Part shown: piece by piece, positions 1 through 64,000 of the stretch
Position numbering within the stretch: position 1 is the first letter of the stretch
How the letters are laid out: every line of letters begins with the position of its first letter
DNA from: Rhodovulum tesquicola
GTDB taxonomy: Bacteria; Pseudomonadota; Alphaproteobacteria; Rhodobacterales; Rhodobacteraceae
Reading direction: 5' to 3'
DNA: 64,000 bases
NCBI RefSeq assembly: GCF_024128855.1
Contig: NZ_JAMYDV010000017.1
Coordinates: forward strand, 1-64,000
Position numbers and translations under genes: made by a program
The notes under the pieces: generated by a model
Told to the model about the DNA's origin: nothing
Seen by the model: the letters and a program-made list of their open reading frames with translations, nothing else
Databases searched by the model: none

Positions 1-28
1 GTTGTCGTCGCCTGCTTGTGAAGAGAAA

Positions 29-223
29 TCAGCATCCTCGCCCCGCGTCCCGAACCTCACCCAGCAACGATCTTGCCATGAAGAGCGCAGAGCGGCGAGG
101 GTCTATGTGATCGTCCGGGATGGGACATATAAGGTCTTCTCTTTTAATTGCGGTCGTCCAGACCGTTTCGACAAAGTATCCAAGTCCACAACCCTTAAAT
201 TCTTCTATAATTCTCTCATTCAA
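29..223 (-). CDS. Possible small hypothetical protein (64 aa)
   Basis: This open frame begins ATG AAT GAG AGA and encodes 64 residues that I do not recognise. It sits in a stretch clearly richer in A+T than the rest of the window (roughly 120-260). It follows the BrnA gene on the same strand, so it could be a third cistron or the decayed edge of an island. A GAGG lies about 13 bases before the ATG, farther than usual. There is no signal peptide or membrane segment. It may equally be chance; 1-277 holds no other plausible gene. Confidence 0.25.
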   Translation of the reverse strand: MNERIIEEFKGCGLGYFVETVWTTAIKREDLICPIPDDHIDPRRSALFMARSLLGEVRDAGRGC

Positions 224-277
224 GAATTTTTACCTCACAAGTGTCTCATCCATAACCCGCTTTGCCCCCTCCCGCCC

Positions 278-499
278 TCATTCCAGCTTCTCCGCGATCC
301 ACATCTTGATCAGCGCCTGCCGGGTGATGCCCAGATGGGCGGCGCGGGCGTCCAGGCCGTCGACCATCCAGGCGGGGAAATCGACGTTGACGCGGCGGGG
401 TTCGCGATTGGGGCGGACAGCCTTGCCCCAGTCGACATGTTCGGAGATGTCGCCGCCCCCGTCGAAAAGGCGGTCGAACTCAGCGGCCTTGATAGGCAT
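278..499 (-). CDS. brnA: BrnA-type antitoxin
   Basis: This 73-residue protein is probably the antitoxin partner of the BrnT toxin encoded just upstream. The C-terminal half (RRVNVDFPAWMVDGLDARA followed by GITRQALIKMWI) has the strand-helix-helix pattern of ribbon-helix-helix antitoxins. This family neutralises BrnT and usually represses its own operon as a DNA-bound complex. The reading frame overlaps the end of the toxin gene by 20 bp, which implies translational coupling in the toxin-first order typical of brnTA. The N-terminal half (MPIKAAEFDRLFDGG) would be the toxin-contacting arm. The assignment rests on motif and gene order; it could also be labelled a generic CopG-family antitoxin. 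Confidence 0.85.
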   Translation of the reverse strand: MPIKAAEFDRLFDGGGDISEHVDWGKAVRPNREPRRVNVDFPAWMVDGLDARAAHLGITRQALIKMWIAEKLE

Positions 500-743
500 C
501 GATCTCGTCTCCTCTCGCGCGGCGGACCGAGATGATCCGGACCGTCCCGTTTCTCAGCGTGTAAACCGCCGTCCAGTGCCGACCGCCGATGCGACCGACG
601 GCGAGCCAGCGCGGTTCATCCTCGCTCCGCGCCGGTGCCGCGATCAGCGCATCGTCCAGCCACAGCGCCTGGGCGTCGTCGAAGTCGATCCCGTGCTTGG
701 CGAGGTTCGCGGCGCTTTTCGCGGGGTCGTATTCGAAGATCAT
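480..743 (-). CDS. brnT: BrnT-type ribonuclease toxin
   Basis: This 87-residue protein begins MIFEYDPAKSAANLAKHGID, the hallmark of BrnT toxins (FEWDxxKxxxNxxKHGxxF). It ends with the family's RIISVRRARGDEIDAY block. BrnT has a RelE-like fold and is a ribonuclease that inhibits translation in Brucella. The conserved lysine/histidine at KHGID and the arginines of ISVRRAR are present, so the toxin looks intact. It is cotranscribed with brnA (20 bp overlap). The ATG lies only about six bases after the predicted -10 box, so the message is probably leaderless. The promoter is embedded in an inverted repeat that is the likely autoregulatory operator. Confidence 0.9.
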   Translation of the reverse strand: MIFEYDPAKSAANLAKHGIDFDDAQALWLDDALIAAPARSEDEPRWLAVGRIGGRHWTAVYTLRNGTVRIISVRRARGDEIDAYQGR

Positions 744-748
744 CGGGC

Positions 749-791
749 AGTATGGGGTCGAAAAGGTATGGTTTCAATACCTTTTGGCCCC
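749..791 (-). promoter_or_regulatory. brnTA promoter overlapped by an inverted repeat (candidate operator)
   Basis: On the minus strand TTGAAA (772-777) and CATACT (749-754) are separated by 17 bp, a good sigma-70-type promoter that places the start of transcription at or next to the brnT ATG. Overlapping it is an inverted repeat: AAAAGGTAT (761-769), a 7-base loop, then ATACCTTTT (777-785), with GGGG/CCCC outer arms. BrnA/BrnT complexes are known to repress their own promoters through such repeats, so this is the obvious operator. The repeat could also help end the ettA transcript, but no U-run follows it. Confidence 0.65.
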
Positions 792-792
792 A

Positions 793-2460
793 TCAACGGG
801 CGAATTTCTTGTATTTCACCCGCTTCGGCTCGACCGAATCCGGCCCCAGACGCCGGATCTTGTCTTCCTCGTAGGTCTGGAAATTGCCCTCGAACCATTC
901 GACATGGGCCTCGCCCTCGAAGGCCAGGATATGGGTGCAGAGGCGGTCGAGGAAGAAGCGGTCGTGGCTGATGATGACGGCGCAGCCGGCGAAATCCTCA
1001 AGTGCGGCCTCGAGGGCCTGAAGCGTCTCGACGTCCAGATCGTTGGTGGGTTCGTCCAGCAGGAGCACGTTGCCGCCGGATTTCAGGAGTTTGGCCATGT
1101 GGACGCGGTTGCGCTCGCCGCCCGAGAGCAGCCCCACCTTCTTCTGCTGGTCGCCGCCCTTGAAGTTGAAGGACGAGCAATAGGCGCGGGAGTTCACCTC
1201 GGCATCGCCCAGCACGACGATATCCAGCCCGTCCGAGATCTCCTCCCACACGGTCTTGTTGGCATCCAGCGCGTCGCGGGACTGGTCGACATAGGACAGT
1301 TTCACGGTGTCGCCGAAGGTGATGGAACCCGCGTCGGGCTGTTCCTGGCCGGTGAGCATGCGGAACAGCGTGGACTTGCCCGCGCCGTTGGGGCCGATCA
1401 CGCCGACGATGCCGCCGGGGGGCAGCGCGAAGGTCAGGTCCTCGATCAGCAGGCGGTCGCCATAGCCCTTGCGCAGCCCCTCGACCTCGATCACCTTGCC
1501 GCCGAGGCGGGGGCCGTTGGGGATGATGATCTGGGCGCGGGAGAGTTTCTCGCGCTCGGACTGGCTGGCGAGATCCTCGTAGGCCTGGATGCGGGCCTTG
1601 GACTTGGCCTGGCGGGCCTTCTGGCCTGCGCGGATCCAGTCAAGCTCGCGCTCCAGCGTCTTCTGCTTGGCCTTGTCCTCGCGCGCCTCCTGCGACAGGC
1701 GCTTGGCCTTCTGTTCCAGCCAGGCGGAATAATTGCCCTCGTAGGGGATGCCGCGGCCGCGGTCGAGTTCGAGGATCCAGCCGGTGATGTCGTCGAGGAA
1801 GTAGCGGTCATGGGTGACGATCAGGATCGTGCCCTTGTACTCGATCAGGTGGTTCTGCAGCCAGGCGACGGTTTCGGCGTCGAGGTGGTTGGTCGGCTCG
1901 TCCAAGAGCAGCATGTCGGGGGCTTCGAGCAGCAGCTTGCACAGCGCGACGCGGCGGCGTTCCCCGCCCGAGAGCGTGGTGACGTCGGCCTCGTCGGGCG
2001 GGCAGCGCAGGGCCTCCATCGCGATGTCGATCTGGGCGTCGAGATCCCACAGGTTCTCGGCGTCGATCTGGTCCTGAAGGGCGGTCATCTCCTCCATCAG
2101 CGCGTCGGAATACTCCTCGGCGACCTGCATGGCGATCTCGTTGAAGCGGTCGAGCTTGGCCTTCTTCTGGGCCACGCCCTCCATCACGTTGCCGCGGACA
2201 TTCAGCGCGGGGTCGAGCTCGGGCTCCTGCGGCAGGTAGCCGACGCGCGCGCCCTTGGCGGCCCAGGCCTCGCCCGAGAAATCCTTGTCCCAGCCCGCCA
2301 TGATGCGCAAAAGCGTGGATTTCCCCGCGCCGTTGACGCCGACAACGCCGATCTTGACGCCGGGCAGGAAGTTCAACCGTATGTTCTCAAAACACTTCTT
2401 GCCGCCCGGATAGGTCTTGGAGACTCCGTCCATGTGGTAGACATACTGGTAGGAAGCCAT
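793..2460 (-). CDS. ettA: Energy-dependent translational throttle protein EttA (ABC-F ATPase)
   Basis: This 555-residue protein has two ABC ATPase cassettes and no membrane segments, the layout and length of EttA. The first cassette has Walker A GVNGAGKST and the signature LSGGERRRVAL; the second has GPNGAGKST and LSGGERNRVHMAK. Both have LLLDEPTN Walker B motifs. The linker between them is rich in lysine and arginine, as expected for the tRNA-contacting ABC-F linker. EttA binds the ribosomal E site and gates entry into elongation according to the ATP/ADP ratio. I start it at MASYQYVYHMD, preceded by GAAGGAC; an upstream in-frame ATG would add 23 unconserved residues. It lies directly upstream of the brnTA promoter on the same strand. 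Confidence 0.95.
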   Translation of the reverse strand: MASYQYVYHMDGVSKTYPGGKKCFENIRLNFLPGVKIGVVGVNGAGKSTLLRIMAGWDKDFSGEAWAAKGARVGYLPQEPELDPALNVRGNVMEGVAQKKAKLDRFNEIAMQVAEEYSDALMEEMTALQDQIDAENLWDLDAQIDIAMEALRCPPDEADVTTLSGGERRRVALCKLLLEAPDMLLLDEPTNHLDAETVAWLQNHLIEYKGTILIVTHDRYFLDDITGWILELDRGRGIPYEGNYSAWLEQKAKRLSQEAREDKAKQKTLERELDWIRAGQKARQAKSKARIQAYEDLASQSEREKLSRAQIIIPNGPRLGGKVIEVEGLRKGYGDRLLIEDLTFALPPGGIVGVIGPNGAGKSTLFRMLTGQEQPDAGSITFGDTVKLSYVDQSRDALDANKTVWEEISDGLDIVVLGDAEVNSRAYCSSFNFKGGDQQKKVGLLSGGERNRVHMAKLLKSGGNVLLLDEPTNDLDVETLQALEAALEDFAGCAVIISHDRFFLDRLCTHILAFEGEAHVEWFEGNFQTYEEDKIRRLGPDSVEPKRVKYKKFAR

Positions 2461-2559
2461 CGCGAACCGTCCTTCGGGTTGGGTGTCTGGGTTGCTGGCT
2501 GACATAGCCGGTCCGGGGGGCAAGGGCAATGAGGGGGGGCCGTCCGCCGATGGCCGGGT

Positions 2560-2577
2560 GGTGGGTTGGCACCCACC
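2560..2577. repeat. GGTGGGT-ACCCACC palindrome (REP-like)
   Basis: GGTGGGT and ACCCACC form a perfect 7-bp inverted repeat around a four-base loop, and on the minus strand it reads within a GTAGGGTGGGTGCC context. From general experience such GGTGGGT palindromes recur in intergenic DNA of Rhodobacteraceae, but I see only this copy here. It lies between ettA and the CTERM gene, downstream of that gene's terminator. Confidence 0.4.
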
Positions 2578-2590
2578 CTACGGTTGTTGC

Positions 2591-2627
2591 AAAAAAACGG
2601 AAACGGGCGACCGCGAAGGGCCGCCCG
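2591..2627 (-). terminator. Intrinsic terminator of the VPVPA-CTERM gene
   Basis: On the minus strand a 9-bp stem (CGGGCGGCC with GGTCGCCCG, one G-T pair) closes a short CTTCGC loop. It is followed by TTTCCG and then a run of seven T. It begins about 22 bp after the stop codon of the 2650-3345 gene. This is one of the clearest intrinsic terminators in the window. Confidence 0.8.
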
Positions 2628-2649
2628 CTCTTTCGCATGTCATGTATTT

Positions 2650-3345
2650 TCAGGCCGCCTTGCGACGGCGCGCGACCAGGCCTGCAACGCCCAGCGCGCC
2701 CAGCATGAGGGGCAATGTCGCGGGGACCGGGACGGGATTGACCGGAGTATCCCGAACAGTGATCGCTGCTGCAATCGCCTCCCCCGCTTCAGTGCCAACC
2801 TCGGAGGCGATCAGGAACAGGCTCGCGCCAACCGGAACCACCGGGGTGAAGTTGGCCGTGAGCGACCCGCCATCGCCGAGCGAGATCGACCCGGTGCCGA
2901 AGAAGATCGCGTCGACGGCGTTGAGGGTGGCGAAGGCCTCGTTGACGGTACCATCCGCGTTCGAGCCGTTGAGCGCGCCCGAGGTGTTCGACGCCGGGGC
3001 AGACCCCGCGCGCACCGTCCCGGCGTTGAAGATGAAGGACGACGCATAGATCTGGTCGGCGACGGTGGTGTAGTCGCCATCAAGGTCGATGAAGAGCGCG
3101 TCGATGTCGAAGCCGGAATATGCGCCCGCCGACCCGCCGGTGCCGCTGTTGCTGTCGGTGACGGTGATCGATCCGATCTGCGTCAGTTCCGGAAAACCGG
3201 TCAGGTCCGCCTTGTAAACAGAAGAAGATTGCGCGTTCGTCGTGTCCACGGTCACCAGCGAAAAGGTCGGGTTCACGGTGGCAGCCAAGGCTGGCATAGC
3301 CACCATGGCGATCGCCAACGAACCGAGTGCAGAGAGAACTTTCAT
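2650..3345 (-). CDS. Secreted VPVPA-CTERM sorting-domain protein
   Basis: This 231-residue protein has a Sec signal peptide (MKVLSALGSLAIAMVAMPALA) and ends with a three-part sorting tail: PVPVPATLPLML, a hydrophobic helix, then ARRRKAA. This matches the VPLPA-CTERM signal processed by exosortase-type transpeptidases in Rhodobacteraceae, so the mature domain is expected at the cell surface or in an extracellular matrix. The middle (about residues 25-205) is rich in S, T, G, A and D, has no cysteine, and looks like a beta-rich adhesin-like domain of unknown role. GGGGG five bases before the ATG supports the start; a TTG 12 bp upstream is less likely. It has its own terminator and is probably monocistronic. 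No exosortase gene is in view. Confidence 0.85.
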   Translation of the reverse strand: MKVLSALGSLAIAMVAMPALAATVNPTFSLVTVDTTNAQSSSVYKADLTGFPELTQIGSITVTDSNSGTGGSAGAYSGFDIDALFIDLDGDYTTVADQIYASSFIFNAGTVRAGSAPASNTSGALNGSNADGTVNEAFATLNAVDAIFFGTGSISLGDGGSLTANFTPVVPVGASLFLIASEVGTEAGEAIAAAITVRDTPVNPVPVPATLPLMLGALGVAGLVARRRKAA

Positions 3346-3572
3346 TGATACCCCCAAATATTGTGCTGTTGAGAAACTCTAGACCAAATTGAACCACCCA
3401 CCGCCGCAAGGTATCACGGCCGCGTGAGATTCCAAAGCTTGGAAGGATGCGAGCCCTGCTTGCATCGAATCCGCACGGGTCAGGGATGTTGGCCTGTGCG
3501 GTGCGGCTATTCCCGCTGCCCCTCATGTCCGCCTTGCCGCCGCGCGCTGCTTCTGATGGCGCCGTGGCCCCC

Positions 3573-4637
3573 CTACGCCGCCTTCACACTTCCCCGCGAC
3601 TGGTCCACCAGGTAATCGGTCGCCACGCCGCCGACCCACATCGCGACCAGCGCGACCCACATGGTGGCGACGAAGATCGAGCCTCCGGTGACGCCTGCGC
3701 CGATGGAGCAGCCGCCGGCCAGCATGCCGCCGAAGCCCATCAGGGCGGCGCCGATCATGGCCTTGCGCATGTTCACCTCGCTTTCGAAGCCCTGCAATTG
3801 CAGGTCGCGCCCGATCCAGGCCGCGAGGAACGAGCCGAGGAAGACGCCGGGCACCAGCCCGATATCGAAGGACAGAAGCGCGGGGCGTTCGAGGAAGAAC
3901 ATCAGCGTGTTGGCGGAGGGGCCGGTGAAGGTCAGGCTTTGCACCTGCACCGGGTCGAAGCTGATCTGTGCCAGTCCGAAGGTCAGCACCCAGCCCACCG
4001 CCACGGCAAAGCCCACCCCCGCCCCGAAGAACAGCGTGCGGAACGAGATGCGGTTGCGTCTGGCCAGCCACAGCGCCAGCACCGCGAAGCCGCACCCGAC
4101 CATCAGGCCGGTGGCCTGGGGCAGGCGAAACGCCTCGATCAGGTTGATGTTGCGCCCGCCCGGCGTCACCCAGAGCGCGGCGAGCCATTCGCGCAGCGGC
4201 GAGAGCCAGCCATGCAGGCTCATCTGCGCGAGCACGGCGAAGATCAGGCCCGACACGATCGAGCGCAGGTTGCCGGTCGCCGCCAGCACCAGCAGCCGCC
4301 CCGGACAGCCGCGCGCCAGCACCATGCCCGCGCCCATCATCAGCCCGCCCAGGATCGCGCCCGACCAGGACCCGGTGACCGCCATGATCCGCGCCTCGTC
4401 GGCGCGCATCAACCCGATCAGTTCCGCGCCCTGCACCCAGACCAGCGCGGTCGAGAAGCACAGAAGCCAGACCGCCATGCGCGGGCCCAGCGAGCCGCGG
4501 GCGAATTCCACCGTCGCCGCGCGCAGGCAGAAGCCCGAGCGCTGCGCCGCGATGCCGAAGATCATGCCCGTCATCAGGCCGAACAGCGCCGCTGTCGGCG
4601 CCTCGTCGAATTGCTCCACGACCGCCAGAATGTCCAT
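3573..4637 (-). CDS. YeeE/YedE family (thiosulfate/sulfur) transporter
   Basis: This 354-residue polytopic inner-membrane protein carries two YeeE/YedE repeats. The diagnostic cysteine motifs are visible: SGFCLRAA near the N terminus, ARGCPGR in the first repeat, and GGMLAGGCSIGAG in the second. In characterised relatives (TsuA/YeeE) such buried cysteines relay thiosulfate across the membrane. The chosen start, MDILAVVEQF, follows GGGAGACACACGTC; a longer in-frame start would add 37 Pro/Arg-rich residues. No rhodanese, TusA or sox gene is adjacent, so the sulfur substrate is inferred from the family only. The divergent neighbour is an MFS transporter 139 bp away. Confidence 0.85.
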   Translation of the reverse strand: MDILAVVEQFDEAPTAALFGLMTGMIFGIAAQRSGFCLRAATVEFARGSLGPRMAVWLLCFSTALVWVQGAELIGLMRADEARIMAVTGSWSGAILGGLMMGAGMVLARGCPGRLLVLAATGNLRSIVSGLIFAVLAQMSLHGWLSPLREWLAALWVTPGGRNINLIEAFRLPQATGLMVGCGFAVLALWLARRNRISFRTLFFGAGVGFAVAVGWVLTFGLAQISFDPVQVQSLTFTGPSANTLMFFLERPALLSFDIGLVPGVFLGSFLAAWIGRDLQLQGFESEVNMRKAMIGAALMGFGGMLAGGCSIGAGVTGGSIFVATMWVALVAMWVGGVATDYLVDQSRGSVKAA

Positions 4638-4776
4638 GACGTGTGTCTCCCGTGCTCCCTCGACCGGGTCTGCCCGGGAACGGGGGGGGATGCCTTGATC
4701 TGGATCAGCCGCGTGGCCTGGGGCGGGGGGCGATTCCCCCCTCGCCAAGGCCTGGGCGGGGGGCTATGGCAGGGCG

Positions 4777-6024
4777 ATGATGCCTGCATTCCGACCCTCC
4801 CCGATGCCCCTGGCCGAGGCCGCCGCGCTGCCGCTGTGGCGGCGTCCGGTCAGCCTGCTGTTCGTGATGGCCTTCGCGATGCCGGTGGCGTTCGCGACCT
4901 GGTCGGCCTTGCTGAACAATTTCGTCATCGAGGCGGCGGGATTCACCGGGGTCGAGATCGGCTGGCTGCATACGGTGCGCGAGATCCCGGGTTTCCTGGC
5001 GGTGGGCGTGATCGCGCTGATCCTGTTCATCCGCGAGCAGGTGCTGGGGATCGTGTCGCTGGTGATGCTGGGGGTGGCGACGGCGGTGACGGCCTGGTTC
5101 CCCTCGCTGGGCGGGCTGCTGGCGGTGACGCTGATCAGTTCGATCGGGTTTCACTATTTCGAGACGGTCAACCAGTCGCTGCAATTGCAATGGATCGCCA
5201 AGGAGCGCGCGCCGCAGGTGCTGGGCTGGCTGGTGGCGGCGGGGTCGGCGGCGTCCCTGCTGGCCTACGGGTTGCTGGTGGTGACGTGGAAGGCGTTCGA
5301 TCTGTCCTACAATTTCGTCTACCTGACGGCGGGGGGGTTTACCGCCGCCGTGGCGCTGTTCTGCCTGATCGCCTATCCGCAATTCGAGGCGCCGAACCCG
5401 CAGGTGAAACGGCTGGTGCTGCGGCGGCGTTACTGGCTTTACTATGCGCTGCAATTCATGTCGGGGGCGCGGCGGCAGATCTTCGTCGTCTTCGCGGCCT
5501 TCATGATGGTCGAGAAATTCGGCTTCGAGGTGCATGAGCTGACCGCGCTGTTCCTGATCAATTTCCTGGCCAACATGGCCGCCGCGCCGCTGATGGGGCG
5601 GGCGGTTGCGAAATGGGGGGAACGGCGCGCGCTGGCCTTCGAATATGTCGGGCTGACGGGGGTGTTCCTGGCCTATGGCGGCATCTACTGGTTCGGCTGG
5701 GGGGTGGTGCTGGCGGCGGCGCTTTATGTGCTGGATCACCTGTTCTTCGCGCTGGCCTTCGCGCTGAAGACCTATTTCCAGAAGATCGCGGATCCGGGCG
5801 ACATTGCGCCCACGGCGGCGGTGGCCTTTACCATCAACCATATCGCGGCGGTCTTCCTGCCCGCGGCGCTGGGCTATCTGTGGATCACCTCGCCCGATGG
5901 CGTGTTCGTGCTGGCGGCTGGCATGGCGGCGGTGTCGCTGGGCCTGGCGCTGCTGATCCCGCGCCATCCCGAGAAGGGGAACGAGACGATCCTGTCGGGG
6001 CTGATCGCGACGCCCGCGGAATAG
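4777..6024 (+). CDS. MFS transporter
   Basis: This 415-residue protein has about twelve hydrophobic segments, starting at RPVSLLFVMAFAMPVAFATW and ending with an alanine/leucine helix. The spacing of loops is that of the major facilitator superfamily, and the charged central loop (about residues 205-222) divides two six-helix halves. GAGIE-like loops such as GFTGVEIGWLHTVREIPGF are shared with multidrug/sugar-type members, but nothing reveals the substrate. The start is uncertain among ATGs at 4777, 4780 and 4804. It is transcribed divergently from the YeeE/YedE gene and converges on ptsP with only 3 bp between the stop codons. Confidence 0.8.
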   Translation: MMPAFRPSPMPLAEAAALPLWRRPVSLLFVMAFAMPVAFATWSALLNNFVIEAAGFTGVEIGWLHTVREIPGFLAVGVIALILFIREQVLGIVSLVMLGVATAVTAWFPSLGGLLAVTLISSIGFHYFETVNQSLQLQWIAKERAPQVLGWLVAAGSAASLLAYGLLVVTWKAFDLSYNFVYLTAGGFTAAVALFCLIAYPQFEAPNPQVKRLVLRRRYWLYYALQFMSGARRQIFVVFAAFMMVEKFGFEVHELTALFLINFLANMAAAPLMGRAVAKWGERRALAFEYVGLTGVFLAYGGIYWFGWGVVLAAALYVLDHLFFALAFALKTYFQKIADPGDIAPTAAVAFTINHIAAVFLPAALGYLWITSPDGVFVLAAGMAAVSLGLALLIPRHPEKGNETILSGLIATPAE

Positions 6025-6027
6025 GGC

Positions 6028-8274
6028 CTATTCGCCGCGGCGGCGCAGCCAGTCCATCACCGCGGGGCGGACCGATTGCGCGCCGGTGGCGCGCGCGGCG
6101 TCGATCACCGCGCGGGCCTCGGACAGGTCGCTCTTGCGCAGCAGGTGCTTGACCGGCCCGATCGAGGCAGGCCGCATCGACAGCGCGCGAAAGCCGATCG
6201 CGGCGAAGCACAGCGCCTCGACCGGGCGGCCGGCATCCTCGCCGCAGAAGGACAGCGGCGTGCCGGTTTCCTCGCAGCGCCGGACGATCAGTTCCAGGAA
6301 GGTCAGGAAGCTGACATTCAGCGTGTCATAGCGGCGCCGGACGCGTTCGTTCTCGCGGTCGGCGGCGAAGAAGAACTGTTTCAGGTCATTGCCGCCGATC
6401 GAGATGAAATCGGCCTCCTCGAAGAACTGGCGCGGGGCGAAGGCCATCGAGGGGGTTTCCAGCATCGCGCCGATCTCGACCTTCTCGGGCAGGACGCGGC
6501 CCAGCCGTTCCTCGCGGTCAAGCTCGTGCAGCAGGTGGTCGCGCGCGGCGCGGAACTCGTCGAGCTGGGCGATGAAGGGGAACATCACCGTCAGCGGCCG
6601 CCCGTTCGCGGCCCGGATCAGTGCCTGCAACTGCATCCGCATCATGCCGGGACGGTCCAGCCCCACCCGGATCGCCCGCCAGCCCAGCGCCGGGTTGGGC
6701 TCCTCCTGCGGCTTCATGTAGGACAGCACCTTGTCCGAGCCGATATCGAGCGTGCGGAAGGCCACGCGCTTGCCCCTGGCGGCGTCCATCACGCGGGCGT
6801 ACAGCGCGGCCAGTTCGCTGCGGCGCGGCACCTTGGAGCGGACGAGGAACTGCAATTCGGTGCGAAACAGCCCGACCCCCTCGGCGCCGGAACTGTCCAG
6901 CGAGGGCAGCTCGGCCATCAGCCCCGCATTCATGGTCAGCGCGATGCGCTGGCCGCAAAGCGAGACCGCGGGTTCGCGGCGGATCGCGGCATAGCGTTTC
7001 TGCGCCTTGGCCTGCATCGCCATCTTGTCGCGGAAGGCGGCGGCGACGGTTTCCTCGGGGCGCAGATGGACGACGCCCTGTTCGCCGTCCAGCAGGATCG
7101 GATCGCCGTTCAGCGCCTCGGTGGTGATGCGGGCGGCATTGATGACCAGCGGGATCGCGAAGGCGCGCGCCACGATGGCGGCATGGCTGCCGACCGAGCC
7201 CTCTTCGAGCACGATCCCCTTGAGCGCGCGGCCATATTCCAGCAACTCGCCCGGCCCGATATTGCGCGCGATCAGGATCGGATCGGCCGGGCGCTCGGCG
7301 CCGGTGCGCTCGCCCTGGCCGGTCAGGATGCGCAGCAGGCGGTTGGACAGGTCGTCCAGATCGTGCAGCCTTTCGCGCAGATAGGCGTCGGGCACGGTCT
7401 GCATGCGCGCGCGGGCGGCGGATTGTTCCTTTTCCACCGCCGCCTCGGCCGACAGGCCGCGGGCGATGTCCTCTTCCATCCGGCGTTTCCAGCCGCGGGA
7501 ATTGGCGAACATCCGGTAGGCTTCGAGCACCTGCAACTGGTCCTTGTCGCCCAGGGGCGCGGAACTCAGCATCTCGTCCACGGTCACGCGCAGCCGGTCC
7601 ACCGCCTCGCGCAGGCGGGTCAGTTCCTTCTCGGGGTCGTCGGCGATGGGGTTGGTGACGACGACGCGCGGCTCGTGCAGCCAGACATGGCCGACCGCCA
7701 CGCCCTCCTGCCCGACGGTGCCCTGGAACATGACCGGGCGCTGGTGCAGCGCGGCCAGCGCCTCGCCCTCGCCGATGAAGGCGCCCAGCTCGGTCATCTC
7801 GGCCAGCACCATGGCCACGACTTCGAGGGCATAGACCTCGTCCTCGGAATATTGCCGTCCCTCGCGGGACTGCACCACCAGCACGCCCAGCCGTTCGCCC
7901 AGCCGCTGGATCGGCACACCGAGGAAGGAGGACAGCACCTCCTCGCCGGTTTCGGGCATGTAGCGGAAGCCGCGTTCCTGGGGCGCGTTGCCGGTATTGA
8001 TGGGCTGCGCGGTCTTGGCGACACGGCCCACCAGCCCCTCGCCCACGCGCAGGCGGGTCTGGTGCACGGCCTCGGATTTCAGCCCCTCGGTGGCGCACAG
8101 CTCCAGCGTGTCGGCATCGCGGAACAGGTAGATCGAGCAGACATCGGTGCCCATCTGCTCGGCGATGATCGTGGTGATGCGGTCAAGCCGTTCCTGCCCC
8201 GCGCCGGGTTCGGCCAGGGCACCGCGCAGGCGGCCGAGCAGCCTGCGACTTGCGCTGTCGGTCTGTCCGGGCAT
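6028..8274 (-). CDS. ptsP: Phosphoenolpyruvate-protein phosphotransferase PtsP (EI-Ntr)
   Basis: This 748-residue protein has an N-terminal GAF domain (about 20-160) followed by the PTS enzyme I fold. The swivelling domain carries the phospho-accepting histidine in SVGSHAAIVARA (His364), and the C-terminal PEP-binding barrel has GVGLFRTELQFL and SFCGEDAGRP. It starts the nitrogen-related phosphorelay by phosphorylating NPr from PEP, with GAF sensing glutamine or alpha-ketoglutarate in other species. It starts 11 bp after lysC stops, on the same strand, so the two genes form the lysC-ptsP operon common in Rhodobacteraceae. No ptsN or ptsO is in the window. Confidence 0.95.
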   Translation of the reverse strand: MPGQTDSASRRLLGRLRGALAEPGAGQERLDRITTIIAEQMGTDVCSIYLFRDADTLELCATEGLKSEAVHQTRLRVGEGLVGRVAKTAQPINTGNAPQERGFRYMPETGEEVLSSFLGVPIQRLGERLGVLVVQSREGRQYSEDEVYALEVVAMVLAEMTELGAFIGEGEALAALHQRPVMFQGTVGQEGVAVGHVWLHEPRVVVTNPIADDPEKELTRLREAVDRLRVTVDEMLSSAPLGDKDQLQVLEAYRMFANSRGWKRRMEEDIARGLSAEAAVEKEQSAARARMQTVPDAYLRERLHDLDDLSNRLLRILTGQGERTGAERPADPILIARNIGPGELLEYGRALKGIVLEEGSVGSHAAIVARAFAIPLVINAARITTEALNGDPILLDGEQGVVHLRPEETVAAAFRDKMAMQAKAQKRYAAIRREPAVSLCGQRIALTMNAGLMAELPSLDSSGAEGVGLFRTELQFLVRSKVPRRSELAALYARVMDAARGKRVAFRTLDIGSDKVLSYMKPQEEPNPALGWRAIRVGLDRPGMMRMQLQALIRAANGRPLTVMFPFIAQLDEFRAARDHLLHELDREERLGRVLPEKVEIGAMLETPSMAFAPRQFFEEADFISIGGNDLKQFFFAADRENERVRRRYDTLNVSFLTFLELIVRRCEETGTPLSFCGEDAGRPVEALCFAAIGFRALSMRPASIGPVKHLLRKSDLSEARAVIDAARATGAQSVRPAVMDWLRRRGE

Positions 8275-8285
8275 CGGCCCCCGCG

Positions 8286-9524
8286 TCAGGCTGCTTTGTC
8301 CAGTCCGAACGCATCATGGAGGGCTTGCACGGCAAGTTCCATATATTTCCGGTCGATCAGAACGGAAATCTTGATCTCGGAGGTTGCAATGACCTTGATG
8401 TTGACCCCCTCGGCGGCGAGCGACTCGAACATCCGCGCGGCAACGCCGGCATGGCTGCGCATGCCGATCCCCACGACCGAGACCTTGGCCACGTCGGTAT
8501 CGGCGACCAGCCCGTGGAAATTGATCTCGCCGGAGGCGCGGGCCTTTTCCATCGCGTCCTCGGCGCGGGGCACCTGGTTGACCGGGCAGGAAAAGGTCAT
8601 GTCGGTGCGCCCCTCTTCCGAGATGTTCTGCACGATCATGTCCACGTTGACGCCCGCGCGGGCCAGCGGGCCGAAGATCGCCGCCGCGATGCCGGGGCGG
8701 TCGGCGACCGAGATCAGCGTCATCTTGGCCTCGTCGCGGGAATAGGCGACGCCGGAAACCACGTTCTGTTCCACAATATCCTCCTCGTCGCAGACGAGCG
8801 TGCCGGAGTTCTCGTCGGTCTCGTCGAAGCTCGACAGGACCCTCAGTTTCACCTTGTAGCGCATCGCCAGTTCGACCGAGCGCGTCTGAAGCACCTTGGC
8901 GCCAAGGCTGGCCAGTTCCAGCATCTCCTCGAAGGCGATGCGGTCAAGCTTGCGCGCCTTGCCCTCGATCCTTGGATCGGTGGTATAGACCCCGTCGACA
9001 TCGGTATAGATGTCGCAGCGCACCGCGTCGAAGGCGGCGGCAAAGGCCACGGCGGTGGTGTCGGACCCGCCCCGGCCCAGCGTGGTGATCCGGCCCTCGG
9101 GGCTGATGCCCTGAAAGCCCGCGACCACGGCCACGCGCATGCCTTCGGCGAATTTCTGGTCGATATTGGCGCGCGGGATGTCCTCGATCCGGGCGGCGGA
9201 ATGGGCGGAGGTCGTTTTCAGCGGCACCTGCCAGCCCTGCCAACTGCGCGCGGGCACGTCCATTTCCTGAAGCGTCAGCGCCATCAGCCCGGCGGTCACG
9301 TTCTCGCCGGAACTGACCACGGCATCATATTCGCGCGCATCGAACAGCGGCGAGGTCTGTTCGACCCAGCCGACCAGTTCATTGGTCTTGCCCGACATCG
9401 CCGAGACCACGACGATCACATCGAACCCGCGCTCGACCTCGCGACGGACCTTTTCGGCAGCGTTCCGGATGCGGGCCAGATCGCCCACCGAGGTGCCCCC
9501 GAATTTCATCACCAAAAGCGGCAT
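8286..9524 (-). CDS. lysC: Aspartate kinase
   Basis: This 412-residue enzyme phosphorylates aspartate, the first step toward lysine, threonine and methionine. It starts MPLLVMKFGGTSVGD, the aspartokinase signature, and has GRGGSDTTAVAFAAA and VYTTDPRI for substrate and ATP binding. The last about 150 residues hold two ACT domains (for example MTLISVADRPGIAAAIF and VSVVGIGMRSHAGVAARMF), the feedback site for lysine/threonine. I exclude seven upstream in-frame residues because AGGGCG precedes the shorter ATG. It heads an operon with ptsP. hom and metZ of the same pathway family lie elsewhere in the window. Confidence 0.96.
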   Translation of the reverse strand: MPLLVMKFGGTSVGDLARIRNAAEKVRREVERGFDVIVVVSAMSGKTNELVGWVEQTSPLFDAREYDAVVSSGENVTAGLMALTLQEMDVPARSWQGWQVPLKTTSAHSAARIEDIPRANIDQKFAEGMRVAVVAGFQGISPEGRITTLGRGGSDTTAVAFAAAFDAVRCDIYTDVDGVYTTDPRIEGKARKLDRIAFEEMLELASLGAKVLQTRSVELAMRYKVKLRVLSSFDETDENSGTLVCDEEDIVEQNVVSGVAYSRDEAKMTLISVADRPGIAAAIFGPLARAGVNVDMIVQNISEEGRTDMTFSCPVNQVPRAEDAMEKARASGEINFHGLVADTDVAKVSVVGIGMRSHAGVAARMFESLAAEGVNIKVIATSEIKISVLIDRKYMELAVQALHDAFGLDKAA

Positions 9525-9676
9525 CTGGCGCCCTGTGCCCCGCAATTATCCGCGCGCTTCATAAGGGTGCGGCCGGCAAAGGGCAAGCAGGCTTGCAAGG
9601 GGGGGGCGCTCGGGCGGACGCGCCGTCCGGGTCGTTCGGCCCGCGTGGTCCATCGTCTTGCGCAGGCCGACAGACA

Positions 9677-9699
9677 GCGCCCCCGCATGACGGGGGCGC
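9677..9699. terminator. GC hairpin 3' of the DUF1178 gene
   Basis: GCGCCCCCG (9677-9685), a CATGA loop and CGGGGGCGC (9691-9699) make a perfect 9-bp stem just past the stop codon of the minus-strand DUF1178 gene. The downstream side has only CTGTCTGTC rather than a clean U-run, so it is a weak terminator or an mRNA 3' stabiliser. Confidence 0.5.
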
Positions 9700-9703
9700 C
9701 GCG

Positions 9704-10126
9704 TCAATTGGCCTTGCGGCCCGGCACGAAGGGCAGGGGCGCGATGGGCACGCCCTCCTCGATCAGCTTCTTCGCCTCGTCCAGCCGCGCCTCGCCCCGG
9801 ATCGCGCGCCGGGGCGTCAGGCCCTCATGCATGTCGCGCGCCTCCTTCACGAAGCGCAGCCCCACATCCTCGGAGTCCGTCTCGATCCGGCGGCGCAGTT
9901 CGGCCAGCGCCTGTTCGGCGGGGCTGGCCGGTTGCGACAGCGGGCGCGCGGGCGGGGCGCGGTCCGGGGCGACGGCGGGCGCCATCAGCCCCTTGGCGAC
10001 ATCGCTGCCGCCGCAGATCGCGCAGGCGACCAGTCCTGCGGCATGCAGCTTGTCGAAGGCATCGGCCGACTGGAACCAGCTTTCGAAGCGGTGTCCCTCG
10101 GCGCAGTCGAGCGAATAGCGGATCAT
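9704..10126 (-). CDS. DUF1178 family protein
   Basis: This 140-residue protein starts MIRYSLDCAEGHRFESWF and has CAICGGSDVAKGLMAP, giving a pair of cysteines (CAIC) after a first cysteine at position 8. That arrangement is typical of DUF1178, which resembles a zinc-ribbon regulator but has no assigned function. Residues about 60-90 are a proline/alanine linker, and the C-terminal half is helical and charged (ETDSEDVGLRFVKEARDMH). The longer open frame upstream is only a shadow of the divergent peroxidase gene. AAGGA precedes the ATG. Confidence 0.9.
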   Translation of the reverse strand: MIRYSLDCAEGHRFESWFQSADAFDKLHAAGLVACAICGGSDVAKGLMAPAVAPDRAPPARPLSQPASPAEQALAELRRRIETDSEDVGLRFVKEARDMHEGLTPRRAIRGEARLDEAKKLIEEGVPIAPLPFVPGRKAN

Positions 10127-10258
10127 CCGTCGATCATCCTTGCGGATCCTTGCCAAGAGATAACCGTTGGGCCGGGGAATGCAATCGGGGCAGGCTTGAC
10201 CGGGCGGCGCGGCGCGATACCTCCCCGCCATGCCTTTTCGCAGCCATGGATCTGTCCG

Positions 10259-10789
10259 ATGCGCCCGCTTGCCCTGCTTTTCTCGCTTGGTCTGACCGCC
10301 GCCGCCGCCCCCTCTGCCGAGGCGGCGCAGGGGTTTTCCTTTGCCTCGATCGACGGCGGCGAAATCGCGCTGGACGCCTATCGCGGGCAGCCGGTGCTGG
10401 TGGTCAACACCGCCTCGCAATGCGGGTTCACGCCGCAATATGACGGGTTGCAGCGGCTGCATGAACGCTATGGCCCGCGCGGGCTGGTGGTGCTGGCGGT
10501 GCCGTCGGACGATTTCAACCAGGAACTGGCCTCCGAGGCGAAGGTCAAGGAATTCTGCGATGTCAATTTCGGCCTGACCCTGCCGATGACCGAGATCACC
10601 CATGTCAGGGGCAGCAACGCGCATCCGTTCTACCGCTGGCTGGCGGCCGAGCACGGCTTTGCCCCGCGCTGGAATTTCAACAAGGTGCTGATCGGCCCGG
10701 CGGGCGAGGTGGTGGCGACCTGGGGTTCGATGACCAAGCCCACCTCGGGCGCGGTGACGCGCCAGATCGAGGCGCTGCTGGCCCGATAG
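10259..10789 (+). CDS. Exported glutathione-peroxidase-like protein
   Basis: This 176-residue thioredoxin-fold protein has a Sec signal peptide (LLFSLGLTAAAAPSAEA) and should act in the periplasm. It keeps the peroxidatic cysteine in NTASQCGFTPQ (Cys55) and the Trp-Asn pair in RWNFNKVLIG. The block that is FPCNQFGGQE in classic enzymes reads VPSDDFNQE here, so both the tetrad glutamine and the usual second cysteine are replaced. It may therefore be a thiol peroxidase with a different reductant. It is divergent from the DUF1178 gene across 132 bp. There is no clear Shine-Dalgarno sequence, but the ATG is fixed by the signal peptide. Confidence 0.85.
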   Translation: MRPLALLFSLGLTAAAAPSAEAAQGFSFASIDGGEIALDAYRGQPVLVVNTASQCGFTPQYDGLQRLHERYGPRGLVVLAVPSDDFNQELASEAKVKEFCDVNFGLTLPMTEITHVRGSNAHPFYRWLAAEHGFAPRWNFNKVLIGPAGEVVATWGSMTKPTSGAVTRQIEALLAR

Positions 10790-10931
10790 GGCGCGGCCGG
10801 GCTTGACCTTTTCGAACATGCGGCCTGCCGGTTGCGCCGGAAACCGGCCCTTTGCGTGCCTCAGGCTTGCATGATCGCGACATTCCCGCGATCCTTGGCG
10901 CATCCGCCGCACCGGGGCGGAGGGAAGTCCA

Positions 10932-11498
10932 GTGATCCGCGCCTTCGCCGCCATCGACCTGCCCGACGAGATCCGCGCCGCGCTGGTGCGGGTGCAGGAA
11001 AGCCTGCCGGTGAAGCGCCCGGTCCCGCCGGAGAACCTGCACCTGACGCTGGTCTTCCTGGGCGAGCTGCCCGGGCCGGTGCTGGACGAGGTGCATCTGG
11101 CCCTTTCGGCCCTGCATGCGCCGGGCTTCGATCTGACGCTGGCGGGGCTGGGGCTGTTCGGCGGGACGCGGCCGCGGGCCGCCTATGCGGGGGTGGCCGA
11201 CTGCGCGGGGCTGCGGCATCTGCAGGCCAAGGTCGAACAGGCCGCGCGCGGGGCGGGGGTGCGGCTTGCGCATCGCCGCTTTGTCCCGCATGTCACGCTG
11301 GCCCGGCTGAATCCGGCCGCACCGGGGCGTGACCGGCTGGAACGCGCGGTCGCCGCAGGCTGGGATTTCCGCGCCGGACCTTTCGCGGTGACCGGATTCG
11401 GGCTTTACCGCTCGGATCTCGGGCAGGGGGCCGCCTGCCATGCCGAGCTGGCCCATTACCCCCTTCCCGCACCGCATCCCGATCCCTATGTTCCCTGA
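10932..11498 (+). CDS. thpR: RNA 2',3'-cyclic phosphodiesterase (2H family)
   Basis: This 188-residue protein has the paired HxTx motifs of the 2H phosphoesterase superfamily: HLTL at residues 37-40 and HVTL at 120-123. The N-terminal MIRAFAAIDLPDEIR is typical of ThpR. The enzyme hydrolyses 2',3'-cyclic phosphodiester RNA ends to 2'-phosphomonoesters and has reversible 2'-5' ligase activity in vitro. Translation starts at a GTG preceded by GGAGGGA. The next gene in the same direction begins 25 bp downstream, so they may be cotranscribed. Confidence 0.9.
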   Translation: MIRAFAAIDLPDEIRAALVRVQESLPVKRPVPPENLHLTLVFLGELPGPVLDEVHLALSALHAPGFDLTLAGLGLFGGTRPRAAYAGVADCAGLRHLQAKVEQAARGAGVRLAHRRFVPHVTLARLNPAAPGRDRLERAVAAGWDFRAGPFAVTGFGLYRSDLGQGAACHAELAHYPLPAPHPDPYVP

Positions 11499-11523
11499 AA
11501 CAGGCGAGGAGGAGGGGGAGACC

Positions 11524-12006
11524 ATGGTCTGGAGCATCACGCCGGGGGAGGGGCTGGGACCCCTGCGGCTGGGCATGTCGCGCGCTGAGGTCGAGGCGCT
11601 GCCGCTGATGGGGCGGCCGCAGCATGTCTATCGCGGCGCGGGCGGGCGGCAGATGGAATATCGCGGCCTGGGTCTGCCGATCTGCGAATACCGCGAGGAT
11701 GCGCTGGTGCGCATCGTCTCCAGCCGCCATGTCGAGGGCGTCCTGTTCGAGGGCGAGGATTTCTTCGCCGCCGACCCGTCCGAGATCGTCCGCCGCCTGG
11801 AGGAACGACTGGGCAATGTGGCGCTCTGCCAGGAACAATTGTGTTTTCCCGCGGCGGGACTGACGCTTGGCGGGTTCTACGAACCCCATGACCGGCGCTT
11901 TTTCCAGCCCGAGATCGAGTATCACGACGAGCGCAGCGTGACGCTCTACCGCCCCGGCTCCTGTCCCGGCACCTGCGAGAATTCGGACGCGATGAGTTTC
12001 CTGTAG
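11524..12006 (+). CDS. Conserved hypothetical protein
   Basis: This 160-residue cytoplasmic protein begins MVWSITPGEGLGPLRLGMSR after a very strong GAGGAGGGGGAGA ribosome site, which decides this start over ATGs farther upstream. The opening pattern (G-x-G-x-x-x-L-x-L-G-M-S-R-x-E-V) resembles small immunity- or SMI1-like proteins that sample a beta-sheet pocket, but I cannot assign a function. Four cysteines occur, three of them near the C terminus (CPGTCE and an upstream CQEQLC). It converges with the dehydratase gene, with 4 bp between the stop codons. Confidence 0.7.
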   Translation: MVWSITPGEGLGPLRLGMSRAEVEALPLMGRPQHVYRGAGGRQMEYRGLGLPICEYREDALVRIVSSRHVEGVLFEGEDFFAADPSEIVRRLEERLGNVALCQEQLCFPAAGLTLGGFYEPHDRRFFQPEIEYHDERSVTLYRPGSCPGTCENSDAMSFL

Positions 12007-12010
12007 GCCG

Positions 12011-12991
12011 CTAGACCCGCGGCACGCCGCCCGACAGGACCGTTCCGAACCACTCGCTGTCGATATTGCCGCCGCAGAGGATCACGCCCACGCGCCTGCC
12101 CGCCATGATGTCGCGTTCGGCCATCAGCGCGGCCAGCGCCGCCGCGCCCGCGCCTTCGGCCAGGTTATGCGTGGCGCGGAAATAGAGGCGGATCGCCTCG
12201 GCCACCTCGGCATCCGAGACCGAGACGATTCGTTCCGCGCCGCGGGCAAAGATGTCGAACGCCTCGGGCACCGGCACGCGCACGGCGATGCCGTCGGCAA
12301 AGGTGCGGGCGGTCTCGGTCTCGACATAATCGCCCGCCGCCATCGAGCGCAGCACGCAATCGGCATTTTCCGACACGACGCCGACGATCCGCGTGTCCAG
12401 CCCCAGCGCATCGCGCGCTGCGATCGTGCCGCAGATGCCCGAGCCGCAGCCGATCGGCACATAGACCGTGTGCAGGTCAGGGACGGCGGTGAACAGTTCC
12501 AGCCCGTAGGTCGCGACCCCGCGCACCAGTTCGCGGTGAAAGGGCGGCACGAAGGCCAGCCCCTCGGCCTCGGCCACGCGCTGGGCCTCTTGCCGCGCGG
12601 CGTCGAAATCGGCGCCATGCACGATCAGATCGGCCCCGAAGGCGCGCATCGCTGCGTTCTTTTCCACCGAATTGCCCTCGGGGACATAGATCTTCGCCAC
12701 CATCCCGGCGGCCCGCGCCGCCAGCGCCTGGCCCTGCCCGTGATTGCCGCGCGTCGCGGTGACGATGCCGGGACAGTCGGGCTGCGTGCGCTTCAGCCAG
12801 TCGATGAAGCTATGCGCGCCGCGGATCTTGAAGGCGCCGGTGGGGCTGTGGTTCTCGTGCTTGACCCAGGTCTCGGCGCCGGTGGCCTCGGCCAGCAGGG
12901 GCCAGGCATATTGCGGGGTGGGCGGCATGCGGCTGTGCACGAAGGCTGCGGCCGCCTGCAATTCGTCGAGGGTGAACATCGGCTCAGCCAT
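12011..12991 (-). CDS. PLP-dependent threonine dehydratase-like enzyme
   Basis: This 326-residue fold-type II PLP enzyme has the Schiff-base lysine in SPTGAFKIRGAHS and the phosphate-binding glycine loop GCGSGICG. Its length matches catabolic threonine/serine dehydratases, which lack the C-terminal ACT domain. Relatives include TdcB-like enzymes and the ectoine-pathway EutB, so the substrate could be threonine, serine or a hydroxy-diaminobutyrate. No ectoine gene is nearby, hence no symbol. Its start overlaps the end of waaA by 8 bp on the same strand, implying cotranscription although the functions differ. GGAG precedes the ATG. Confidence 0.8.
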   Translation of the reverse strand: MAEPMFTLDELQAAAAFVHSRMPPTPQYAWPLLAEATGAETWVKHENHSPTGAFKIRGAHSFIDWLKRTQPDCPGIVTATRGNHGQGQALAARAAGMVAKIYVPEGNSVEKNAAMRAFGADLIVHGADFDAARQEAQRVAEAEGLAFVPPFHRELVRGVATYGLELFTAVPDLHTVYVPIGCGSGICGTIAARDALGLDTRIVGVVSENADCVLRSMAAGDYVETETARTFADGIAVRVPVPEAFDIFARGAERIVSVSDAEVAEAIRLYFRATHNLAEGAGAAALAALMAERDIMAGRRVGVILCGGNIDSEWFGTVLSGGVPRV

Positions 12992-14258
12992 GGTCGGGGT
13001 CTCCGTTCGGGGTGTCGATCAGCCGGATCAGCGCGTCCAGCAGCGGGTCCAGCCCCGCGCCATCGGCACTCAGGCGCGCGGCGATGTCGCTTGCGCGGGC
13101 CGCCATCGCCGCCTGGGCCGGGCCATCCAGCCCGGCCAGCGCGCGGGCCAGCTCGTCCGGTCCGGTGACCCTGCGCGCCCCGCCTGCGGCGTCCAGCGCG
13201 GCATAGACGCGCGCGAAATTCGCGATATGCGGCCCATGCAGGATGGCGGTTCCCTGGGCGGCGGGCTCCCACGGGGTATGGCCGCCGCGGTCGACCAGCG
13301 AGCCGCCGATGAACCCGATCCCCGCCAGCGCATACCACAGCCCCATCTCGCCCATCGTGTCGGCCAGGTAGACCGGCATGTCCGGCCCCGGCGCTTCGCC
13401 CCTGGACCGGGTGGCGAAGGGCAGGCCGGTCCGCGCGATCTCGGCCGCGATCTCGGGGCTGCGGCGGGGATGGCGGGGGGCGAGGATCAGGCGCAGCCCG
13501 GGCCGGGTGGCGCGGGCCGCGGCGAAGGCCGCCAGCACCGCGCGTTCCTCGCCCTCATGGGTCGAGGCAGCCAGCAGCGTGTCGCCGCGCGGGAAAAGCG
13601 GCGCAAGGCGGGCCAGCGCATCGGGGTCGGGCGGGGCAGGGGCCGCGCCGCCCGATTTCAGGTCCACCACCGGCCCCAGCCGCGCGGGATCGAGGCCCAG
13701 CGCCACGAAACGCGCGCCCGATCCCGCATCCTGCGCCGAGAGATAGCCCACCCGCGCCAGCATCGCGCCGACCAGCCCCGGCAGCCGCCCCCAGCGCGCG
13801 GCGCTGCGCGCCGACATCCGCGCGCCCACCACCAGCACCGGCCGCCCGCGCGCCGCCATTGCCGCCAGCCGGTTCGGCCACAGCTCGCTTTCGATCAGCA
13901 CCAGCGCGGCGGGCTGCCAGCGCGACAGGAACCGGCCCAGCGCCCAGCGGTAATCCAGCGGCGCCAGCCGCACCGCGACACGGTCCAGCCCCCAGCCCCG
14001 CACCAGCGCGCGCCCGGTCGCGCTGTTGCAGGTGACCACCAGCCGCGCCCCGGGCCGCCTGTCCAGCAGCCGGTCCACCAGCCCCCGCGCCGAGGCGAGT
14101 TCGCCGTTCGAGGCGCCATGCAGCCAGATCACCGGCCCCGCGTCCGGCCCTGCGCCGGGACCGCCGCCCAGACGTTCGGCGGCCAGGCGCCCGTCACGGA
14201 TCAGGCGCAGCGCGAAGACCGGCGCGGCAAGGCTCAGCAGGAGGCGATAGGACAGCAC
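12984..14258 (-). CDS. waaA: 3-deoxy-D-manno-octulosonic acid (Kdo) transferase
   Basis: This 424-residue glycosyltransferase transfers Kdo from CMP-Kdo to lipid A on the cytoplasmic face of the inner membrane. The N-terminal hydrophobic stretch (MLSYRLLLSLAAPVFAL) is the membrane anchor. The catalytic glutamate lies in WLHGASNGE (Glu53), and LIESELWPN and GGSLVDRGGHTPWEPAAQG are WaaA signatures. The gene starts with GTG preceded by GGAG. The dehydratase gene overlaps its 3' end, and metG lies 58 bp upstream on the same strand. Proline-rich insertions are modest; length is usual for the family. Confidence 0.93.
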   Translation of the reverse strand: MLSYRLLLSLAAPVFALRLIRDGRLAAERLGGGPGAGPDAGPVIWLHGASNGELASARGLVDRLLDRRPGARLVVTCNSATGRALVRGWGLDRVAVRLAPLDYRWALGRFLSRWQPAALVLIESELWPNRLAAMAARGRPVLVVGARMSARSAARWGRLPGLVGAMLARVGYLSAQDAGSGARFVALGLDPARLGPVVDLKSGGAAPAPPDPDALARLAPLFPRGDTLLAASTHEGEERAVLAAFAAARATRPGLRLILAPRHPRRSPEIAAEIARTGLPFATRSRGEAPGPDMPVYLADTMGEMGLWYALAGIGFIGGSLVDRGGHTPWEPAAQGTAILHGPHIANFARVYAALDAAGGARRVTGPDELARALAGLDGPAQAAMAARASDIAARLSADGAGLDPLLDALIRLIDTPNGDPDHG

Positions 14259-14316
14259 GGCCGCTCCGGGTTGCGGGAGGGTTCAGGGTTGCGCAAGCGC
14301 GCGGCCGCCGCAACCC

Positions 14317-16032
14317 TCAGCGCCGCGCGCCCGCGAACTGCGCCTGCCAGCCCTCGCGCTCCTCGTCGGCGATCTTGCGGAACAGGATGTCGGGCGTGGC
14401 GAAGGCATGGCCCGGCGCCAGCCGGTTCAGCGCGGCGGGCAGGTCGTCGGGCCAGTCGTCCCCGCTGTCCAGCGCCTTCAGCAGGGCCGCGCTGGCATCG
14501 GGGATGAAGGGCGCGGACAGCACCGCGTAAAGCCGGATCAGGTTCAGCGAAAAGCGGATCTGCATGGCGGCCGTCTCGGGCTCGGTCTTGATCGCGGTCC
14601 AGGGCGCGGCGGCTTGCAGATATTCGTTGCCCGCCACCCAGATCGCGCGCAGCTCGCCCGCGGCCTTGCGGATCTCGATCGCCTCCATATGCGCCTGATA
14701 GGCGCGCAGGCGGATATAGAGCTCATCGGTCAGTTCGGTCTCGCGGTCGCCGGGGCTGCCGCCCTCGGGCACCACCTCGCCGAATTTCGCACGGCAGAAC
14801 TTGGTCACGCGGCTGACGAAATTGCCCAGCACATCGGCCAGATCCTTGTTCACGCTGGCCTGGAAATTCTCCCAGGTGAATTCACTATCCGAACTTTCGG
14901 GGGCATGGGACAAAAGCCACCAGCGCCAGTAATCCGAGGGCAGGATCGCCAGCGCCTGGTCCATGAACACGCCGCGGCCCTGGCTGGTCGAGAACTGCCC
15001 GCCATCGTAGTTCAGGTAGTTGAACGACTTGATGTAATCCACCAGCTTCCACGGATCGCGCGAGCCCATGATCGTGGCCGGGAAGGACAGGGTGTGGAAG
15101 GGCACGTTGTCCTTGCCCATGAATTGCACATATCGAACATCCGCCGCACCCTCGTCGGTCCGCCACCAGCGCCGCCAGTCGGCCTCCGGCCGCCCCTGCG
15201 CCTCGGCCCATTCCGCGGCGGCGGCGATATATTCGATGGGCGCGTCGAACCAGACATAGAAGACCTTGCCCTCCATCCCCGGCCAGTCCTCTTCGCCGCG
15301 CTTGACCGGGATGCCCCAGTCCAGATCGCGGGTGATGCCCCGGTCCTGCAACCCGTCGCCATCGTTCAGCCATTTCCGGGCGATGGATGTGGTCAGGATC
15401 GGCCAGTCGGTTTTCGAGTCGATCCAGGCCGCCAGGTCGTCCTTCATCAGCGACTGGCGCAGATACAGGTGCTTGGTCTCGCGCACCTCCAGGTCGGTCG
15501 AGCCGGAAATCGCGCTGCGCGGCTCGATCAGGTCGGTCGGATCCAGTTGCTTGGTGCAGTTCTCGCACTGGTCGCCGCGGGCCTTGTCATAGCCGCAATT
15601 CGGGCAGGTGCCCTCGATATAGCGGTCGGGCAGGAACCGCTTGTCGGCGTTGGAATAGACCTGTTTCTCGGCGACTTCCTCGATATAGCCGTTCTCGGCC
15701 AGGCGGCCCGCGAAATACTGCGTCAGCCGGTGGTTCTGGGGCGAGGAGGACCGCCCGAAATGGTCGAAGGACAACCGGAAGCCGCGCGCCAGTTCCGCCT
15801 GGACCCCGTGCATCCGCGCGCAATACTCGGCCACCGGCTCGCCGGTTTTGGCGGCGGCCAGTTCGGCGGGCGTGCCATGCTCGTCGGTGGCGCAGAGGAA
15901 CATCACCTCATGTCCGCGGGCGCGCATGTAGCGGGCGTAAAGGTCGGCGGGCAACTGGCTGCCGACGAGATTGCCCAGATGCTTGATCCCGTTGATATAG
16001 GGGATCGCCGAGGTGATCAGGATGCGTGCCAT
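14317..16032 (-). CDS. metG: Methionyl-tRNA synthetase
   Basis: This 571-residue class I synthetase charges tRNA-Met. The HIGH-like motif is in [16 protein letters not shown], and the zinc knuckle [17 protein letters not shown] is complete. The KMSKS loop reads [11 protein letters not shown], so the first and second lysines are replaced; KFSTS-type loops are usual in this bacterial subgroup, but the leading Q is less common. The C-terminal helical bundle binds the anticodon, and the dimerisation domain found in some enzymes is absent. I start it at MARILIT, 68 residues into a longer open frame whose first part is not conserved. Confidence 0.95.
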
Positions 16033-16114
16033 TCGGGGGCTGCCTTCTTGCCGAGCGTCGGCGCCCCGTTTAGCCCAAGCCCCGCGCCTTGGCCAGCGCC
16101 CGTGGGGTCCGCCC

Positions 16115-16723
16115 CTAGCCCATCGCGGCGCGCGACAGCGCCAGTTGCCCGCCCGTCTCGCGCAATTGCCAGGCGGCGGGGGGCGCGTTGCGGGCGCGGC
16201 GGCGTTCCAGGCGCCATTCGCTGCGGCCGGGGGCATGGCGCGGCGCCATGTGCCAGCGCGTCTCGACGCCCGCCGCCCCGCCCGGCCCCGGCGTCAGGAT
16301 CAGCCCCAGCGGCAGGCCATGCCCGGTCGCCGCCCCCGCCTCGGCCGCCAGGTGCAGCCGGCGCACCGGGGTCAGCGGCGGCGGTTCGGGCAGCTCGGCC
16401 ACCACCAGCGGCACCACGCCCGCGCGCAGCGCCTCTTCCATCGACCACAGCAGATCCTCGGCCCGTTTCGGCGTCACCAGGATCAGCCGTCCCGGCGCGA
16501 TCCGTTCGGCCAGCGTGTCGGGATACAGCCGCCCCGGCGCCCAGGCGGGCTGGATCCAGATCACCGGCCCGCTGGCCGCGCCCGCCAGCACCAGCGCCAG
16601 CATGTGCCGCGCCGGGCCGCACAGCTCATGCGCCCGCGCCAGCGGCAGCGCGATCTCGCCCAGCGCGGTCAGCGCCGGGGGCGCGCGATGGGGCGTGCGG
16701 GTCAGGGGCGGGTGCAGACTCAT
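16115..16723 (-). CDS. imuA: ImuA-like SOS protein
   Basis: This 202-residue protein resembles ImuA, the RecA-like partner of the ImuB-DnaE2 translesion mutasome. Recognisable segments are [53 protein letters not shown], and [14 protein letters not shown]. The classic Walker A is not evident. The start [11 protein letters not shown] is set by the promoter: the LexA box with its -10 hexamer ends 17 bp upstream, so upstream in-frame ATGs fall inside the promoter. No imuB is adjacent; the only other cassette relic is the DnaE2 OB-fold at 22.0 kb. It could be an independent SOS gene or a survivor of cassette breakdown. Confidence 0.75.
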
Positions 16724-16739
16724 GCGCGGAAGATAGCGC

Positions 16740-16774
16740 GTTCGCTTTATGTTCTCAAGCTTTCGCGCCATCAA
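16740..16774 (-). promoter_or_regulatory. LexA box and promoter of the imuA-like gene
   Basis: GAAC-ATAAAGC-GAAC on the minus strand (16740-16754) is an exact alphaproteobacterial LexA site (GAAC-N7-GAAC). TTGATG (16769-16774) and CATAAA (16746-16751), spaced by 17 bp, form a promoter whose -10 lies inside the box, so LexA would block RNA polymerase directly. The predicted leader is about 17 nt long with no Shine-Dalgarno sequence. Confidence 0.85.
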
Positions 16775-16782
16775 CACCCCAT

Positions 16783-16811
16783 CACGCAAGGATTTTGTCA
16801 ACCCTTGCGTG
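16783..16811. promoter_or_regulatory. Perfect 9-bp inverted repeat between divergent genes
   Basis: CACGCAAGG (16783-16791) and CCTTGCGTG (16803-16811) are perfect inverted copies around an 11-base A/T-rich spacer. The site lies upstream of both the imuA-like gene and the aldo/keto reductase, 68 bp before the latter's ATG. The geometry suits a dimeric transcription factor; the regulator is unknown. Confidence 0.5.
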
Positions 16812-16878
16812 CGAGAGGGGTTGCACCGGGGGCGCGCGCCGATCACTCTGCGCCCGAACCAAAGGACAGGGGAGCGCC

Positions 16879-17922
16879 ATGAGGAAAGTCGCACTGGGCC
16901 GGACCGGTCTGCGGGTGTCCTGCCTGTGCCTGGGCAGCATGACCTGGGGCAGCCAGAACACCCAGGAAGAGGGCCATGCCCAGATCGACCTGGCGCTCGA
17001 CCGGGGCGTGAACTTCATCGACACCGCGGAAATGTATCCCGTGGCCCCGGTGCGCGAGGAAACCGTCGGCCGGACCGAGCGGATCATCGGCAACTGGCTG
17101 CAGACCTCCGGCCGCCGCCATGACGTGATCCTGGCCACCAAGATCACCGGCGAGGGCCAGCGCGCGGTGCGCGAGGGCGCGCCGATCTCGCCCGCAACCA
17201 TCCGCGAGGCGGTCGAAGGCTCGCTCCGGCGGCTGCGCACCGACCATATCGACCTCTACCAGTTCCACTGGCCCAATCGCGGCTCCTATCATTTCCGCAA
17301 GTCCTGGACCTATGACCCCTCGGGGCAGGACCGCGACGCGACGCTGGCCGACATGCAGAACTGCCTGGAAACGCTGGCCGACCTGGTGCAGGAGGGCAAG
17401 ATCCGCCATTTCGGCCTGTCGAACGAAACCGCCTGGGGCATCTGCCAGTGGCTGGGGCTGGCCGACCGCCACGGCCTGCCGAGGGCGCAGACGATCCAGA
17501 ACGAATATTCGCTGCTCTGCCGCCTTTACGACACCGATCTCGCCGAACTGGGCGTGAACGAGGAGCTGACGCTGCTGGCCTATACGCCGCTGGCCGCGGG
17601 GCTTCTGACCGGGAAATACGCGGGCGATGTCACCCCCGAGGGCACGCGCCGCGCGCGCCAGTCCGACCTGAACGGCCGCATCACCCCCCGGGTCTGGGAG
17701 GCGGTCTCGGCCTATCTGGGCATCGCCAAGGCGCATGGGCTGGACCCGGTCCAGATGGCCATCGCCTTCGTCGCCCAGCGGCCCTTTCCGGTGATCCCGA
17801 TCCTGGGCGCGACCTCGACCGCGCAGCTGGACACCGCGCTGGGCGCGGCCGATCTGACCCTGTCGGACGCGGTGCTGGCCGATATCGCCGCGGCCCACAA
17901 GGTCCACCCGATGCCGTTCTGA
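16879..17922 (+). CDS. Aldo/keto reductase (Tas-like)
   Basis: This 347-residue NADPH-dependent oxidoreductase has the AKR barrel with the catalytic tetrad regions: GVNFIDTAEMYP (Asp/Tyr), ILATKITG (Lys) and LYQFHWPNRG (His). The cofactor end, PVIPILGATSTAQLDTAL, is present. The length, the MTWGSQNTQEEGHAQ segment and the HWPNR loop match the Tas/YajO subgroup, whose physiological substrates are unclear. AGGGGAG precedes the ATG. It is divergent from the imuA-like gene and may share the inverted repeat between them. Confidence 0.92.
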   Translation: MRKVALGRTGLRVSCLCLGSMTWGSQNTQEEGHAQIDLALDRGVNFIDTAEMYPVAPVREETVGRTERIIGNWLQTSGRRHDVILATKITGEGQRAVREGAPISPATIREAVEGSLRRLRTDHIDLYQFHWPNRGSYHFRKSWTYDPSGQDRDATLADMQNCLETLADLVQEGKIRHFGLSNETAWGICQWLGLADRHGLPRAQTIQNEYSLLCRLYDTDLAELGVNEELTLLAYTPLAAGLLTGKYAGDVTPEGTRRARQSDLNGRITPRVWEAVSAYLGIAKAHGLDPVQMAIAFVAQRPFPVIPILGATSTAQLDTALGAADLTLSDAVLADIAAAHKVHPMPF

Positions 17923-17940
17923 TCCCGCGCCGCAGCGGGC

Positions 17941-17972
17941 GGCCAAGCGTTGCATCTCCGGCACGCTTGGCC
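17941..17972. terminator. Inverted repeat after the aldo/keto reductase gene
   Basis: GGCCAAGCG (17941-17949) and CGCTTGGCC (17964-17972) form a perfect 9-bp inverted repeat with a 14-base loop, 19 bp after the reductase stop codon. It lacks a U-run. It may slow or end transcription, or be an operator for the dehydrogenase gene downstream. The rest of 17973-18124 shows nothing recognisable. Confidence 0.4.
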
Positions 17973-18124
17973 CCTTGCGCGTCCGCCTCCCGCGTCCGGG
18001 GCTTGCCACGCCCTGCGACGGCGCCATCATCAGGCTTGCGGACAGGGGGGAAGATCATGCCGCGTCAGACGAACCGCATGGGGGGCGCCGCCGCCACCGG
18101 ACCCCGATGCCCGGACCGCCGCGC

Positions 18125-19561
18125 ATGAGCCATGTCGCGGCCATTCTCGGTGCGGGCGTGATCGGCGCGGGCTGGGCGGCGCGCTTTGCGCTGATGGGCT
18201 GGCAGGTGCGGGTCTTCGACCCCGATCCGGCCGCCGCCGACCGGGTCAGGTCCGCGCTGGACAATGCCCGCCGCGCCTTGCCCGGGCTGCATGACAGCCC
18301 GCTGCCGCCCGAGGGCGCGGTGATCCTGGCCGACCGGATCTCGCGGGCGGTGCAGGGCGCGGACTGGATCCAGGAAAGCGTGCCCGAGCGGCTGGAACTC
18401 AAGCGCACGCTCTATCAGAAGGTGCAGGAGAATTGCGCCTGTGACGTGATCCTCGCCTCGTCCTCGGCCGGGTTCACGCCGTCCGCCCTGCAGGGGCCGG
18501 GGGCGCGGCGCTGCCCGGTGCTGGTCGCCCGGCCCGCCGATCCGGTCTATCTGCTGCCGCTGGTCGAACTGGCCGCCGCCCCCGACGCGCCGCCCGGAAC
18601 GCTGGACCGCGCCCGCGATCTGCTGGCCGGGATCGGCATGGCGCCGCTGCTGCTGCGGGCCGGGACCGAGGGCCAGATCGCGGACCGGCTGACCGGGGCG
18701 CTGTGGCGCGAGGCGCTGTGGCTGGTGCAGGACGGCATCGCCACCACCGCCGAGATCGACCGCGCGATCCGCCTTGGCCCGGGCCTGTCCTGGGCGCAGG
18801 CCGGGCCGTTCGGGGCGCGGCTTCTGGCGGGCGGCGAAGAGGGGCTGGCCCCCGCGCTGGCCCGGCTGGGGGCCGAGACGCGGCTGGCCGACCTGCCCGA
18901 GGCGAGCGAGACGCTGGCCCGGACCCTGGCCGAGCAATCCGATGCGGCCACGGGCGGGGTGCCTGTGGCCGAGCTGCTGCGCGCGCGCGATACCGATCTG
19001 GTGGCGCTGCTGCGCGCGCTGCGCGGCACCGGCGCAGGCGCGGGGGCGCATCTGGCCGCGTTCGACGCGGCCCGCCAGCCGCCGCCCGGCGCGATCGACG
19101 GCCCGCTGCTGACCCAGGACCGCGCGGTGCCGCTGGACTGGACCGATTACAACGGCCACATGAACGAGGCGCGCTATCTGCATGCCTTCGGCGATGCCAC
19201 CGACCGGTTCATGGAGGTCATCGGCTGCGATGCCGATTACATCGCCGCGGGGGCCAGCTTCTTCACCGCCGAGACGCATATCCGCCACCTCGCCGAATTG
19301 CACGCGGGCGCGCGGTTCCGGGTCGAGACGACGCTGCTGGAGGCCGGGGGGGCGAAGATCCACCTGTTTCACCGGATGCTGGCGGGCGAGACCCTGGCTG
19401 CGACCGGCGAGCATCTGCTGCTGCATGTCAGCCTGGCCACCCGCCGCAGCACGCCCCCCGGCCCCGGGATCGCCCGCCGCCTGGCCGGGATCGCCGAGGC
19501 CCATGCCGCGCTGCCGCGTCCCGATGGCGCGGGCCGCGCCGTGGGCCAGAAGCCGGGCTAG
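18125..19561 (+). CDS. lcdH: L-carnitine dehydrogenase / betainyl-CoA thioesterase fusion
   Basis: This 478-residue protein has an N-terminal 3-hydroxyacyl-CoA-dehydrogenase-type Rossmann domain (AAILGAGVIGAGWAARF, residues about 4-20, with FDPDPAA at the end of strand 2 for NAD). The C-terminal hotdog thioesterase (about 335-470) has the DYNGHMNEARYLHAF signature. This exact fusion is known in rhizobial L-carnitine dehydrogenases, where the first half oxidises carnitine to 3-dehydrocarnitine and the second hydrolyses betainyl-CoA. No cleavage enzyme or carnitine transporter is adjacent, so the role is inferred from architecture. An ATG 18 bp upstream is an alternative start. Confidence 0.85.
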   Translation: MSHVAAILGAGVIGAGWAARFALMGWQVRVFDPDPAAADRVRSALDNARRALPGLHDSPLPPEGAVILADRISRAVQGADWIQESVPERLELKRTLYQKVQENCACDVILASSSAGFTPSALQGPGARRCPVLVARPADPVYLLPLVELAAAPDAPPGTLDRARDLLAGIGMAPLLLRAGTEGQIADRLTGALWREALWLVQDGIATTAEIDRAIRLGPGLSWAQAGPFGARLLAGGEEGLAPALARLGAETRLADLPEASETLARTLAEQSDAATGGVPVAELLRARDTDLVALLRALRGTGAGAGAHLAAFDAARQPPPGAIDGPLLTQDRAVPLDWTDYNGHMNEARYLHAFGDATDRFMEVIGCDADYIAAGASFFTAETHIRHLAELHAGARFRVETTLLEAGGAKIHLFHRMLAGETLAATGEHLLLHVSLATRRSTPPGPGIARRLAGIAEAHAALPRPDGAGRAVGQKPG

Positions 19562-19576
19562 GCGGCTGGCGGGGCA

Positions 19577-19635
19577 GGGGGGCGCTGCCCCCCGTCCTTG
19601 CGGACTCCCCCCGGGATATTTCCGGCCAGAAGAAG
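19577..19635 (+). repeat. Rhodobacteraceae-type intergenic palindromic repeat, copy A
   Basis: A perfect hairpin GGGGGGC-GCT-GCCCCCC (19577-19593) is followed by a C-rich spacer and a 22-bp sequence containing GATATTTCCGGCCAGAAGAA (19614-19635). The 22 bp recur exactly, in the opposite orientation, at 23634-23655. The element fills the gap between two convergent genes and probably acts as a bidirectional terminator. Confidence 0.75.
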
Positions 19636-19658
19636 AAGGAGGGGGGCGGGCCGGGGCC

Positions 19659-20567
19659 TCAGGTCGTGGCCACGATGGCGTCGGGCCGGATCCCGGACCG
19701 GGCGATATAGGGGGCGACGTCATGGCCCGCGAAAAGCCCGTGATCGGCCACCAGCACCGTGCCGAGCCCCGCCGCGCGCCCGCCCAGGATGTCGGTATGC
19801 AGCGTGTCGCCCACCATCGCATGCCGCCCCGGCCCCAGCCGTTCCCGCGCGGCGGCGAAGGCCTCGGCATGGGGCTTGCCGAAGAAATGCGGCCCGAGCC
19901 CGGTGCGGTCGGTCAGGTCATGCCCCCACCAGCCCGGTTCGATCGTGAGCCGCCCCTCGCGCGGGGCGACGAGGTCGGGATTGGCGACCACCACCGGGCG
20001 GGGATGGGCGTCGAGGGCCGCGGCCAGCCGGTCCTGCCAGGCCTCGGTCCAGCGCGCGGAGGACAGGAACAGGATCGCCCCGGCCCGGTGGAACAGCCCC
20101 GGATCGGCCATCGCGTCGGCGACCTGGGCCGGGATGTCCGCGAAATCGTCGCCCTCGGCCGCGATCGCGGCCCAGAGCGCGCCCGGCGCGATCGCGTGCA
20201 GATGCGCGGCGGCGATGTCGCGGCTCGAGATCACCTCGTCTTGCGTGAAGTCGAAGCCGAGGCGGCGAAGCCGGGCCACGGCCGCGGCGCGCGGATAGCT
20301 GGCGGCATTGGTCAGCACGCAGAGCCGCTTGCCCATCGCGCGCAGCCGCGCCATGCGCGCGACCGCGCCCGGGATCGGGGTCTCGCCCACATTCAGCACC
20401 CCGAACGCATCCAGCACGAAGCCGTCATATTCCCCGGCCACATCCTCCAGCGTGTCCGCAACCACCGGCGCCGCGCCGAACATGGCCGGGGGCAGCCGCT
20501 TGCGCAGGGTCTCGTAGCGGGCGAAGACCGTCTCCAGGTCGGGGCCGGGGGCAGGGCGGGCGCGCAT
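19659..20567 (-). CDS. TIGR01459-type HAD-superfamily hydrolase
   Basis: This 302-residue HAD subclass IIA protein has motif I in GFVLDAFGVLNVG (nucleophile Asp53), motif II in LCVLTNAASYPR, and the C-terminal motif III/IV in GRHAMVGDTLHTDILGGRAAG. The cap sits between motifs II and III as in NagD/4-nitrophenylphosphatase relatives. It is predicted to hydrolyse a small phosphate ester, substrate unknown. The second aspartate of the usual DxD is replaced by F, as is common in this subfamily. It converges with lcdH across repeat copy A. Confidence 0.85.
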   Translation of the reverse strand: MRARPAPGPDLETVFARYETLRKRLPPAMFGAAPVVADTLEDVAGEYDGFVLDAFGVLNVGETPIPGAVARMARLRAMGKRLCVLTNAASYPRAAAVARLRRLGFDFTQDEVISSRDIAAAHLHAIAPGALWAAIAAEGDDFADIPAQVADAMADPGLFHRAGAILFLSSARWTEAWQDRLAAALDAHPRPVVVANPDLVAPREGRLTIEPGWWGHDLTDRTGLGPHFFGKPHAEAFAAARERLGPGRHAMVGDTLHTDILGGRAAGLGTVLVADHGLFAGHDVAPYIARSGIRPDAIVATT

Positions 20568-20647
20568 CGGGGGGCTTTTCGGGGCAGGGGCGCGGGCAGA
20601 CTAGCCCCTTCGCCCCGCCAAGGTCGAGCGCGATCTGCCCGCCCGGG

Positions 20648-21901
20648 TCAGCTCGTCAGCCCCTGCATCACCGAGAGGAACCGCGCGACCTCGGCTTCGG
20701 TATTGTAATGGCTGAAGGAGAGCCGCACGCAATCGGCCATGCCCAGCGGGACCAGCACATTGCCCGAATAGTGATCCGCCTTGCGCGTATGCACCCGGAT
20801 GCCGTTCTTCCGCAGATGCTCCACCAGCGCGGGCGAGTCCCGGCCCACCGCCCGGAAGGACACCACCCCCTCGCGCCCGTCGATCCGGTCGCCGCCGATC
20901 AGCGTGATCCCCGCCATCGCGCCCAGGCCGGGCAGGGTGCCGGTGCCGCCGATCACCGCCCGGGCCAGCCGCGCGTCCTGCGCCGCGATGGCGCGGCCTG
21001 CCGCCTCCAGCCGGGCGCGGCGGTCCGGGCTGTCGCAGACCTGCCCGCCCAGCCAGTCCAGATAGGAAACCACGTCGGAAAAGGTCGCATAGGCGCCCGC
21101 ATCCCGCGTGCCCAGTTCCCAGTTGTCCGCAGGCCCGCCCGCCAGGTTGTCCTTGCCGCAGGCGCCCAGCCGGTCCGAGGCCCAGGCCACACCATAGCCA
21201 TGGCGGGCGAACATCTTGTAGGGCGAGATCGCATAGCCATCGACGCCCAGCCCGGCCACGTCCACCGCGCCATGGCTGGCATGCTGGATGCCGTCCACCA
21301 CGATCAGCGCCGCGGGCGCGACCTCGCGGATCGCGGCGGCGATGGCGGCCACATCGGCGGCCATGCCGGTGACGGGCGAGGTGTGCAGGATCGTCGCGAC
21401 CCGGATATCGGGCGTCAGATGCGCGCGATAGGCCTCGACCCCGACCGTCCCCGTCGCATCGTCATGCGGCACCTTGATCACCGCGCGCCCGGTGATCCCG
21501 GCCCAGCGCGCCCGCGCACTGGCGGTTGCGGGATGTTCCAGCGTCGAGCCGATCATCGCGCCGCCCGCCTCGGTGCCCAGCGCGGCGGCGCGCACCAGCC
21601 GGAACAGCAGTTCCGTCCCGCTTTCCCCGACGAAGACCCGGCCGCTGCGCGCGTTGAAGAACAGCCGCATATCGGCCTTGCCGGTCTCGACGATCTGCTG
21701 CAGCCGCGTGCCGGCCGCGTTCGCCCGCCCGGGATTGTCGGGGATCGCGGCGTGGAACGCGCTTGTCTCGACCACCGATTTCAGATGCAGCGCGCCGCCC
21801 GCATTCTCGAAGAAGATGCGCCTGCCCTCGAAGGGGCAGGTCTCGACATGGGCGAAGCGGCTGCGGATCTCGTCCATCAGGCCGGGGGTGTCGGCGATCA
21901 T
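20648..21901 (-). CDS. Class V aminotransferase / cysteine-desulfurase-like PLP enzyme
   Basis: This 417-residue fold-type I PLP protein has the Schiff-base lysine in GYAISPYKMFARHGYG (Lys229) and the cofactor aspartate in LIVVDGIQHASHG. The N-terminal FFENAGGALHLKSVVE and C-terminal VRLSFSHYNTEAEVARFL are typical of class V aminotransferase-fold enzymes. No desulfurase active-site cysteine loop is obvious, so it may be a lyase or transaminase. GGAG lies six bases before the ATG. Gene neighbours give no pathway. Confidence 0.85.
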   Translation of the reverse strand: MIADTPGLMDEIRSRFAHVETCPFEGRRIFFENAGGALHLKSVVETSAFHAAIPDNPGRANAAGTRLQQIVETGKADMRLFFNARSGRVFVGESGTELLFRLVRAAALGTEAGGAMIGSTLEHPATASARARWAGITGRAVIKVPHDDATGTVGVEAYRAHLTPDIRVATILHTSPVTGMAADVAAIAAAIREVAPAALIVVDGIQHASHGAVDVAGLGVDGYAISPYKMFARHGYGVAWASDRLGACGKDNLAGGPADNWELGTRDAGAYATFSDVVSYLDWLGGQVCDSPDRRARLEAAGRAIAAQDARLARAVIGGTGTLPGLGAMAGITLIGGDRIDGREGVVSFRAVGRDSPALVEHLRKNGIRVHTRKADHYSGNVLVPLGMADCVRLSFSHYNTEAEVARFLSVMQGLTS

Positions 21902-21998
21902 CTCGGACTCCGGTTCGGTGACGGGGGCGGGGCGCCCCTCGCCCGCGCCCGGATATGCCAGCGCGCGCGGTTTGCCCAGCCCCGATGCGGCGCGCGGC

Positions 21999-22373
21999 TC
22001 AGGGCTGGTCGGCCGCCCGGCAGATCTCGTGGCGCAGCAACTCGTCCAGCATGTGCGAGATGTCCTCGATCTCTTCGGCGATCACATGGGTCACGCCCGC
22101 CTCTCGCTGCACCCGCCCGGCGACCCGCAACAGCCGCCCCGCGATCACCGCGCGGCGGAAGCGTTCGAACACCCTGGCCCACACGACCACGTTGGCCACG
22201 CCGGTCTCGTCCTCCAGCGTGACGAAGATCACCCCCCTGGCGGTGCCCGGCCGCTGGCGCACCAGCACCAGCCCCGCCACGCAGACCCGCGCGCCCGCGG
22301 GCGGCAGGTCCAGCATCGCATGCGGCAGGCAGGCGGGCGGTTTCGGCCAGTCGGGGGGGCGCGGATCGGGCAT
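21999..22373 (-). CDS. Orphan OB-fold domain of error-prone polymerase DnaE2
   Basis: This 124-residue protein corresponds to the C-terminal OB-fold of DnaE2 alone. [20 protein letters not shown] and [20 protein letters not shown] are diagnostic, followed by [20 protein letters not shown]. The PHP, polymerase and helix-hairpin-helix parts (about 900 residues) are missing. The ATG is only 2 bp from the LexA box and about 7 bp after the -10 hexamer, so the gene has its own SOS promoter and a leaderless message. It is either a remnant left by an internal deletion or a repurposed single-stranded-DNA-binding module. Residues 1-25 are proline-rich and do not look like DnaE2. Confidence 0.8.
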
Positions 22374-22375
22374 GA

Positions 22376-22408
22376 GAACAAGTGTAGAACAAATTTCGCG
22401 TCACGCAA
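22376..22408 (-). promoter_or_regulatory. LexA box enclosing the -10 of the DnaE2 OB-fold gene
   Basis: On the minus strand GTTC-TACACTT-GTTC (22376-22390) is a perfect LexA box. TTGCGT (22403-22408) and TACACT (22381-22386) lie 16 bp apart as -35 and -10, with the -10 inside the box. The transcription start would coincide with the ATG. The arrangement mirrors that of the imuA-like gene. Confidence 0.85.
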
Positions 22409-22443
22409 CCGCCGCGCCGCGCCCGGCCCCGCCGAAACCCGCC

Positions 22444-22911
<468 letters not shown>

Positions 22912-22912
<1 letters not shown>

Positions 22913-23607
22913 TGGGCTGGGCGGCCCTTCTTGCGGCCGCCCTTCTCGCCGCGCCCGCCGCGGCCCAGGTCGTTTCGGCCCGCTATGACCAGCCCACGAC
23001 GCGCTACGATCACGGCGTCCTGGGCGATGCGGTGGAATGGGGCGCGCTGGAACTGCGCCTGGCCGACGGCACGATCCGCCGCCTGGTCCTGCCCGGGACC
23101 CGCGTCTTCGAGGATACCGCCCCGCGCCTGGCCGACCTCGACGGCGACGGCGCCCCCGAGGTGATCGTCGTGGAAAGCGACCTCGCCCTCGGCGCAAGGC
23201 TGTCGATCTACGGCGAAAACGGGCTGATCGCCGCCACCCCCTTCATCGGCACGCGCCACCGCTGGCTCGCCCCCGTCGGCGCGGCCGATCTGGACGGCGA
23301 CGGGCGGATCGAGATCGCCCTGATCGACCGCCCCCACCTTGCCCGCATCCTGCGCATCTGGCGCTTCGAGGCGGGCCGCCTGACCGAAATCGCCTCGATC
23401 CCGGGCCTGACCAATCACCGCATCGGCGCGCGCACCATCTCGGGCGGCATCCGCGACTGCGGCACGGGCCCCGAACTGGCGCTCTCCGCCCCCGACTGGT
23501 CGCGGATCGTCCTCGCCCGCCTCACGGCCGACCGGATCGAGACCCGGCCCACGGGCCTGCCCGCCACGCCGACGGGCTTTCGCAGGGCGCTGGGCTGCCG
23601 GGACTGA
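22912..23607 (+). CDS. Exported VCBS/FG-GAP repeat protein
   Basis: This 231-residue protein has an N-terminal signal peptide (MGWAALLAAALLAAPAAA). It carries two or more VCBS/FG-GAP-type blades with calcium-binding loops: LADLDGDGAPEVIVVES and AADLDGDGRIEIALIDR. It probably folds as a small periplasmic or surface beta-propeller; the ligand is unknown. A lone cysteine near each end (RDCGTG and LGCRD) could form a disulfide closing the propeller. It is translationally coupled to the ferredoxin gene by a one-base overlap, although the two products act in different compartments. Confidence 0.8.
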
Positions 23608-23633
23608 CAGGGGGCCAAGGACCCGGGCCCGTG

Positions 23634-23705
23634 CTTCTTCTGGCCGGAAATATCCTCGGGGGGTGAATTGGCCGTCAGGCCAAGAGGGGGGCAGACGGCC
23701 CCCCT
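23634..23705 (-). repeat. Rhodobacteraceae-type intergenic palindromic repeat, copy B
   Basis: The 22 bp at 23634-23655 are the exact reverse complement of 19614-19635. Next to them are the hairpins TTGGCC-GTCA-GGCCAA (23668-23683) and AGGGGGGC-AGACG-GCCCCCCT (23685-23705). Like copy A it occupies a gap between convergent genes, here the VCBS protein and purD. Confidence 0.75.
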
Positions 23706-23718
23706 GACCCCGCTGACC

Positions 23719-24981
23719 TCAAAGCGCCCGCCAGCCGATATCGCGGCGGAAAAACCCGCCGGGCCAGTCGATCCGGTCGACCATGCCATAGGCCCGGTCG
23801 CGCGCCTGTTCCAGGCTCGCCCCGCGCGCGGTGACGTTCAGCACCCGCCCGCCCGCGGCCACCACCTGCCCCCCGGCCTCGGCGGTCCCGGCATGGAACA
23901 CCATATGCGCACTGTCCTCGGGCAGCCCGTCCAGCCCGCCGATGACCGAGCCCTTCTCGTAGGCCCCCGGATAGCCCCGGGCCGCCATCACCACCGTCAT
24001 CGCGTGATCGTCCGCCCAGTTCACCCGCGCCTCGGCCAGCCGCCCCTCGGCGCAGGCCAGCAGCAGGTCCAGCACCTGGCCCCCCAGCCGCATCATCAGC
24101 ACCTGGCATTCCGGATCGCCGAAGCGGACATTGTATTCCACCAGCCGCGGCGCGCCGTCCCTGATCATCAGCCCGGCATAGAGCACGCCCCGGTAGGGCG
24201 TGCCGCGCCGCGCCATCTCGGCCATGGTGGGGCGCACGATCTCGTCCAGCGCGCGGGCGCAGACGGCATCTGTCATCACCGGGGCGGGGGAATAGGCGCC
24301 CATGCCGCCCGTGTTGGGGCCGGTATCGCCCTCGCCCACGCGCTTGTGGTCCTGCGCGGTGCCGATCGGCAGCACCGTCTCGCCGTCGCAGAGCACGAAG
24401 AACGAGGCCTCCTCGCCCTCCATGAATTCCTCGATCACCACCTCGGCGCCCGCGCCGCCGAAACTGCCGCCGAACATCTCGTCGATGGCGGCCTCGGCCT
24501 CGGCCAGGGTTTCGGCCACGATCACGCCCTTGCCCGCGGCCAGCCCGTCGGCCTTGACCACGATGGGGGCGCCCTGCGCGCGGACATAGGCCCTGGCCGC
24601 CTCGGCATCGGTGAAATGACCATAGGCGGCGGTGGGTGCGCCGCTGGCGTCGCAGATGGCCTTGGTGAACGCCTTCGAGCTTTCCAGCGCCGCGGCGGCC
24701 TGCGAGGGGCCGAAGCACAGGATGCCCGCCGCCGCCAGCCGGTCGGCCACGCCCGCGGCCAGCGGCGCCTCGGGGCCGATCACGACGAAATCGACGGCGT
24801 TTTCCTCGGCGAAGACCGCGACCGCGCCGCTATCCTCGATGTCCAGCGCGGCACATTCCGCGATCCGGGCGATCCCGGCATTGCCCGGCGCCACGATCAG
24901 CCGGTCGCATTTGGGGTTCTGCTGGATCGCCCAGGCCAGCGCATGTTCGCGCCCGCCGCCGCCGAGGATCAGGATATTCAT
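23719..24981 (-). CDS. purD: Phosphoribosylamine-glycine ligase
   Basis: This 420-residue ATP-grasp enzyme joins glycine to phosphoribosylamine in purine synthesis. It starts MNILILGGGGREHALAWAI, the conserved N-terminal PurD signature. IVVKADGLAAGKGVIVAET and VLYAGLMIRDGAPRLVEYN with RFGDPECQ are the ATP-grasp and magnesium-binding segments. GGAGAGCCCC precedes the ATG; a longer frame upstream is unconserved. The gene is divergent from the small membrane protein and xseA, an arrangement of purD and xseA seen in many Rhodobacteraceae. Confidence 0.96.
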   Translation of the reverse strand: MNILILGGGGREHALAWAIQQNPKCDRLIVAPGNAGIARIAECAALDIEDSGAVAVFAEENAVDFVVIGPEAPLAAGVADRLAAAGILCFGPSQAAAALESSKAFTKAICDASGAPTAAYGHFTDAEAARAYVRAQGAPIVVKADGLAAGKGVIVAETLAEAEAAIDEMFGGSFGGAGAEVVIEEFMEGEEASFFVLCDGETVLPIGTAQDHKRVGEGDTGPNTGGMGAYSPAPVMTDAVCARALDEIVRPTMAEMARRGTPYRGVLYAGLMIRDGAPRLVEYNVRFGDPECQVLMMRLGGQVLDLLLACAEGRLAEARVNWADDHAMTVVMAARGYPGAYEKGSVIGGLDGLPEDSAHMVFHAGTAEAGGQVVAAGGRVLNVTARGASLEQARDRAYGMVDRIDWPGGFFRRDIGWRAL

Positions 24982-25073
24982 GGGGCTCTCCGCTTGGCCT
25001 TCGACCCGGGGCGTTCTAGGCTCGCCGCGCGGCAGAGGCAACTCGGATTCCCCGGGCGGAGGCGCGGCGAAGG

Positions 25074-25559
25074 ATGGCATGGGCAGAGCTTTTCGGACCG
25101 GCGATGCTGGGCGATCTGGTCGTCGCGCTGGCGGTGATCGGGCTGGGCATCTGGCTGCCCGGGCTTGTTGCGCTGCGCCGCTTGCGCAGCCGGCACTGGT
25201 GGGAGAAGAAGGCGGGCTTCTACCAGGACCTTGTCGCCACGCTGGGCCGGTTGAAGCAGATCGAGGATGCCGCCTTGCAACACGAGAGCGAGGGTGGGGC
25301 GCAGGATGCGGAGGCGGCCATGCGCACCGCCTGGGACCACGAGGAAGCGCGCCAGCGGTTGCGCGGCCTCGCCAATGAGGGGCTGGTGCTGATGTCGCCC
25401 GACAGCCAGGAGGCGATCCGGCGCTATTTCCGCGGCATGGATCTGGCCCGCGGCAAGGACAGCGCCATGGAACGGCAGATCGAGCGCGCGACCGTCACCA
25501 ATGATGCGCTGGTCGAGGTGATCGCGGCGGCGCGGAAGGATCTGGGGGTGCGCGGATGA
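25074..25559 (+). CDS. Membrane-anchored hypothetical protein
   Basis: This 161-residue protein has one N-terminal membrane helix (about residues 10-33) and then a charged helical cytoplasmic part. No known domain is visible. The region after the helix (RSRHWWEKKAGFYQDLVATL) is amphipathic, and the C-terminal half probably forms a helical hairpin. The stop codon overlaps the xseA ATG (ATGA), so it is cotranslated with the exonuclease VII large subunit. It is not the small subunit XseB, which is about 80 residues and lacks a membrane helix. Confidence 0.7.
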   Translation: MAWAELFGPAMLGDLVVALAVIGLGIWLPGLVALRRLRSRHWWEKKAGFYQDLVATLGRLKQIEDAALQHESEGGAQDAEAAMRTAWDHEEARQRLRGLANEGLVLMSPDSQEAIRRYFRGMDLARGKDSAMERQIERATVTNDALVEVIAAARKDLGVRG

Positions 25560-27115
25560 TGTCCGACCTGATCGAGGACGAGGGGCCGGGCGGCAATGCG
25601 CCGGAATTCACCGTTTCGGAAATCTCGGGCGCGGTGAAGCGCACGATCGAGGGCGCGTTCACCCATATCCGCGTGCGCGGCGAGGTGGGCCGCGTCAGTC
25701 GCCCGCGTTCGGGCCATGTCTATCTGGACCTCAAGGACGACCGGAACGTGCTGGCAAGCGTGATCTGGAAGGGCGCCGCCGCCCGTCTGGCGACCCAGCC
25801 CGAGGAGGGGATGGAGGTGATCGCCACGGGGCGGCTGACCACCTTCGGCGGGCAGTCGCGCTATCAGATGGTGATCGAGGACATCCAGCCCGCCGGGATG
25901 GGCGCGCTGATGGCGATGCTGGAAAAGCGCAAGGCGGCGCTGGCGGCCGAGGGGCTGTTCGCCGCCGAGCGCAAGCGGGCGCTGCCCTATCTTCCGCAGG
26001 TGATCGGGGTGGTGACCTCGCCCTCGGGGGCGGTGATCCGCGACATCCTGCACCGGCTGCGCGACCGCTTTCCGCGCCGGGTGCTGATCTGGCCGGTGGC
26101 GGTGCAGGGGGCGTCCTGCGCGCCGGAAGTGGCGCGCGCGATCCGCGGCTTCAACGCGCTCGCGCCGGGCGGACCGATCCCGCGGCCCGATCTGCTGATC
26201 GTGGCCCGCGGTGGCGGCAGCCTGGAGGATCTGTGGGGCTTCAACGAGGAAATCGTGGTGCGCGCCGCGGCCGCGTCCGAGATCCCGCTGATCTCGGCCG
26301 TGGGGCACGAGACCGACACGACGCTGATCGACCTTGCCGCCGACCGCCGCGCGCCCACGCCCACGGCCGCCGCCGAGATGGCGGTGCCGGTGCGGCTTGA
26401 CCTGCTGGCCGCGATCGACGGGTTCGAGGCGCGGCGCTCGCAGGCGATTGCCCGGGCGCTGGGCCAGCGGCGTCAGCGGCTGGCCGATCTGTCGCGCGCG
26501 TTGCCCCGGCCCGAGACATTGGTTCAGGCGGCGGCGCAGCGGCTGGACCGCGCGTCGGAGCGGCTGCCCATGGCGATCCGCGCCCGCGTCAGCCGCGAGC
26601 GTCTGCGCCTGTCCGAGGCTGCCGCGGCCTTGCGCCCCGCGACGCTGAGGCGGCGGATCGCGCAGGAGGCCTGGCGGCTTGAGGATCGCGCGGGGCGGGT
26701 GGCGCCCGCGCTGGAGCGGCTGATCGGCCTGCGCCGACAGCAGCTTGACGCCCGCGCCGCGCGGCTGCGCCCCGAGGCGGTGGGGCGCCAGATCGCGGCG
26801 CGCGGGCAGGCGCTGGCCGCGCTGGACCGGCGGCTGGCCGCGGCAATGGAGGCGGGGATCGAGCGGCGCCGCACCAGGCTGGATGCGCTTGACCGGGTGC
26901 GTCAGGGGCTTGGCTATGAGGAAACGCTGAAGCGCGGATTCGCGGTGGTGCGGGGCGATGGCCGCGTCGTGACCACGAAAACCGCCGCCGAAACCGCCGG
27001 GGCGCTGGAGATCGAGTTCCGGGATGGCAGGCTTGCCATCGGCGGCCCGGCCGACAAGGCGCCGAAGCGGCCGCGCAAGGCGGGCGATCCGCCGGATCAG
27101 GGCAGCCTGTTCTGA
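25556..27115 (+). CDS. xseA: Exodeoxyribonuclease VII large subunit
   Basis: This 519-residue nuclease subunit cleaves single-stranded DNA from both ends together with XseB. The N-terminal OB-fold (FTVSEISGAVKRTIEGAFTH to about residue 110) is followed by the catalytic core with VIGVVTSPSGAVIRDILHRL, LIVARGGGSLEDLWGFNEE and ISAVGHETDTTLIDLAADRR. The region from about 290 to 450 is an arginine-rich coiled coil, and GYEETLKRGFAVV is the C-terminal segment. It overlaps the preceding gene by four bases. The xseB gene is not in the window. Confidence 0.95.
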   Translation: MMSDLIEDEGPGGNAPEFTVSEISGAVKRTIEGAFTHIRVRGEVGRVSRPRSGHVYLDLKDDRNVLASVIWKGAAARLATQPEEGMEVIATGRLTTFGGQSRYQMVIEDIQPAGMGALMAMLEKRKAALAAEGLFAAERKRALPYLPQVIGVVTSPSGAVIRDILHRLRDRFPRRVLIWPVAVQGASCAPEVARAIRGFNALAPGGPIPRPDLLIVARGGGSLEDLWGFNEEIVVRAAAASEIPLISAVGHETDTTLIDLAADRRAPTPTAAAEMAVPVRLDLLAAIDGFEARRSQAIARALGQRRQRLADLSRALPRPETLVQAAAQRLDRASERLPMAIRARVSRERLRLSEAAAALRPATLRRRIAQEAWRLEDRAGRVAPALERLIGLRRQQLDARAARLRPEAVGRQIAARGQALAALDRRLAAAMEAGIERRRTRLDALDRVRQGLGYEETLKRGFAVVRGDGRVVTTKTAAETAGALEIEFRDGRLAIGGPADKAPKRPRKAGDPPDQGSLF

Positions 27116-27125
27116 TCCGGTCGGT

Positions 27126-27536
27126 TCAGACCCCGACCTCGGGGCCGGTGCAGATCAGCGGCTCGCGGCTTTGTTCGACCTCGATCAGTTCGGTCTGCAT
27201 CGGGTCGTTCTCGAACCGCGCCATCAGACCCGTGGGCGAGCGGTAGAAGCTCCAGCATTGCGGATCGTCGGGCCTGTGGTCATAGACAAAGCAGATCTGG
27301 CCCTGCTGCTCGTACCAGCTGCCTTCGGTGCATTCGCCGTCGAGAAAGGTCCAGATCACCCGCCGCCCGCCGAGATATTGCTCGGCCCCGTAGGCAAGGC
27401 CGCGGGAGGCGTAGAACAGGGTCTTGCCGGTGGCGTAGCGCTCGAACTCCTCGCCGCTCATCGCCTGGGGTTCGGCTGCAAGGGCAGGCGTGGCGAGGGC
27501 GGCGACCAGGGGCAGGGCGGTCAGGAGGGCGCGCAT
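27126..27536 (-). CDS. Secreted hypothetical protein
   Basis: This 136-residue protein has a clean signal peptide ([20 protein letters not shown], cleaved before AEPQ). The mature part of about 116 residues has four cysteines that could pair in the periplasm ([21 protein letters not shown] and LICTGP). [11 protein letters not shown] and [19 protein letters not shown] recall small periplasmic proteins of Rhodobacteraceae with a repeated G-x-W-x-x-x-G-x-x-C-F pattern, but no function is known. AGAAGGA precedes the ATG. It converges with xseA (10 bp gap) and is divergent from ftsY. Confidence 0.75.
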
Positions 27537-27747
27537 TCCGTTTCCTTCTCTTGTCATGGTCGAAGTCTGCCAGAGCGGCGCGCGAATGGCCAGTGGCCGG
27601 GGTGCGGCGGCAGGCGGCATCGTCCGCGTGCCGGTCAGCGGGCAGGATGGGGCGGCCGTGACCCTGGGGGCGGGGTGGCCCTCTTCCAATGGGGCGCGTT
27701 TGCGCATAGGTCAGGGCAGGCGCGGACGCGGGGGCGCAGGAGGCGAG

Positions 27748-30045
27748 ATGGCGTTCTTCAAGAAGCTCAGGGACAGGCTGCGGGGCTCGTCCTCGAAGAT
27801 CGAGGAGGGGCTTGAGGCCATCGTGCGCGAGGGCGGCCGGGAAGAGGAGATCGAGGTCGAGGAGCCCGGTCCCGAGCAATCCGGCCCCGAAGCTGCCCGC
27901 GAGGCCGAGGCGCCCGGATCCGATGCGGCGGATGCGCCCGAGGCGCGGCCCGCGCCCCTGGTGCTGGGAGCCGCGCTCGCGGTTCCGCCCGAGCCGGTAC
28001 AGCGCGCGGACCTGCCCGCCGACCCGCCCCGGGCCGAGGCCGAAGCCGCGCCCGAACCGGAGCCGGAACATCCGCCCGTGTCTATGGTCGAACCCGAGCC
28101 GGAACCTGAAGCTGCGCCCGAACCCGAGCCGGAACCGCTGCCCACACCGCCGGTCGAACCGGAACTCGAGCCGGAGCCTGAACCCGAGCCTGAACCGGTG
28201 CCCGAGCCGGAACCGGAACCTCTGCCCGAGCCTCCGGTCGAACCGGAACGCGAGCCCGAGCCTGAACCGCAGCCCGCAGCGGCGACCGGCTGGGCGCCCG
28301 CGCCTGCCTGGCCGCCTGCGCCCGAGCCCGTGACGGGATGGGCGCCTGCGCCCGCCTGGCCCGCCGCGCCCGAACCCGAAGCCGGGCAGGCGGTCGAGAT
28401 GCCCGCGCCGGACGCGGTCGCGGAACAGGCGCCGACCGAATCGGCAGAGGCCGAACCGGCGGGCGCGGCGCTGGCCGAGGAACCGGACGAGGCCGCCGCC
28501 GACACCGCCGCCGCCCCCGAAATCGAGGCCGAGCCAGCCGCGCCCATGCGCGAGGCCGAAGCCATTCCCCCGACTCCGGAGCCGGATCCCGTCCTGACGG
28601 TCGAGGCGGAGGCCGAATCCGGGGAAGAACCCGAGCCGCTGCCGGAACGGGAGTCGCTGGTCGAGCCGGAACCTGTGCTGCCGACCGCAGTTGCAGAAGA
28701 ACCGGAACCGTTGCCCGAACCGGAACGGGCGCAACGGGTCGAGCCGGAGCCGGAGCCGGAGCCGCTGCCCGAAGTTGCGGAAGAACCGGAGCCGGAACCG
28801 CTGCCGGAGCCGGAGTTGCCGGTCGAGCCTGAGCCGGAGCCGGAATCCGAACCTCTGCCGGTTCCGCCGGTCGAGCCGGAACCGCTGCCCGAGCCGGAGC
28901 CGGAACCCGCGCCCGAACCGGAGCCCGAGCCGGAACCGGCGCCGGTGGAATTGCCGTCCGCGCCGCCCGAGATCCCGCCGCCGCCGCCCGTCGAACTGCC
29001 CGCGCCGCCTGTCGAACTGCCCGACTGGACGCCGCAGGAGGTGCCGCCGCCCGAGGGGCCTGTCGAGATGCCCTATGAGCGCGGGGTCTCGGCGCTGGAG
29101 GCGCTGGAGCGGGGCGGGGTCGTCGAGGAGGTCGAGGAAGAGGAGGAGGCGCCGCGCCGCGGGTTCCTTGGCCGCGTCCTGGGCCGCACGATCCGCAAGA
29201 AGACGGTGATCCGGCGCGAGCTGGACGACGACATGCTGGAAAGCCTGGAAGAGCTGCTGATCACCTCGGATCTGGGGGTGGACACCGCGATGCGGGTGAC
29301 GGCGAACATGGCCGAGGGCCGGTTCGGCAAGCGGCTGTCGGTCGAGGAGATCAAGGAGCTTCTGGCACACGAGATCACCCGGATCATGGAACCCGTGGCA
29401 AGGCCGATGCCGCTATATCCCAAGAAACCGCAGGTGGTGCTGGTCGTCGGCGTCAACGGATCGGGCAAGACCACGACGATCGGCAAGCTGGCCAGCCAGT
29501 TCCGCGCAGCGGGAAAGTCGGTGATCATCGCCGCGGGCGACACGTTCCGCGCGGCCGCGGTCGAGCAGTTGCAGGTCTGGGGCAAGCGCGCGGGCGTGCC
29601 GGTGATGACGGCGGCGCAGGGGACGGACCCGGCCTCGCTGGCCTTTGACGCGATGGCGCGGGCCGAGGCGGAGGGCGCGGATCTGCTGCTGATCGACACG
29701 GCGGGGCGGTTGCAGAATCGGCAGGACCTGATGGCGGAACTGGAAAAGATCGTCCGCGTGATCCGCAAGCGCGACGAGACCGCGCCGCATAACACGCTGC
29801 TGGTGCTGGATGCGACCACCGGGCAGAACGCGGTCACCCAGGTCGAGATCTTCCGCAAGCTGGCGGATGTCTCGGGCTTGGTGATGACCAAGCTGGACGG
29901 CACGGCCAAGGGCGGCGTGCTGGTGGCGCTGGCCGACAAGTTCGGCCTGCCGATCCATGCCATCGGGGTGGGCGAGCAGATCGACGACCTGGCCCCCTTC
30001 GAGCCCGAGGATTTCGCGCGCGCGCTGGCGGGGCTGGATGCCTAG
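27748..30045 (+). CDS. ftsY: Signal recognition particle receptor FtsY with long Pro-Glu domain
   Basis: This 765-residue GTPase docks the SRP-ribosome complex at the membrane. The NG domain (about 485-765) is intact: [15 protein letters not shown] (from 568), [24 protein letters not shown] and [10 protein letters not shown]. Residues 1-30 ([13 protein letters not shown]) form the amphipathic membrane-targeting helix. Between them lie about 435 residues of acidic Pro-Glu sequence with [16 protein letters not shown]-type repeats and a duplicated GWAPAPAWP unit. E. coli FtsY is 497 residues, so the acidic domain is more than twice as long here. It heads an operon with a DMT transporter and yciB. 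Confidence 0.95.
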
Positions 30046-30063
30046 GGGTCGTCAGGGCCGGCG

Positions 30064-30969
30064 ATGACCGACTGGCTGATCTCGATCGAGGGGACCGCGA
30101 CCGGGCATCGGGTCGCGGTGATGCTGGCGCTGATGGCGGCGGTGCTGCATGCGGTCTTTGGTGCGTTGCAGAAGGGGCGGCACGATCCCTGGCTGTCGCG
30201 CGGGGCGATCGATTTCTGCTATGGCGCGATTGCGGCGCCGCTGGCGCTGTTCGTGGTGCCCTGGCCCGAGCCGCATATGTGGCCGATCTTTGCCTGGGTC
30301 TTCGTGATCCATCTGGGCTACAAGATCGCGCAGGGCCATGCCTATTCGCGCGGCGCCTATACGGTGGTCTATCCGGTGGTGCGCGGGACCGGGCCGCTGT
30401 TCACGGTGATCGGGGCCTATCTGCTGTTCGGCGAGGTGTTCACGCCGGTCCAGTGGCTGGGGGTGGCGGTGCTGCTGGCGGGGATCTTCGGGCTGGCGGC
30501 CTATAACCTGATCCACTGGCAGCTGGACCGCGAGACGCTGAAACCGGCGCTGATGCTGGCGCTGCTGACCGGCGGGTTCGTGGCGCTTTACACCACCTAT
30601 GACGCCTATGGCATAAGGGCCACGGCGGATCCGTTCACCTTTCTGGCGTGGTTCTTCTTCATCGACGGGTTGACGGTGATGCCCTGGCTGGCCGCGATGC
30701 GCTGGGCAAGGATGGCGCATCGGCCTGCATTGGGGCCCTTGATGCTGCGCGGGCTGGCGGGGGGCGTGGTGGCGTTCTTCAGCTTTGGCGCGGTCATGCT
30801 GGCGACGCGGCTGGACAAGGTGGGGCAGGCGGCGGTACTGCGCGAGACCTCGACCGTGTTTGCGGCGCTGATCGGCTGGCTGGTGCTGCGCGAGACGGTC
30901 GGGCCGCGGCGGCTGGCGCTGATGGCATTGATCGCGGCAGGTGCCGTGATCGTCGAGATGGGAGGCTGA
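30064..30969 (+). CDS. DMT-family (EamA) transporter
   Basis: This 301-residue protein has ten hydrophobic segments arranged as two EamA repeats, for example VAVMLALMAAVLHAVFGALQ and the terminal RRLALMALIAAGAVIVEMG. ARGTGPLFTVIGAYLLFGE-like sequence (here VVRGTGPLFTVIGAYLLFGE) at the end of the first repeat is characteristic. EamA proteins export small metabolites; the substrate here is unknown. It begins 18 bp after ftsY and ends 6 bp before yciB, so the three are probably one transcription unit. Confidence 0.88.
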   Translation: MTDWLISIEGTATGHRVAVMLALMAAVLHAVFGALQKGRHDPWLSRGAIDFCYGAIAAPLALFVVPWPEPHMWPIFAWVFVIHLGYKIAQGHAYSRGAYTVVYPVVRGTGPLFTVIGAYLLFGEVFTPVQWLGVAVLLAGIFGLAAYNLIHWQLDRETLKPALMLALLTGGFVALYTTYDAYGIRATADPFTFLAWFFFIDGLTVMPWLAAMRWARMAHRPALGPLMLRGLAGGVVAFFSFGAVMLATRLDKVGQAAVLRETSTVFAALIGWLVLRETVGPRRLALMALIAAGAVIVEMGG

Positions 30970-30975
30970 CGCCCG

Positions 30976-31590
30976 ATGGATGACAGGAAACCGATCAATC
31001 CCGGCCTGAAACTGGCGCTGGAGCTTGGCCCGATCGCGGCCTTCTTCGTCGGCTATCTGATGCTGCGCGAGAAGGTCTTTACCATCGCGGGCACGGACTA
31101 TGACGGCTTCGTGCTGGCGACCGCGGGTTTCATCCCGCTGATCCTCTTGACCACGGCTCTGTTGTGGCGGCTGACGGGCCATATCTCGAAGATGCAGGTC
31201 GCGACGGCGGTGCTGGTCGTGGTGTTCGGCGGGCTGACGGTCTGGCTGAACGACGAACGCTTCTTCAAGATGAAGCCGACGATCATCTATGCGCTGTTCG
31301 CGGGGGTGCTGGGCGTGGGGCTGTTGCGCGGGCAGTCCTACCTGCAATTCGTGATGGAGGAGGTGATGCCGATGCAGCGGGCGGGCTGGATGATCCTGAC
31401 CCGGCGGCTGACCGCGTTCTTCGCCGGGCTTGCGGTGCTGAACGAGGTGATCTGGCGCACGATGTCGACCGATATGTGGGTCAATTTCAAGACCTTCGGC
31501 CTGACCATCGCGATCTTCGCCTTCTTCATGGCGCAGGGCAAGCTGTTCGAGAGATACGGGACCGAGGGCAAGAAGAAGGACGGCGCCTGA
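30976..31590 (+). CDS. yciB: YciB-type inner membrane septation protein
   Basis: This 204-residue protein has about five membrane helices and the YciB signatures LKLALELGPIAAFFVGYL, FFKMKPTIIYALFAGVLG and NEVIWRTMSTDMWVNFKTFG. YciB (septation protein A) is linked to cell-envelope integrity and division in enterobacteria; the molecular role is unsettled. GGGAGG overlaps the end of the preceding gene and lies nine bases before the ATG. It ends a unit with ftsY, a neighbourhood common in Rhodobacteraceae. Confidence 0.93.
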   Translation: MDDRKPINPGLKLALELGPIAAFFVGYLMLREKVFTIAGTDYDGFVLATAGFIPLILLTTALLWRLTGHISKMQVATAVLVVVFGGLTVWLNDERFFKMKPTIIYALFAGVLGVGLLRGQSYLQFVMEEVMPMQRAGWMILTRRLTAFFAGLAVLNEVIWRTMSTDMWVNFKTFGLTIAIFAFFMAQGKLFERYGTEGKKKDGA

Positions 31591-31644
31591 GCGGGTGCCG
31601 CCCGGCTTGACGCATGCTGCGCGACGGCCTATCAGATGCGCCAT

Positions 31645-31700
31645 CGTGGCGATTTGTTCACCGGATTGCGGGCCACGTTAAACATGCCGCTAAAGAGGTC
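31645..31700 (+). ncRNA. SAM-II riboswitch aptamer
   Basis: CGTGGCGATTTG, then GATTGCGGGCCACG, then TTAAACATG and CCGCTAAAGAGG reproduce the SAM-II consensus in order. CGTGGC pairs with GCCACG as P1, the TTAAACA linker follows, and the CGCTAAAG end forms the pseudoknot with the P1 loop. SAM-II aptamers are found in Alphaproteobacteria ahead of methionine-synthesis genes. Binding of S-adenosylmethionine here should let the terminator at 31710-31739 form and shut off metZ. Confidence 0.92.
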
Positions 31701-31709
31701 AGGGCCCAG

Positions 31710-31739
31710 CCCCCGACGTCTTGGACGGTGGGGGTTTTT
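31710..31739 (+). terminator. Riboswitch-controlled terminator of metZ
   Basis: CCCCCGACGTC and GACGGTGGGGG form an 11-bp stem (one A-G mismatch, one G-T pair) with a TTG loop and end in TTTTTC. It starts 10 bp after the SAM-II aptamer and 23 bp before metZ, so the switch acts by transcription attenuation. Confidence 0.88.
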
Positions 31740-31761
31740 CTTTGCGCGGAGGGCGCGGGCG

Positions 31762-32931
31762 ATGACGGGCAAGTGGTCGAAGCGGACGCAGGCAGTCCAT
31801 GGCGGGGCGCGGCGCAGCCAGTATGGCGAGTTGTCCGAGGCGCTGTTCCTGACCCAGGGCTTCGACTATCCCAGCGCGGGCGCGGCCGAGGCGCGGTTCA
31901 TCGAGGCGGGCCCGGACGAGTTCATCTATGCCCGCTACGGCAATCCCACCGTGGCGATGTTCGAGGACCGGCTGGCCGGGATCGAGGGGGCCGAGGCGGG
32001 CTTTGCCACCGCGTCCGGCATGGCGGCGGTCAATGGCGCGCTGATGGCGAGCGTGCGGGCGGGCGACCGGGTGGTGGCGGCGCGCGCGCTGTTCGGATCC
32101 TGTCTGCATATCCTTGAAGACATCCTGCCGCGGTTCGGGGTCGAGGTGGCCCTTGTCGACGGCACCGACCTGGACCAGTGGCGCGACGCGATCACGCCGG
32201 GCACCCGCGTGGTGTTCTTCGAGGCGGTCTCGAACCCCACGCTGGAGGTGATCGACACGGCGGCGGTGGCGGCGCTGGCCCATGCGGCGGGGGCCCGGGT
32301 GATCGTGGACAATGTCTTTGCCACGCCGGTCTTTTCGCGCGCCATCGAGCAGGGCGCCGATCTGGTGGTCTATTCCACCACCAAGCATGTGGACGGGCAG
32401 GGGCGCTGCCTGGGCGGCATGATCCTCGGCCCGCGCGACATCGTGCGCGGGCCGGTCGAGACCTACATGAAGCATACCGGCGGCGCGATCAGCCCGTTCA
32501 ACGCCTGGGTGATGCTCAAGGGGCTGGAGACGCTGGACCTGCGGGTGCGGGCGCAGGCGGCGGGCGCGCTGGCGATTGCCGAGGCGCTGGAAGGCGATGC
32601 GCGGCTGTCGCGGGTGATCTATCCCGGGCTGCAAAGCCATCCGCAGCACGCCTTGTTCCCCGAGGGCGGCACGGTGCTGGCGATCGAGCTTGCGGGCGAC
32701 AAGGAGGCGGCATTCGCGCTGCTCGACCGGCTGGAGATCTGGCGAATCTCGAACAATCTGGGCGACGCGAAGAGCATCGCGACCCATCCCGCCACCACGA
32801 CGCATCAGCGCCTGCCCGAGGATCGCAAGGCCGCGCTGGGCATCTCGCCGGGTCTGCTGCGGCTGAGTGTCGGGCTGGAAGACCCGGACGACCTGATTAC
32901 CGACCTGAAATCCGCGCTGGATGCGGTCTGA
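31762..32931 (+). CDS. metZ: O-succinylhomoserine sulfhydrylase
   Basis: This 389-residue Cys/Met-metabolism PLP enzyme makes homocysteine directly from an activated homoserine and sulfide. The PLP lysine is Lys208 in YSTTKHVDGQGRCLGG, and FIYARYGNPTVAMFE and GFATASGMAAVNGALM are family signatures. The family name is MetZ; an O-acetylhomoserine substrate cannot be excluded. The start is fixed by GGAGGG eight bases upstream, and earlier in-frame ATGs lie within the riboswitch. It is controlled by the SAM-II element immediately upstream, which fits the pathway. Confidence 0.94.
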   Translation: MTGKWSKRTQAVHGGARRSQYGELSEALFLTQGFDYPSAGAAEARFIEAGPDEFIYARYGNPTVAMFEDRLAGIEGAEAGFATASGMAAVNGALMASVRAGDRVVAARALFGSCLHILEDILPRFGVEVALVDGTDLDQWRDAITPGTRVVFFEAVSNPTLEVIDTAAVAALAHAAGARVIVDNVFATPVFSRAIEQGADLVVYSTTKHVDGQGRCLGGMILGPRDIVRGPVETYMKHTGGAISPFNAWVMLKGLETLDLRVRAQAAGALAIAEALEGDARLSRVIYPGLQSHPQHALFPEGGTVLAIELAGDKEAAFALLDRLEIWRISNNLGDAKSIATHPATTTHQRLPEDRKAALGISPGLLRLSVGLEDPDDLITDLKSALDAV

Positions 32932-33036
32932 TCGGGGCGCGCGGCAAAAAACCGCCATTTGCCGTGGACATTTGGCCGCGGGCGCCCATCTTTAGCCTCC
33001 GTCGGATACGATGGATGCGAAAGGGAGGGGCCGAAG

Positions 33037-34140
33037 ATGAATGTCCATAACCGCGAGATCGACGCAAGGCCCGGGCGCGAGGAGGCCGAGCGCGCGCTGG
33101 AGATCCTGCGCCGCTGGGCGGATGCGGCATCCGAGTCGGACCTGGCCACGGCCGATCCCGCGCTGGCCGCGCTGGTCGCGGGCCGTCCGGCGGGGGGCTA
33201 TCCGGCCTTCAGCCGCGCCTATCCCCATGGCTTTCAGGCCGACGATGCCTACAAGGCGACCATGCCCGATTTGCAGAACGGCCCCGCCAGCCTGATCCGC
33301 GGCGCGAAGCGGCCGATCCAGCATGTCGGCATCTCGAATTTCCGCCTGCCGATCCGGTTCCATACCCGCGACAATGGCGATCTGACGCTGGAAACCTCGG
33401 TCACGGGCACGGTCAGCCTGGAGGCCGAGAAGAAGGGCATCAACATGTCCCGCATCATGCGCAGCTTTTATGCGCATGCCGAACGGACCTTCAGCTTCGA
33501 GGTGATCGAGGCGGCGCTGGACAGCTACAAGAGCGATCTGGAAAGCTTTGACGCGCGGATCATGATGCGGTTTTCCTTTCCGATGAAGGTCCGCTCGCTG
33601 CGCTCGGGGCTTGAAGGATTCCAGTATTACGACTTTGCGCTGGAACTGGTGGAACAGGCCGGTGTGGTCAAGAAGATCATGCACATGGACTATGTGTATT
33701 CCTCGACCTGCCCCTGCTCGCTTGAACTTTCCGAACATGCGCGCCGCGAGCGGGGCCAACTGGCGACGCCGCATTCGCAACGCTCGGTGGCGCGGATCTC
33801 GGTGGTGCTGGATGCGGCGGCGCCCTGCCTGTGGTTCGAGGATCTGATCGAACTGTGCCGCTCGGCGGTGCCGACCGAGACGCAGGTCATGGTCAAGCGC
33901 GAGGACGAACAGGCATTCGCGGAACTGAACGCGGCCCATCCGATCTTTGTCGAGGATGCCGCGCGGCTGTTCTGCGAGGCGCTGGAGCGCGATCCGCGGA
34001 TCGGCGATTTCCGCGTGGTGGCCAGCCATCAGGAAAGCCTGCACAGCCATGACGCGGTCAGCGTCCTGACCGAGGGGCCGACCTTTGCCGCCGAGAGCCT
34101 GGACCCCAAGCTGTTCGCAACCCTGATCCATAACGGCTGA
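33037..34140 (+). CDS. folE2: GTP cyclohydrolase FolE2
   Basis: This 367-residue type IB GTP cyclohydrolase converts GTP to dihydroneopterin triphosphate for folate or queuosine synthesis. Signatures include RPIQHVGISNFRLPI, KGINMSRIMR, the metal-ligand cysteine block VYSSTCPCSLELSEHA, and the C-terminal VVASHQESLHSHDAV. FolE2 enzymes can use metals other than zinc. The length is longer than Bacillus FolE2 (304), with about 50 extra N-terminal residues. AAGGGAGGGG precedes the ATG. I see no clear Zur site upstream. Confidence 0.95.
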   Translation: MNVHNREIDARPGREEAERALEILRRWADAASESDLATADPALAALVAGRPAGGYPAFSRAYPHGFQADDAYKATMPDLQNGPASLIRGAKRPIQHVGISNFRLPIRFHTRDNGDLTLETSVTGTVSLEAEKKGINMSRIMRSFYAHAERTFSFEVIEAALDSYKSDLESFDARIMMRFSFPMKVRSLRSGLEGFQYYDFALELVEQAGVVKKIMHMDYVYSSTCPCSLELSEHARRERGQLATPHSQRSVARISVVLDAAAPCLWFEDLIELCRSAVPTETQVMVKREDEQAFAELNAAHPIFVEDAARLFCEALERDPRIGDFRVVASHQESLHSHDAVSVLTEGPTFAAESLDPKLFATLIHNG

Positions 34141-34185
34141 GGCGCCGCTTGACAGCTATGACGCGCCCGGCCAAGCCTGCGCGTC

Positions 34186-35634
34186 ATGTTTGACCTGCGT
34201 CCCGTCGGATATGTGATCGGCCTGCTGGTCGCCGTTCTGGGCGCGACCATGCTGCTGCCGATGGTTGTGGACATGGCGGCGGGGAACCCGAACTGGCGGG
34301 CCTTCCTGGAAGCTGCGATCATCACCGGGCTGACCGGCGGTCTGGTCGCGCTGGCCTGCGCCAACGGGGTCGGGGACCGGCTGACGCTGCAACAGACCTT
34401 TCTGCTGACCTCGGGGGTGTGGCTGGTGCTGCCGGTCTTCGGCGCGCTGCCCTTCGTGCTGGGTGCGCCGGATGCCCGGCCGGTGGATGCCTTTTTCGAG
34501 GCGATGTCGGGGCTGACCACCACCGGGTCCACGGTGTTTTCCGGACTCGACGAGTTGCCGCGCGGCACGCTGTTATGGCGTTCGATGCTGCAATGGTTCG
34601 GCGGCATCGGGATCATCGTCGTGGCGATGGCCTTCCTGCCGGAACTCCGGGTGGGGGGGATGCAGATCTTCCGCTCGGAGGCGTTCGAGACCTCGGGCAA
34701 GGTGCTGCCGCGCGCGGCGCAGATCGCCTCGCAGATCTGGTGGATCTATGTCGCGCTGACCATTGCCTGCGGCTTTGCCTATGGCGCGGCGGGGATGGAT
34801 TCGTTCGATGCGCTGAACCATGCGCTCACCACGATGTCGACGGGCGGATTCTCCACCCGCGATGCCTCGTTCGGGGCGTTCCAGGGAGCGGCGGAATATG
34901 TCGCGGCGGTGTTCATGATCCTCGCCAGCCTGCCCTTCGTGCGCTATGTGCAGTTCATGGCGGGCGAGCCGCGGCCGCTGTTGCGCGACAGCCAGATTCG
35001 GACCTATCTGACCCTGATCTTCGGGTTCGTGCTGCTGATGGCGGCCTATCGCGTCCTGATCAACGAGGACCATGCCGAGCATGCCTTCCGCGAGGGCGTC
35101 TTCAATGTCGTCTCGATCATCTCGGGCACGGGCTATGCCAGCACCGATTACCAGCTCTGGGGCTCGTTCCCGATGATCGCGTTCTTCTTCATCGGGCTGA
35201 TCGGCGGTTGCTCGGCCTCGACCGCCTGTTCGGTCAAGGTGTTCCGCTACCAGATCCTGTTCTCGGCGATCCGGGTGCGGATCAAGGCGATCCACGCCCC
35301 GCACGGTCTGTTCCAGCCGCGGTTCGAGGGGCAGCCGGTGGATGACGACGTGCTGTCCTCGGTGATGTCGTTCTTCGTGTTCTTCGTGGTCACGCTGGGG
35401 CTGACCGCGGTGCTGCTGAGTGCGACGGGGCTGGATGCCACCACGTCGCTGTCGGGGGCGGCGACGGCGCTGGCCAATATCGGGCCGGGGCTGGGCGAGC
35501 ATATCGGGCCGTCAGGCAATTTCGCCGGGCTGAACGACCCGGCGAAATGGATCCTGTCGGTCGCGATGCTGATCGGGCGGCTGGAACTGCTGGTGGTCTT
35601 CGCGATCCTGACCACGCAGTTCTGGCGCGCCTGA
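34186..35634 (+). CDS. trkH: TrkH-type potassium uptake protein
   Basis: This 482-residue membrane protein has the four-fold MPM repeat of Trk/Ktr channels. The selectivity-filter segments are visible in order: LTTTGSTVFSG, TMSTGGFSTRD, ISGTGYASTD and LANIGPGLGE. RSMLQWFGGIGIIVVAMA and the C-terminal MLIGRLELLVVFAIL are TrkH signatures. It imports potassium with the TrkA regulator, which is not encoded here. It ends 6 bp from the stop of the convergent gene. Confidence 0.95.
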   Translation: MFDLRPVGYVIGLLVAVLGATMLLPMVVDMAAGNPNWRAFLEAAIITGLTGGLVALACANGVGDRLTLQQTFLLTSGVWLVLPVFGALPFVLGAPDARPVDAFFEAMSGLTTTGSTVFSGLDELPRGTLLWRSMLQWFGGIGIIVVAMAFLPELRVGGMQIFRSEAFETSGKVLPRAAQIASQIWWIYVALTIACGFAYGAAGMDSFDALNHALTTMSTGGFSTRDASFGAFQGAAEYVAAVFMILASLPFVRYVQFMAGEPRPLLRDSQIRTYLTLIFGFVLLMAAYRVLINEDHAEHAFREGVFNVVSIISGTGYASTDYQLWGSFPMIAFFFIGLIGGCSASTACSVKVFRYQILFSAIRVRIKAIHAPHGLFQPRFEGQPVDDDVLSSVMSFFVFFVVTLGLTAVLLSATGLDATTSLSGAATALANIGPGLGEHIGPSGNFAGLNDPAKWILSVAMLIGRLELLVVFAILTTQFWRA

Positions 35635-35640
35635 TACCCC

Positions 35641-37371
35641 CTAGTTCCAGCAGGACACGGGCACCGTCATGTCGGCTGCGCGGCGGGAGAGCAGCGCGGG
35701 CGGCAGCGCGCCCTCGGCCTCGGAGGCGCGCATCTCGATGCCGTTCTCGGACAGGAAGGCGCCGACCGAGGCGATATCGGCCAGGTAGCGCACATTTCCA
35801 GGCAATTGCCGCGCCCCCTCGGCGGGGGGCAGCAGCACGCCGAGAACCGCGCCCGCGGCATCGAAGACCGGCCCGCCGGTATCGCCGGGCAGCGCCTCGA
35901 TCTCCAGCCGGGCGATGCCGTCCTCGCCGTTCAGCCCGCGCAGATCGGCCAGCATGCCCTGGGTCAGCACCGGCAGGTCCAGCACCTCGCCATAGGAAAA
36001 GCCCGCCACCGCCACGTCCGAGCGCAGCCGCGGCACCCGTGCCTGGAAGCTGGCATAGTCGATCGGGGCCAGCGCCACGGTGGGCTTCAGCACGGCCAGT
36101 CCCAGCGCGGACTCGCTGGCCGTCAGGCGCATCTCGACATCATGGCCGATGGTGATGCGGTTGCAGGACTCAAGCCCCTTGACGGCGGTCAGGACCGTGC
36201 CCTTGCCATCGACGAAAAAGCCCGAATGGGTCTCGTCCGGTTTGCGGATTTCCAGCCCGGCCAGCATGTCGGCGCGCTGTTCGGGGCTGGCCTCGCCCAT
36301 GGTCTGGTCGAGCGCGGCATTGGGCACGGATTCAAGCGTCTCGCGCATGGTCATCGCGGCACGCATCATCAGCCGTTCATCCTCGGCCGCGGGCCAGACC
36401 AGGGCAAAGCCCTTGACCGCCCCGCCGATCAGCCGGGCATAGGTGTAGGATTGCAGGCGTTCGTTCCTGCCGGTCAGCGTGAAGGAGGTGGCATCGCGGT
36501 CGCGCGTGCCCGAAAGCGGCACGATTTCCAGCGATTGCATGATGTCGTAGAGCCCGTACAGCGTGGCCTGATCGCCGCGCTGGCTGATCAGCAGGACCCG
36601 CACCCCGCTGTCGCCGCGTGGCCGGAAATGGACGAAGGGCGGTTCGTAGCGGTCGAACTCGACCAGGCCCAGCGGCATCTCGATCCGGATGCCCGCCTCG
36701 CGTTCATCGAGCGCGGCCATGCCCAGGCGGCCGATCTCGGCCTGATAGGCGGCGATCAGCGCGGCGCGCTGCCGGGTGGTCAGGACGCCGGTGGGGTCAT
36801 GCCCCTCCGCGGCCTGCCAGGCGGCCATGGCGTTGCGCGTGCCCGGCCCGAAGGAGGCGTCGATCGCCTGATTGTAGTGCCCCTTCCATTGCAGCGCCGT
36901 CTGGATCAGCGCGCGACCGTCGCGGTCGAGCGCGCGTTCGGCTTGCAGCGCCTCGGCCCGGGTCTCGTCGGGCAGGTCCGTCGGTGCGGGGGGGGCGGCG
37001 GGTTCGGGAGCGGCGGCGGGTTCGGCGGGCGGTTGCGGGCTTTGCAAGGCGGCACCCACGGGCCAGACCTGCTGGCTGAAATCGCCCCCGTCCGACACGA
37101 AACTGTCGCGCGGGATCGACCCGCCGCCGCGCAACTGGCGCAGCGCCGCCTCGGCCTCGGGCCGGTCATAGGGGCCAAGCGCGATCCCGTACCAACCCGA
37201 TGTCAGCCGGAAGGCGCCGACATTTCCGAAACTGCCGGCATAGCTCCGGGCGCGGTCCTCGGCCTCGTTCAGCGTGGGGTGGGCCTCGATCTGGACCCAG
37301 ACAGGATCCTGCGCCCAGCCGGGCAGGGCGGTGGCGATCATCAGCATCAGAACGGCAACAAATCTCTTCAT
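35641..37371 (-). CDS. SPOR / peptidoglycan-binding protein with degenerate trypsin-like domain
   Basis: This 576-residue exported protein has a signal peptide (MKRFVAVLMLMIATALPGWA). A SPOR-like repeat follows (WVQIEAHPTLNEAEDRARSY to about residue 105), then a Pro/Ala linker and a PG_binding_1 module (ALIQTALQWKGHYNQAIDAS). The C-terminal domain has a trypsin-like fold but no triad. Where homologous proteases have LTNAHVV, D-L-A-L-L and GNSGGP, this one has LTAVKGL (Lys398), ALGLAVLK (Gly424) and GDTGGP (Thr498). It probably binds peptidoglycan at septa or scaffolds another enzyme rather than cleaving protein. It is divergent from glyQ. Confidence 0.8.
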   Translation of the reverse strand: MKRFVAVLMLMIATALPGWAQDPVWVQIEAHPTLNEAEDRARSYAGSFGNVGAFRLTSGWYGIALGPYDRPEAEAALRQLRGGGSIPRDSFVSDGGDFSQQVWPVGAALQSPQPPAEPAAAPEPAAPPAPTDLPDETRAEALQAERALDRDGRALIQTALQWKGHYNQAIDASFGPGTRNAMAAWQAAEGHDPTGVLTTRQRAALIAAYQAEIGRLGMAALDEREAGIRIEMPLGLVEFDRYEPPFVHFRPRGDSGVRVLLISQRGDQATLYGLYDIMQSLEIVPLSGTRDRDATSFTLTGRNERLQSYTYARLIGGAVKGFALVWPAAEDERLMMRAAMTMRETLESVPNAALDQTMGEASPEQRADMLAGLEIRKPDETHSGFFVDGKGTVLTAVKGLESCNRITIGHDVEMRLTASESALGLAVLKPTVALAPIDYASFQARVPRLRSDVAVAGFSYGEVLDLPVLTQGMLADLRGLNGEDGIARLEIEALPGDTGGPVFDAAGAVLGVLLPPAEGARQLPGNVRYLADIASVGAFLSENGIEMRASEAEGALPPALLSRRAADMTVPVSCWN

Positions 37372-37551
37372 AAGTCCCGGAAACTCCATCAGTCCCACGG
37401 CCACACCCCCGTGTGCGAATCACCCTGGGACCGTAGCAAAGCGGCCGGGCGATGCACGACAAACCTCTGTCAGACGCGCAGGTTCGATTGACCCTGTTGC
37501 ACCTGTTGCCTATTGAGGCCCCGTCTTCACCGGCAAAGGGGCCCATGCGCC

Positions 37552-38496
37552 ATGAGCGACGGCAAACCGCGCAGTTTCCAGGAGATCATCCTGCGGCTTC
37601 AGGCCTACTGGGCCGCGCAGGGCTGCGCCATCCTGCAACCCTATGACATGGAGGTGGGCGCGGGCACCTTTCATCCGGCGACTACCCTGCGCGCGCTGGG
37701 CAGCCGCCCCTGGGCCGCGGCCTATGTCCAGCCCTCGCGCCGGCCGACCGACGGGCGCTATGGCGAGAACCCGAACCGGTTGCAGCATTACTATCAATAT
37801 CAGGTGCTTATCAAACCCTCGCCCCCCGATCTGCAAGAGCTTTATCTCGGCTCGCTGGCCGCCATCGGGATCGACTTCGACTATCACGACATCCGGTTCG
37901 TCGAGGACGACTGGGAAAGCCCGACGCTGGGCGCCTGGGGGCTGGGCTGGGAGGTCTGGTGCGACGGGATGGAGGTCAGCCAGTTCACCTATTTCCAGCA
38001 GGTCGGCGGGCATGATTGCCGCCCCGTCTCGGGCGAACTGACCTACGGGCTGGAACGGCTGGCGATGTATGTGCTGGGCATCGACCATGTGATGGACATG
38101 CCCTTCAACGACCCAGGCGCGCCCATCCCGCTGAAATACGGCGACGTGTTCCGCCAGACCGAAGAGGAATATTCGCGCTGGAATTTCGACGTGGCCGATA
38201 CCGGCAAGCTCCTGCACTTCTTCGAGGCGGCCGAGGCGGAATGCGTCCGCATCCTGGACCATCCGCAGGTGGATCCGCGGTCGGGCAAGCGCATCATCAT
38301 GGTGCATCCGGCCTATGACCAGTGCATCAAGGCCAGCCATTTCTTCAACCTGCTGGACGCGCGCGGCGTGATCTCGGTGACCGAGCGGCAGGCCTATATC
38401 GGGCGGGTGCGCGCGCTGGCGAAACGCTGCGCCGATGCCTTTGTCGAGACCAATGCAGGCGGCTGGACGGGCGACGCGTCGGCCGCGGCCGAATAG
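37552..38496 (+). CDS. glyQ: Glycyl-tRNA synthetase alpha subunit
   Basis: This 314-residue class II catalytic subunit pairs with GlyS to charge tRNA-Gly. [20 protein letters not shown] and [20 protein letters not shown] are the conserved N-terminal blocks. [20 protein letters not shown] is motif 2, and [13 protein letters not shown] is the class II motif 3 arginine. The start at MSDGKPRSF is chosen because 13 upstream residues are unconserved. It is followed by glyS after 9 bp, forming the usual operon. Confidence 0.96.
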
Positions 38497-38505
38497 GGAC
38501 AGCCC

Positions 38506-40752
38506 ATGCCCGATCTTCTGATCGAACTGTTTTCCGAGGAAATTCCCGCGCGCATGCAGGCCGATGCGCGCGAGGCGCTGAAAAGGCGCGTGACCGATGG
38601 GCTGGTCGAGGCGGGGCTGACCTATGCCGCCGCCCGCGCCTGGTCGACGCCGCGCCGTCTGGTGCTGGCGGTCGAGGGGCTGACGGGCCGCAGCCCCGAT
38701 CTGCGCGAGGAACGCAAGGGGCCGCGGGTCGATGCGCCCGAGCAGGCGCTGGAGGGGTTCCTGCGCTCGACCGGGCTGACGAAGGATCAGTTGCAGGCGC
38801 GCGACGACAAGAAGGGGCAGGTCTGGATCGCGATCCTTGAAAAACCCGGCCGCCCCGCCGCGGACATCGTGGCCGAGGTGCTGGAGGCGACGATCCGCAA
38901 TTTCCCCTGGCCAAAGTCGATGCGCTGGGGCGCGGGCAGCTTGCGCTGGGTGCGGCCCTTGCAGTCGATCCTGTGCCTCCTGAGCGACGAGGCGGGCGCC
39001 GAGATCGTGCCGCTGGAGGTGGACGGCATCCGCGCGGGCGATGTCACCCGCGGCCACCGGTTCATGGCGCCCGCGCCGTTCCGGGTTACGGGCGTCGAGG
39101 ATTACCAGGCAAAGCTGAAACGCGCCTTCGTGATGCTGGACCAGGACGAGCGCGCCGATCACATCTGGCACGCGGCCACCAATGCGGCCTTTGCCCAGGG
39201 GCTGGAACTGGTCGAGGATCGCGGCTTGCTGGCCGAGGTCGCGGGGCTGGTGGAATGGCCCGTCGTGCTGATGGGCGCGATCCGCGAGGAGTTCCTGAGC
39301 CTGCCCGCCGAGGTGTTGCAGACCTCGATGAAGGAGCATCAGAAGTTCTTTTCGGTGCGCGATCCGAAATCGGGGCGGATTGTTCGATTCGTGACAGTCG
39401 TGAACCGCGAAACGGCCGATCACGGCGAAACCATCCTGCACGGAAACGGAAAAGTGCTGGCCGCGCGGCTGTCGGATGCGGCGTTCTTCTGGGGCAATGA
39501 CCTGGCTGTGGCGCGCGCGGGCATGGCGGACTGGCGCGCGGGGCTGGAACAGGTGACGTTCCACGGCAAGCTGGGCAGCCAGGCCGACCGCATCGCCCGG
39601 ATCGAGGCGCTGGCGCGCGAGATCGCGCCGCTGGTCGGCGCGGATGCCGATCAGGCGGCACAGGCGGCGCGGGTCGCCAAGCTGGACCTGCAATCGGCGA
39701 TGGTGGGCGAGTTTCCCGAATTGCAGGGCATCATGGGCCGGTATTACGCCGAGGCGGCGGGCCTGCCCTCCCAGATCGCCGCGGCCTGCGAGATGCATTA
39801 CAAGCCGCTGGGCCCGTCCGACGCCGTGCCGACCGAGCCCGTTTCGGTCGCCGTGGCGCTGGCCGACAAGATCGACACGCTGACCGGCTTCTGGGCCATC
39901 GACGAGAAGCCCACCGGGTCGAAGGATCCCTTTGCGCTAAGGCGTGCGGCGCTGGGGGTGATCCGGCTGGTGCTGGGGAATGGGGCCAAGTTTAGGCTCG
40001 CCTCAATCCTTGAGCTTGCACATCTAGCATTGCTCCAGAGCTTGCTCTTTCAGTCGTTAGCGGCAGTCCGTTGGATTGAGACCGGTGAAATCTTGATCGG
40101 TGAAAGAGATACAAAGTATGGACTTGGTTTCGTCCAAACCCTTCTCAAGGAGGGAAATGTCTTGAAGATTGAGCCAAATTCAAATGATCAATTTCCTCCG
40201 TTTTCCAGCACAGTTGATATTGTGTCCGACCTCCTCGCCTTCTTCCACGACCGCCTCAAGGTTCACCTGCGCGAGCAAGGCATCCGGCATGACGTGATCG
40301 ACGCCTGCCTGTCGATGCCCGGCAATGACGACCTGACGCTGCTGGTTCGCCGGGCCGAGGCGCTGAACGAGGTTCTCAGGACCGAGGATGGCGAGAACCT
40401 TGTCCAGGGGTTCCGGCGGGCGAACAATATCCTGACCCAGGCCGAGGCGAAGGACGGGGTGGAATACTCCTTTGGCGCCGATCCGAAATTCGCCGAGGAT
40501 CCGGCCGAGACGGCGCTGTTTGCCGCGCTCGACGCCGCCGAGGCCGCGATCGGTCCGGCGATGGAGCACGAGGATTTCGCCGCCGCGATGGCCGCGATGG
40601 CCGCGCTGCGCGGCCCGATCGACGCGTTCTTCGAGGCGGTGCAGATCAATGCCGAGAACGAAATCCTGCGCCGCAACCGGCTGAACCTGCTGCACCGCAT
40701 CCGCGCCACCTGTCTGGCGGTGGCCGACCTGACCCGGATCGAAGGGGCGTAG
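38506..40752 (+). CDS. glyS: Glycyl-tRNA synthetase beta subunit
   Basis: This 748-residue beta subunit provides tRNA binding for glycine charging. MPDLLIELFSEEIPARMQ and NFPWPKSMRWG are conserved blocks. FFHDRLKVHLREQGIRHDVIDA marks the HD-like and anticodon-binding C-terminal part. E. coli GlyS has 689 residues; the extra length falls largely at about residues 495-577, in the DNA patch of lower GC (39990-40235). The frame stays open through it, so a functional mosaic protein is likely. It is cotranscribed with glyQ. Confidence 0.95.
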   Translation: MPDLLIELFSEEIPARMQADAREALKRRVTDGLVEAGLTYAAARAWSTPRRLVLAVEGLTGRSPDLREERKGPRVDAPEQALEGFLRSTGLTKDQLQARDDKKGQVWIAILEKPGRPAADIVAEVLEATIRNFPWPKSMRWGAGSLRWVRPLQSILCLLSDEAGAEIVPLEVDGIRAGDVTRGHRFMAPAPFRVTGVEDYQAKLKRAFVMLDQDERADHIWHAATNAAFAQGLELVEDRGLLAEVAGLVEWPVVLMGAIREEFLSLPAEVLQTSMKEHQKFFSVRDPKSGRIVRFVTVVNRETADHGETILHGNGKVLAARLSDAAFFWGNDLAVARAGMADWRAGLEQVTFHGKLGSQADRIARIEALAREIAPLVGADADQAAQAARVAKLDLQSAMVGEFPELQGIMGRYYAEAAGLPSQIAAACEMHYKPLGPSDAVPTEPVSVAVALADKIDTLTGFWAIDEKPTGSKDPFALRRAALGVIRLVLGNGAKFRLASILELAHLALLQSLLFQSLAAVRWIETGEILIGERDTKYGLGFVQTLLKEGNVLKIEPNSNDQFPPFSSTVDIVSDLLAFFHDRLKVHLREQGIRHDVIDACLSMPGNDDLTLLVRRAEALNEVLRTEDGENLVQGFRRANNILTQAEAKDGVEYSFGADPKFAEDPAETALFAALDAAEAAIGPAMEHEDFAAAMAAMAALRGPIDAFFEAVQINAENEILRRNRLNLLHRIRATCLAVADLTRIEGA
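39990..40235 (+). other. Low-GC mosaic patch inside glyS
   Basis: Within glyS the composition falls abruptly: by my count 40021-40200 has 81 G+C in 180 bases (45 percent), against roughly 65 to 70 percent on both sides. Codons such as AAA, AAT, TTT and TCA, rare elsewhere here, are frequent. The patch is in frame and encodes LASILELAHLALLQSLL through IEPNSNDQFPPFSSTVDI. No terminal repeats or target duplication are evident. Confidence 0.8.
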
Positions 40753-40821
40753 CGTTCCTCAAGCTTCGCTTGCCAGCCGCCGGGATGGGCGTATTCTGCG
40801 GGGAACCGAAAGGACGCTGCG

Positions 40822-43410
40822 GTGCAGAAAGGCGCGGAGAACATTGAGTTTACCGAGATAACGCCGCAGGCCGACATCGCCGCGGACCGCCATGGTGCGC
40901 GCGCGAAATGCCTTCAGCGACTGGTGCGGATGGACCTGCCGCTGCCGCGCACGGTGGCGCTGTCCTTCGATGCGGTGCGCCGGATCGCACAGGGCACGCT
41001 GCCCGATGTCGCCGCGCTGATGTCGGTCTTCGGCGCCGCGCCGCTGGTCTCGGTCCGGCCGAGTTCCGAGAACCAGGACTGGGGCGGGCCGGCCTCGATC
41101 CTGAATATCGGGATGAATGACAGCCGCCATGCGGCGCTGTGTTCGACCCATGGCGAGACGGCGGCGAATGCGCTCTACCTGCGCTTCATCCAGGCCTATG
41201 CGGTGCATGTGGCGCGGCTGGACCCCGACATGTTCGAGCCCGAGGCCCCGTCGAGGGACGCGCTGCGCGCCGCACTCGACGCCTATGCCGAGGAGACCGA
41301 CGACCCCTTTCCGCAGGATCCGGGGCGGCAATTGCTGGAGGTGCTGCGCTCGATGGCGCGGGCCTGGGAGGGCACGACCGCGCGGTTGCTGCGCCAGGCC
41401 AAGGGGGCGCCGGCCGAGGCCGGGCTGGGCATGCTCGTGCAGGCGATGGTGCTGGGCGTGGGGCCGGGCGAAAGCGGCTCGGGCGTGATCCAGTTCGTCG
41501 ACAGCGTGACGGGCCAGCGCCGGATCGTGGGCCGCTACCTGTCCCAGAGCCAGGGCCGCGATGCGATTTCGGCGCGCGAGGGGGCGTTGTTCCTGACCCG
41601 CGATCCGCGCGGCGCGGCGCTGGAGGACCGCTGCCCCGACCTGGTCGCCCGGCTGCGCCGCTATGGCGACACCTGCCGACTGAACCTGCGCGAGGAAATG
41701 CGGATCGACTTCACCATCGAGGCCGGTCGGCTGTGGGTGCTGGACGCGCTGCGGGTGCCGCGCAGTGCGCGCGGGGCGGTGCGCATGGCGGTGATGCTGG
41801 CCGATGAGGGGATCATCCCGCGCGAAGAGGCGCTGTGCCGGATCGAGCCGCGCGCGGTCAGCGAATTGCTGCACAGCCAGGTCGATCCGACCGGGCCGCG
41901 CCATGTGATCGCGCATGGCATCGCGGCCAGTCCGGGCGCGGCGACGGGGCGGCTGGTGTTCGGCTCGGCCGCGGCGCAGGCCAGCGCGGCGCGCGGCGAG
42001 CCCTGCATCCTGGTGCGGCGCGAGACCACGCCCGAGGACATCCGCGGCATGCATGCCGCCGCGGGCGTGATGACCGAACGGGGCGGCATGACCAGCCATG
42101 CGGCGGTGATCGCCCGCGGGCTGGGCGTGCCCTGCGTGGTCGGCATCTCGGACATGCGGCTGAACCGGCGCGACGGGGTGCTCATTACCGCGGGCGGTCA
42201 CAAGCTGCACGAGGGCGATATCGTCACGCTGGACGGCACCAGCGGGCAGGTGTTGCTGGGGCCGGTCAAGATGCTGGAACCGGCACTGGACGACGCGTTC
42301 CAGGCGCTGATGGGCTGGGCCGAGGAAGCCTGCGATATCGGCGTGCGGGCCAATGCCGACACGCCCGCCGATGCCCAGATGGCGCGCCGCTTCGGTGCCG
42401 ACGGGATCGGGCTGTGCCGCACCGAGCACATGTTCTTCGAGGCCGACCGGCTGACGGTGATGCACGAGATGATCTTTGCCGACCGGGCGCAGGACCGCGC
42501 CTCGGTGCTGGCGCGGCTGCTGCCGATGCAGCGGGCCGATTTCAAGCGGCTGTTCGAGATCATGCAGGGGCTGCCGGTCTGCATCCGGCTGTTCGACCCG
42601 CCGCTGCACGAGTTCCTGCCGCAATCGCGCGAGGGCGTGCGGGATCTGGCCGAGGCGCTGGGGATGCCGGTTTCGGACGTGCAGCGCCGGGTGCAGGCGC
42701 TGAGCGAGTTCAACCCGATGCTGGGCATGCGCGGGGTTCGGCTGGGGATCACAATTCCCGAGATCTACGACATGCAGGCGCGCGCGATCTTCGAGGCCAC
42801 GATCGAGGCCAGCCGCCAGGGCGATCCGGTGGTGCCCGAGATCATGATCCCGCTGGTCTCGGCGATGCGCGAGGTCGAACTGGTCAAGACCCGGATCGAT
42901 TCGCTGGCCGCCGCCGTGCGCACCGAGCGGGGGGTGGATTTCGACTATCGGCTGGGTGTCATGGTCGAGACGCCGCGCGCGGCGCTGCGCGCGGGCGATA
43001 TCGTGCAGCATGCGGCCTTTCTGAGCTTCGGCACGAACGACCTGACGCAGATGACCTATGGGCTGTCGCGCGACGATGCGGGGCGGTTCATGGGGTCCTA
43101 TGTCAAGCAGGGGGTCTTTGCCGAGGATCCGTTCCATATCCTCGATGCCGAGGGGGTGGGCGAGCTTTTGCGGATCGGGGCCGAGCGCGGCCGGGAGGCC
43201 CGGCCCGGGGTTACGCTGTCGATCTGTGGCGAGCATGGCGGCAATGCCGAATCCATCGCCTTCTGCCGCGCGGCGGGGTTCGATTACGTTTCCTGTTCGC
43301 CGTTCCGGGTGCCCGTGGCCCGGCTTGCGGCGGCGCAACTGGCGCTTGGTGAGCAGGTTCATGCCGATCGAGGGGGTGCGGACGAACAGCCCCTTGCGCT
43401 TCGCTCCTGA
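40822..43410 (+). CDS. Pyruvate phosphate dikinase-like protein, N-terminal domain degenerate
   Basis: This 862-residue protein is homologous to pyruvate phosphate dikinase (PPDK). The phosphohistidine domain (TERGGMTSHAAVIARGLG) and the PEP-binding barrel with catalytic cysteine (SICGEHGGNAESI) are intact. The N-terminal ATP-grasp half is altered: VSVRPSSENQDWGGPASILN stands where PPDK has RSGA..SMPGMMDTILN, and the SQGRDAIS segment replaces AQGEDVVAG. It may not use ATP as usual PPDK does, or may be a regulatory or divergent PEP-pyruvate enzyme. Translation starts at a GTG after AAAGGA. It follows glyS at 69 bp. Confidence 0.8.
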   Translation: MQKGAENIEFTEITPQADIAADRHGARAKCLQRLVRMDLPLPRTVALSFDAVRRIAQGTLPDVAALMSVFGAAPLVSVRPSSENQDWGGPASILNIGMNDSRHAALCSTHGETAANALYLRFIQAYAVHVARLDPDMFEPEAPSRDALRAALDAYAEETDDPFPQDPGRQLLEVLRSMARAWEGTTARLLRQAKGAPAEAGLGMLVQAMVLGVGPGESGSGVIQFVDSVTGQRRIVGRYLSQSQGRDAISAREGALFLTRDPRGAALEDRCPDLVARLRRYGDTCRLNLREEMRIDFTIEAGRLWVLDALRVPRSARGAVRMAVMLADEGIIPREEALCRIEPRAVSELLHSQVDPTGPRHVIAHGIAASPGAATGRLVFGSAAAQASAARGEPCILVRRETTPEDIRGMHAAAGVMTERGGMTSHAAVIARGLGVPCVVGISDMRLNRRDGVLITAGGHKLHEGDIVTLDGTSGQVLLGPVKMLEPALDDAFQALMGWAEEACDIGVRANADTPADAQMARRFGADGIGLCRTEHMFFEADRLTVMHEMIFADRAQDRASVLARLLPMQRADFKRLFEIMQGLPVCIRLFDPPLHEFLPQSREGVRDLAEALGMPVSDVQRRVQALSEFNPMLGMRGVRLGITIPEIYDMQARAIFEATIEASRQGDPVVPEIMIPLVSAMREVELVKTRIDSLAAAVRTERGVDFDYRLGVMVETPRAALRAGDIVQHAAFLSFGTNDLTQMTYGLSRDDAGRFMGSYVKQGVFAEDPFHILDAEGVGELLRIGAERGREARPGVTLSICGEHGGNAESIAFCRAAGFDYVSCSPFRVPVARLAAAQLALGEQVHADRGGADEQPLALRS

Positions 43411-43558
43411 TGTGCTGCATGAGCCGTCTCGTCTAACATACTGATATACCTTGTGCGGCATTCTGTTGCTTTCGGGCAACGGGGGTGGACTTCGCGGCGC
43501 TCTCGCGTTAACGAATTGCCCCGCTGCCCCGAGGGGCCACGCCAGGGTTGGGGGAAGA

Positions 43559-44245
43559 ATGAGTAACGTAACTGTCCGGGCCGCAGGTCTTGCGGCCGCA
43601 CTTGTGTTTTCTGCCGGGGTCGCCGAGGCCGAGATGACCGCGTCGCAATCGAACGATCCGACGGCGATGATGGGCGAGAACATGGCCCGTCTGCTGGGCG
43701 TCGAGCGGCGCGCGCTGAAGGCGGTGGACGACCGCCGGATCAAGCGGCTGGCGACGCGCAAGACCGATCGCCGGGGCGGGGGCGTGCCCCGCTACGATGC
43801 GGCATGGCTGGCGGCCCAGCCTTCGGCCCGTGGCGGCGATGAATGGCAATGCCTGACCGAGGCGCTGTATTTCGAGGCGCGCGGCGAAAGCGTCGAGGGC
43901 CAGTTCGCGGTGGCCGAGGTGATCCTGAACCGTGTCGCCTCGCCCGCCTATCCGGACTCGGTCTGCGGCGTGATCCGGCAGGGCACGGGCAAGCGCTACC
44001 AGTGCCAGTTCAGCTATACCTGCGACGGGCGCGCCGAGGTGATCCGCGAGCCCGCCGCCTATCAGCGGATGGGCAAGATCGCCCGGGTCATGCTGGAAGG
44101 CGCACCGCGCCCGCTGACCGGCGGGGCGACGCATTACCATACCAAGGCCGTCCAGCCGCGCTGGGCCAGCGCCTTCCCGCGCACCGCCACCATCGGGGTG
44201 CATCATTTCTATCGCCAGCCCGGGGCGCAGGTGGCGCAGAACTGA
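43559..44245 (+). CDS. SleB-type cell wall hydrolase
   Basis: This 228-residue protein has a signal peptide (VRAAGLAAALVFSAGVAEA) and a C-terminal hydrolase_2 (SleB-like) domain. That domain is recognised by CLTEALYFEARGESVEGQFA, VAEVILNRVASPAYPDSVCG and CQFSYTCDG. SleB enzymes are lytic transglycosylases acting on peptidoglycan; the glutamate in YFEARGE is the expected catalytic residue. Residues about 25-100 are a charged linker (RRALKAVDDRRIKRL). GGGGGAAGA precedes the ATG, so the longer upstream frame is not used. Confidence 0.88.
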   Translation: MSNVTVRAAGLAAALVFSAGVAEAEMTASQSNDPTAMMGENMARLLGVERRALKAVDDRRIKRLATRKTDRRGGGVPRYDAAWLAAQPSARGGDEWQCLTEALYFEARGESVEGQFAVAEVILNRVASPAYPDSVCGVIRQGTGKRYQCQFSYTCDGRAEVIREPAAYQRMGKIARVMLEGAPRPLTGGATHYHTKAVQPRWASAFPRTATIGVHHFYRQPGAQVAQN

Positions 44246-44357
44246 GACGCCACGCCGGCCCTGCATGGTCGCTTGCGGGTCCTGCCCTGCCGCGCCAGGG
44301 CTGTCCCCGGCGGCCGATCCGGCGTATCAGGGGCCAAAGGAGCTGCCCGGAGGCCCC

Positions 44358-45308
44358 ATGAGCGACGATATCCGCCTTGCCTTTGCCCACCCGTCCGAAC
44401 GGGCGGCGGCGCTGGATCCCGCGCGGCCGATGCGCGACCGCATCTCGCTGCGCGATCATGTGGTCGAGGTCGAGATCGGTGCCTTTCAGCCCGAGCGCGG
44501 CACCACCCAGCGCGTGCGGTTCAACGTGGTGGTCGAGGTGCGGCCCCATCCCGCGCCGCTGGAGGATGATGTCGACCGGGTGCTGTCCTATGACACCATC
44601 GCCGAGGCGATTGCCGCCGAATTGTCCTCCGAACGGCTGAACCTGCTGGAGACGCTGGCCGAACGCATCGCCGAGCGCATCCTGGCCGAACCGCAGGCGA
44701 TGCGCGCCTTCGTGCGGGTGGAAAAGCTGGATCGCGGGCCCGGCGCGCTGGGTGTCGAGATCGTGCGCGACCGCCGCCCCGATGCGCCGCGGCTGGTGCA
44801 GCCGGCCGATCCCGAACAGGAGGCGCTGCATCATCCGCTGGTGGTCTTCCTGTCGAACGCGGCCATCGCCGATCCGGCGCTGCCGCAATGGCTGGACCGG
44901 ATGGGGGCGGGGGCGCATCCGGTGGTGCTGTGCGTCGGCGCGGCCGACACGCCCGCGCCGCGCTCGGCCATCGCGCCCGCCCAGCGGCGGATTGACCTGC
45001 TGGCCATCGAACAGAATGCCTGGGTGCTGGCGGGCCGCGATCCCCGCTGTGTGGTGCGCGGCAGCCGGACCGAGATCGACTGGGCGATGAAGCATCGCGA
45101 GTTCACCGTCTGGGCGCCGTCCAAGATCGTGCTGGATACGGTCGAGCATCCCTCGGCCAGCCCACGCGACGCGGTCGGGCTGGCGTTGTGGCTGGCCCAT
45201 CTGCTGGATGCGGCGCGGGTGCTGGTGGTGGGCATGGGCGAGGTCGCTCCGACCGGGGCGCTGGATGTCACGGCGGTCGCGCCCGGCGCGCTGTTGGGCG
45301 CGCTCTGA
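44358..45308 (+). CDS. FolB-like dihydroneopterin aldolase with extra C-terminal domain
   Basis: Residues about 25-135 of this 316-residue protein match dihydroneopterin aldolase (RISLRDHVVEVEIGAFQPER, RVLSYDTIAEAI, ERLNLLETLAERIA), which forms the pterin precursor of folate. The glutamate of VVEVEIGAF and the YDTI block are the substrate-binding positions. Residues about 145-316 form a second alpha/beta domain (HHPLVVFLSNAAIADPALPQ, NAWVLAGRDPRCVVRGSRTE) that I do not recognise. CCGGAGG precedes the ATG. It is followed by folP, consistent with folate synthesis. Confidence 0.8.
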   Translation: MSDDIRLAFAHPSERAAALDPARPMRDRISLRDHVVEVEIGAFQPERGTTQRVRFNVVVEVRPHPAPLEDDVDRVLSYDTIAEAIAAELSSERLNLLETLAERIAERILAEPQAMRAFVRVEKLDRGPGALGVEIVRDRRPDAPRLVQPADPEQEALHHPLVVFLSNAAIADPALPQWLDRMGAGAHPVVLCVGAADTPAPRSAIAPAQRRIDLLAIEQNAWVLAGRDPRCVVRGSRTEIDWAMKHREFTVWAPSKIVLDTVEHPSASPRDAVGLALWLAHLLDAARVLVVGMGEVAPTGALDVTAVAPGALLGAL

Positions 45309-45347
45309 GGGCTTGCCAAAACGGGGCGCGTCACCCATTCAACCGCC

Positions 45348-46361
45348 ATGCGCTATTACCGCCCCCTCGTGCAGACAGATGCCGCGCGGCCGGTCGACGC
45401 CTTGCCGCTGGCGGGCGGCTGGGCATGGTTCACGCTGGCCGAAGAATTCGGCCGTGACGCCCCCCCCCGGCTGCTGCGCGCCGCCGACCTGCCCGAGGAG
45501 GTACGCGCCAAGCTGACCGCCCCGCGCCCCGCGCTGGCCGGGCTGAGCCTTGATCGGCCGCGGATCATGGGCATCCTGAACGTCACGCCCGACAGCTTTT
45601 CCGATGGCGGCCGCTTTGCCGATCCGCAGGCCGCGCTGGCCCATGGCCGGGCGCTGGCGGCCGGGGCCGACATTCTGGACATTGGCGGCGAATCGACCCG
45701 GCCCGGATCGGCCGCGGTGCCCGAGGCCGACGAGATCGCCCGCACCGCCCCGGTGATCGCGGCGCTGCGCGCGGCGGGTGTGGCAACGCCCATTTCCATC
45801 GACACGCGCAAGGCCACGGTGGCCCGGGCGGCGCTGGCCGCAGGGGCCGACATGTTGAACGACGTAGCCGCGCTGGGCTTCGATCCCGCGCTGGCGGGCG
45901 TTGTGGCCGGGGCCGGGGTGCCGGTCTGCCTGATGCATGCGCAGGGCGACCCCGCCACCATGCAGGACGATCCCCGCTATGACGATGTGCTGCTGGATGT
46001 CTACGATTTCCTTGCCGCCCGCATCGCCGCGGCCGAGGAAGCGGGCATTCCCCGCGCGCGGATCGTGGTCGATCCCGGCATCGGCTTCGGCAAGACGGTG
46101 GCGCATAACCTCGCGCTGATCCGCGGCCTCAGCCTGTTCCACGGGCTGGGCTGTCCGATCCTGCTGGGGGCCTCGCGCAAGCGGTTCATCGGCGCGCTGG
46201 GCGGGGCGGAGCGGGCCGATCGGCGCGGGCCGGGCTCGCTGGCCGTGGCGCTGGCCGGGATCGCGCAGGGGGTGCAGATCCTGCGCGTCCATGACGTGGC
46301 CGAGACGCGGCAGGCGATGCGGCTGGACGGGGCATTGAAGGAATACGGAGAGGCGGGATGA
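45348..46361 (+). CDS. folP: Dihydropteroate synthase
   Basis: This 337-residue TIM-barrel enzyme joins hydroxymethyl-dihydropterin pyrophosphate to p-aminobenzoate. The DHPS signatures [15 protein letters not shown] (from residue 74) and [15 protein letters not shown] are present, as are [14 protein letters not shown] and [11 protein letters not shown]. About 70 N-terminal residues ([20 protein letters not shown] onward) precede the usual domain and have a fold I cannot assign; this extension is common in Rhodobacteraceae. Its stop overlaps the glmM ATG (ATGA). Upstream is the FolB-like gene 39 bp away. Confidence 0.95.
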
Positions 46362-47704
46362 CCAGGACGATCTTCGGCACCGACGGGGTGCGGGGCCGGG
46401 CGAACAGCTATCCGATGACCGCCGAGATGGCGCTGCGTCTGGGCGCGGCGGCGGGGCGGTATTTCCGGCGCGACCGGTCCGACAAGCACCGGGTAGTGAT
46501 CGGCAAGGACACGCGGCGGTCGGGCTACATGCTGGAAAACGCGCTGACCGCGGGGCTGACCTCGACCGGGATGAACGTGCTGCTGCTGGGGCCGGTACCC
46601 ACGCCTGCGGTGGGGTTCCTGACGCGGTCGATGCGGGCCGATCTGGGCATCATGATCTCGGCCAGCCACAACCCGCACGAGGATAACGGGATCAAGTTCT
46701 TCGGCCCCGAAGGCTTCAAGCTGTCCGACGAGGCCGAGGCCGAGATCGAGGCGATCCTGGGCGGCGAGATCAGGCTGGCCCAGCCCGAGAATATCGGCAA
46801 GGCCAAGCGGATCGACGACGGGCTGTGGCGCTATGCGGAATATGCCAAGACGACCTTTCCGGCCGGGCGGCGGCTCGATGGGCTGAAGGTGGTGGTCGAT
46901 TGCGCGAATGGCGCGGCCTACCGGGTGGCGCCCGAGGTGCTGTGGGAACTGGGGGCCGAGGTGGTCCCGCTGGGCGTGTCGCCGAACGGTCTGAACATCA
47001 ATGACAAATGCGGCTCGACCCATACCGAGGCGGCGGCCGCCGCGGTGGTGGCGCATGGCGCGGATCTGGGGATCTGCCTCGATGGCGATGCCGACCGGGT
47101 GATGATCATCGACGAGACCGGCACGGTGGCCGATGGCGACCAGATCATGGCGCTGTTCGCCGAACGCTGGGCCGAGGAGGGGCGGCTGAAGGATGGCACG
47201 CTGGTCGCCACGGTGATGTCGAATCTTGGGCTGGAACGGCATCTGGGCGCGCGCGGGCTGCGGCTGGAACGGACCGCGGTAGGCGACCGCTATGTGGTCG
47301 AGGCGATGCGCCGCGGCGGCTGGAATCTGGGCGGAGAGCAGTCGGGCCATATCGTGATGACCGATTACGGCACCACCGGCGACGGGCTGCTGGCGGGCTT
47401 GCAGTTCCTGGCGGCGATGGTCGAGACGGGCCAGAGGGCATCCGCGCTGGCGCAGCGGTTCGAGCGGGTGCCGCAGATGTTGCAGAACGTGCGCTACGCC
47501 GCCGGGACGGACCCGATGGGCGCCGCGCCCGTCAAGGCCGCCATCGCCGCGGCCGAGGACCGGCTGACCGGCTGCGGGCGGCTGTTGATCCGCCGCTCGG
47601 GCACGGAACCCCTGATCCGCGTGATGGCCGAATGCGAGGACGAGGCGCTGCTGGCCGAGGTGGTGGGCGGCGTGGTGGAGGCCGTCAGCCGCGCGGCGGG
47701 GTGA
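46358..47704 (+). CDS. glmM: Phosphoglucosamine mutase
   Basis: This 448-residue enzyme interconverts glucosamine-6-phosphate and glucosamine-1-phosphate for UDP-GlcNAc synthesis. [15 protein letters not shown] starts the protein, and the phosphoserine loop is [16 protein letters not shown] with Ser103 the phosphorylated residue. The magnesium loop is [11 protein letters not shown], the sugar loop GGEQSGHIV, and the C-terminal phosphate loop [13 protein letters not shown]. It overlaps folP by four bases and the next gene by one, so all are cotranslated. The folP-glmM pairing is widespread in bacteria. Confidence 0.96.
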
Positions 47705-48516
47705 TGCGGGTCTTCGGCGTCGACATGACCTCGGCGCCGGGGCGCCGCAAACCGATCACGTTGGCGGCGTTCCGGCTGGACGGGGTCACCCTTCGGTTCG
47801 AGGCGTTCGAGGCCCTGACGACCCTCGCGGCCTTCGATGAGTTCCTTTCCCGTCCGGGTTCGTGGATAGCCGGTCTGGATTTTCCCTTCGGTCAGGCAAG
47901 GCGTTTCATCGAGACAATCGGCTGGCCAGGGGACTGGAAGGGCTATGTCGCGCATGTCGCCCGCATGGACATGCGGGGGTTCGTTGCGGAACTGGAAGCC
48001 TACAAGGCCGAGCGACCGGATGGGGACAGGCAGCATTTCCGTCAGGTCGACCGCCTTTGCGGTGGGGCAAGCCCTCAGACGCTGTATTTCACGCCGGTCG
48101 GACGCATGTTCTTCAGGGCCGCGCCCGCGCTCTTGCGTGCCGGGGTGCATGTTCCCGGGCTGGCAGAGGGGGACCGGAATCGCATATGCGTCGAAGCCTA
48201 TCCCGGCGTGATCGCCCGCCACCTGGTCGGCCGACTTTCCTACAAGAACGACAACCGCACTCGCCAGACGACCGGGCAGGCCGCCGCGCGCAAGGCGATC
48301 CTCGACGCGGTTCGGGGGGATATCGGGGCGCAGTCCTACGGCCTTGCCGTTGAAGCCCCCGATTGGCTTGCGGATGATCCCGCCGGCGACAGGCTGGACG
48401 CGGCGCTTTGTGCGGTGCAGGCCGCCTGGGCGTTCCGGCAGGGGTTCCAGGACAGCGGGCCGCCGGGCTGCGATCCGCTGGAGGGGTGGATTGCCGATCC
48501 GAGAATCCTGAACTGA
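47704..48516 (+). CDS. DUF429 family protein
   Basis: This 270-residue protein begins [19 protein letters not shown], with an RNase-H-like opening (VDMTSAP and GLDFPFG) typical of DUF429. The first aspartate, Asp6, and the aspartate in GLDFPFG would be the metal-binding positions of the fold. The C-terminal DRLDAALCAVQAAWAF supplies the third acidic site. DUF429 has no firm function; a nuclease role is possible. The ATG overlaps the glmM stop codon (TGATG). It ends the folB-folP-glmM unit, and a GC hairpin follows. Confidence 0.8.
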   Translation: MRVFGVDMTSAPGRRKPITLAAFRLDGVTLRFEAFEALTTLAAFDEFLSRPGSWIAGLDFPFGQARRFIETIGWPGDWKGYVAHVARMDMRGFVAELEAYKAERPDGDRQHFRQVDRLCGGASPQTLYFTPVGRMFFRAAPALLRAGVHVPGLAEGDRNRICVEAYPGVIARHLVGRLSYKNDNRTRQTTGQAAARKAILDAVRGDIGAQSYGLAVEAPDWLADDPAGDRLDAALCAVQAAWAFRQGFQDSGPPGCDPLEGWIADPRILN

Positions 48517-48518
48517 AA

Positions 48519-48540
48519 AGGGCGCCCCGGGGGGCGCCCT
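48519..48540 (-). terminator. GC hairpin between DUF429 gene and ilvC
   Basis: AGGGCGCCCC and GGGGCGCCCT form a perfect 10-bp stem with a two-base centre, in the gap between convergent genes. On the minus strand it ends in TTTTCAG, so it terminates ilvC; the plus-strand side (GTCGTC) lacks a U-run. Confidence 0.75.
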
Positions 48541-48561
48541 GTCGTCGGCCGGGGGACCGGC

Positions 48562-50894
<2,333 letters not shown>

Positions 50895-50955
50895 GGGATG
50901 CCTCCTGCCCCGGACATAGCCCGCCGGGCCGTCCGGTCCAAGGGGCGATCCGGGG

Positions 50956-51141
50956 TCAGCCGCGGCTGATCCAGACAAGGATCAGCAGGATGATCGGCAC
51001 CGAGATCACGGCGGGCATGTAAAGCCCCAGAACCCCCCATTTCAGGATCGCGAGCGCCCAGAGCGCCATGGCCGCCAGAACGACGACCCAGATCCCCGCC
51101 TCGGTCCAGATGCTGGTCTTTTCCTCGTGACCGTCCGCCAT
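50956..51141 (-). CDS. Small two-helix membrane protein
   Basis: This 61-residue protein has a charged N terminus (MADGHEEKTS) and two predicted membrane helices (IWVVVLAAMALWALAIL and MPAVISVPIILLILVWI) separated by a short loop. No family is recognised. It is 61 bp upstream of the UbiH-like gene on the same strand, and may form a unit with it. GGGGAC precedes the ATG. The inverted repeat at 51206-51223 lies upstream. Confidence 0.7.
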   Translation of the reverse strand: MADGHEEKTSIWTEAGIWVVVLAAMALWALAILKWGVLGLYMPAVISVPIILLILVWISRG

Positions 51142-51205
51142 ATTCGTCCCCGTGAATGTTTCCCGCCACGGATCCTAGGATGCCTCGGCTGATGTGGCAA
51201 GTCTT

Positions 51206-51223
51206 TGCATACGAGTGCATGCA
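51206..51223. promoter_or_regulatory. TGCATAC-N4-GCATGCA inverted repeat
   Basis: TGCATAC (51206-51212), a four-base spacer and GCATGCA (51217-51223) form an inverted repeat with one mismatch, about 65 bp before the small membrane protein's ATG. The half-site GTATGCA recurs at 52016-52022 just before the GntR gene. It is a candidate operator for that regulator. Confidence 0.45.
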
Positions 51224-51281
51224 GATACTGCCGCGGAAGGGCCGCCCCGGCGAGACAGACCTTCGCATCGAAGACGCCGAC

Positions 51282-51932
51282 CTATCCCCGATCGAGCCTG
51301 GCGAGAAAGGCCGTCAGATCGTCGGTATGGTGGTGAATATGGGGGGCCGGTTCCGGCATGGGGGCGACATGGACCGTACGCATGCCCATGGCGTGGGGCT
51401 CGGCCAGGTTGCGCGCGTCATCCTCGAACATCGCGGCCTCGACCGGCAGGATGCCGCCCTGGGCGAGGACCGCCTCGAAGGCGGCACGACGCGGTTTCGG
51501 CTGGAAACCGGCATGTTCCACCCCGAAGACCGCATCGAACACGCCCGTGAGCCCGCGCGCCGCGAGAACCCGTTCGGCATAGGGGGCGCTGGCATTGGTG
51601 TGCACGATTCGCCTGCCGGGAAGGGCGGCGATGCGGGCGCGCAGGTCGGGGTCGGGTGTCAGCGCGTCGAACAAGATGTCGTGGACGGCGACCAGATAGG
51701 GGCCGGGCTCGATGCCGTGGCGTTCCATCAGCCCCGCCAGCGTGGTGCCGTATTCCGCCCAGTAGAGCTTGCGCAAACGGTCGGCCTCGGCCCGGTCGAC
51801 GCCGAGCAGGTCCATCACGAAACCGGCCATCCGCTGTTCGATCTGGTCGAACAGGCGCATCCCCGGCGGGTAGAGCGTGTTGTCCAGATCGAAGACCCAG
51901 CCCCGGACATGCGAGAAATCATCGGCCACCAT
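51282..51932 (-). CDS. HAD-type pyrimidine 5'-nucleotidase
   Basis: This 216-residue HAD hydrolase has motif I in WVFDLDNTLYPPG (Asp15 and Asp17). Motif II is in IVHTNASAPYAERVL, and the helical cap lies between residues about 25 and 90. Motif IV is FEDDARNLAEPHAMGMRTV. These features match the pyrimidine 5'-nucleotidase family (SDT1-like), which dephosphorylates UMP/CMP or flavin and PLP phosphates. It is divergent from the GntR regulator 103 bp away, and its own start (ATGGTGGCC) has only weak ribosome-site signal. Confidence 0.85.
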   Translation of the reverse strand: MVADDFSHVRGWVFDLDNTLYPPGMRLFDQIEQRMAGFVMDLLGVDRAEADRLRKLYWAEYGTTLAGLMERHGIEPGPYLVAVHDILFDALTPDPDLRARIAALPGRRIVHTNASAPYAERVLAARGLTGVFDAVFGVEHAGFQPKPRRAAFEAVLAQGGILPVEAAMFEDDARNLAEPHAMGMRTVHVAPMPEPAPHIHHHTDDLTAFLARLDRG

Positions 51933-52015
51933 GCGCCCTGCCTAACCGACTGCGGCAACGGGAACAATCACGAAGCCTTGAACTCTCATGCGGTCATACA
52001 TTATTGTGGACCATC

Positions 52016-52026
52016 GTATGCAGGAG
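52016..52026. promoter_or_regulatory. GTATGCA half-site overlapping the GntR ribosome site
   Basis: GTATGCA (52016-52022) directly abuts AGGAG (52022-52026), the ribosome site of the GntR gene. A CATAC half-site in the opposite orientation lies at 51995-51999. If the regulator binds these, it would repress its own expression. Confidence 0.35.
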
Positions 52027-52035
52027 CCCCCGCAG

Positions 52036-52689
52036 ATGAAGGACGTCCGCCCCGCACACAAGGATGCGTATGAGTTGATCCTGGAGGCGATCGATGTGGG
52101 CATCTACGGTCCCGGTGACCGCCTTGTCGAAAGCGAACTGGCCGAACGCTTTGGTGTGTCGCGCACCCCGATCCGCGAGGCCTTGCAGCGACTGGAAACC
52201 CAGTCCCTGCTCGCCCGGGACGGGCGCAGCCTGATCGTGGCCTCGCTGAGCCACGACCAGATGGCCGAGCTTTACGTCGTGCGGGCCGAGCTGGAGGGGC
52301 TGGCCGCGCGCCTTGCCGCGCGCCATGCCACGGCCGAAGAGGTCCGCGTGCTGCGCGCCATGGTCGAGGAGGATCGCCGGTTGATGCGCGACCTGTCGGC
52401 CATGGCCCGGGCGAACCGGCGGTTCCACAAGCAGATCCACCTGGCCTCGCATAACCGCTATCTGGTGCAGCAGCTTGACCTGGTGCATCGGACCATGGCG
52501 CTGATGGCGACGACCTCTCTGGCGATCCAGGGGCGGGGGGAGGATGCGATGGCCGAGCATGACGCCATCGTGTCCGCGATCGAGGCGGGCGATGGCGAGG
52601 CGGCCTCGGCGGCGCTCAAGGCTCACATCTCGCTGGCCTTCGAGACGCGCCTGCGCCACGACGCAGAGGCCCTGATGGCCCAGGGCTGA
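52036..52689 (+). CDS. GntR-family transcriptional regulator (FCD subgroup)
   Basis: This 217-residue DNA-binding protein has an N-terminal winged helix (residues about 8-70, with RLVESELAERFGVSRTPIRE and ALQRLETQSLLARDG) and a helical FCD effector domain. The FCD metal-binding residues show as RFHKQIHLASHN and EHDAIVSAIEAGDGEAA. The ligand is unknown; FCD proteins often sense carboxylates. AGGAG nine bases ahead decides for this ATG rather than one 18 bp upstream. Its 3' end overlaps the opposite-strand glycosyltransferase gene by 67 bp. Confidence 0.9.
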   Translation: MKDVRPAHKDAYELILEAIDVGIYGPGDRLVESELAERFGVSRTPIREALQRLETQSLLARDGRSLIVASLSHDQMAELYVVRAELEGLAARLAARHATAEEVRVLRAMVEEDRRLMRDLSAMARANRRFHKQIHLASHNRYLVQQLDLVHRTMALMATTSLAIQGRGEDAMAEHDAIVSAIEAGDGEAASAALKAHISLAFETRLRHDAEALMAQG

Positions 52690-54677
52690 ACCGCGTCGGC
52701 GGTCTGCCCGGCGCCTTGCCTGACATCTACGGCACCCGCCCGCGCAATCGCGGCGCGCACATGGGCGCGGGCCGAGGCGGTCTGGCCGCGGTCGGGTCCG
52801 TCCAGCCCGTGCCGCGTCTTGTCCCAGAAGAAGGGCCGCGCCGCCATTTCCCAGACCGCCTTGTAGGAGGCGATGGCCGCCAGCGGGAAATACAGGTGCA
52901 GCGTCGGCAGCCAGGGGATCAGCCCGCGCTTGCCCGCCCGCGAAAGCCCCATCGCCCCCACCCCCAGCGTGACCAGCTCCGCAGCGATGAACAGCGCGAA
53001 GAGCACGACGAATCCGCCCGCCGGAACCGCCTGTGCCAGCGGGTGCGTGATCCCCAGCGGCAACAGCCAGAACGACCAGATCAGCGGCATCATCGCGAAC
53101 TGGGTCAGCGTGCCCAGGAACAGCACCTGCATGCCGAAAAAGCCCAGCGGGCCGAACTGGCGCAGCAAGAGGTCGGGGCGGCGCATATGGGTGGCCCAGG
53201 TCATTGCGTAGCCTTTTAGCCAGCGCGAGCGTTGCCGCACCCAGGGCCAGGCCCGGCAATTGGCTTCCTCCTCGGTGACGCTGTCGAGAAACTCGGTACG
53301 ATAACCGTGCCGGGCAAGGCGCAGGCCCAGATCGGCATCCTCGGTCACGTTATGGGCGTCCCAGCCGCCCAGATCCTCCAGCACGCGACGGCGGAAGAAC
53401 AGCGTCGTGCCGCCCAGCGGCACCGGCATGCCCAGCCGCGCGAGCCCCGGCAGCACCACCCGGAACCAGGCGGCGTATTCGATGGAAAAGCAGCGCGCCA
53501 GCCAGTTGGCGCGCGGGTTGTAGAAGTCCAGGACTCCCTGCACGACCGCGACATCGGGGCCGCAGCTGTGGAAATGCGCGACCACCTTGCGCAACTGGTC
53601 GGGGGCGGGGGCGTCCTCGGCGTCATAGATGCCGACGATCGAGCCGCGGCAGAAATCGAGCGCGTAGTTCAGCGCGCGCGGCTTGGTCTTGAGCGCGCCC
53701 TCGGGGACCGTCACCCGCCGCATCCAGGGCGGCAGGGGCGTGGCGTCGAGCATCGCGCGGGTGTCGTCATCGCCCGCCTCGGTCACCAGGCAGATGTCCA
53801 GAAGCGCGCGCGGATAGTCGAGCCGCGACAGTCGCGCGATCAGGCACGGCGCGATGGCGGATTCGCGGAACAGCGGCACGAGGATCGAGATCCGCGGCAG
53901 TCGCGCGATGATCGGGGCGGCCTGGGGCGGCGCGCCACGGTCCCGGATCATGGCGCGCGCCTGGGAAAGCGCCGCGGCCGCCTTGAGAAGACTGCCGGCC
54001 AGCATCCAGCCCAGCGCCCAGAGCGTGAGCACGCCCAGCACCGTCAGCGGGGCCAGCGCCGCCAGCAGCGCAAGCGCGGCCAGGGCGATCAGAACACCGG
54101 CGCGGGGACCGGCGCGCAGCCAGGCCCGGCAGCTTTCCTGCTCGGGCACGCGGGTTTCGGCGGCGCGGGCCAGCACTTCGGACCGGCAGGAGGCCAGCGC
54201 CTGCTGCAACTCGTCCTCGCGGCAGATGACCATGATCGCGGGGGTCAGGTCGGCGGGGAGCGTCGGGGCAAGCTGCTCGAACCGGTCGGGGTGCGCGGTC
54301 GCGATCAGCGTGGCGCCCGCGAATCGGCGCCAGGGCAGGAGACCCTTTTTCAGGCAGGTCCGCGCGCCAAGGATGTCTATCAGCCTCGGATCGGGCGGGT
54401 AGGCGGCGAAATCGGCGCGACCCGTGCCGAACTGGCGGCACAGCGCCTCGGCCACGGCGTCGGCGGTGGCGTCGCCCTCGGCAATCAGAAGTTCGCCCAG
54501 CCGCACCTCCATCCGCGCGTGATCGGCCAGCGCGCGCTCGAGCGCCTCGGGGGTGACGGCCCCGGCGAAGAGCAATTGCTCGCCCAGGCGAAGGGCGCTG
54601 CGATGCGGCTGGGGGGCGAACTCGGCGGTCGCGGCGGGGTGCTGCCGGGCCGCGGCCAGGGAAATCACCGGCGGCAT
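52623..54677 (-). CDS. GT2 glycosyltransferase with N-terminal MshEN-like domain
   Basis: This 684-residue protein joins an N-terminal domain resembling that of type II secretion ATPases (LRLGEQLLFAGAVTPEALER, to about residue 165) to a membrane-bound family 2 glycosyltransferase. Two helices precede the catalytic domain (RISILVPLFRES, VGIYDAEDAPAP, NVTEDADLGLRLARHGYRTE and the processive QxxRW motif in RQRSRWLKGY). Several C-terminal helices follow. It probably makes a secreted polysaccharide, and the N-terminal domain may bind cyclic di-GMP, as MshEN does; the key residues are not fully clear. The tail overlaps the GntR gene. Confidence 0.85.
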   Translation of the reverse strand: MPPVISLAAARQHPAATAEFAPQPHRSALRLGEQLLFAGAVTPEALERALADHARMEVRLGELLIAEGDATADAVAEALCRQFGTGRADFAAYPPDPRLIDILGARTCLKKGLLPWRRFAGATLIATAHPDRFEQLAPTLPADLTPAIMVICREDELQQALASCRSEVLARAAETRVPEQESCRAWLRAGPRAGVLIALAALALLAALAPLTVLGVLTLWALGWMLAGSLLKAAAALSQARAMIRDRGAPPQAAPIIARLPRISILVPLFRESAIAPCLIARLSRLDYPRALLDICLVTEAGDDDTRAMLDATPLPPWMRRVTVPEGALKTKPRALNYALDFCRGSIVGIYDAEDAPAPDQLRKVVAHFHSCGPDVAVVQGVLDFYNPRANWLARCFSIEYAAWFRVVLPGLARLGMPVPLGGTTLFFRRRVLEDLGGWDAHNVTEDADLGLRLARHGYRTEFLDSVTEEEANCRAWPWVRQRSRWLKGYAMTWATHMRRPDLLLRQFGPLGFFGMQVLFLGTLTQFAMMPLIWSFWLLPLGITHPLAQAVPAGGFVVLFALFIAAELVTLGVGAMGLSRAGKRGLIPWLPTLHLYFPLAAIASYKAVWEMAARPFFWDKTRHGLDGPDRGQTASARAHVRAAIARAGAVDVRQGAGQTADAVQPWAIRASASWRRRVSKASEM

Positions 54678-54827
54678 GGAAAGGGCCTCTCGAACAAGAC
54701 CCCGATTCAATCGCCCGTTAAGGTTAATGAAGGGTAAAGGCCAACCCGGCCCGGGCGGATGGCGGCGATGCGGGCGGGGTGCATCGCCGTGCGCCGGTGG
54801 CAGGGTGGTGCGACCCGGGCCGCCGGA

Positions 54828-56114
54828 TCAGACTTCCTCGATCCGGATCGCGACCGGATCGCCCACCATGACACCGGTTCCGGCAAAGCCCTTGCGCGCG
54901 TGATCCAGCGCATCGCGGGTGGTCTTGTGGGTCACGATCAGCACCGGCGCGGTGGTCGTGGCGTGGCCATACTGCCGCATCCGGTCGATCGAGACGCCCG
55001 CCTCGCCCAGCGCCGCGGCCACCCTGGCCAGTGCGCCGGGCTTGTCCTCGAGCTCCATCCGCAGGTAGTAGGGCGCCGCGGCCGAGGCGCGCGCCGCGCG
55101 CGCCTGTTCAAGGCCCGCGGCGGGCTGGCCGAAGGTCGGCACGCGGAAGCCGCGGCCAATGTCGATGACGTCGGCCATCACCGCGCTGGCCGTCGGCCCC
55201 TGACCGGCACCGGCGCCGCGCAGCACGATCTGGCCCACCGCGTCGCCTTCCAGCACGACCATGTTGGTCGCCCCCTCAAGCTGGCCCAGCGGCGAGCTTG
55301 CGGGCACCAGGCAGGGCGACATCCGCTGTTCCAGCCCGCGGCCGGTGATCTGGGCCACGCCCAGCAGCTTGATCCGGAAGCCCATGTCGGCGGCATGGCG
55401 GATATCGTCGATCGAGATCCGCTCGATCCCCTCCAGCTCCATCGCGGGGAAATCGACCTTTGTGCCGAAGGCGATGGCGGCCAGAAGCGACAGCTTGTGA
55501 CCGGCGTCGATCCCGCCCACATCCAGCGTCGGATCGGCCTCGAGATAGCCCAGCGCGCGGGCCTCCTCGAAGACGGTTTCATAGGGCAGGCCCTCGGCTT
55601 CCATCCGGGTCAGGATGTAGTTGCAGGTGCCGTTCATCACGCCCATGACGCGGGTGATCCGGTTGCCTGCCAGCCCCTCGGTCAGGGCCTTGACCACGGG
55701 GATCCCGCCCGCGACCGCCGCCTCGAAGCGGATCACCCGGCCCGCTTCCTCGGCCGCCTCGGCCAGCGCCTGGCCATGAACGGCCAGCATCGCCTTGTTG
55801 GCGGTCACCACGTCCTTGCCTGCGGCGATCGCCGCCTCGGTCGCGGCCTTGGCGGGGCCGTCCGAGCCGCCCATGAGTTCCACGAAGATGTCCACGTCCT
55901 CGCGCCGGGCCAGCAGGACGGGGTCATCCTCCCAGGCGAAGGCGGACAGGTCCACGCCCCGGTCGCGGTCGCGGGTGCGGGCCGAGACCGCCGAGACCGT
56001 GACCGGCCGCCCGACGCGCTGGGCGATCAGGTTCGCGCGGGTCTGGACGATCTTGACGACACCGGCGCCGACGGTGCCGAGCCCGGCGATGCCGAGGCGC
56101 AGGGGGGTGGTCAT
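54828..56114 (-). CDS. hom: Homoserine dehydrogenase
   Basis: This 428-residue enzyme reduces aspartate semialdehyde to homoserine for threonine and methionine synthesis. LRLGIAGLGTVGAGVVKIVQ is the NAD(P) motif. VFVELMGG-type sequence (DIFVELMGGSDGPAKAATE), KDVVTANKAMLAVHG and GGIPVVKALTEGL follow, with the catalytic region in NYILTRMEAEGLPYE. Residues about 350-428 form a C-terminal ACT domain (YYLRMELEDKPGALARVAAA). GGGAG precedes the ATG. The glycosyltransferase is 150 bp downstream and has no evident functional link. Confidence 0.96.
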   Translation of the reverse strand: MTTPLRLGIAGLGTVGAGVVKIVQTRANLIAQRVGRPVTVSAVSARTRDRDRGVDLSAFAWEDDPVLLARREDVDIFVELMGGSDGPAKAATEAAIAAGKDVVTANKAMLAVHGQALAEAAEEAGRVIRFEAAVAGGIPVVKALTEGLAGNRITRVMGVMNGTCNYILTRMEAEGLPYETVFEEARALGYLEADPTLDVGGIDAGHKLSLLAAIAFGTKVDFPAMELEGIERISIDDIRHAADMGFRIKLLGVAQITGRGLEQRMSPCLVPASSPLGQLEGATNMVVLEGDAVGQIVLRGAGAGQGPTASAVMADVIDIGRGFRVPTFGQPAAGLEQARAARASAAAPYYLRMELEDKPGALARVAAALGEAGVSIDRMRQYGHATTTAPVLIVTHKTTRDALDHARKGFAGTGVMVGDPVAIRIEEV

Positions 56115-56198
56115 GGGGCGTGCTCCCGGTTGGGCTGGTGCCGAGGGTTCGCGGGGGTGTTAGCGCGAAGGCGCGGGTCTTGCAACGCGGCCCGGGGC

Positions 56199-56438
56199 TC
56201 AGAGGTCGCGGGCGCGCAGGGCGGCGGCCGTGGCGCGCAGCGCGGCGGCGCGCGCCTCGAGCGCCTCGGTGTCCTGTTCGGTGGCGCCGGGCTGGGCGGC
56301 GCGGGCGAGGATCGGCTCGACCGGCACGAGCCTTGGATAGGCGCCGGTTGCGGGCGTGGGGCCGGGCGGTGGCGCACAGCCCGCCAGCGCCGCGACCAGC
56401 GCCGCCCCCGCCATTGTCCCCGCGATGCGTCCCGTCAT
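56199..56438 (-). CDS. Small lipoprotein
   Basis: This 79-residue protein has a signal peptide ending in a lipobox (GAALVAALAGCAPP, acylated Cys about 22). The mature part of about 58 residues is Pro-rich and then alanine-rich helix (EALEARAAALRATAAALRAR). The +2 residue is alanine, so outer-membrane location is expected. AGAGGGCGG precedes the ATG used here. It is 84 bp upstream of hom on the same strand. Function unknown. Confidence 0.7.
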   Translation of the reverse strand: MTGRIAGTMAGAALVAALAGCAPPPGPTPATGAYPRLVPVEPILARAAQPGATEQDTEALEARAAALRATAAALRARDL

Positions 56439-56528
56439 CCCGCCGCCCTCTTGCTGCGGGCCGACCATATCCCCGCATTCCGCCCCGCGGCAAGCCGCGC
56501 CGCCCGCGCACTCGCGCAGGGATTGAAA

Positions 56529-56542
56529 TGAACGGCTGTTCA
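56529..56542. promoter_or_regulatory. TGAAC-N4-GTTCA palindrome before the TetR gene
   Basis: TGAACGGCTGTTCA is a perfect inverted repeat with a GGCT centre, 15 bp ahead of the TetR-family ATG. TetR proteins typically bind such sites and repress themselves. The site also overlaps an alternative in-frame ATG at 56528, which argues against its use. Confidence 0.6.
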
Positions 56543-56557
56543 GATAACACTGGCCCC

Positions 56558-57145
56558 ATGGCCCGCACCTCCGGCTCCCATTCCGAGATCACCGGCCCGC
56601 GGCTGCGCGAGGCCGCGCAGCGACTGTTCGCGCGCCACGGCTATGCCTCGGTCACGATGCGCCAGATCGCGGCCGAGGTGGGGGTGCAGGTCGGTGCGCT
56701 TTACAACTACATCCCCGACAAGCAGGGGCTGCTGGCCGACCTGATGCGCGCCCATCTCGAGGAATTGCTGGCCGCCTGGGCGGCAGAACCGAGGGGCGAG
56801 GGACCGCTGGGCGCGCTGGAGGCGTTCACGCGGTTCCATATCCGGTTCCACCTGGAACGGCCCGACGCGGTGTTCATCGCCTATATGGAACTGCGCAACC
56901 TCGCGCCCGAGAATTTCGCCGGGATCGAGGCGCTCAGGAAACGCTATGAGACCGAATTGGAGGATATCCTGCGGGCGGGGCAGGCGGCGGGGGTGTTCGA
57001 CCTGCCCGATACCAAGCTGGCGACGCTGGCGGTGATCGCCATGCTGACCGGCGTGACGACATGGTATCGCGATGCCGGGCGGCTCAGCCGCGAGCGGGTC
57101 GCGGGGCTTTACTGGGACATGGTGCGCAAGGCGGTCGCCGCCTGA
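56558..57145 (+). CDS. TetR/AcrR-family transcriptional regulator
   Basis: This 195-residue repressor has the TetR N-terminal helix-turn-helix (RLREAAQRLFARHGYASVTM, RQIAAEVGVQVGALYNYIPD, residues about 14-60) and a helical ligand domain. The ligand is unknown. It stands between the divergent lipoprotein/hom genes and a convergent small gene, so the target is not evident from context, apart from a probable autoregulatory palindrome 15 bp upstream. Confidence 0.9.
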   Translation: MARTSGSHSEITGPRLREAAQRLFARHGYASVTMRQIAAEVGVQVGALYNYIPDKQGLLADLMRAHLEELLAAWAAEPRGEGPLGALEAFTRFHIRFHLERPDAVFIAYMELRNLAPENFAGIEALRKRYETELEDILRAGQAAGVFDLPDTKLATLAVIAMLTGVTTWYRDAGRLSRERVAGLYWDMVRKAVAA

Positions 57146-57176
57146 CGGCGGGGTGGACGGCGCCGGGAAAGAACGA

Positions 57177-57202
57177 CGCCCGGCGAAGCGATTCGCCGGG
57201 CG
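57177..57202 (-). terminator. Terminator of the tandem-repeat small protein gene
   Basis: CGCCCGGCGAA-GCGA-TTCGCCGGGCG is a perfect 11-bp hairpin. Read on the minus strand it is followed by TCGTTCTTT, so it ends the transcript of the 57228-57593 gene. It may also serve the convergent TetR gene. Confidence 0.75.
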
Positions 57203-57227
57203 CGGGAAACGGCCATGGGGCGCGTTC

Positions 57228-57593
57228 TTACTTCTGCACTTCGCCGGTCATGATGCCGCGCAGGAACTTGCTGAAGCCGCCATCGCCCGTGCTGGTGCTG
57301 GCGCCGCCCTGGGCGGTGTTCAACTGGGTGTCGAACATGGTCGCCTTGTCGCTGAGCAGCGGCCAGCCCATCTTGCTGGAGAAGATGGTGGGATTGTCGG
57401 TCATCAGCTCGACATTGCCCTCGCCACGCCCGCCGATCAGCGGCCAATTCATCTTCGAAGAGAACGGGGTCGGATCGGCCGTCGACAGCTCGACATTCGA
57501 CTTGCGGTCGCTCAGCAGCGGCCAGTTCATCTTGGACGAGAGCGGGGTCGCGTCGTCGGAGAGCTGCGAGGGCATTTGCATCTTGTCAGTCAT
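57228..57593 (-). CDS. Small protein with three tandem SSKMNWPL repeats
   Basis: This 121-residue protein has three consecutive 26-27 residue units (starting at Thr16, Thr42 and Thr69). Each holds T-P-x-SSKM-N/G-WPL-L/I and most end in NVEL. Each unit carries one Lys and one Trp in the invariant spacing K-M-N/G-W-P. The C-terminal part (NTAQGGASTSTGDGGFSKF) is Gly/Ser-rich and ends FLRGIMTGEVQK. There is no signal peptide, cysteine or membrane segment. I recognise no family. It could be a modified-peptide precursor, a structural repeat protein or a scaffold for a partner. AGGTGG precedes the ATG; an ATG 48 bp upstream is also possible. A terminator follows. Confidence 0.75.
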   Translation of the reverse strand: MTDKMQMPSQLSDDATPLSSKMNWPLLSDRKSNVELSTADPTPFSSKMNWPLIGGRGEGNVELMTDNPTIFSSKMGWPLLSDKATMFDTQLNTAQGGASTSTGDGGFSKFLRGIMTGEVQK

Positions 57594-57845
57594 GGTCCAC
57601 CTACGTTGATCCTGTCCACCAAAACGAATTGGCTTCTGCATCAGGATGCCTCGTTATGCGCTGCGGGCAAGGTGCCTTTTCGCCGCGTCTCGGGTTCCGC
57701 GGCCTGATCGCACCCGATTTGCCCGCCGCCGGTGCAGTCTAGGCGAATGTTCGCCCGAATCCGAGCCGCGGATTTGCCTTGGCCCTGCCCGCGGCCCCGG
57801 CTAGACGATGCCCTGCGATCCACCAAGGGGAGGCGGCAAGGGCCG

Positions 57846-58349
57846 ATGAGTGACGAACTCGCCGTTTTGCATGTGTCCGCACCGCGCCGGATCTTTGCGC
57901 TGGGCGTCCTGATGATGCTGGCCTTGCTGCTCCTGCTGGTGGCGCTGGTGCAGCCGCCGGACGATTTGCTCTGGCGCGGTTTCCTGGCGGTGCTGGGCCT
58001 TGCAACCCTGGTGCTGGGTGAGGCAATGCGCCGCGCCACGACATGCGCGCTGCGGCTGACCCGTGCCGGTCTGGTCGACAGCGCCGGCCGCGAACTGGCC
58101 CGGATGGACGAGATCCTGCGCGTCGAGCGCGGGGCATTCGCGCTCAAGCCATCGAACGGGTTCACCGTCCTGCTGAAGTCGGGCAGGCCGCTTGCCTGGG
58201 TGCCGGGGGTCTGGTGGCGGATCGGACGACGGATCGGTGTGGGCGGGGTCACCTCGGCCTTCGAGGCCCGGGCGATGGCCGATATCCTCGCGACGGTCCT
58301 GATCGAGCGTGACCGCGCGGAGGCGCCGCAGGAGACGGACGGGCGCTAG
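57846..58349 (+). CDS. Two-helix membrane protein, hypothetical
   Basis: This 167-residue protein has two closely spaced membrane helices (about residues 17-38 and 43-60) and a cytoplasmic tail of about 100 residues with beta-rich, PH-like character (LRLTRAGLVDSAGRELARMD, NGFTVLLKSGRPLAW). AGGAG-like sequence (GGGGAGGCGG) precedes the ATG. No family is recognised with confidence. It lies between the repeat-protein gene and the convergent Tad cluster. Confidence 0.75.
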   Translation: MSDELAVLHVSAPRRIFALGVLMMLALLLLLVALVQPPDDLLWRGFLAVLGLATLVLGEAMRRATTCALRLTRAGLVDSAGRELARMDEILRVERGAFALKPSNGFTVLLKSGRPLAWVPGVWWRIGRRIGVGGVTSAFEARAMADILATVLIERDRAEAPQETDGR

Positions 58350-58433
58350 GTCCGCGCGCGGTCTTCCGGCCGCCCTGTGACGCGCGGGGTGGCGCGCGGT
58401 CTTTCCGGCCTTGGCGATCCGGTCCCGGGCGTC

Positions 58434-59021
58434 CTAGCTGTTTTCCCACTCCAGCTTGGGCACGAAGCGCGGCCGGGTGACGACGAAGCTTTCCATCTGG
58501 GTGTCGCCGACCCCGAACCAGATCGGCGAGACCGGCGACCGGTAGAGCACCTGGGTTTCGACCAGGATAACGCGATCATGCGCGGGCAACAGCGGTATGC
58601 TGGCCTCGAAGATCGTGTTCAGATCGGTCTTGGTCATCGGGGTCAGGCCATTGGTGCCGTAGGACCAGTCGATATCGAGTTCGCGGCCCGTGTCGTCCTT
58701 GTCGCACTTGTCGGTGCAGGTGATCACCGTCACGCGCAGACGTCCCAGGGGGTCGGCCGTGTTGGTGACATAGTTGAAGATGCCGTCCAGCCCCTCGATA
58801 TAGGCGGGGGTGACCGGGCCCTCCATTTCGCGGCTCAGCAGGTCCGAGACGGTGTAGGCCCCCTTGAGGCCGATCGTCTTCATGTGGAAGCCGTAGAAAT
58901 AGGTGATGATGCCGAGCAGCACCCACAGAAACAGGGGCAGCATCAGCAGCAATTCGATCACCATGTTGCCGCTGGTGTCGCGGGCGAAGCGGCGGAACGG
59001 GGCGAGCAGGGCGCGCGGCAT
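58434..59021 (-). CDS. TadE/TadF-like pilus assembly protein
   Basis: This 195-residue protein begins with a short cytoplasmic part and one membrane helix (NMVIELLLMLPLFLWVLLGI), the prepilin-like TadE/TadF layout. The segment GNMVIELL resembles the TadE processing region, though the glutamate follows I rather than V. The periplasmic domain is about 150 residues, with a cysteine pair in TCTDKCDKDD. The gene follows another TadE-like gene by 3 bp. GAGAG precedes the ATG. Confidence 0.8.
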   Translation of the reverse strand: MPRALLAPFRRFARDTSGNMVIELLLMLPLFLWVLLGIITYFYGFHMKTIGLKGAYTVSDLLSREMEGPVTPAYIEGLDGIFNYVTNTADPLGRLRVTVITCTDKCDKDDTGRELDIDWSYGTNGLTPMTKTDLNTIFEASIPLLPAHDRVILVETQVLYRSPVSPIWFGVGDTQMESFVVTRPRFVPKLEWENS

Positions 59022-59024
59022 CTC

Positions 59025-59576
59025 TCAGACCCCCGCGCCGGGTTCGTTGACGAAGGCCGAGGTGGCCACCAGCGCATAGCCGTCGCCCGAGGCCTTGTGC
59101 AGCCTCAGCCCGAGTCCGACCCCCGGGAAGAAAGGGTCCACGACGACGCAGGCGCGCACCATCATCAGGCTGTTCTGCGGGCCTTGGGTGAAATTGGTGA
59201 CGGGCTGGATCGGGGCGCGGCGGTCGACGCAGGTCGCCACGGCGTCCGGCAGGGTCCAGGTGGTTTTCGACACGGGGGTCATCTCGATCCGGACCACGTT
59301 CTTGCAGTCGGGAAAGAGATTGGCCTGACTGCAGACGATCTCCTTGAAGCGGTCGTGATCGAGGCCGGGATGCTTGCCCAGCCGCACCTCGCGCATCGAG
59401 ACGTCGAGCGCGTGTTCCAGCAGCAGCTGGCGGGTCATCAGGATCGACGCCTCGAGCCCCATCAGGAACATCATCATCACGATCGGCAGGGCGAGGACCA
59501 CCTCGATGCTGGCGGTCCCCTCCTCCCGGCGCAGCGCGCGCGCGATTCGGGGCAGGAGGCCCGGACATGCCCTCAT
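59025..59576 (-). CDS. TadE-family pilus assembly protein
   Basis: This 183-residue protein has the TadE-type N terminus: REEGTASIEVVLALPIVMMM, with a positively charged lead, a glutamate five residues into the helix, and a membrane helix of about 20 residues. The periplasmic part has three cysteines. TadE-like pseudopilins are minor components of the tight-adherence pilus. The ATG overlaps the stop of the VWA-domain gene (ATGA), giving a translationally coupled triplet with the downstream TadF-like gene. The rest of the tad locus is not in the window. Confidence 0.85.
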   Translation of the reverse strand: MRACPGLLPRIARALRREEGTASIEVVLALPIVMMMFLMGLEASILMTRQLLLEHALDVSMREVRLGKHPGLDHDRFKEIVCSQANLFPDCKNVVRIEMTPVSKTTWTLPDAVATCVDRRAPIQPVTNFTQGPQNSLMMVRACVVVDPFFPGVGLGLRLHKASGDGYALVATSAFVNEPGAGV

Positions 59577-61378
59577 TCGGTCAGCCTCAGCTGGTTCAGC
59601 GACGAGGCGATGGCGCCGAACGTGTCGGACAGGTTCAGCCCGTCGGCCAGGAAGAAATGGTTGATTGTCGTCGCGCATTTGCCCAGCAGTTCCTCCTCGC
59701 CGCTGTCGCCTGCGATTTCGAAACCGATGGTGTAGACGAGGATGTCCCTGGCCTTGGCAGCGTTGCAGATGTCCAGCAGTCGCGCGTCCTTGGTCGCCGT
59801 GCCATGCGAGAGCACCGGGTTCTCGAGCCAGCTGAACCGGCCGAACCACTGGGTGGTGAAGGTCGACCACACCTCCGGATAACCGAGCTGACGCGGCGTG
59901 CCGTCCGGCGGCCCGGTCTCGGTGCAGACCCATTCCTGGCGCGATTTCAGCCGCCACCACCGGTCATAGTAGTAAACGGTCTGGTATCCACAGGTTTGTT
60001 GCGGTTCGCCGATATAGACGTTGTCGAACCAGTCCGACTTGTAATCGCTGCCGTTCTTGTTGACCCAGCGATACTGGTCGCGACCGGCATTGTAGACCGA
60101 ATAGACCGGATCGCCCGGCGTGCCGTCCGCCTTGTCGTAGTGCCAGACCACCGACGGGCCGTCGCGATACTGGGTCTTGAGATAGTGTTGGGCGGTGTTT
60201 TGCCCATCGGTCATCAGGATGATGGCCTTGGCATTGTAGCTCTGGGCGTAATTGTAGGGCCGCCCGCGCAGGGCCGGATCGACCAGCATCTCGCTGGAGC
60301 CGGTCGCGACAGGCGTCGAGGTCAGGCTGTCCACGACCGAGCGGATCCCGGGATCGACCAGCGCGGCCCCCCATTTCATGCCCACGTCGATCGAGGTGTT
60401 GCCCTGGGCGATCAGCGCGTCGATCGCATCATATGCCTGAGTGTGGCTGTCGATCAGCGGTTTGATCCAGCGTTCGCTCTGGATGTTGCAGGACCAGCTG
60501 CCTGGCGTGCGGTCATAGCGCCCCCATGGGTCGAAATGGCCAGTGCGCACGAGCACGTCCTGGGGCGCGGGCGGCAGCCCCGAGAGCGGGTCGGAGACGT
60601 AATCGCCAAGGCTGACGCGGGTATAGTCGTCCGACGAGAAGTCGACGCAATGCGATGAGGCATGCTCGTTCGTGACGTTGAACAGCGACAGCAGGTGCGG
60701 GCCGGCATTGACCTGTTCGGAATAGGGCACGATCGAGATCGAGACCTTGCCATGCTCGACCTCGCAGGGCTTGTCCGATCCGCGGCTGGCATTCGGGTTG
60801 CATTGCATGTGGTAGGCGAAATCCTTGGCCGCCTCCTTGAGGTCGTGAATGCGCGAATTGCCCGAGGCCGCGGACCAGGCCATCGAGCCGGAGACGTCCA
60901 GAACCATCGAGATCTCGAGATCGCTGATCCCCTCTTCGGCGGTGCTGCTGGTGATGACCGGCATCTCGTTCATGCCGAGGAAGGACAGGAAGATCGGTCG
61001 CAGGGTCGCGCCCGCGGACACGCGCACCTTGCGGTAGGCGGCGGTGCCCGAGGACAGATCCTCCTCGACCTTGATGGGACCAAGATAGTCCTTGAGGCCC
61101 GCCTTCTCGAAATAATCCTCGACAACGGCCTTGGCGTCCTGGGTCTGGCTGAGGCTGGCGGCGGCCAGCACGGCGCGGTCCATCGTGTTCTGAAGCCGCG
61201 CGCGAGTATGCTCGTATCGCATGAAATCGATCGCCAGCCCCGCGGCCAGCATCATCGCAACGAGGATGAACAGCGAGAAGATGATCAGTCCCCCGGCCTC
61301 GTCCCGCCGGAAGCGGGCCATGGCCTCACGCCGTCCTCTGCGCATCGGGAAAAAGCGGGTGTTCGGGGCAATCGACAT
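59573..61378 (-). CDS. TadG-like protein with VWA domain
   Basis: This 601-residue protein has an N-terminal membrane helix (GGLIIFSLFILVAMMLAAGL) in a TadE-type setting (ARFRRDEAG) and a large von Willebrand A domain. The metal-binding MIDAS site starts at MVLDVSGSMAWSA, with MTDGQNTA near the end. The central region is unusually rich in Trp and Tyr (YYYDRWWRLKSRQEWVC) and has several cysteines, likely disulfide-bonded in the periplasm. The family contributes to Flp/Tad pilus assembly. GAGGAC precedes the start, MSIAPN; MARFRRDEAG (19 codons later) is an alternative. Confidence 0.85.
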   Translation of the reverse strand: MSIAPNTRFFPMRRGRREAMARFRRDEAGGLIIFSLFILVAMMLAAGLAIDFMRYEHTRARLQNTMDRAVLAAASLSQTQDAKAVVEDYFEKAGLKDYLGPIKVEEDLSSGTAAYRKVRVSAGATLRPIFLSFLGMNEMPVITSSTAEEGISDLEISMVLDVSGSMAWSAASGNSRIHDLKEAAKDFAYHMQCNPNASRGSDKPCEVEHGKVSISIVPYSEQVNAGPHLLSLFNVTNEHASSHCVDFSSDDYTRVSLGDYVSDPLSGLPPAPQDVLVRTGHFDPWGRYDRTPGSWSCNIQSERWIKPLIDSHTQAYDAIDALIAQGNTSIDVGMKWGAALVDPGIRSVVDSLTSTPVATGSSEMLVDPALRGRPYNYAQSYNAKAIILMTDGQNTAQHYLKTQYRDGPSVVWHYDKADGTPGDPVYSVYNAGRDQYRWVNKNGSDYKSDWFDNVYIGEPQQTCGYQTVYYYDRWWRLKSRQEWVCTETGPPDGTPRQLGYPEVWSTFTTQWFGRFSWLENPVLSHGTATKDARLLDICNAAKARDILVYTIGFEIAGDSGEEELLGKCATTINHFFLADGLNLSDTFGAIASSLNQLRLTE

Positions 61379-61840
61379 CTTAATCGTCCTCGGTCTCTGG
61401 GCCCGGCGGGCCAGTCGCGGCACGGAAATCGCGCCTGCATAATAAACCCGGGAGTTGCGGCGAAATTGGGGCGGAAGCTGTTGGGTTCACCCTGATTTCC
61501 GGCGGATTTCGTACAAGGTCGCGGCGCTTGGAGGGCAGTATCGGAATGCGCGAAACAATCGCACGGGCCACGGGGGATACACCGCCCGCCCGGAACCGGA
61601 CGGCGCCGGGTGCGGGCGGAGGACGACGGCCATCGCAACGCCGCCCGGTCCCGGTTTCCGCCGGTCGCCCGAGCTGATTCGGCCGCCCTGGCCATGCGAT
61701 GGTGCCGATGCGGACCATGGCCGGGCGCTCCCGCCCCCTTGCGCTGCCCTTGCGGGCCGCGCAAGGCGTTGGGCCCGGCGCGCCCGTTCCGGGCGCGTGG
61801 CGACTGGACAGGACCCGGCCCGCGCCCGATATTGTCGGGC
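61379..61840. other. 462-bp intergenic region between the tadG-like gene and dnaG
   Basis: This divergent gap must hold both promoters. On the minus strand TTTATTATG (near 61440) looks like a -10 for the TadG-like gene, but no convincing -35 is visible. I see no tRNA, riboswitch or credible gene. The open frames here read as arginine/proline/alanine-rich sequence without codon bias, typical of GC-rich spacers. Confidence 0.5.
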
Positions 61841-63871
61841 ATGAGCCTGCCCCCCGGATTCCTCGAAGAGCTTCGCGGCCGCGTCTCGCTGGCCGGGGTC
61901 GTGGGCCGCAAGGTCATGTGGGACCAGCGCAAGTCGAACCAGGGCAAGGGCGACCTGTGGGCCCCGTGCCCGTTCCACCAGGAAAAGACGGCCAGCTTCC
62001 ACGTCGACGACCGCAAGGGATTCTATTACTGCTTCGGTTGCCATGCGAAGGGCGACGCGCTGTCCTTCGTGCAGGCGACCGAGAATGTCGGCTTCATGGA
62101 GGCGGTGGAGATCCTCGCGCGCGAGGCGGGGATGCAGATGCCTGCGCGCGATCCGCAGGCGCAGCAAAAGGCCGACCGGCGCACGCAACTGGCCGAGGTC
62201 ATGGAGCAGGCGCTGCGCCATTACCGGATGCAGTTGCGCAGCGGCGCCGCGGCCGAGGCGCGGGCCTATCTCGACCGGCGCGGGCTGGGCGAGGCGGCGC
62301 GCGACCGCTGGGAGATCGGCTTTGCGCCCCCCGACTGGCGCGGATTATGGACGCATCTGCGCGGCCGGGGCGTGAGCGAGGACCTGATCCTGGGGGCGGG
62401 GCTTGTCCGCCGGTCGGACAAGGGCGGCGAGCCCTATGACGTGTTCCGCAACCGCATCCTGTTCCCGATCCGCGACGCGCGCGGGCGGGCGATTGCCTTT
62501 GGCGGCCGGGCGATGGATCCGGCGGATGGCGCGAAATACCTGAACTCGCCGCAGACCGACCTGTTCGACAAGGGGCTCAACCTTTACAACCACGGCCCCG
62601 CGCGCGAGGCGGCGGGCAAGGGCCAGACGCTGATCGTGGCCGAGGGCTACATGGACGTGATCGCGCTGGTCGAGGCGGGGTTCGCGGCGGCGGTCGCGCC
62701 CTTGGGCACCGCGATCACCGAGGCGCAATTGCGCCTGCTCTGGCGCATCCATCCCGAGCCGGTGATCGCACTCGATGGCGACAAGGCGGGGATCAATGCC
62801 GCGCGGCGGCTGATCGACCTGGCGCTGCCGCTGCTGGAGGCGGGCCACGCGCTGCGCTTTGCCCTGATGCCGCCGGGGCAGGACCCCGATGACGTGATCC
62901 GCAGCGGCGGGGCGGGGGCCATGGGCAAGCTGATCGAGGCCGCGCGCCCGATGGTGCAGCTGCTGTGGGAGCGCGAGACCGAGGGCAAGTCCTTTGACAG
63001 CCCCGAGCGCCGCGCCGCGCTGGACCGCGACCTGCGGCAGGCGCTGGTCCGGATCAAGGACCCCTCGCTGCGGCGCCATTACGGCGAGGAGATCAACCGC
63101 CTGCGCTGGAGCCTGTTCCGTCCCGCCCGCGGCCCCGCCCGCAAGGGCGAATGGAAGGGCCGCCCGGCCCCCGCCGCGCCGCGCTCCAGCACGCGCGGTT
63201 CCGCGCTTGTCGCCGCCCCCGCGCGGTTCGAGGAAGACCTGCGCGAGGCGGTGATCCTGGCGACGCTGATCGCGCATCCCGCGCTGATCCCCGAATTCGA
63301 GAGCGAACTGGAACGGCTGGATTGTGGTGCGGCCGAGCATGCGGGGCTTCTGGCCGCGCTGCTGGCCGAGGCCCATGCCGTCCCCCGCGCCGCCCCCGCC
63401 GCCTTTCGCGCCGCGATCGAGGCCCGTGTCGGCCGCGAGCCCCTTGAAAAGCTGTTTGCCCTCGGCCATGTCCGCATAGCCCCGCCGATCCGCGACCCCG
63501 GAGATGCCGCCAAGGCGGCTCTGTGCCTGGCCGAGGAACTGGCCAAGCTGTCGGCGACACGGGGCGCGGAACGGGAGATCGAGGAAGCGATGCACGATCT
63601 TCAGGGTCTGGCCGACGAGGGGCTGACCTGGCGCCTGGGCCAGGCGGCCGAGGCGCGCAACCGCGCGGGACGCAGGCAGAGCGAGGATCGCACCGATTAC
63701 GAGATCGGCCCGAACGGCGCCCGGATCAGCCGCGACGAGAAGGACGCCTTCGCCGAATTGCTGGACCGAATCGACTACAGCCGGGGAAAGCGACGCATTC
63801 GGGGCGCAGTCGACCGGGAAACGTCAGCAACATCAGGGGAATCGGGTGGCCTTCCCGATGATTCGCGCTAA
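61841..63871 (+). CDS. dnaG: DNA primase
   Basis: This 676-residue enzyme makes RNA primers for replication. The N-terminal CHC2 zinc finger shows as CPFHQEKTASFHVDDR and GFYYCFGCHAKGD. The TOPRIM core has LIVAEGYMDVIALVEAG with the catalytic EGYMD glutamate and the metal block ALDGDKAGINAARRL. Residues about 430-470 form an Arg/Ala/Pro linker, and the C-terminal part (about 480-640) is the DnaB-binding helical domain. It is followed by rpoD after 53 bp, the usual macromolecular-synthesis arrangement. There is no clear Shine-Dalgarno sequence at the ATG. Confidence 0.96.
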   Translation: MSLPPGFLEELRGRVSLAGVVGRKVMWDQRKSNQGKGDLWAPCPFHQEKTASFHVDDRKGFYYCFGCHAKGDALSFVQATENVGFMEAVEILAREAGMQMPARDPQAQQKADRRTQLAEVMEQALRHYRMQLRSGAAAEARAYLDRRGLGEAARDRWEIGFAPPDWRGLWTHLRGRGVSEDLILGAGLVRRSDKGGEPYDVFRNRILFPIRDARGRAIAFGGRAMDPADGAKYLNSPQTDLFDKGLNLYNHGPAREAAGKGQTLIVAEGYMDVIALVEAGFAAAVAPLGTAITEAQLRLLWRIHPEPVIALDGDKAGINAARRLIDLALPLLEAGHALRFALMPPGQDPDDVIRSGGAGAMGKLIEAARPMVQLLWERETEGKSFDSPERRAALDRDLRQALVRIKDPSLRRHYGEEINRLRWSLFRPARGPARKGEWKGRPAPAAPRSSTRGSALVAAPARFEEDLREAVILATLIAHPALIPEFESELERLDCGAAEHAGLLAALLAEAHAVPRAAPAAFRAAIEARVGREPLEKLFALGHVRIAPPIRDPGDAAKAALCLAEELAKLSATRGAEREIEEAMHDLQGLADEGLTWRLGQAAEARNRAGRRQSEDRTDYEIGPNGARISRDEKDAFAELLDRIDYSRGKRRIRGAVDRETSATSGESGGLPDDSR

Positions 63872-63875
63872 TGAG

Positions 63876-63893
63876 TCGGGCTCAACGGCCCGA
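63876..63893. terminator. Hairpin between dnaG and rpoD
   Basis: TCGGGC-TCAACG-GCCCGA forms a 6-bp stem, flanked by ATTCG and CGAAT that could extend it. No U-run follows. In other species a partial terminator or processing site lies here and uncouples rpoD from dnaG levels; this is the obvious candidate. Confidence 0.4.
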
Positions 63894-63924
63894 ACGAATC
63901 AGCCTCCCCCGCAAGGAGCACTCC

Positions 63925-64000
63925 ATGGCAGCAAAAGACGCCGACGACCGCAAGACCGACGAGCAGGATCCCGAGATCTCGCTCGACATGAGCCAGGCCC
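63925..64000 (+). CDS. rpoD: RNA polymerase sigma factor RpoD, N-terminal fragment
   Basis: Only the first 25 codons are in the window (MAAKDADDRKTDEQDPEISL, then DMSQA). The frame stays open to the edge. The acidic start matches the region 1.1 beginning of alphaproteobacterial RpoD, and the position directly after dnaG supports it. GCAAGGAGC precedes the ATG. The assignment rests mostly on gene order, because the conserved sigma regions lie beyond the window. Confidence 0.85.
   Translation, partial: MAAKDADDRKTDEQDPEISLDMSQA

Follow-up and report, generated by a model that had tools for sequence, protein, structure and literature searches.

The described system closest to the one reported here is the ImuA-ImuB-DnaE2 (ImuC) mutasome, which is encoded as one cassette. 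DNA polymerases encoded in two pieces are also known; for example, the cyanobacterial DnaE, which is joined by a split intein, and the archaeal PolB, which is encoded in two genes. Intein-split C-family polymerases are mentioned in excerpts of PMC6511836. Within the mutasome, stand-alone ImuB-C with an inactive PolY has been called split ImuB (excerpts of PMC6511836 and PMC12926913). Several DnaE2 sequences without an OB domain were noted by Timinskas in 2013 (PMC3919608), and the excerpts of that paper do not mention an OB domain surviving as a separate gene. A 2026 survey by members of the Timinskas group describes 11 complex types and, in its excerpts, does not mention a free OB subunit (PMC12926913); the phrase 'OB domain' is absent from the main text in the form available. 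No description of the missing DnaE2 OB domain living on as a separate gene was found in open-licence full texts, and one may exist elsewhere.

The window analysed here is a stretch of 64,000 nucleotides from Rhodovulum tesquicola (contig NZ_JAMYDV010000017.1; the genome is G000 in the sets below), and it contains a free-standing gene for a DnaE2-type OB domain. With a probability of roughly 0.85, this free OB is the detached C-terminal domain of a naturally split DnaE2 (ImuC), an SOS-induced translesion polymerase that would be assembled in trans; at the level of sequence, this reading rests on homology, the cut site, intact motifs, co-occurrence, joint loss, purifying selection and conserved boxes. 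As in the described mutasome, there are a homologous polymerase, ImuB-type and ImuA-like genes and LexA-type boxes, whereas DnaE2 lies in two genes and the four mutasome genes are scattered over three contigs instead of forming one cassette. As in split ImuB, going by the same excerpts, a mutasome protein is divided into separately encoded domains, but the protein divided here is DnaE2. As in the cyanobacterial DnaE and the archaeal PolB, a polymerase is encoded in two pieces; unlike in those, no intein was recognised in either half (by eye, and with the halves compared with Pfam and NCBIfam), and only one domain, the OB, is detached, with a LexA-type promoter of its own. New would be a DnaE2 mutasome with its polymerase split in two, while OB-less DnaE2s as such were known.

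The free OB gene and its promoter

The gene runs from its ATG over positions 21999..22373 on the minus strand and encodes 124 aa. The sequence-only reading had described a free-standing 124-residue DnaE2 OB domain, and this is borne out by profile matches: the ORF matches the Pfam OB-fold family PF01336 (E=7.7e-12) and aligns to positions 948-1040 of the 1047-position NF004225 (NCBIfam error-prone polymerase DnaE2; E=4.4e-31), which is the last tenth of that model. The identity to the tail of the fused DnaE2 in the same genome is 66%. The barrel strands lie between residues 29 and 104, a WPKPP motif lies at residues 9-13, and the protein ends in RAADQP. In general form, WP[RK]PP opens the free OB protein and is absent from the 12 fused DnaE2 linkers compared. 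The short tail RA[AG]DQP (window 21999-22019) is conserved in many free OBs and missing in others.

Free-OB loci were collected by a one-genome-per-species scan, which gave 80 loci, mostly from Rhodobacteraceae genera or unclassified alphaproteobacteria. Four fused loci (L109, L110, L112 and L113) and one unclear locus (L107) were omitted, leaving 75 free-OB loci, of which L104 is cut by a contig end; a second set holds 40 further free-OB loci from the G-genome set. Alignment and fold prediction used the window and 47 of the 68 loci that have an exact box. From these, AlphaFold2 predicted five strands in an OB-like order (best pLDDT 82.3, five models 48.1-82.3), so that the predicted model has the OB-fold structure expected of a DnaE2-type polymerase. 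The nearest solved structures in the fold search include the OB domains of Stn1, RPA and class II tRNA synthetases; DnaE chains were absent among the best 50 matches listed in each of two fold searches, an absence that carries no weight, and a sequence-profile search against solved structures gave 0 matches. Membership of the SSB family (PF00436) was rejected at 13.6 bits against a gathering score of 26, with 1 of 48 relatives matching at E <= 0.001.

A perfect LexA-type box of the form GTTC-N7-GTTC, GTTCTACACTTGTTC, lies at 22376..22390 on the minus strand, with the ATG 2 nt downstream. Inside it, TACACT (22381-22386, minus strand) would be the -10 element, and TTGCGT (22403..22408, minus strand), separated from it by a 16-nt spacer, is the probable -35 element; of 54 aligned relatives, 42 have a TTG 16-18 nt ahead of the -10. 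No site was detected in the region with a generic scan for E. coli-type promoters. The exact pattern occurs 116 times in the genome, against 58 for a reversed control, so a single box is weak evidence and conservation must carry the claim. An exact box is found upstream in 68 of the 75 free-OB loci, and in the second set 38/40 boxes are exact and 2/40 have one mismatch. As judged from these alignments, such conservation rules out chance occurrence, and the earlier proposal of an SOS-type promoter within a perfect LexA site holds. The conserved GTTC-N7-GTTC box at the promoter is that expected of a LexA (SOS) regulon gene, with LexA binding and induction by DNA damage as the predicted behaviour.

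The ATG lies exactly 2 nt past the box in 54 of the 68 boxed loci. Among these 54, T stands at -35 in 54 and G at -33 in 51, with a TATNTT-like -10 within the box. This promoter geometry would put the first transcribed base on the A of the ATG or beside it, and the gene would therefore be leaderless, in agreement with the architecture first suggested for the window. The exact box is missing at 7/75 loci, one of them cut by a contig end. Four loci from Rhodobacter or Rhodobacteraceae MAGs (L045, L074, L083 and L086) have a free OB without a LexA box, and three of them have TCTTCTAGACTTC before the ATG. An exact GAAC-N7-GAAC is also found at 17545-17559, inside an aldo/keto reductase-like ORF, and is probably there by chance.

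The divergent neighbour of the OB gene, at 22589..22912 on the plus strand, was identified by eye as a 2Fe-2S ferredoxin gene and serves as a synteny marker. It adjoins the OB gene divergently in 73 of the 75 free-OB loci, and the OB locus therefore looks old and vertically inherited; the ferredoxin itself is probably not part of the split-polymerase system. The gap between the two genes holds a terminator-like hairpin at 22496-22513 (plus strand), and part of the gap, at about 22410-22513, recurs as short matches at many sites in these genomes.

Within the genus, the OB gene has a median dN/dS of 0.29 (NG86), with all 28/28 pairs at or below 0.43, and by this measure the free OB is under purifying selection. 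The selected function that the first reading had put forward is thereby upheld. Its other suggestion was a relic: a deletion would have fused the promoter to the polymerase tail, and the product would now be neutral. The genome does carry a full imuA-imuB-dnaE2 cassette elsewhere, on contig 12, which was one of the two signs of a relic named beforehand, and the OB gene has been deleted in a relative (G007). Against this, the gene is old and found across the family, with frame, promoter and gene position intact over many genera, and the dN/dS of all 28 pairs is that given above. The neutral decay of the frame that went with the suggestion does not take place, and for this reason the relic reading fails; it is scarcely credible.

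The OB-less core and its probable ImuA and ImuB partners

The genome containing the window has three C-family polymerases, namely DnaE1, a full DnaE2 and an OB-less DnaE2-like protein. The last of these, which co-occurs with the OB gene and had been missed by the sequence-only reading, is a core of 962 aa with PHP, palm, fingers and HhH, recognised by homology and Pfam (G000 contig 2, 54957-57842, minus strand). Its neighbours, named by eye, are a lytic transglycosylase-like gene on one side and ftsW/murG-like genes on the other. Pfam finds the polymerase, finger and HhH domains and no OB in the core, and finds the OB in the fused protein. The core ends ...HPVALIRDRLTPGVAP, whereas the fused DnaE2 runs on through a linker into the OB. 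The conserved part of the cores ends HP-x-ALLR-xx-LTP and the free OB starts WPRPP-xx-LP; set against the fused DnaE2, the two halves jointly cover the protein up to its tail, with the cut between HhH and OB. The OB is not on the same chain as PHP-Pol-HhH, as it is a stand-alone ORF and the core lies on a different contig.

The motifs PDID-DF, K-D-L and GRGSAANS are intact in 42/42 cores, that of the window's genome included, and these cores are predicted to be catalytically complete. The median dN/dS of the core is 0.23 (28 genus pairs). In 40/42 loci the matched core start is preceded, at a distance of 25 to 94 nt, by a GAAC-N7-GAAC-like element that has no more than one mismatch; 7 of these are exact and 33 have one mismatch, including the one in the window's genome, and in the remaining 2 the match does not begin at the protein start.

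The full imuA-imuB-dnaE2 cassette, recognised by homology, lies on contig 12 of the same genome (L114; 3467-14562), encodes a DnaE2 of 1144 aa and is flanked by transposase-like and TraG/VirD4-like genes (by eye). Among plasmids, 761 records have DnaE2 OB matches at E <= 1e-15; together with the flanking genes, this suggests mobility for the fused form and a chromosomal home for the split form. No free OB was found among the 25 plasmid matches listed, of which 20 bear the annotation error-prone DNA polymerase, 4 are in records without annotation and 1 has no feature at the matched site.

An imuA-like gene lies about 5 kb from the OB gene in the same window (16115..16723, minus strand; 202 aa). 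Its positions 16223-16690 match the ImuA of the cassette (E=1.1e-20), and a perfect LexA-type box, GAACATAAAGCGAAC, lies at 16740..16754 on the minus strand, 16 nt before its ATG. The protein scores 41.8 bits against NF033429 ImuA (E=1e-10), under the cut-off of 150, and has no Pfam match. It is likely, from these comparisons, that the gene encodes the ImuA of a dispersed mutasome, and an ImuA match is present in 8/8 split genomes of the genus. Three genomes without the split polymerase (G007, G011 and G012) also have ImuA matches of the weak kind seen here. Contig 4 carries a divergent imuB-type gene of 547 aa, and an exact box precedes its ATG by 13 nt. Its product shares 52% identity with the ImuB of the cassette across residues 161-490 and has an IMS domain (E=5.6e-15). 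Homologues of both mutasome partners are thus present, with the ImuA-like protein below the NCBIfam cut-off. The OB, core, imuB-type and imuA-like genes each have their own LexA-type box, that of the core with one mismatch.

Co-occurrence and joint loss of the two halves

Among 219 genomes of the window's family, each with a separate genus code, the free OB is found in 95, the core in 95, both in 91 and neither in 120, counted by hand from tables of the best matches listed. The criterion for a core was a match with an identity of at least about 62% that ended before the OB. The association has a Fisher p=4e-51 on these hand-compiled sets, kinship uncorrected. Long frames such as those of G076 (1706 aa), G035 (1409), G204 (1261), G084 (1178) and G184 (1144) were tallied as cores without being read individually, and were accepted as OB-less because the OB match table shows no attached OB there. 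Short frames of 60-67% identity in G199 C29, G125, G024 C2 and G180 were excluded from the free-OB tally, which includes, unread, three rows whose match contains a stop (G182, G063 and G079); G190 and G246 each have a second OB match outside those listed and read. In a closer set of 61 relatives, screened for free OB and OB-less core, 15/15 genomes with an assigned free OB also have the OB-less core, that of G028 being spread over two frames. Judging from these counts, the split enzyme appears to be kept in dozens of related genera.

Four genomes have an OB without a counted core (G087, G097, G181 and G247) and four have a core without an OB (G080, G100, G184 and G201). Partial core matches are present in G097 and G181 and two DnaE2-like matches in G247, and the four assemblies with a core alone are in pieces, with about 100-490 contigs. 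G087, which is 100% complete in 7 contigs, has an intact free OB and seems genuinely to have lost only the core. This genome bears on the explanation that the OB is an independent, SOS-induced small ssDNA-binding protein, derived from DnaE2 and working without the core, for example in gap coating or in modulating RecA or Pol III. The gene's own promoter with a LexA box and the nearness of its fold to the OB domains of RPA, Stn1 and tRNA synthetases also speak for such a protein. However, the core accompanies the OB in 91/95 genomes, the two are jointly absent in 8/16 genomes of the genus, and the OB gene encodes precisely the domain that is missing from the core. This explanation is thus improbable: the first reading came near the mark with an SOS-induced single-strand-binding protein, but the co-occurrence is much better explained by a polymerase subunit.

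A second DnaE2-like match at E <= 1e-120 was found in 2 of the 95 split-core genomes (G000 and G071) among the best matches listed, and the split form therefore seems to replace the fused one. The same count weighs on the idea that the free OB regulates another polymerase, or is a spare OB for it, and acts as a competitor or decoy on the fused DnaE2 of contig 12 or on DnaE1. The window's own genome, with a fused and a split DnaE2, would suit this idea, but with only those two genomes showing a second match the OB normally occurs without a fused DnaE2, and DnaE1 is present in 16/16 genomes of the genus irrespective of the OB. A spare OB is therefore very unlikely.

The genus set of 16 genomes divides into 8 with both genes and 8 with neither, OB and core being always alike. 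Here 'neither' refers to the two split genes; G004 retains, at its core locus, pieces of the core that contain stops and lacks a free OB, and G011 carries a piece of DnaE2 with 48% identity where a contig ends. OB and core were entered as a single vector, identical across the 16 genomes, which gives six changes on the DnaE1 tree of the genus, 4 of them forced by well-supported (starred) branches. The sign test gives p=0.125 from the 4 independent pairs on starred branches, too small a number for the association within the genus to reach significance. In the sister genome G007, whose flanks are 93-96% identical, both unlinked loci have been emptied by deletion. At the OB locus, the part that corresponds to positions 22016-22513 is gone and 47 bp stand in its place, so that the OB gene is reduced to its final 17 bp and the promoter is lost; at the core locus, 3.06 kb are replaced by 553 bp and about 70 bp of the 5' end of the core are left.

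Outside the family, in a search of 288 class-level genomes, established free OBs were restricted to the window's family (G000 and G227). Ten short frames from outside the family were also seen: those in G506, G501, G291 and G411 were rejected as broken, fragmentary or contig-edge copies, and the other six begin, by their coordinates, near a contig end (G295 C68, G379, G440, G457 C150, G496 and G497).

Possible working and history of the split polymerase

The split DnaE2 would work as follows. On DNA damage, LexA would leave the boxes, and the OB mRNA would begin at its own ATG. The OB protein would dock on the core, perhaps via its conserved N-terminal WP[RK]PP motif, and would give it the grip on the single-stranded template that the fused DnaE2 has in cis. 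Together with ImuA and ImuB, core and OB would form an SOS-induced error-prone polymerase assembled in trans, with ImuB recruiting the core half. The modelled contacts of ImuB with the DnaE2 of M. tuberculosis, in excerpts of PMC12926913, are with PHP and HhH. Both domains belong to the core half of the split DnaE2.

The split might also act as a control device, with the OB as an induced, limiting mutasome switch and thus a two-key safety on mutagenesis. The core would stand at a low level, weakly bound to the template, and a burst of OB after damage would make the productive mutagenic polymerase. A low standing level of the core is suggested by its box, which usually has one mismatch (33/42), while that of the OB is exact and its gene apparently leaderless. 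Such a switch is a doubtful proposition.

The natural split of DnaE2 itself, if correctly read, offers an answer to the question of why some DnaE2s 'lack' an OB domain. Many genera whose annotation would list a truncated polymerase and an orphan OB protein would turn out to have a translesion system that is complete. It would also be a natural experiment, in which the ssDNA-binding domain of a C-family polymerase is a protein of its own, open to removal, titration or exchange, and the role of the OB domain in such a polymerase could be tested in vivo via deletion of a gene of less than 400 bp.

In a core tree of 58 rows, the 42 split cores form one group with no fused row inside, at a FastTree support of 0.15. 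A second core tree, with four rows added and 14 of 62 dropped as near-copies, has a clade of 33 split cores with an SH-aLRT of 100, which G117 joins (87), and G214 is placed with the fused G032 (96). A tree of the OB gene, which is too short, is poorly resolved and places G016 among the fused rows. In G214, core and OB lie on one strand with a single opposite-strand gene between them (assigned by eye), and there is an exact box before the OB and another before the core. Its OB ends AMHPRDQAKRLFPSRDFH and retains SRDFH, which is named the C-terminal signature of DnaE2 by Timinskas and colleagues (excerpts of PMC3919608). The arrangement in G214 is either the ancestral one or a second split. The OB of G117 retains a worn tail, and no box was found near its OB or core. 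G164 and G186, which have AT-rich flanks, have exact boxes ahead of both OB and core. In G019, a fused DnaE2 has its own box and imuB lies on a different contig, which fits a cassette that would have dispersed first and split later.

The core tails of G177, G154, G161, G201 and G100 have an HPR(N/A/S)xRxF ending, reminiscent of HPR(D/E)xxxxLFPSRDFH in the tail of the fused DnaE2, such as might remain after the OB was cut out of the interior.
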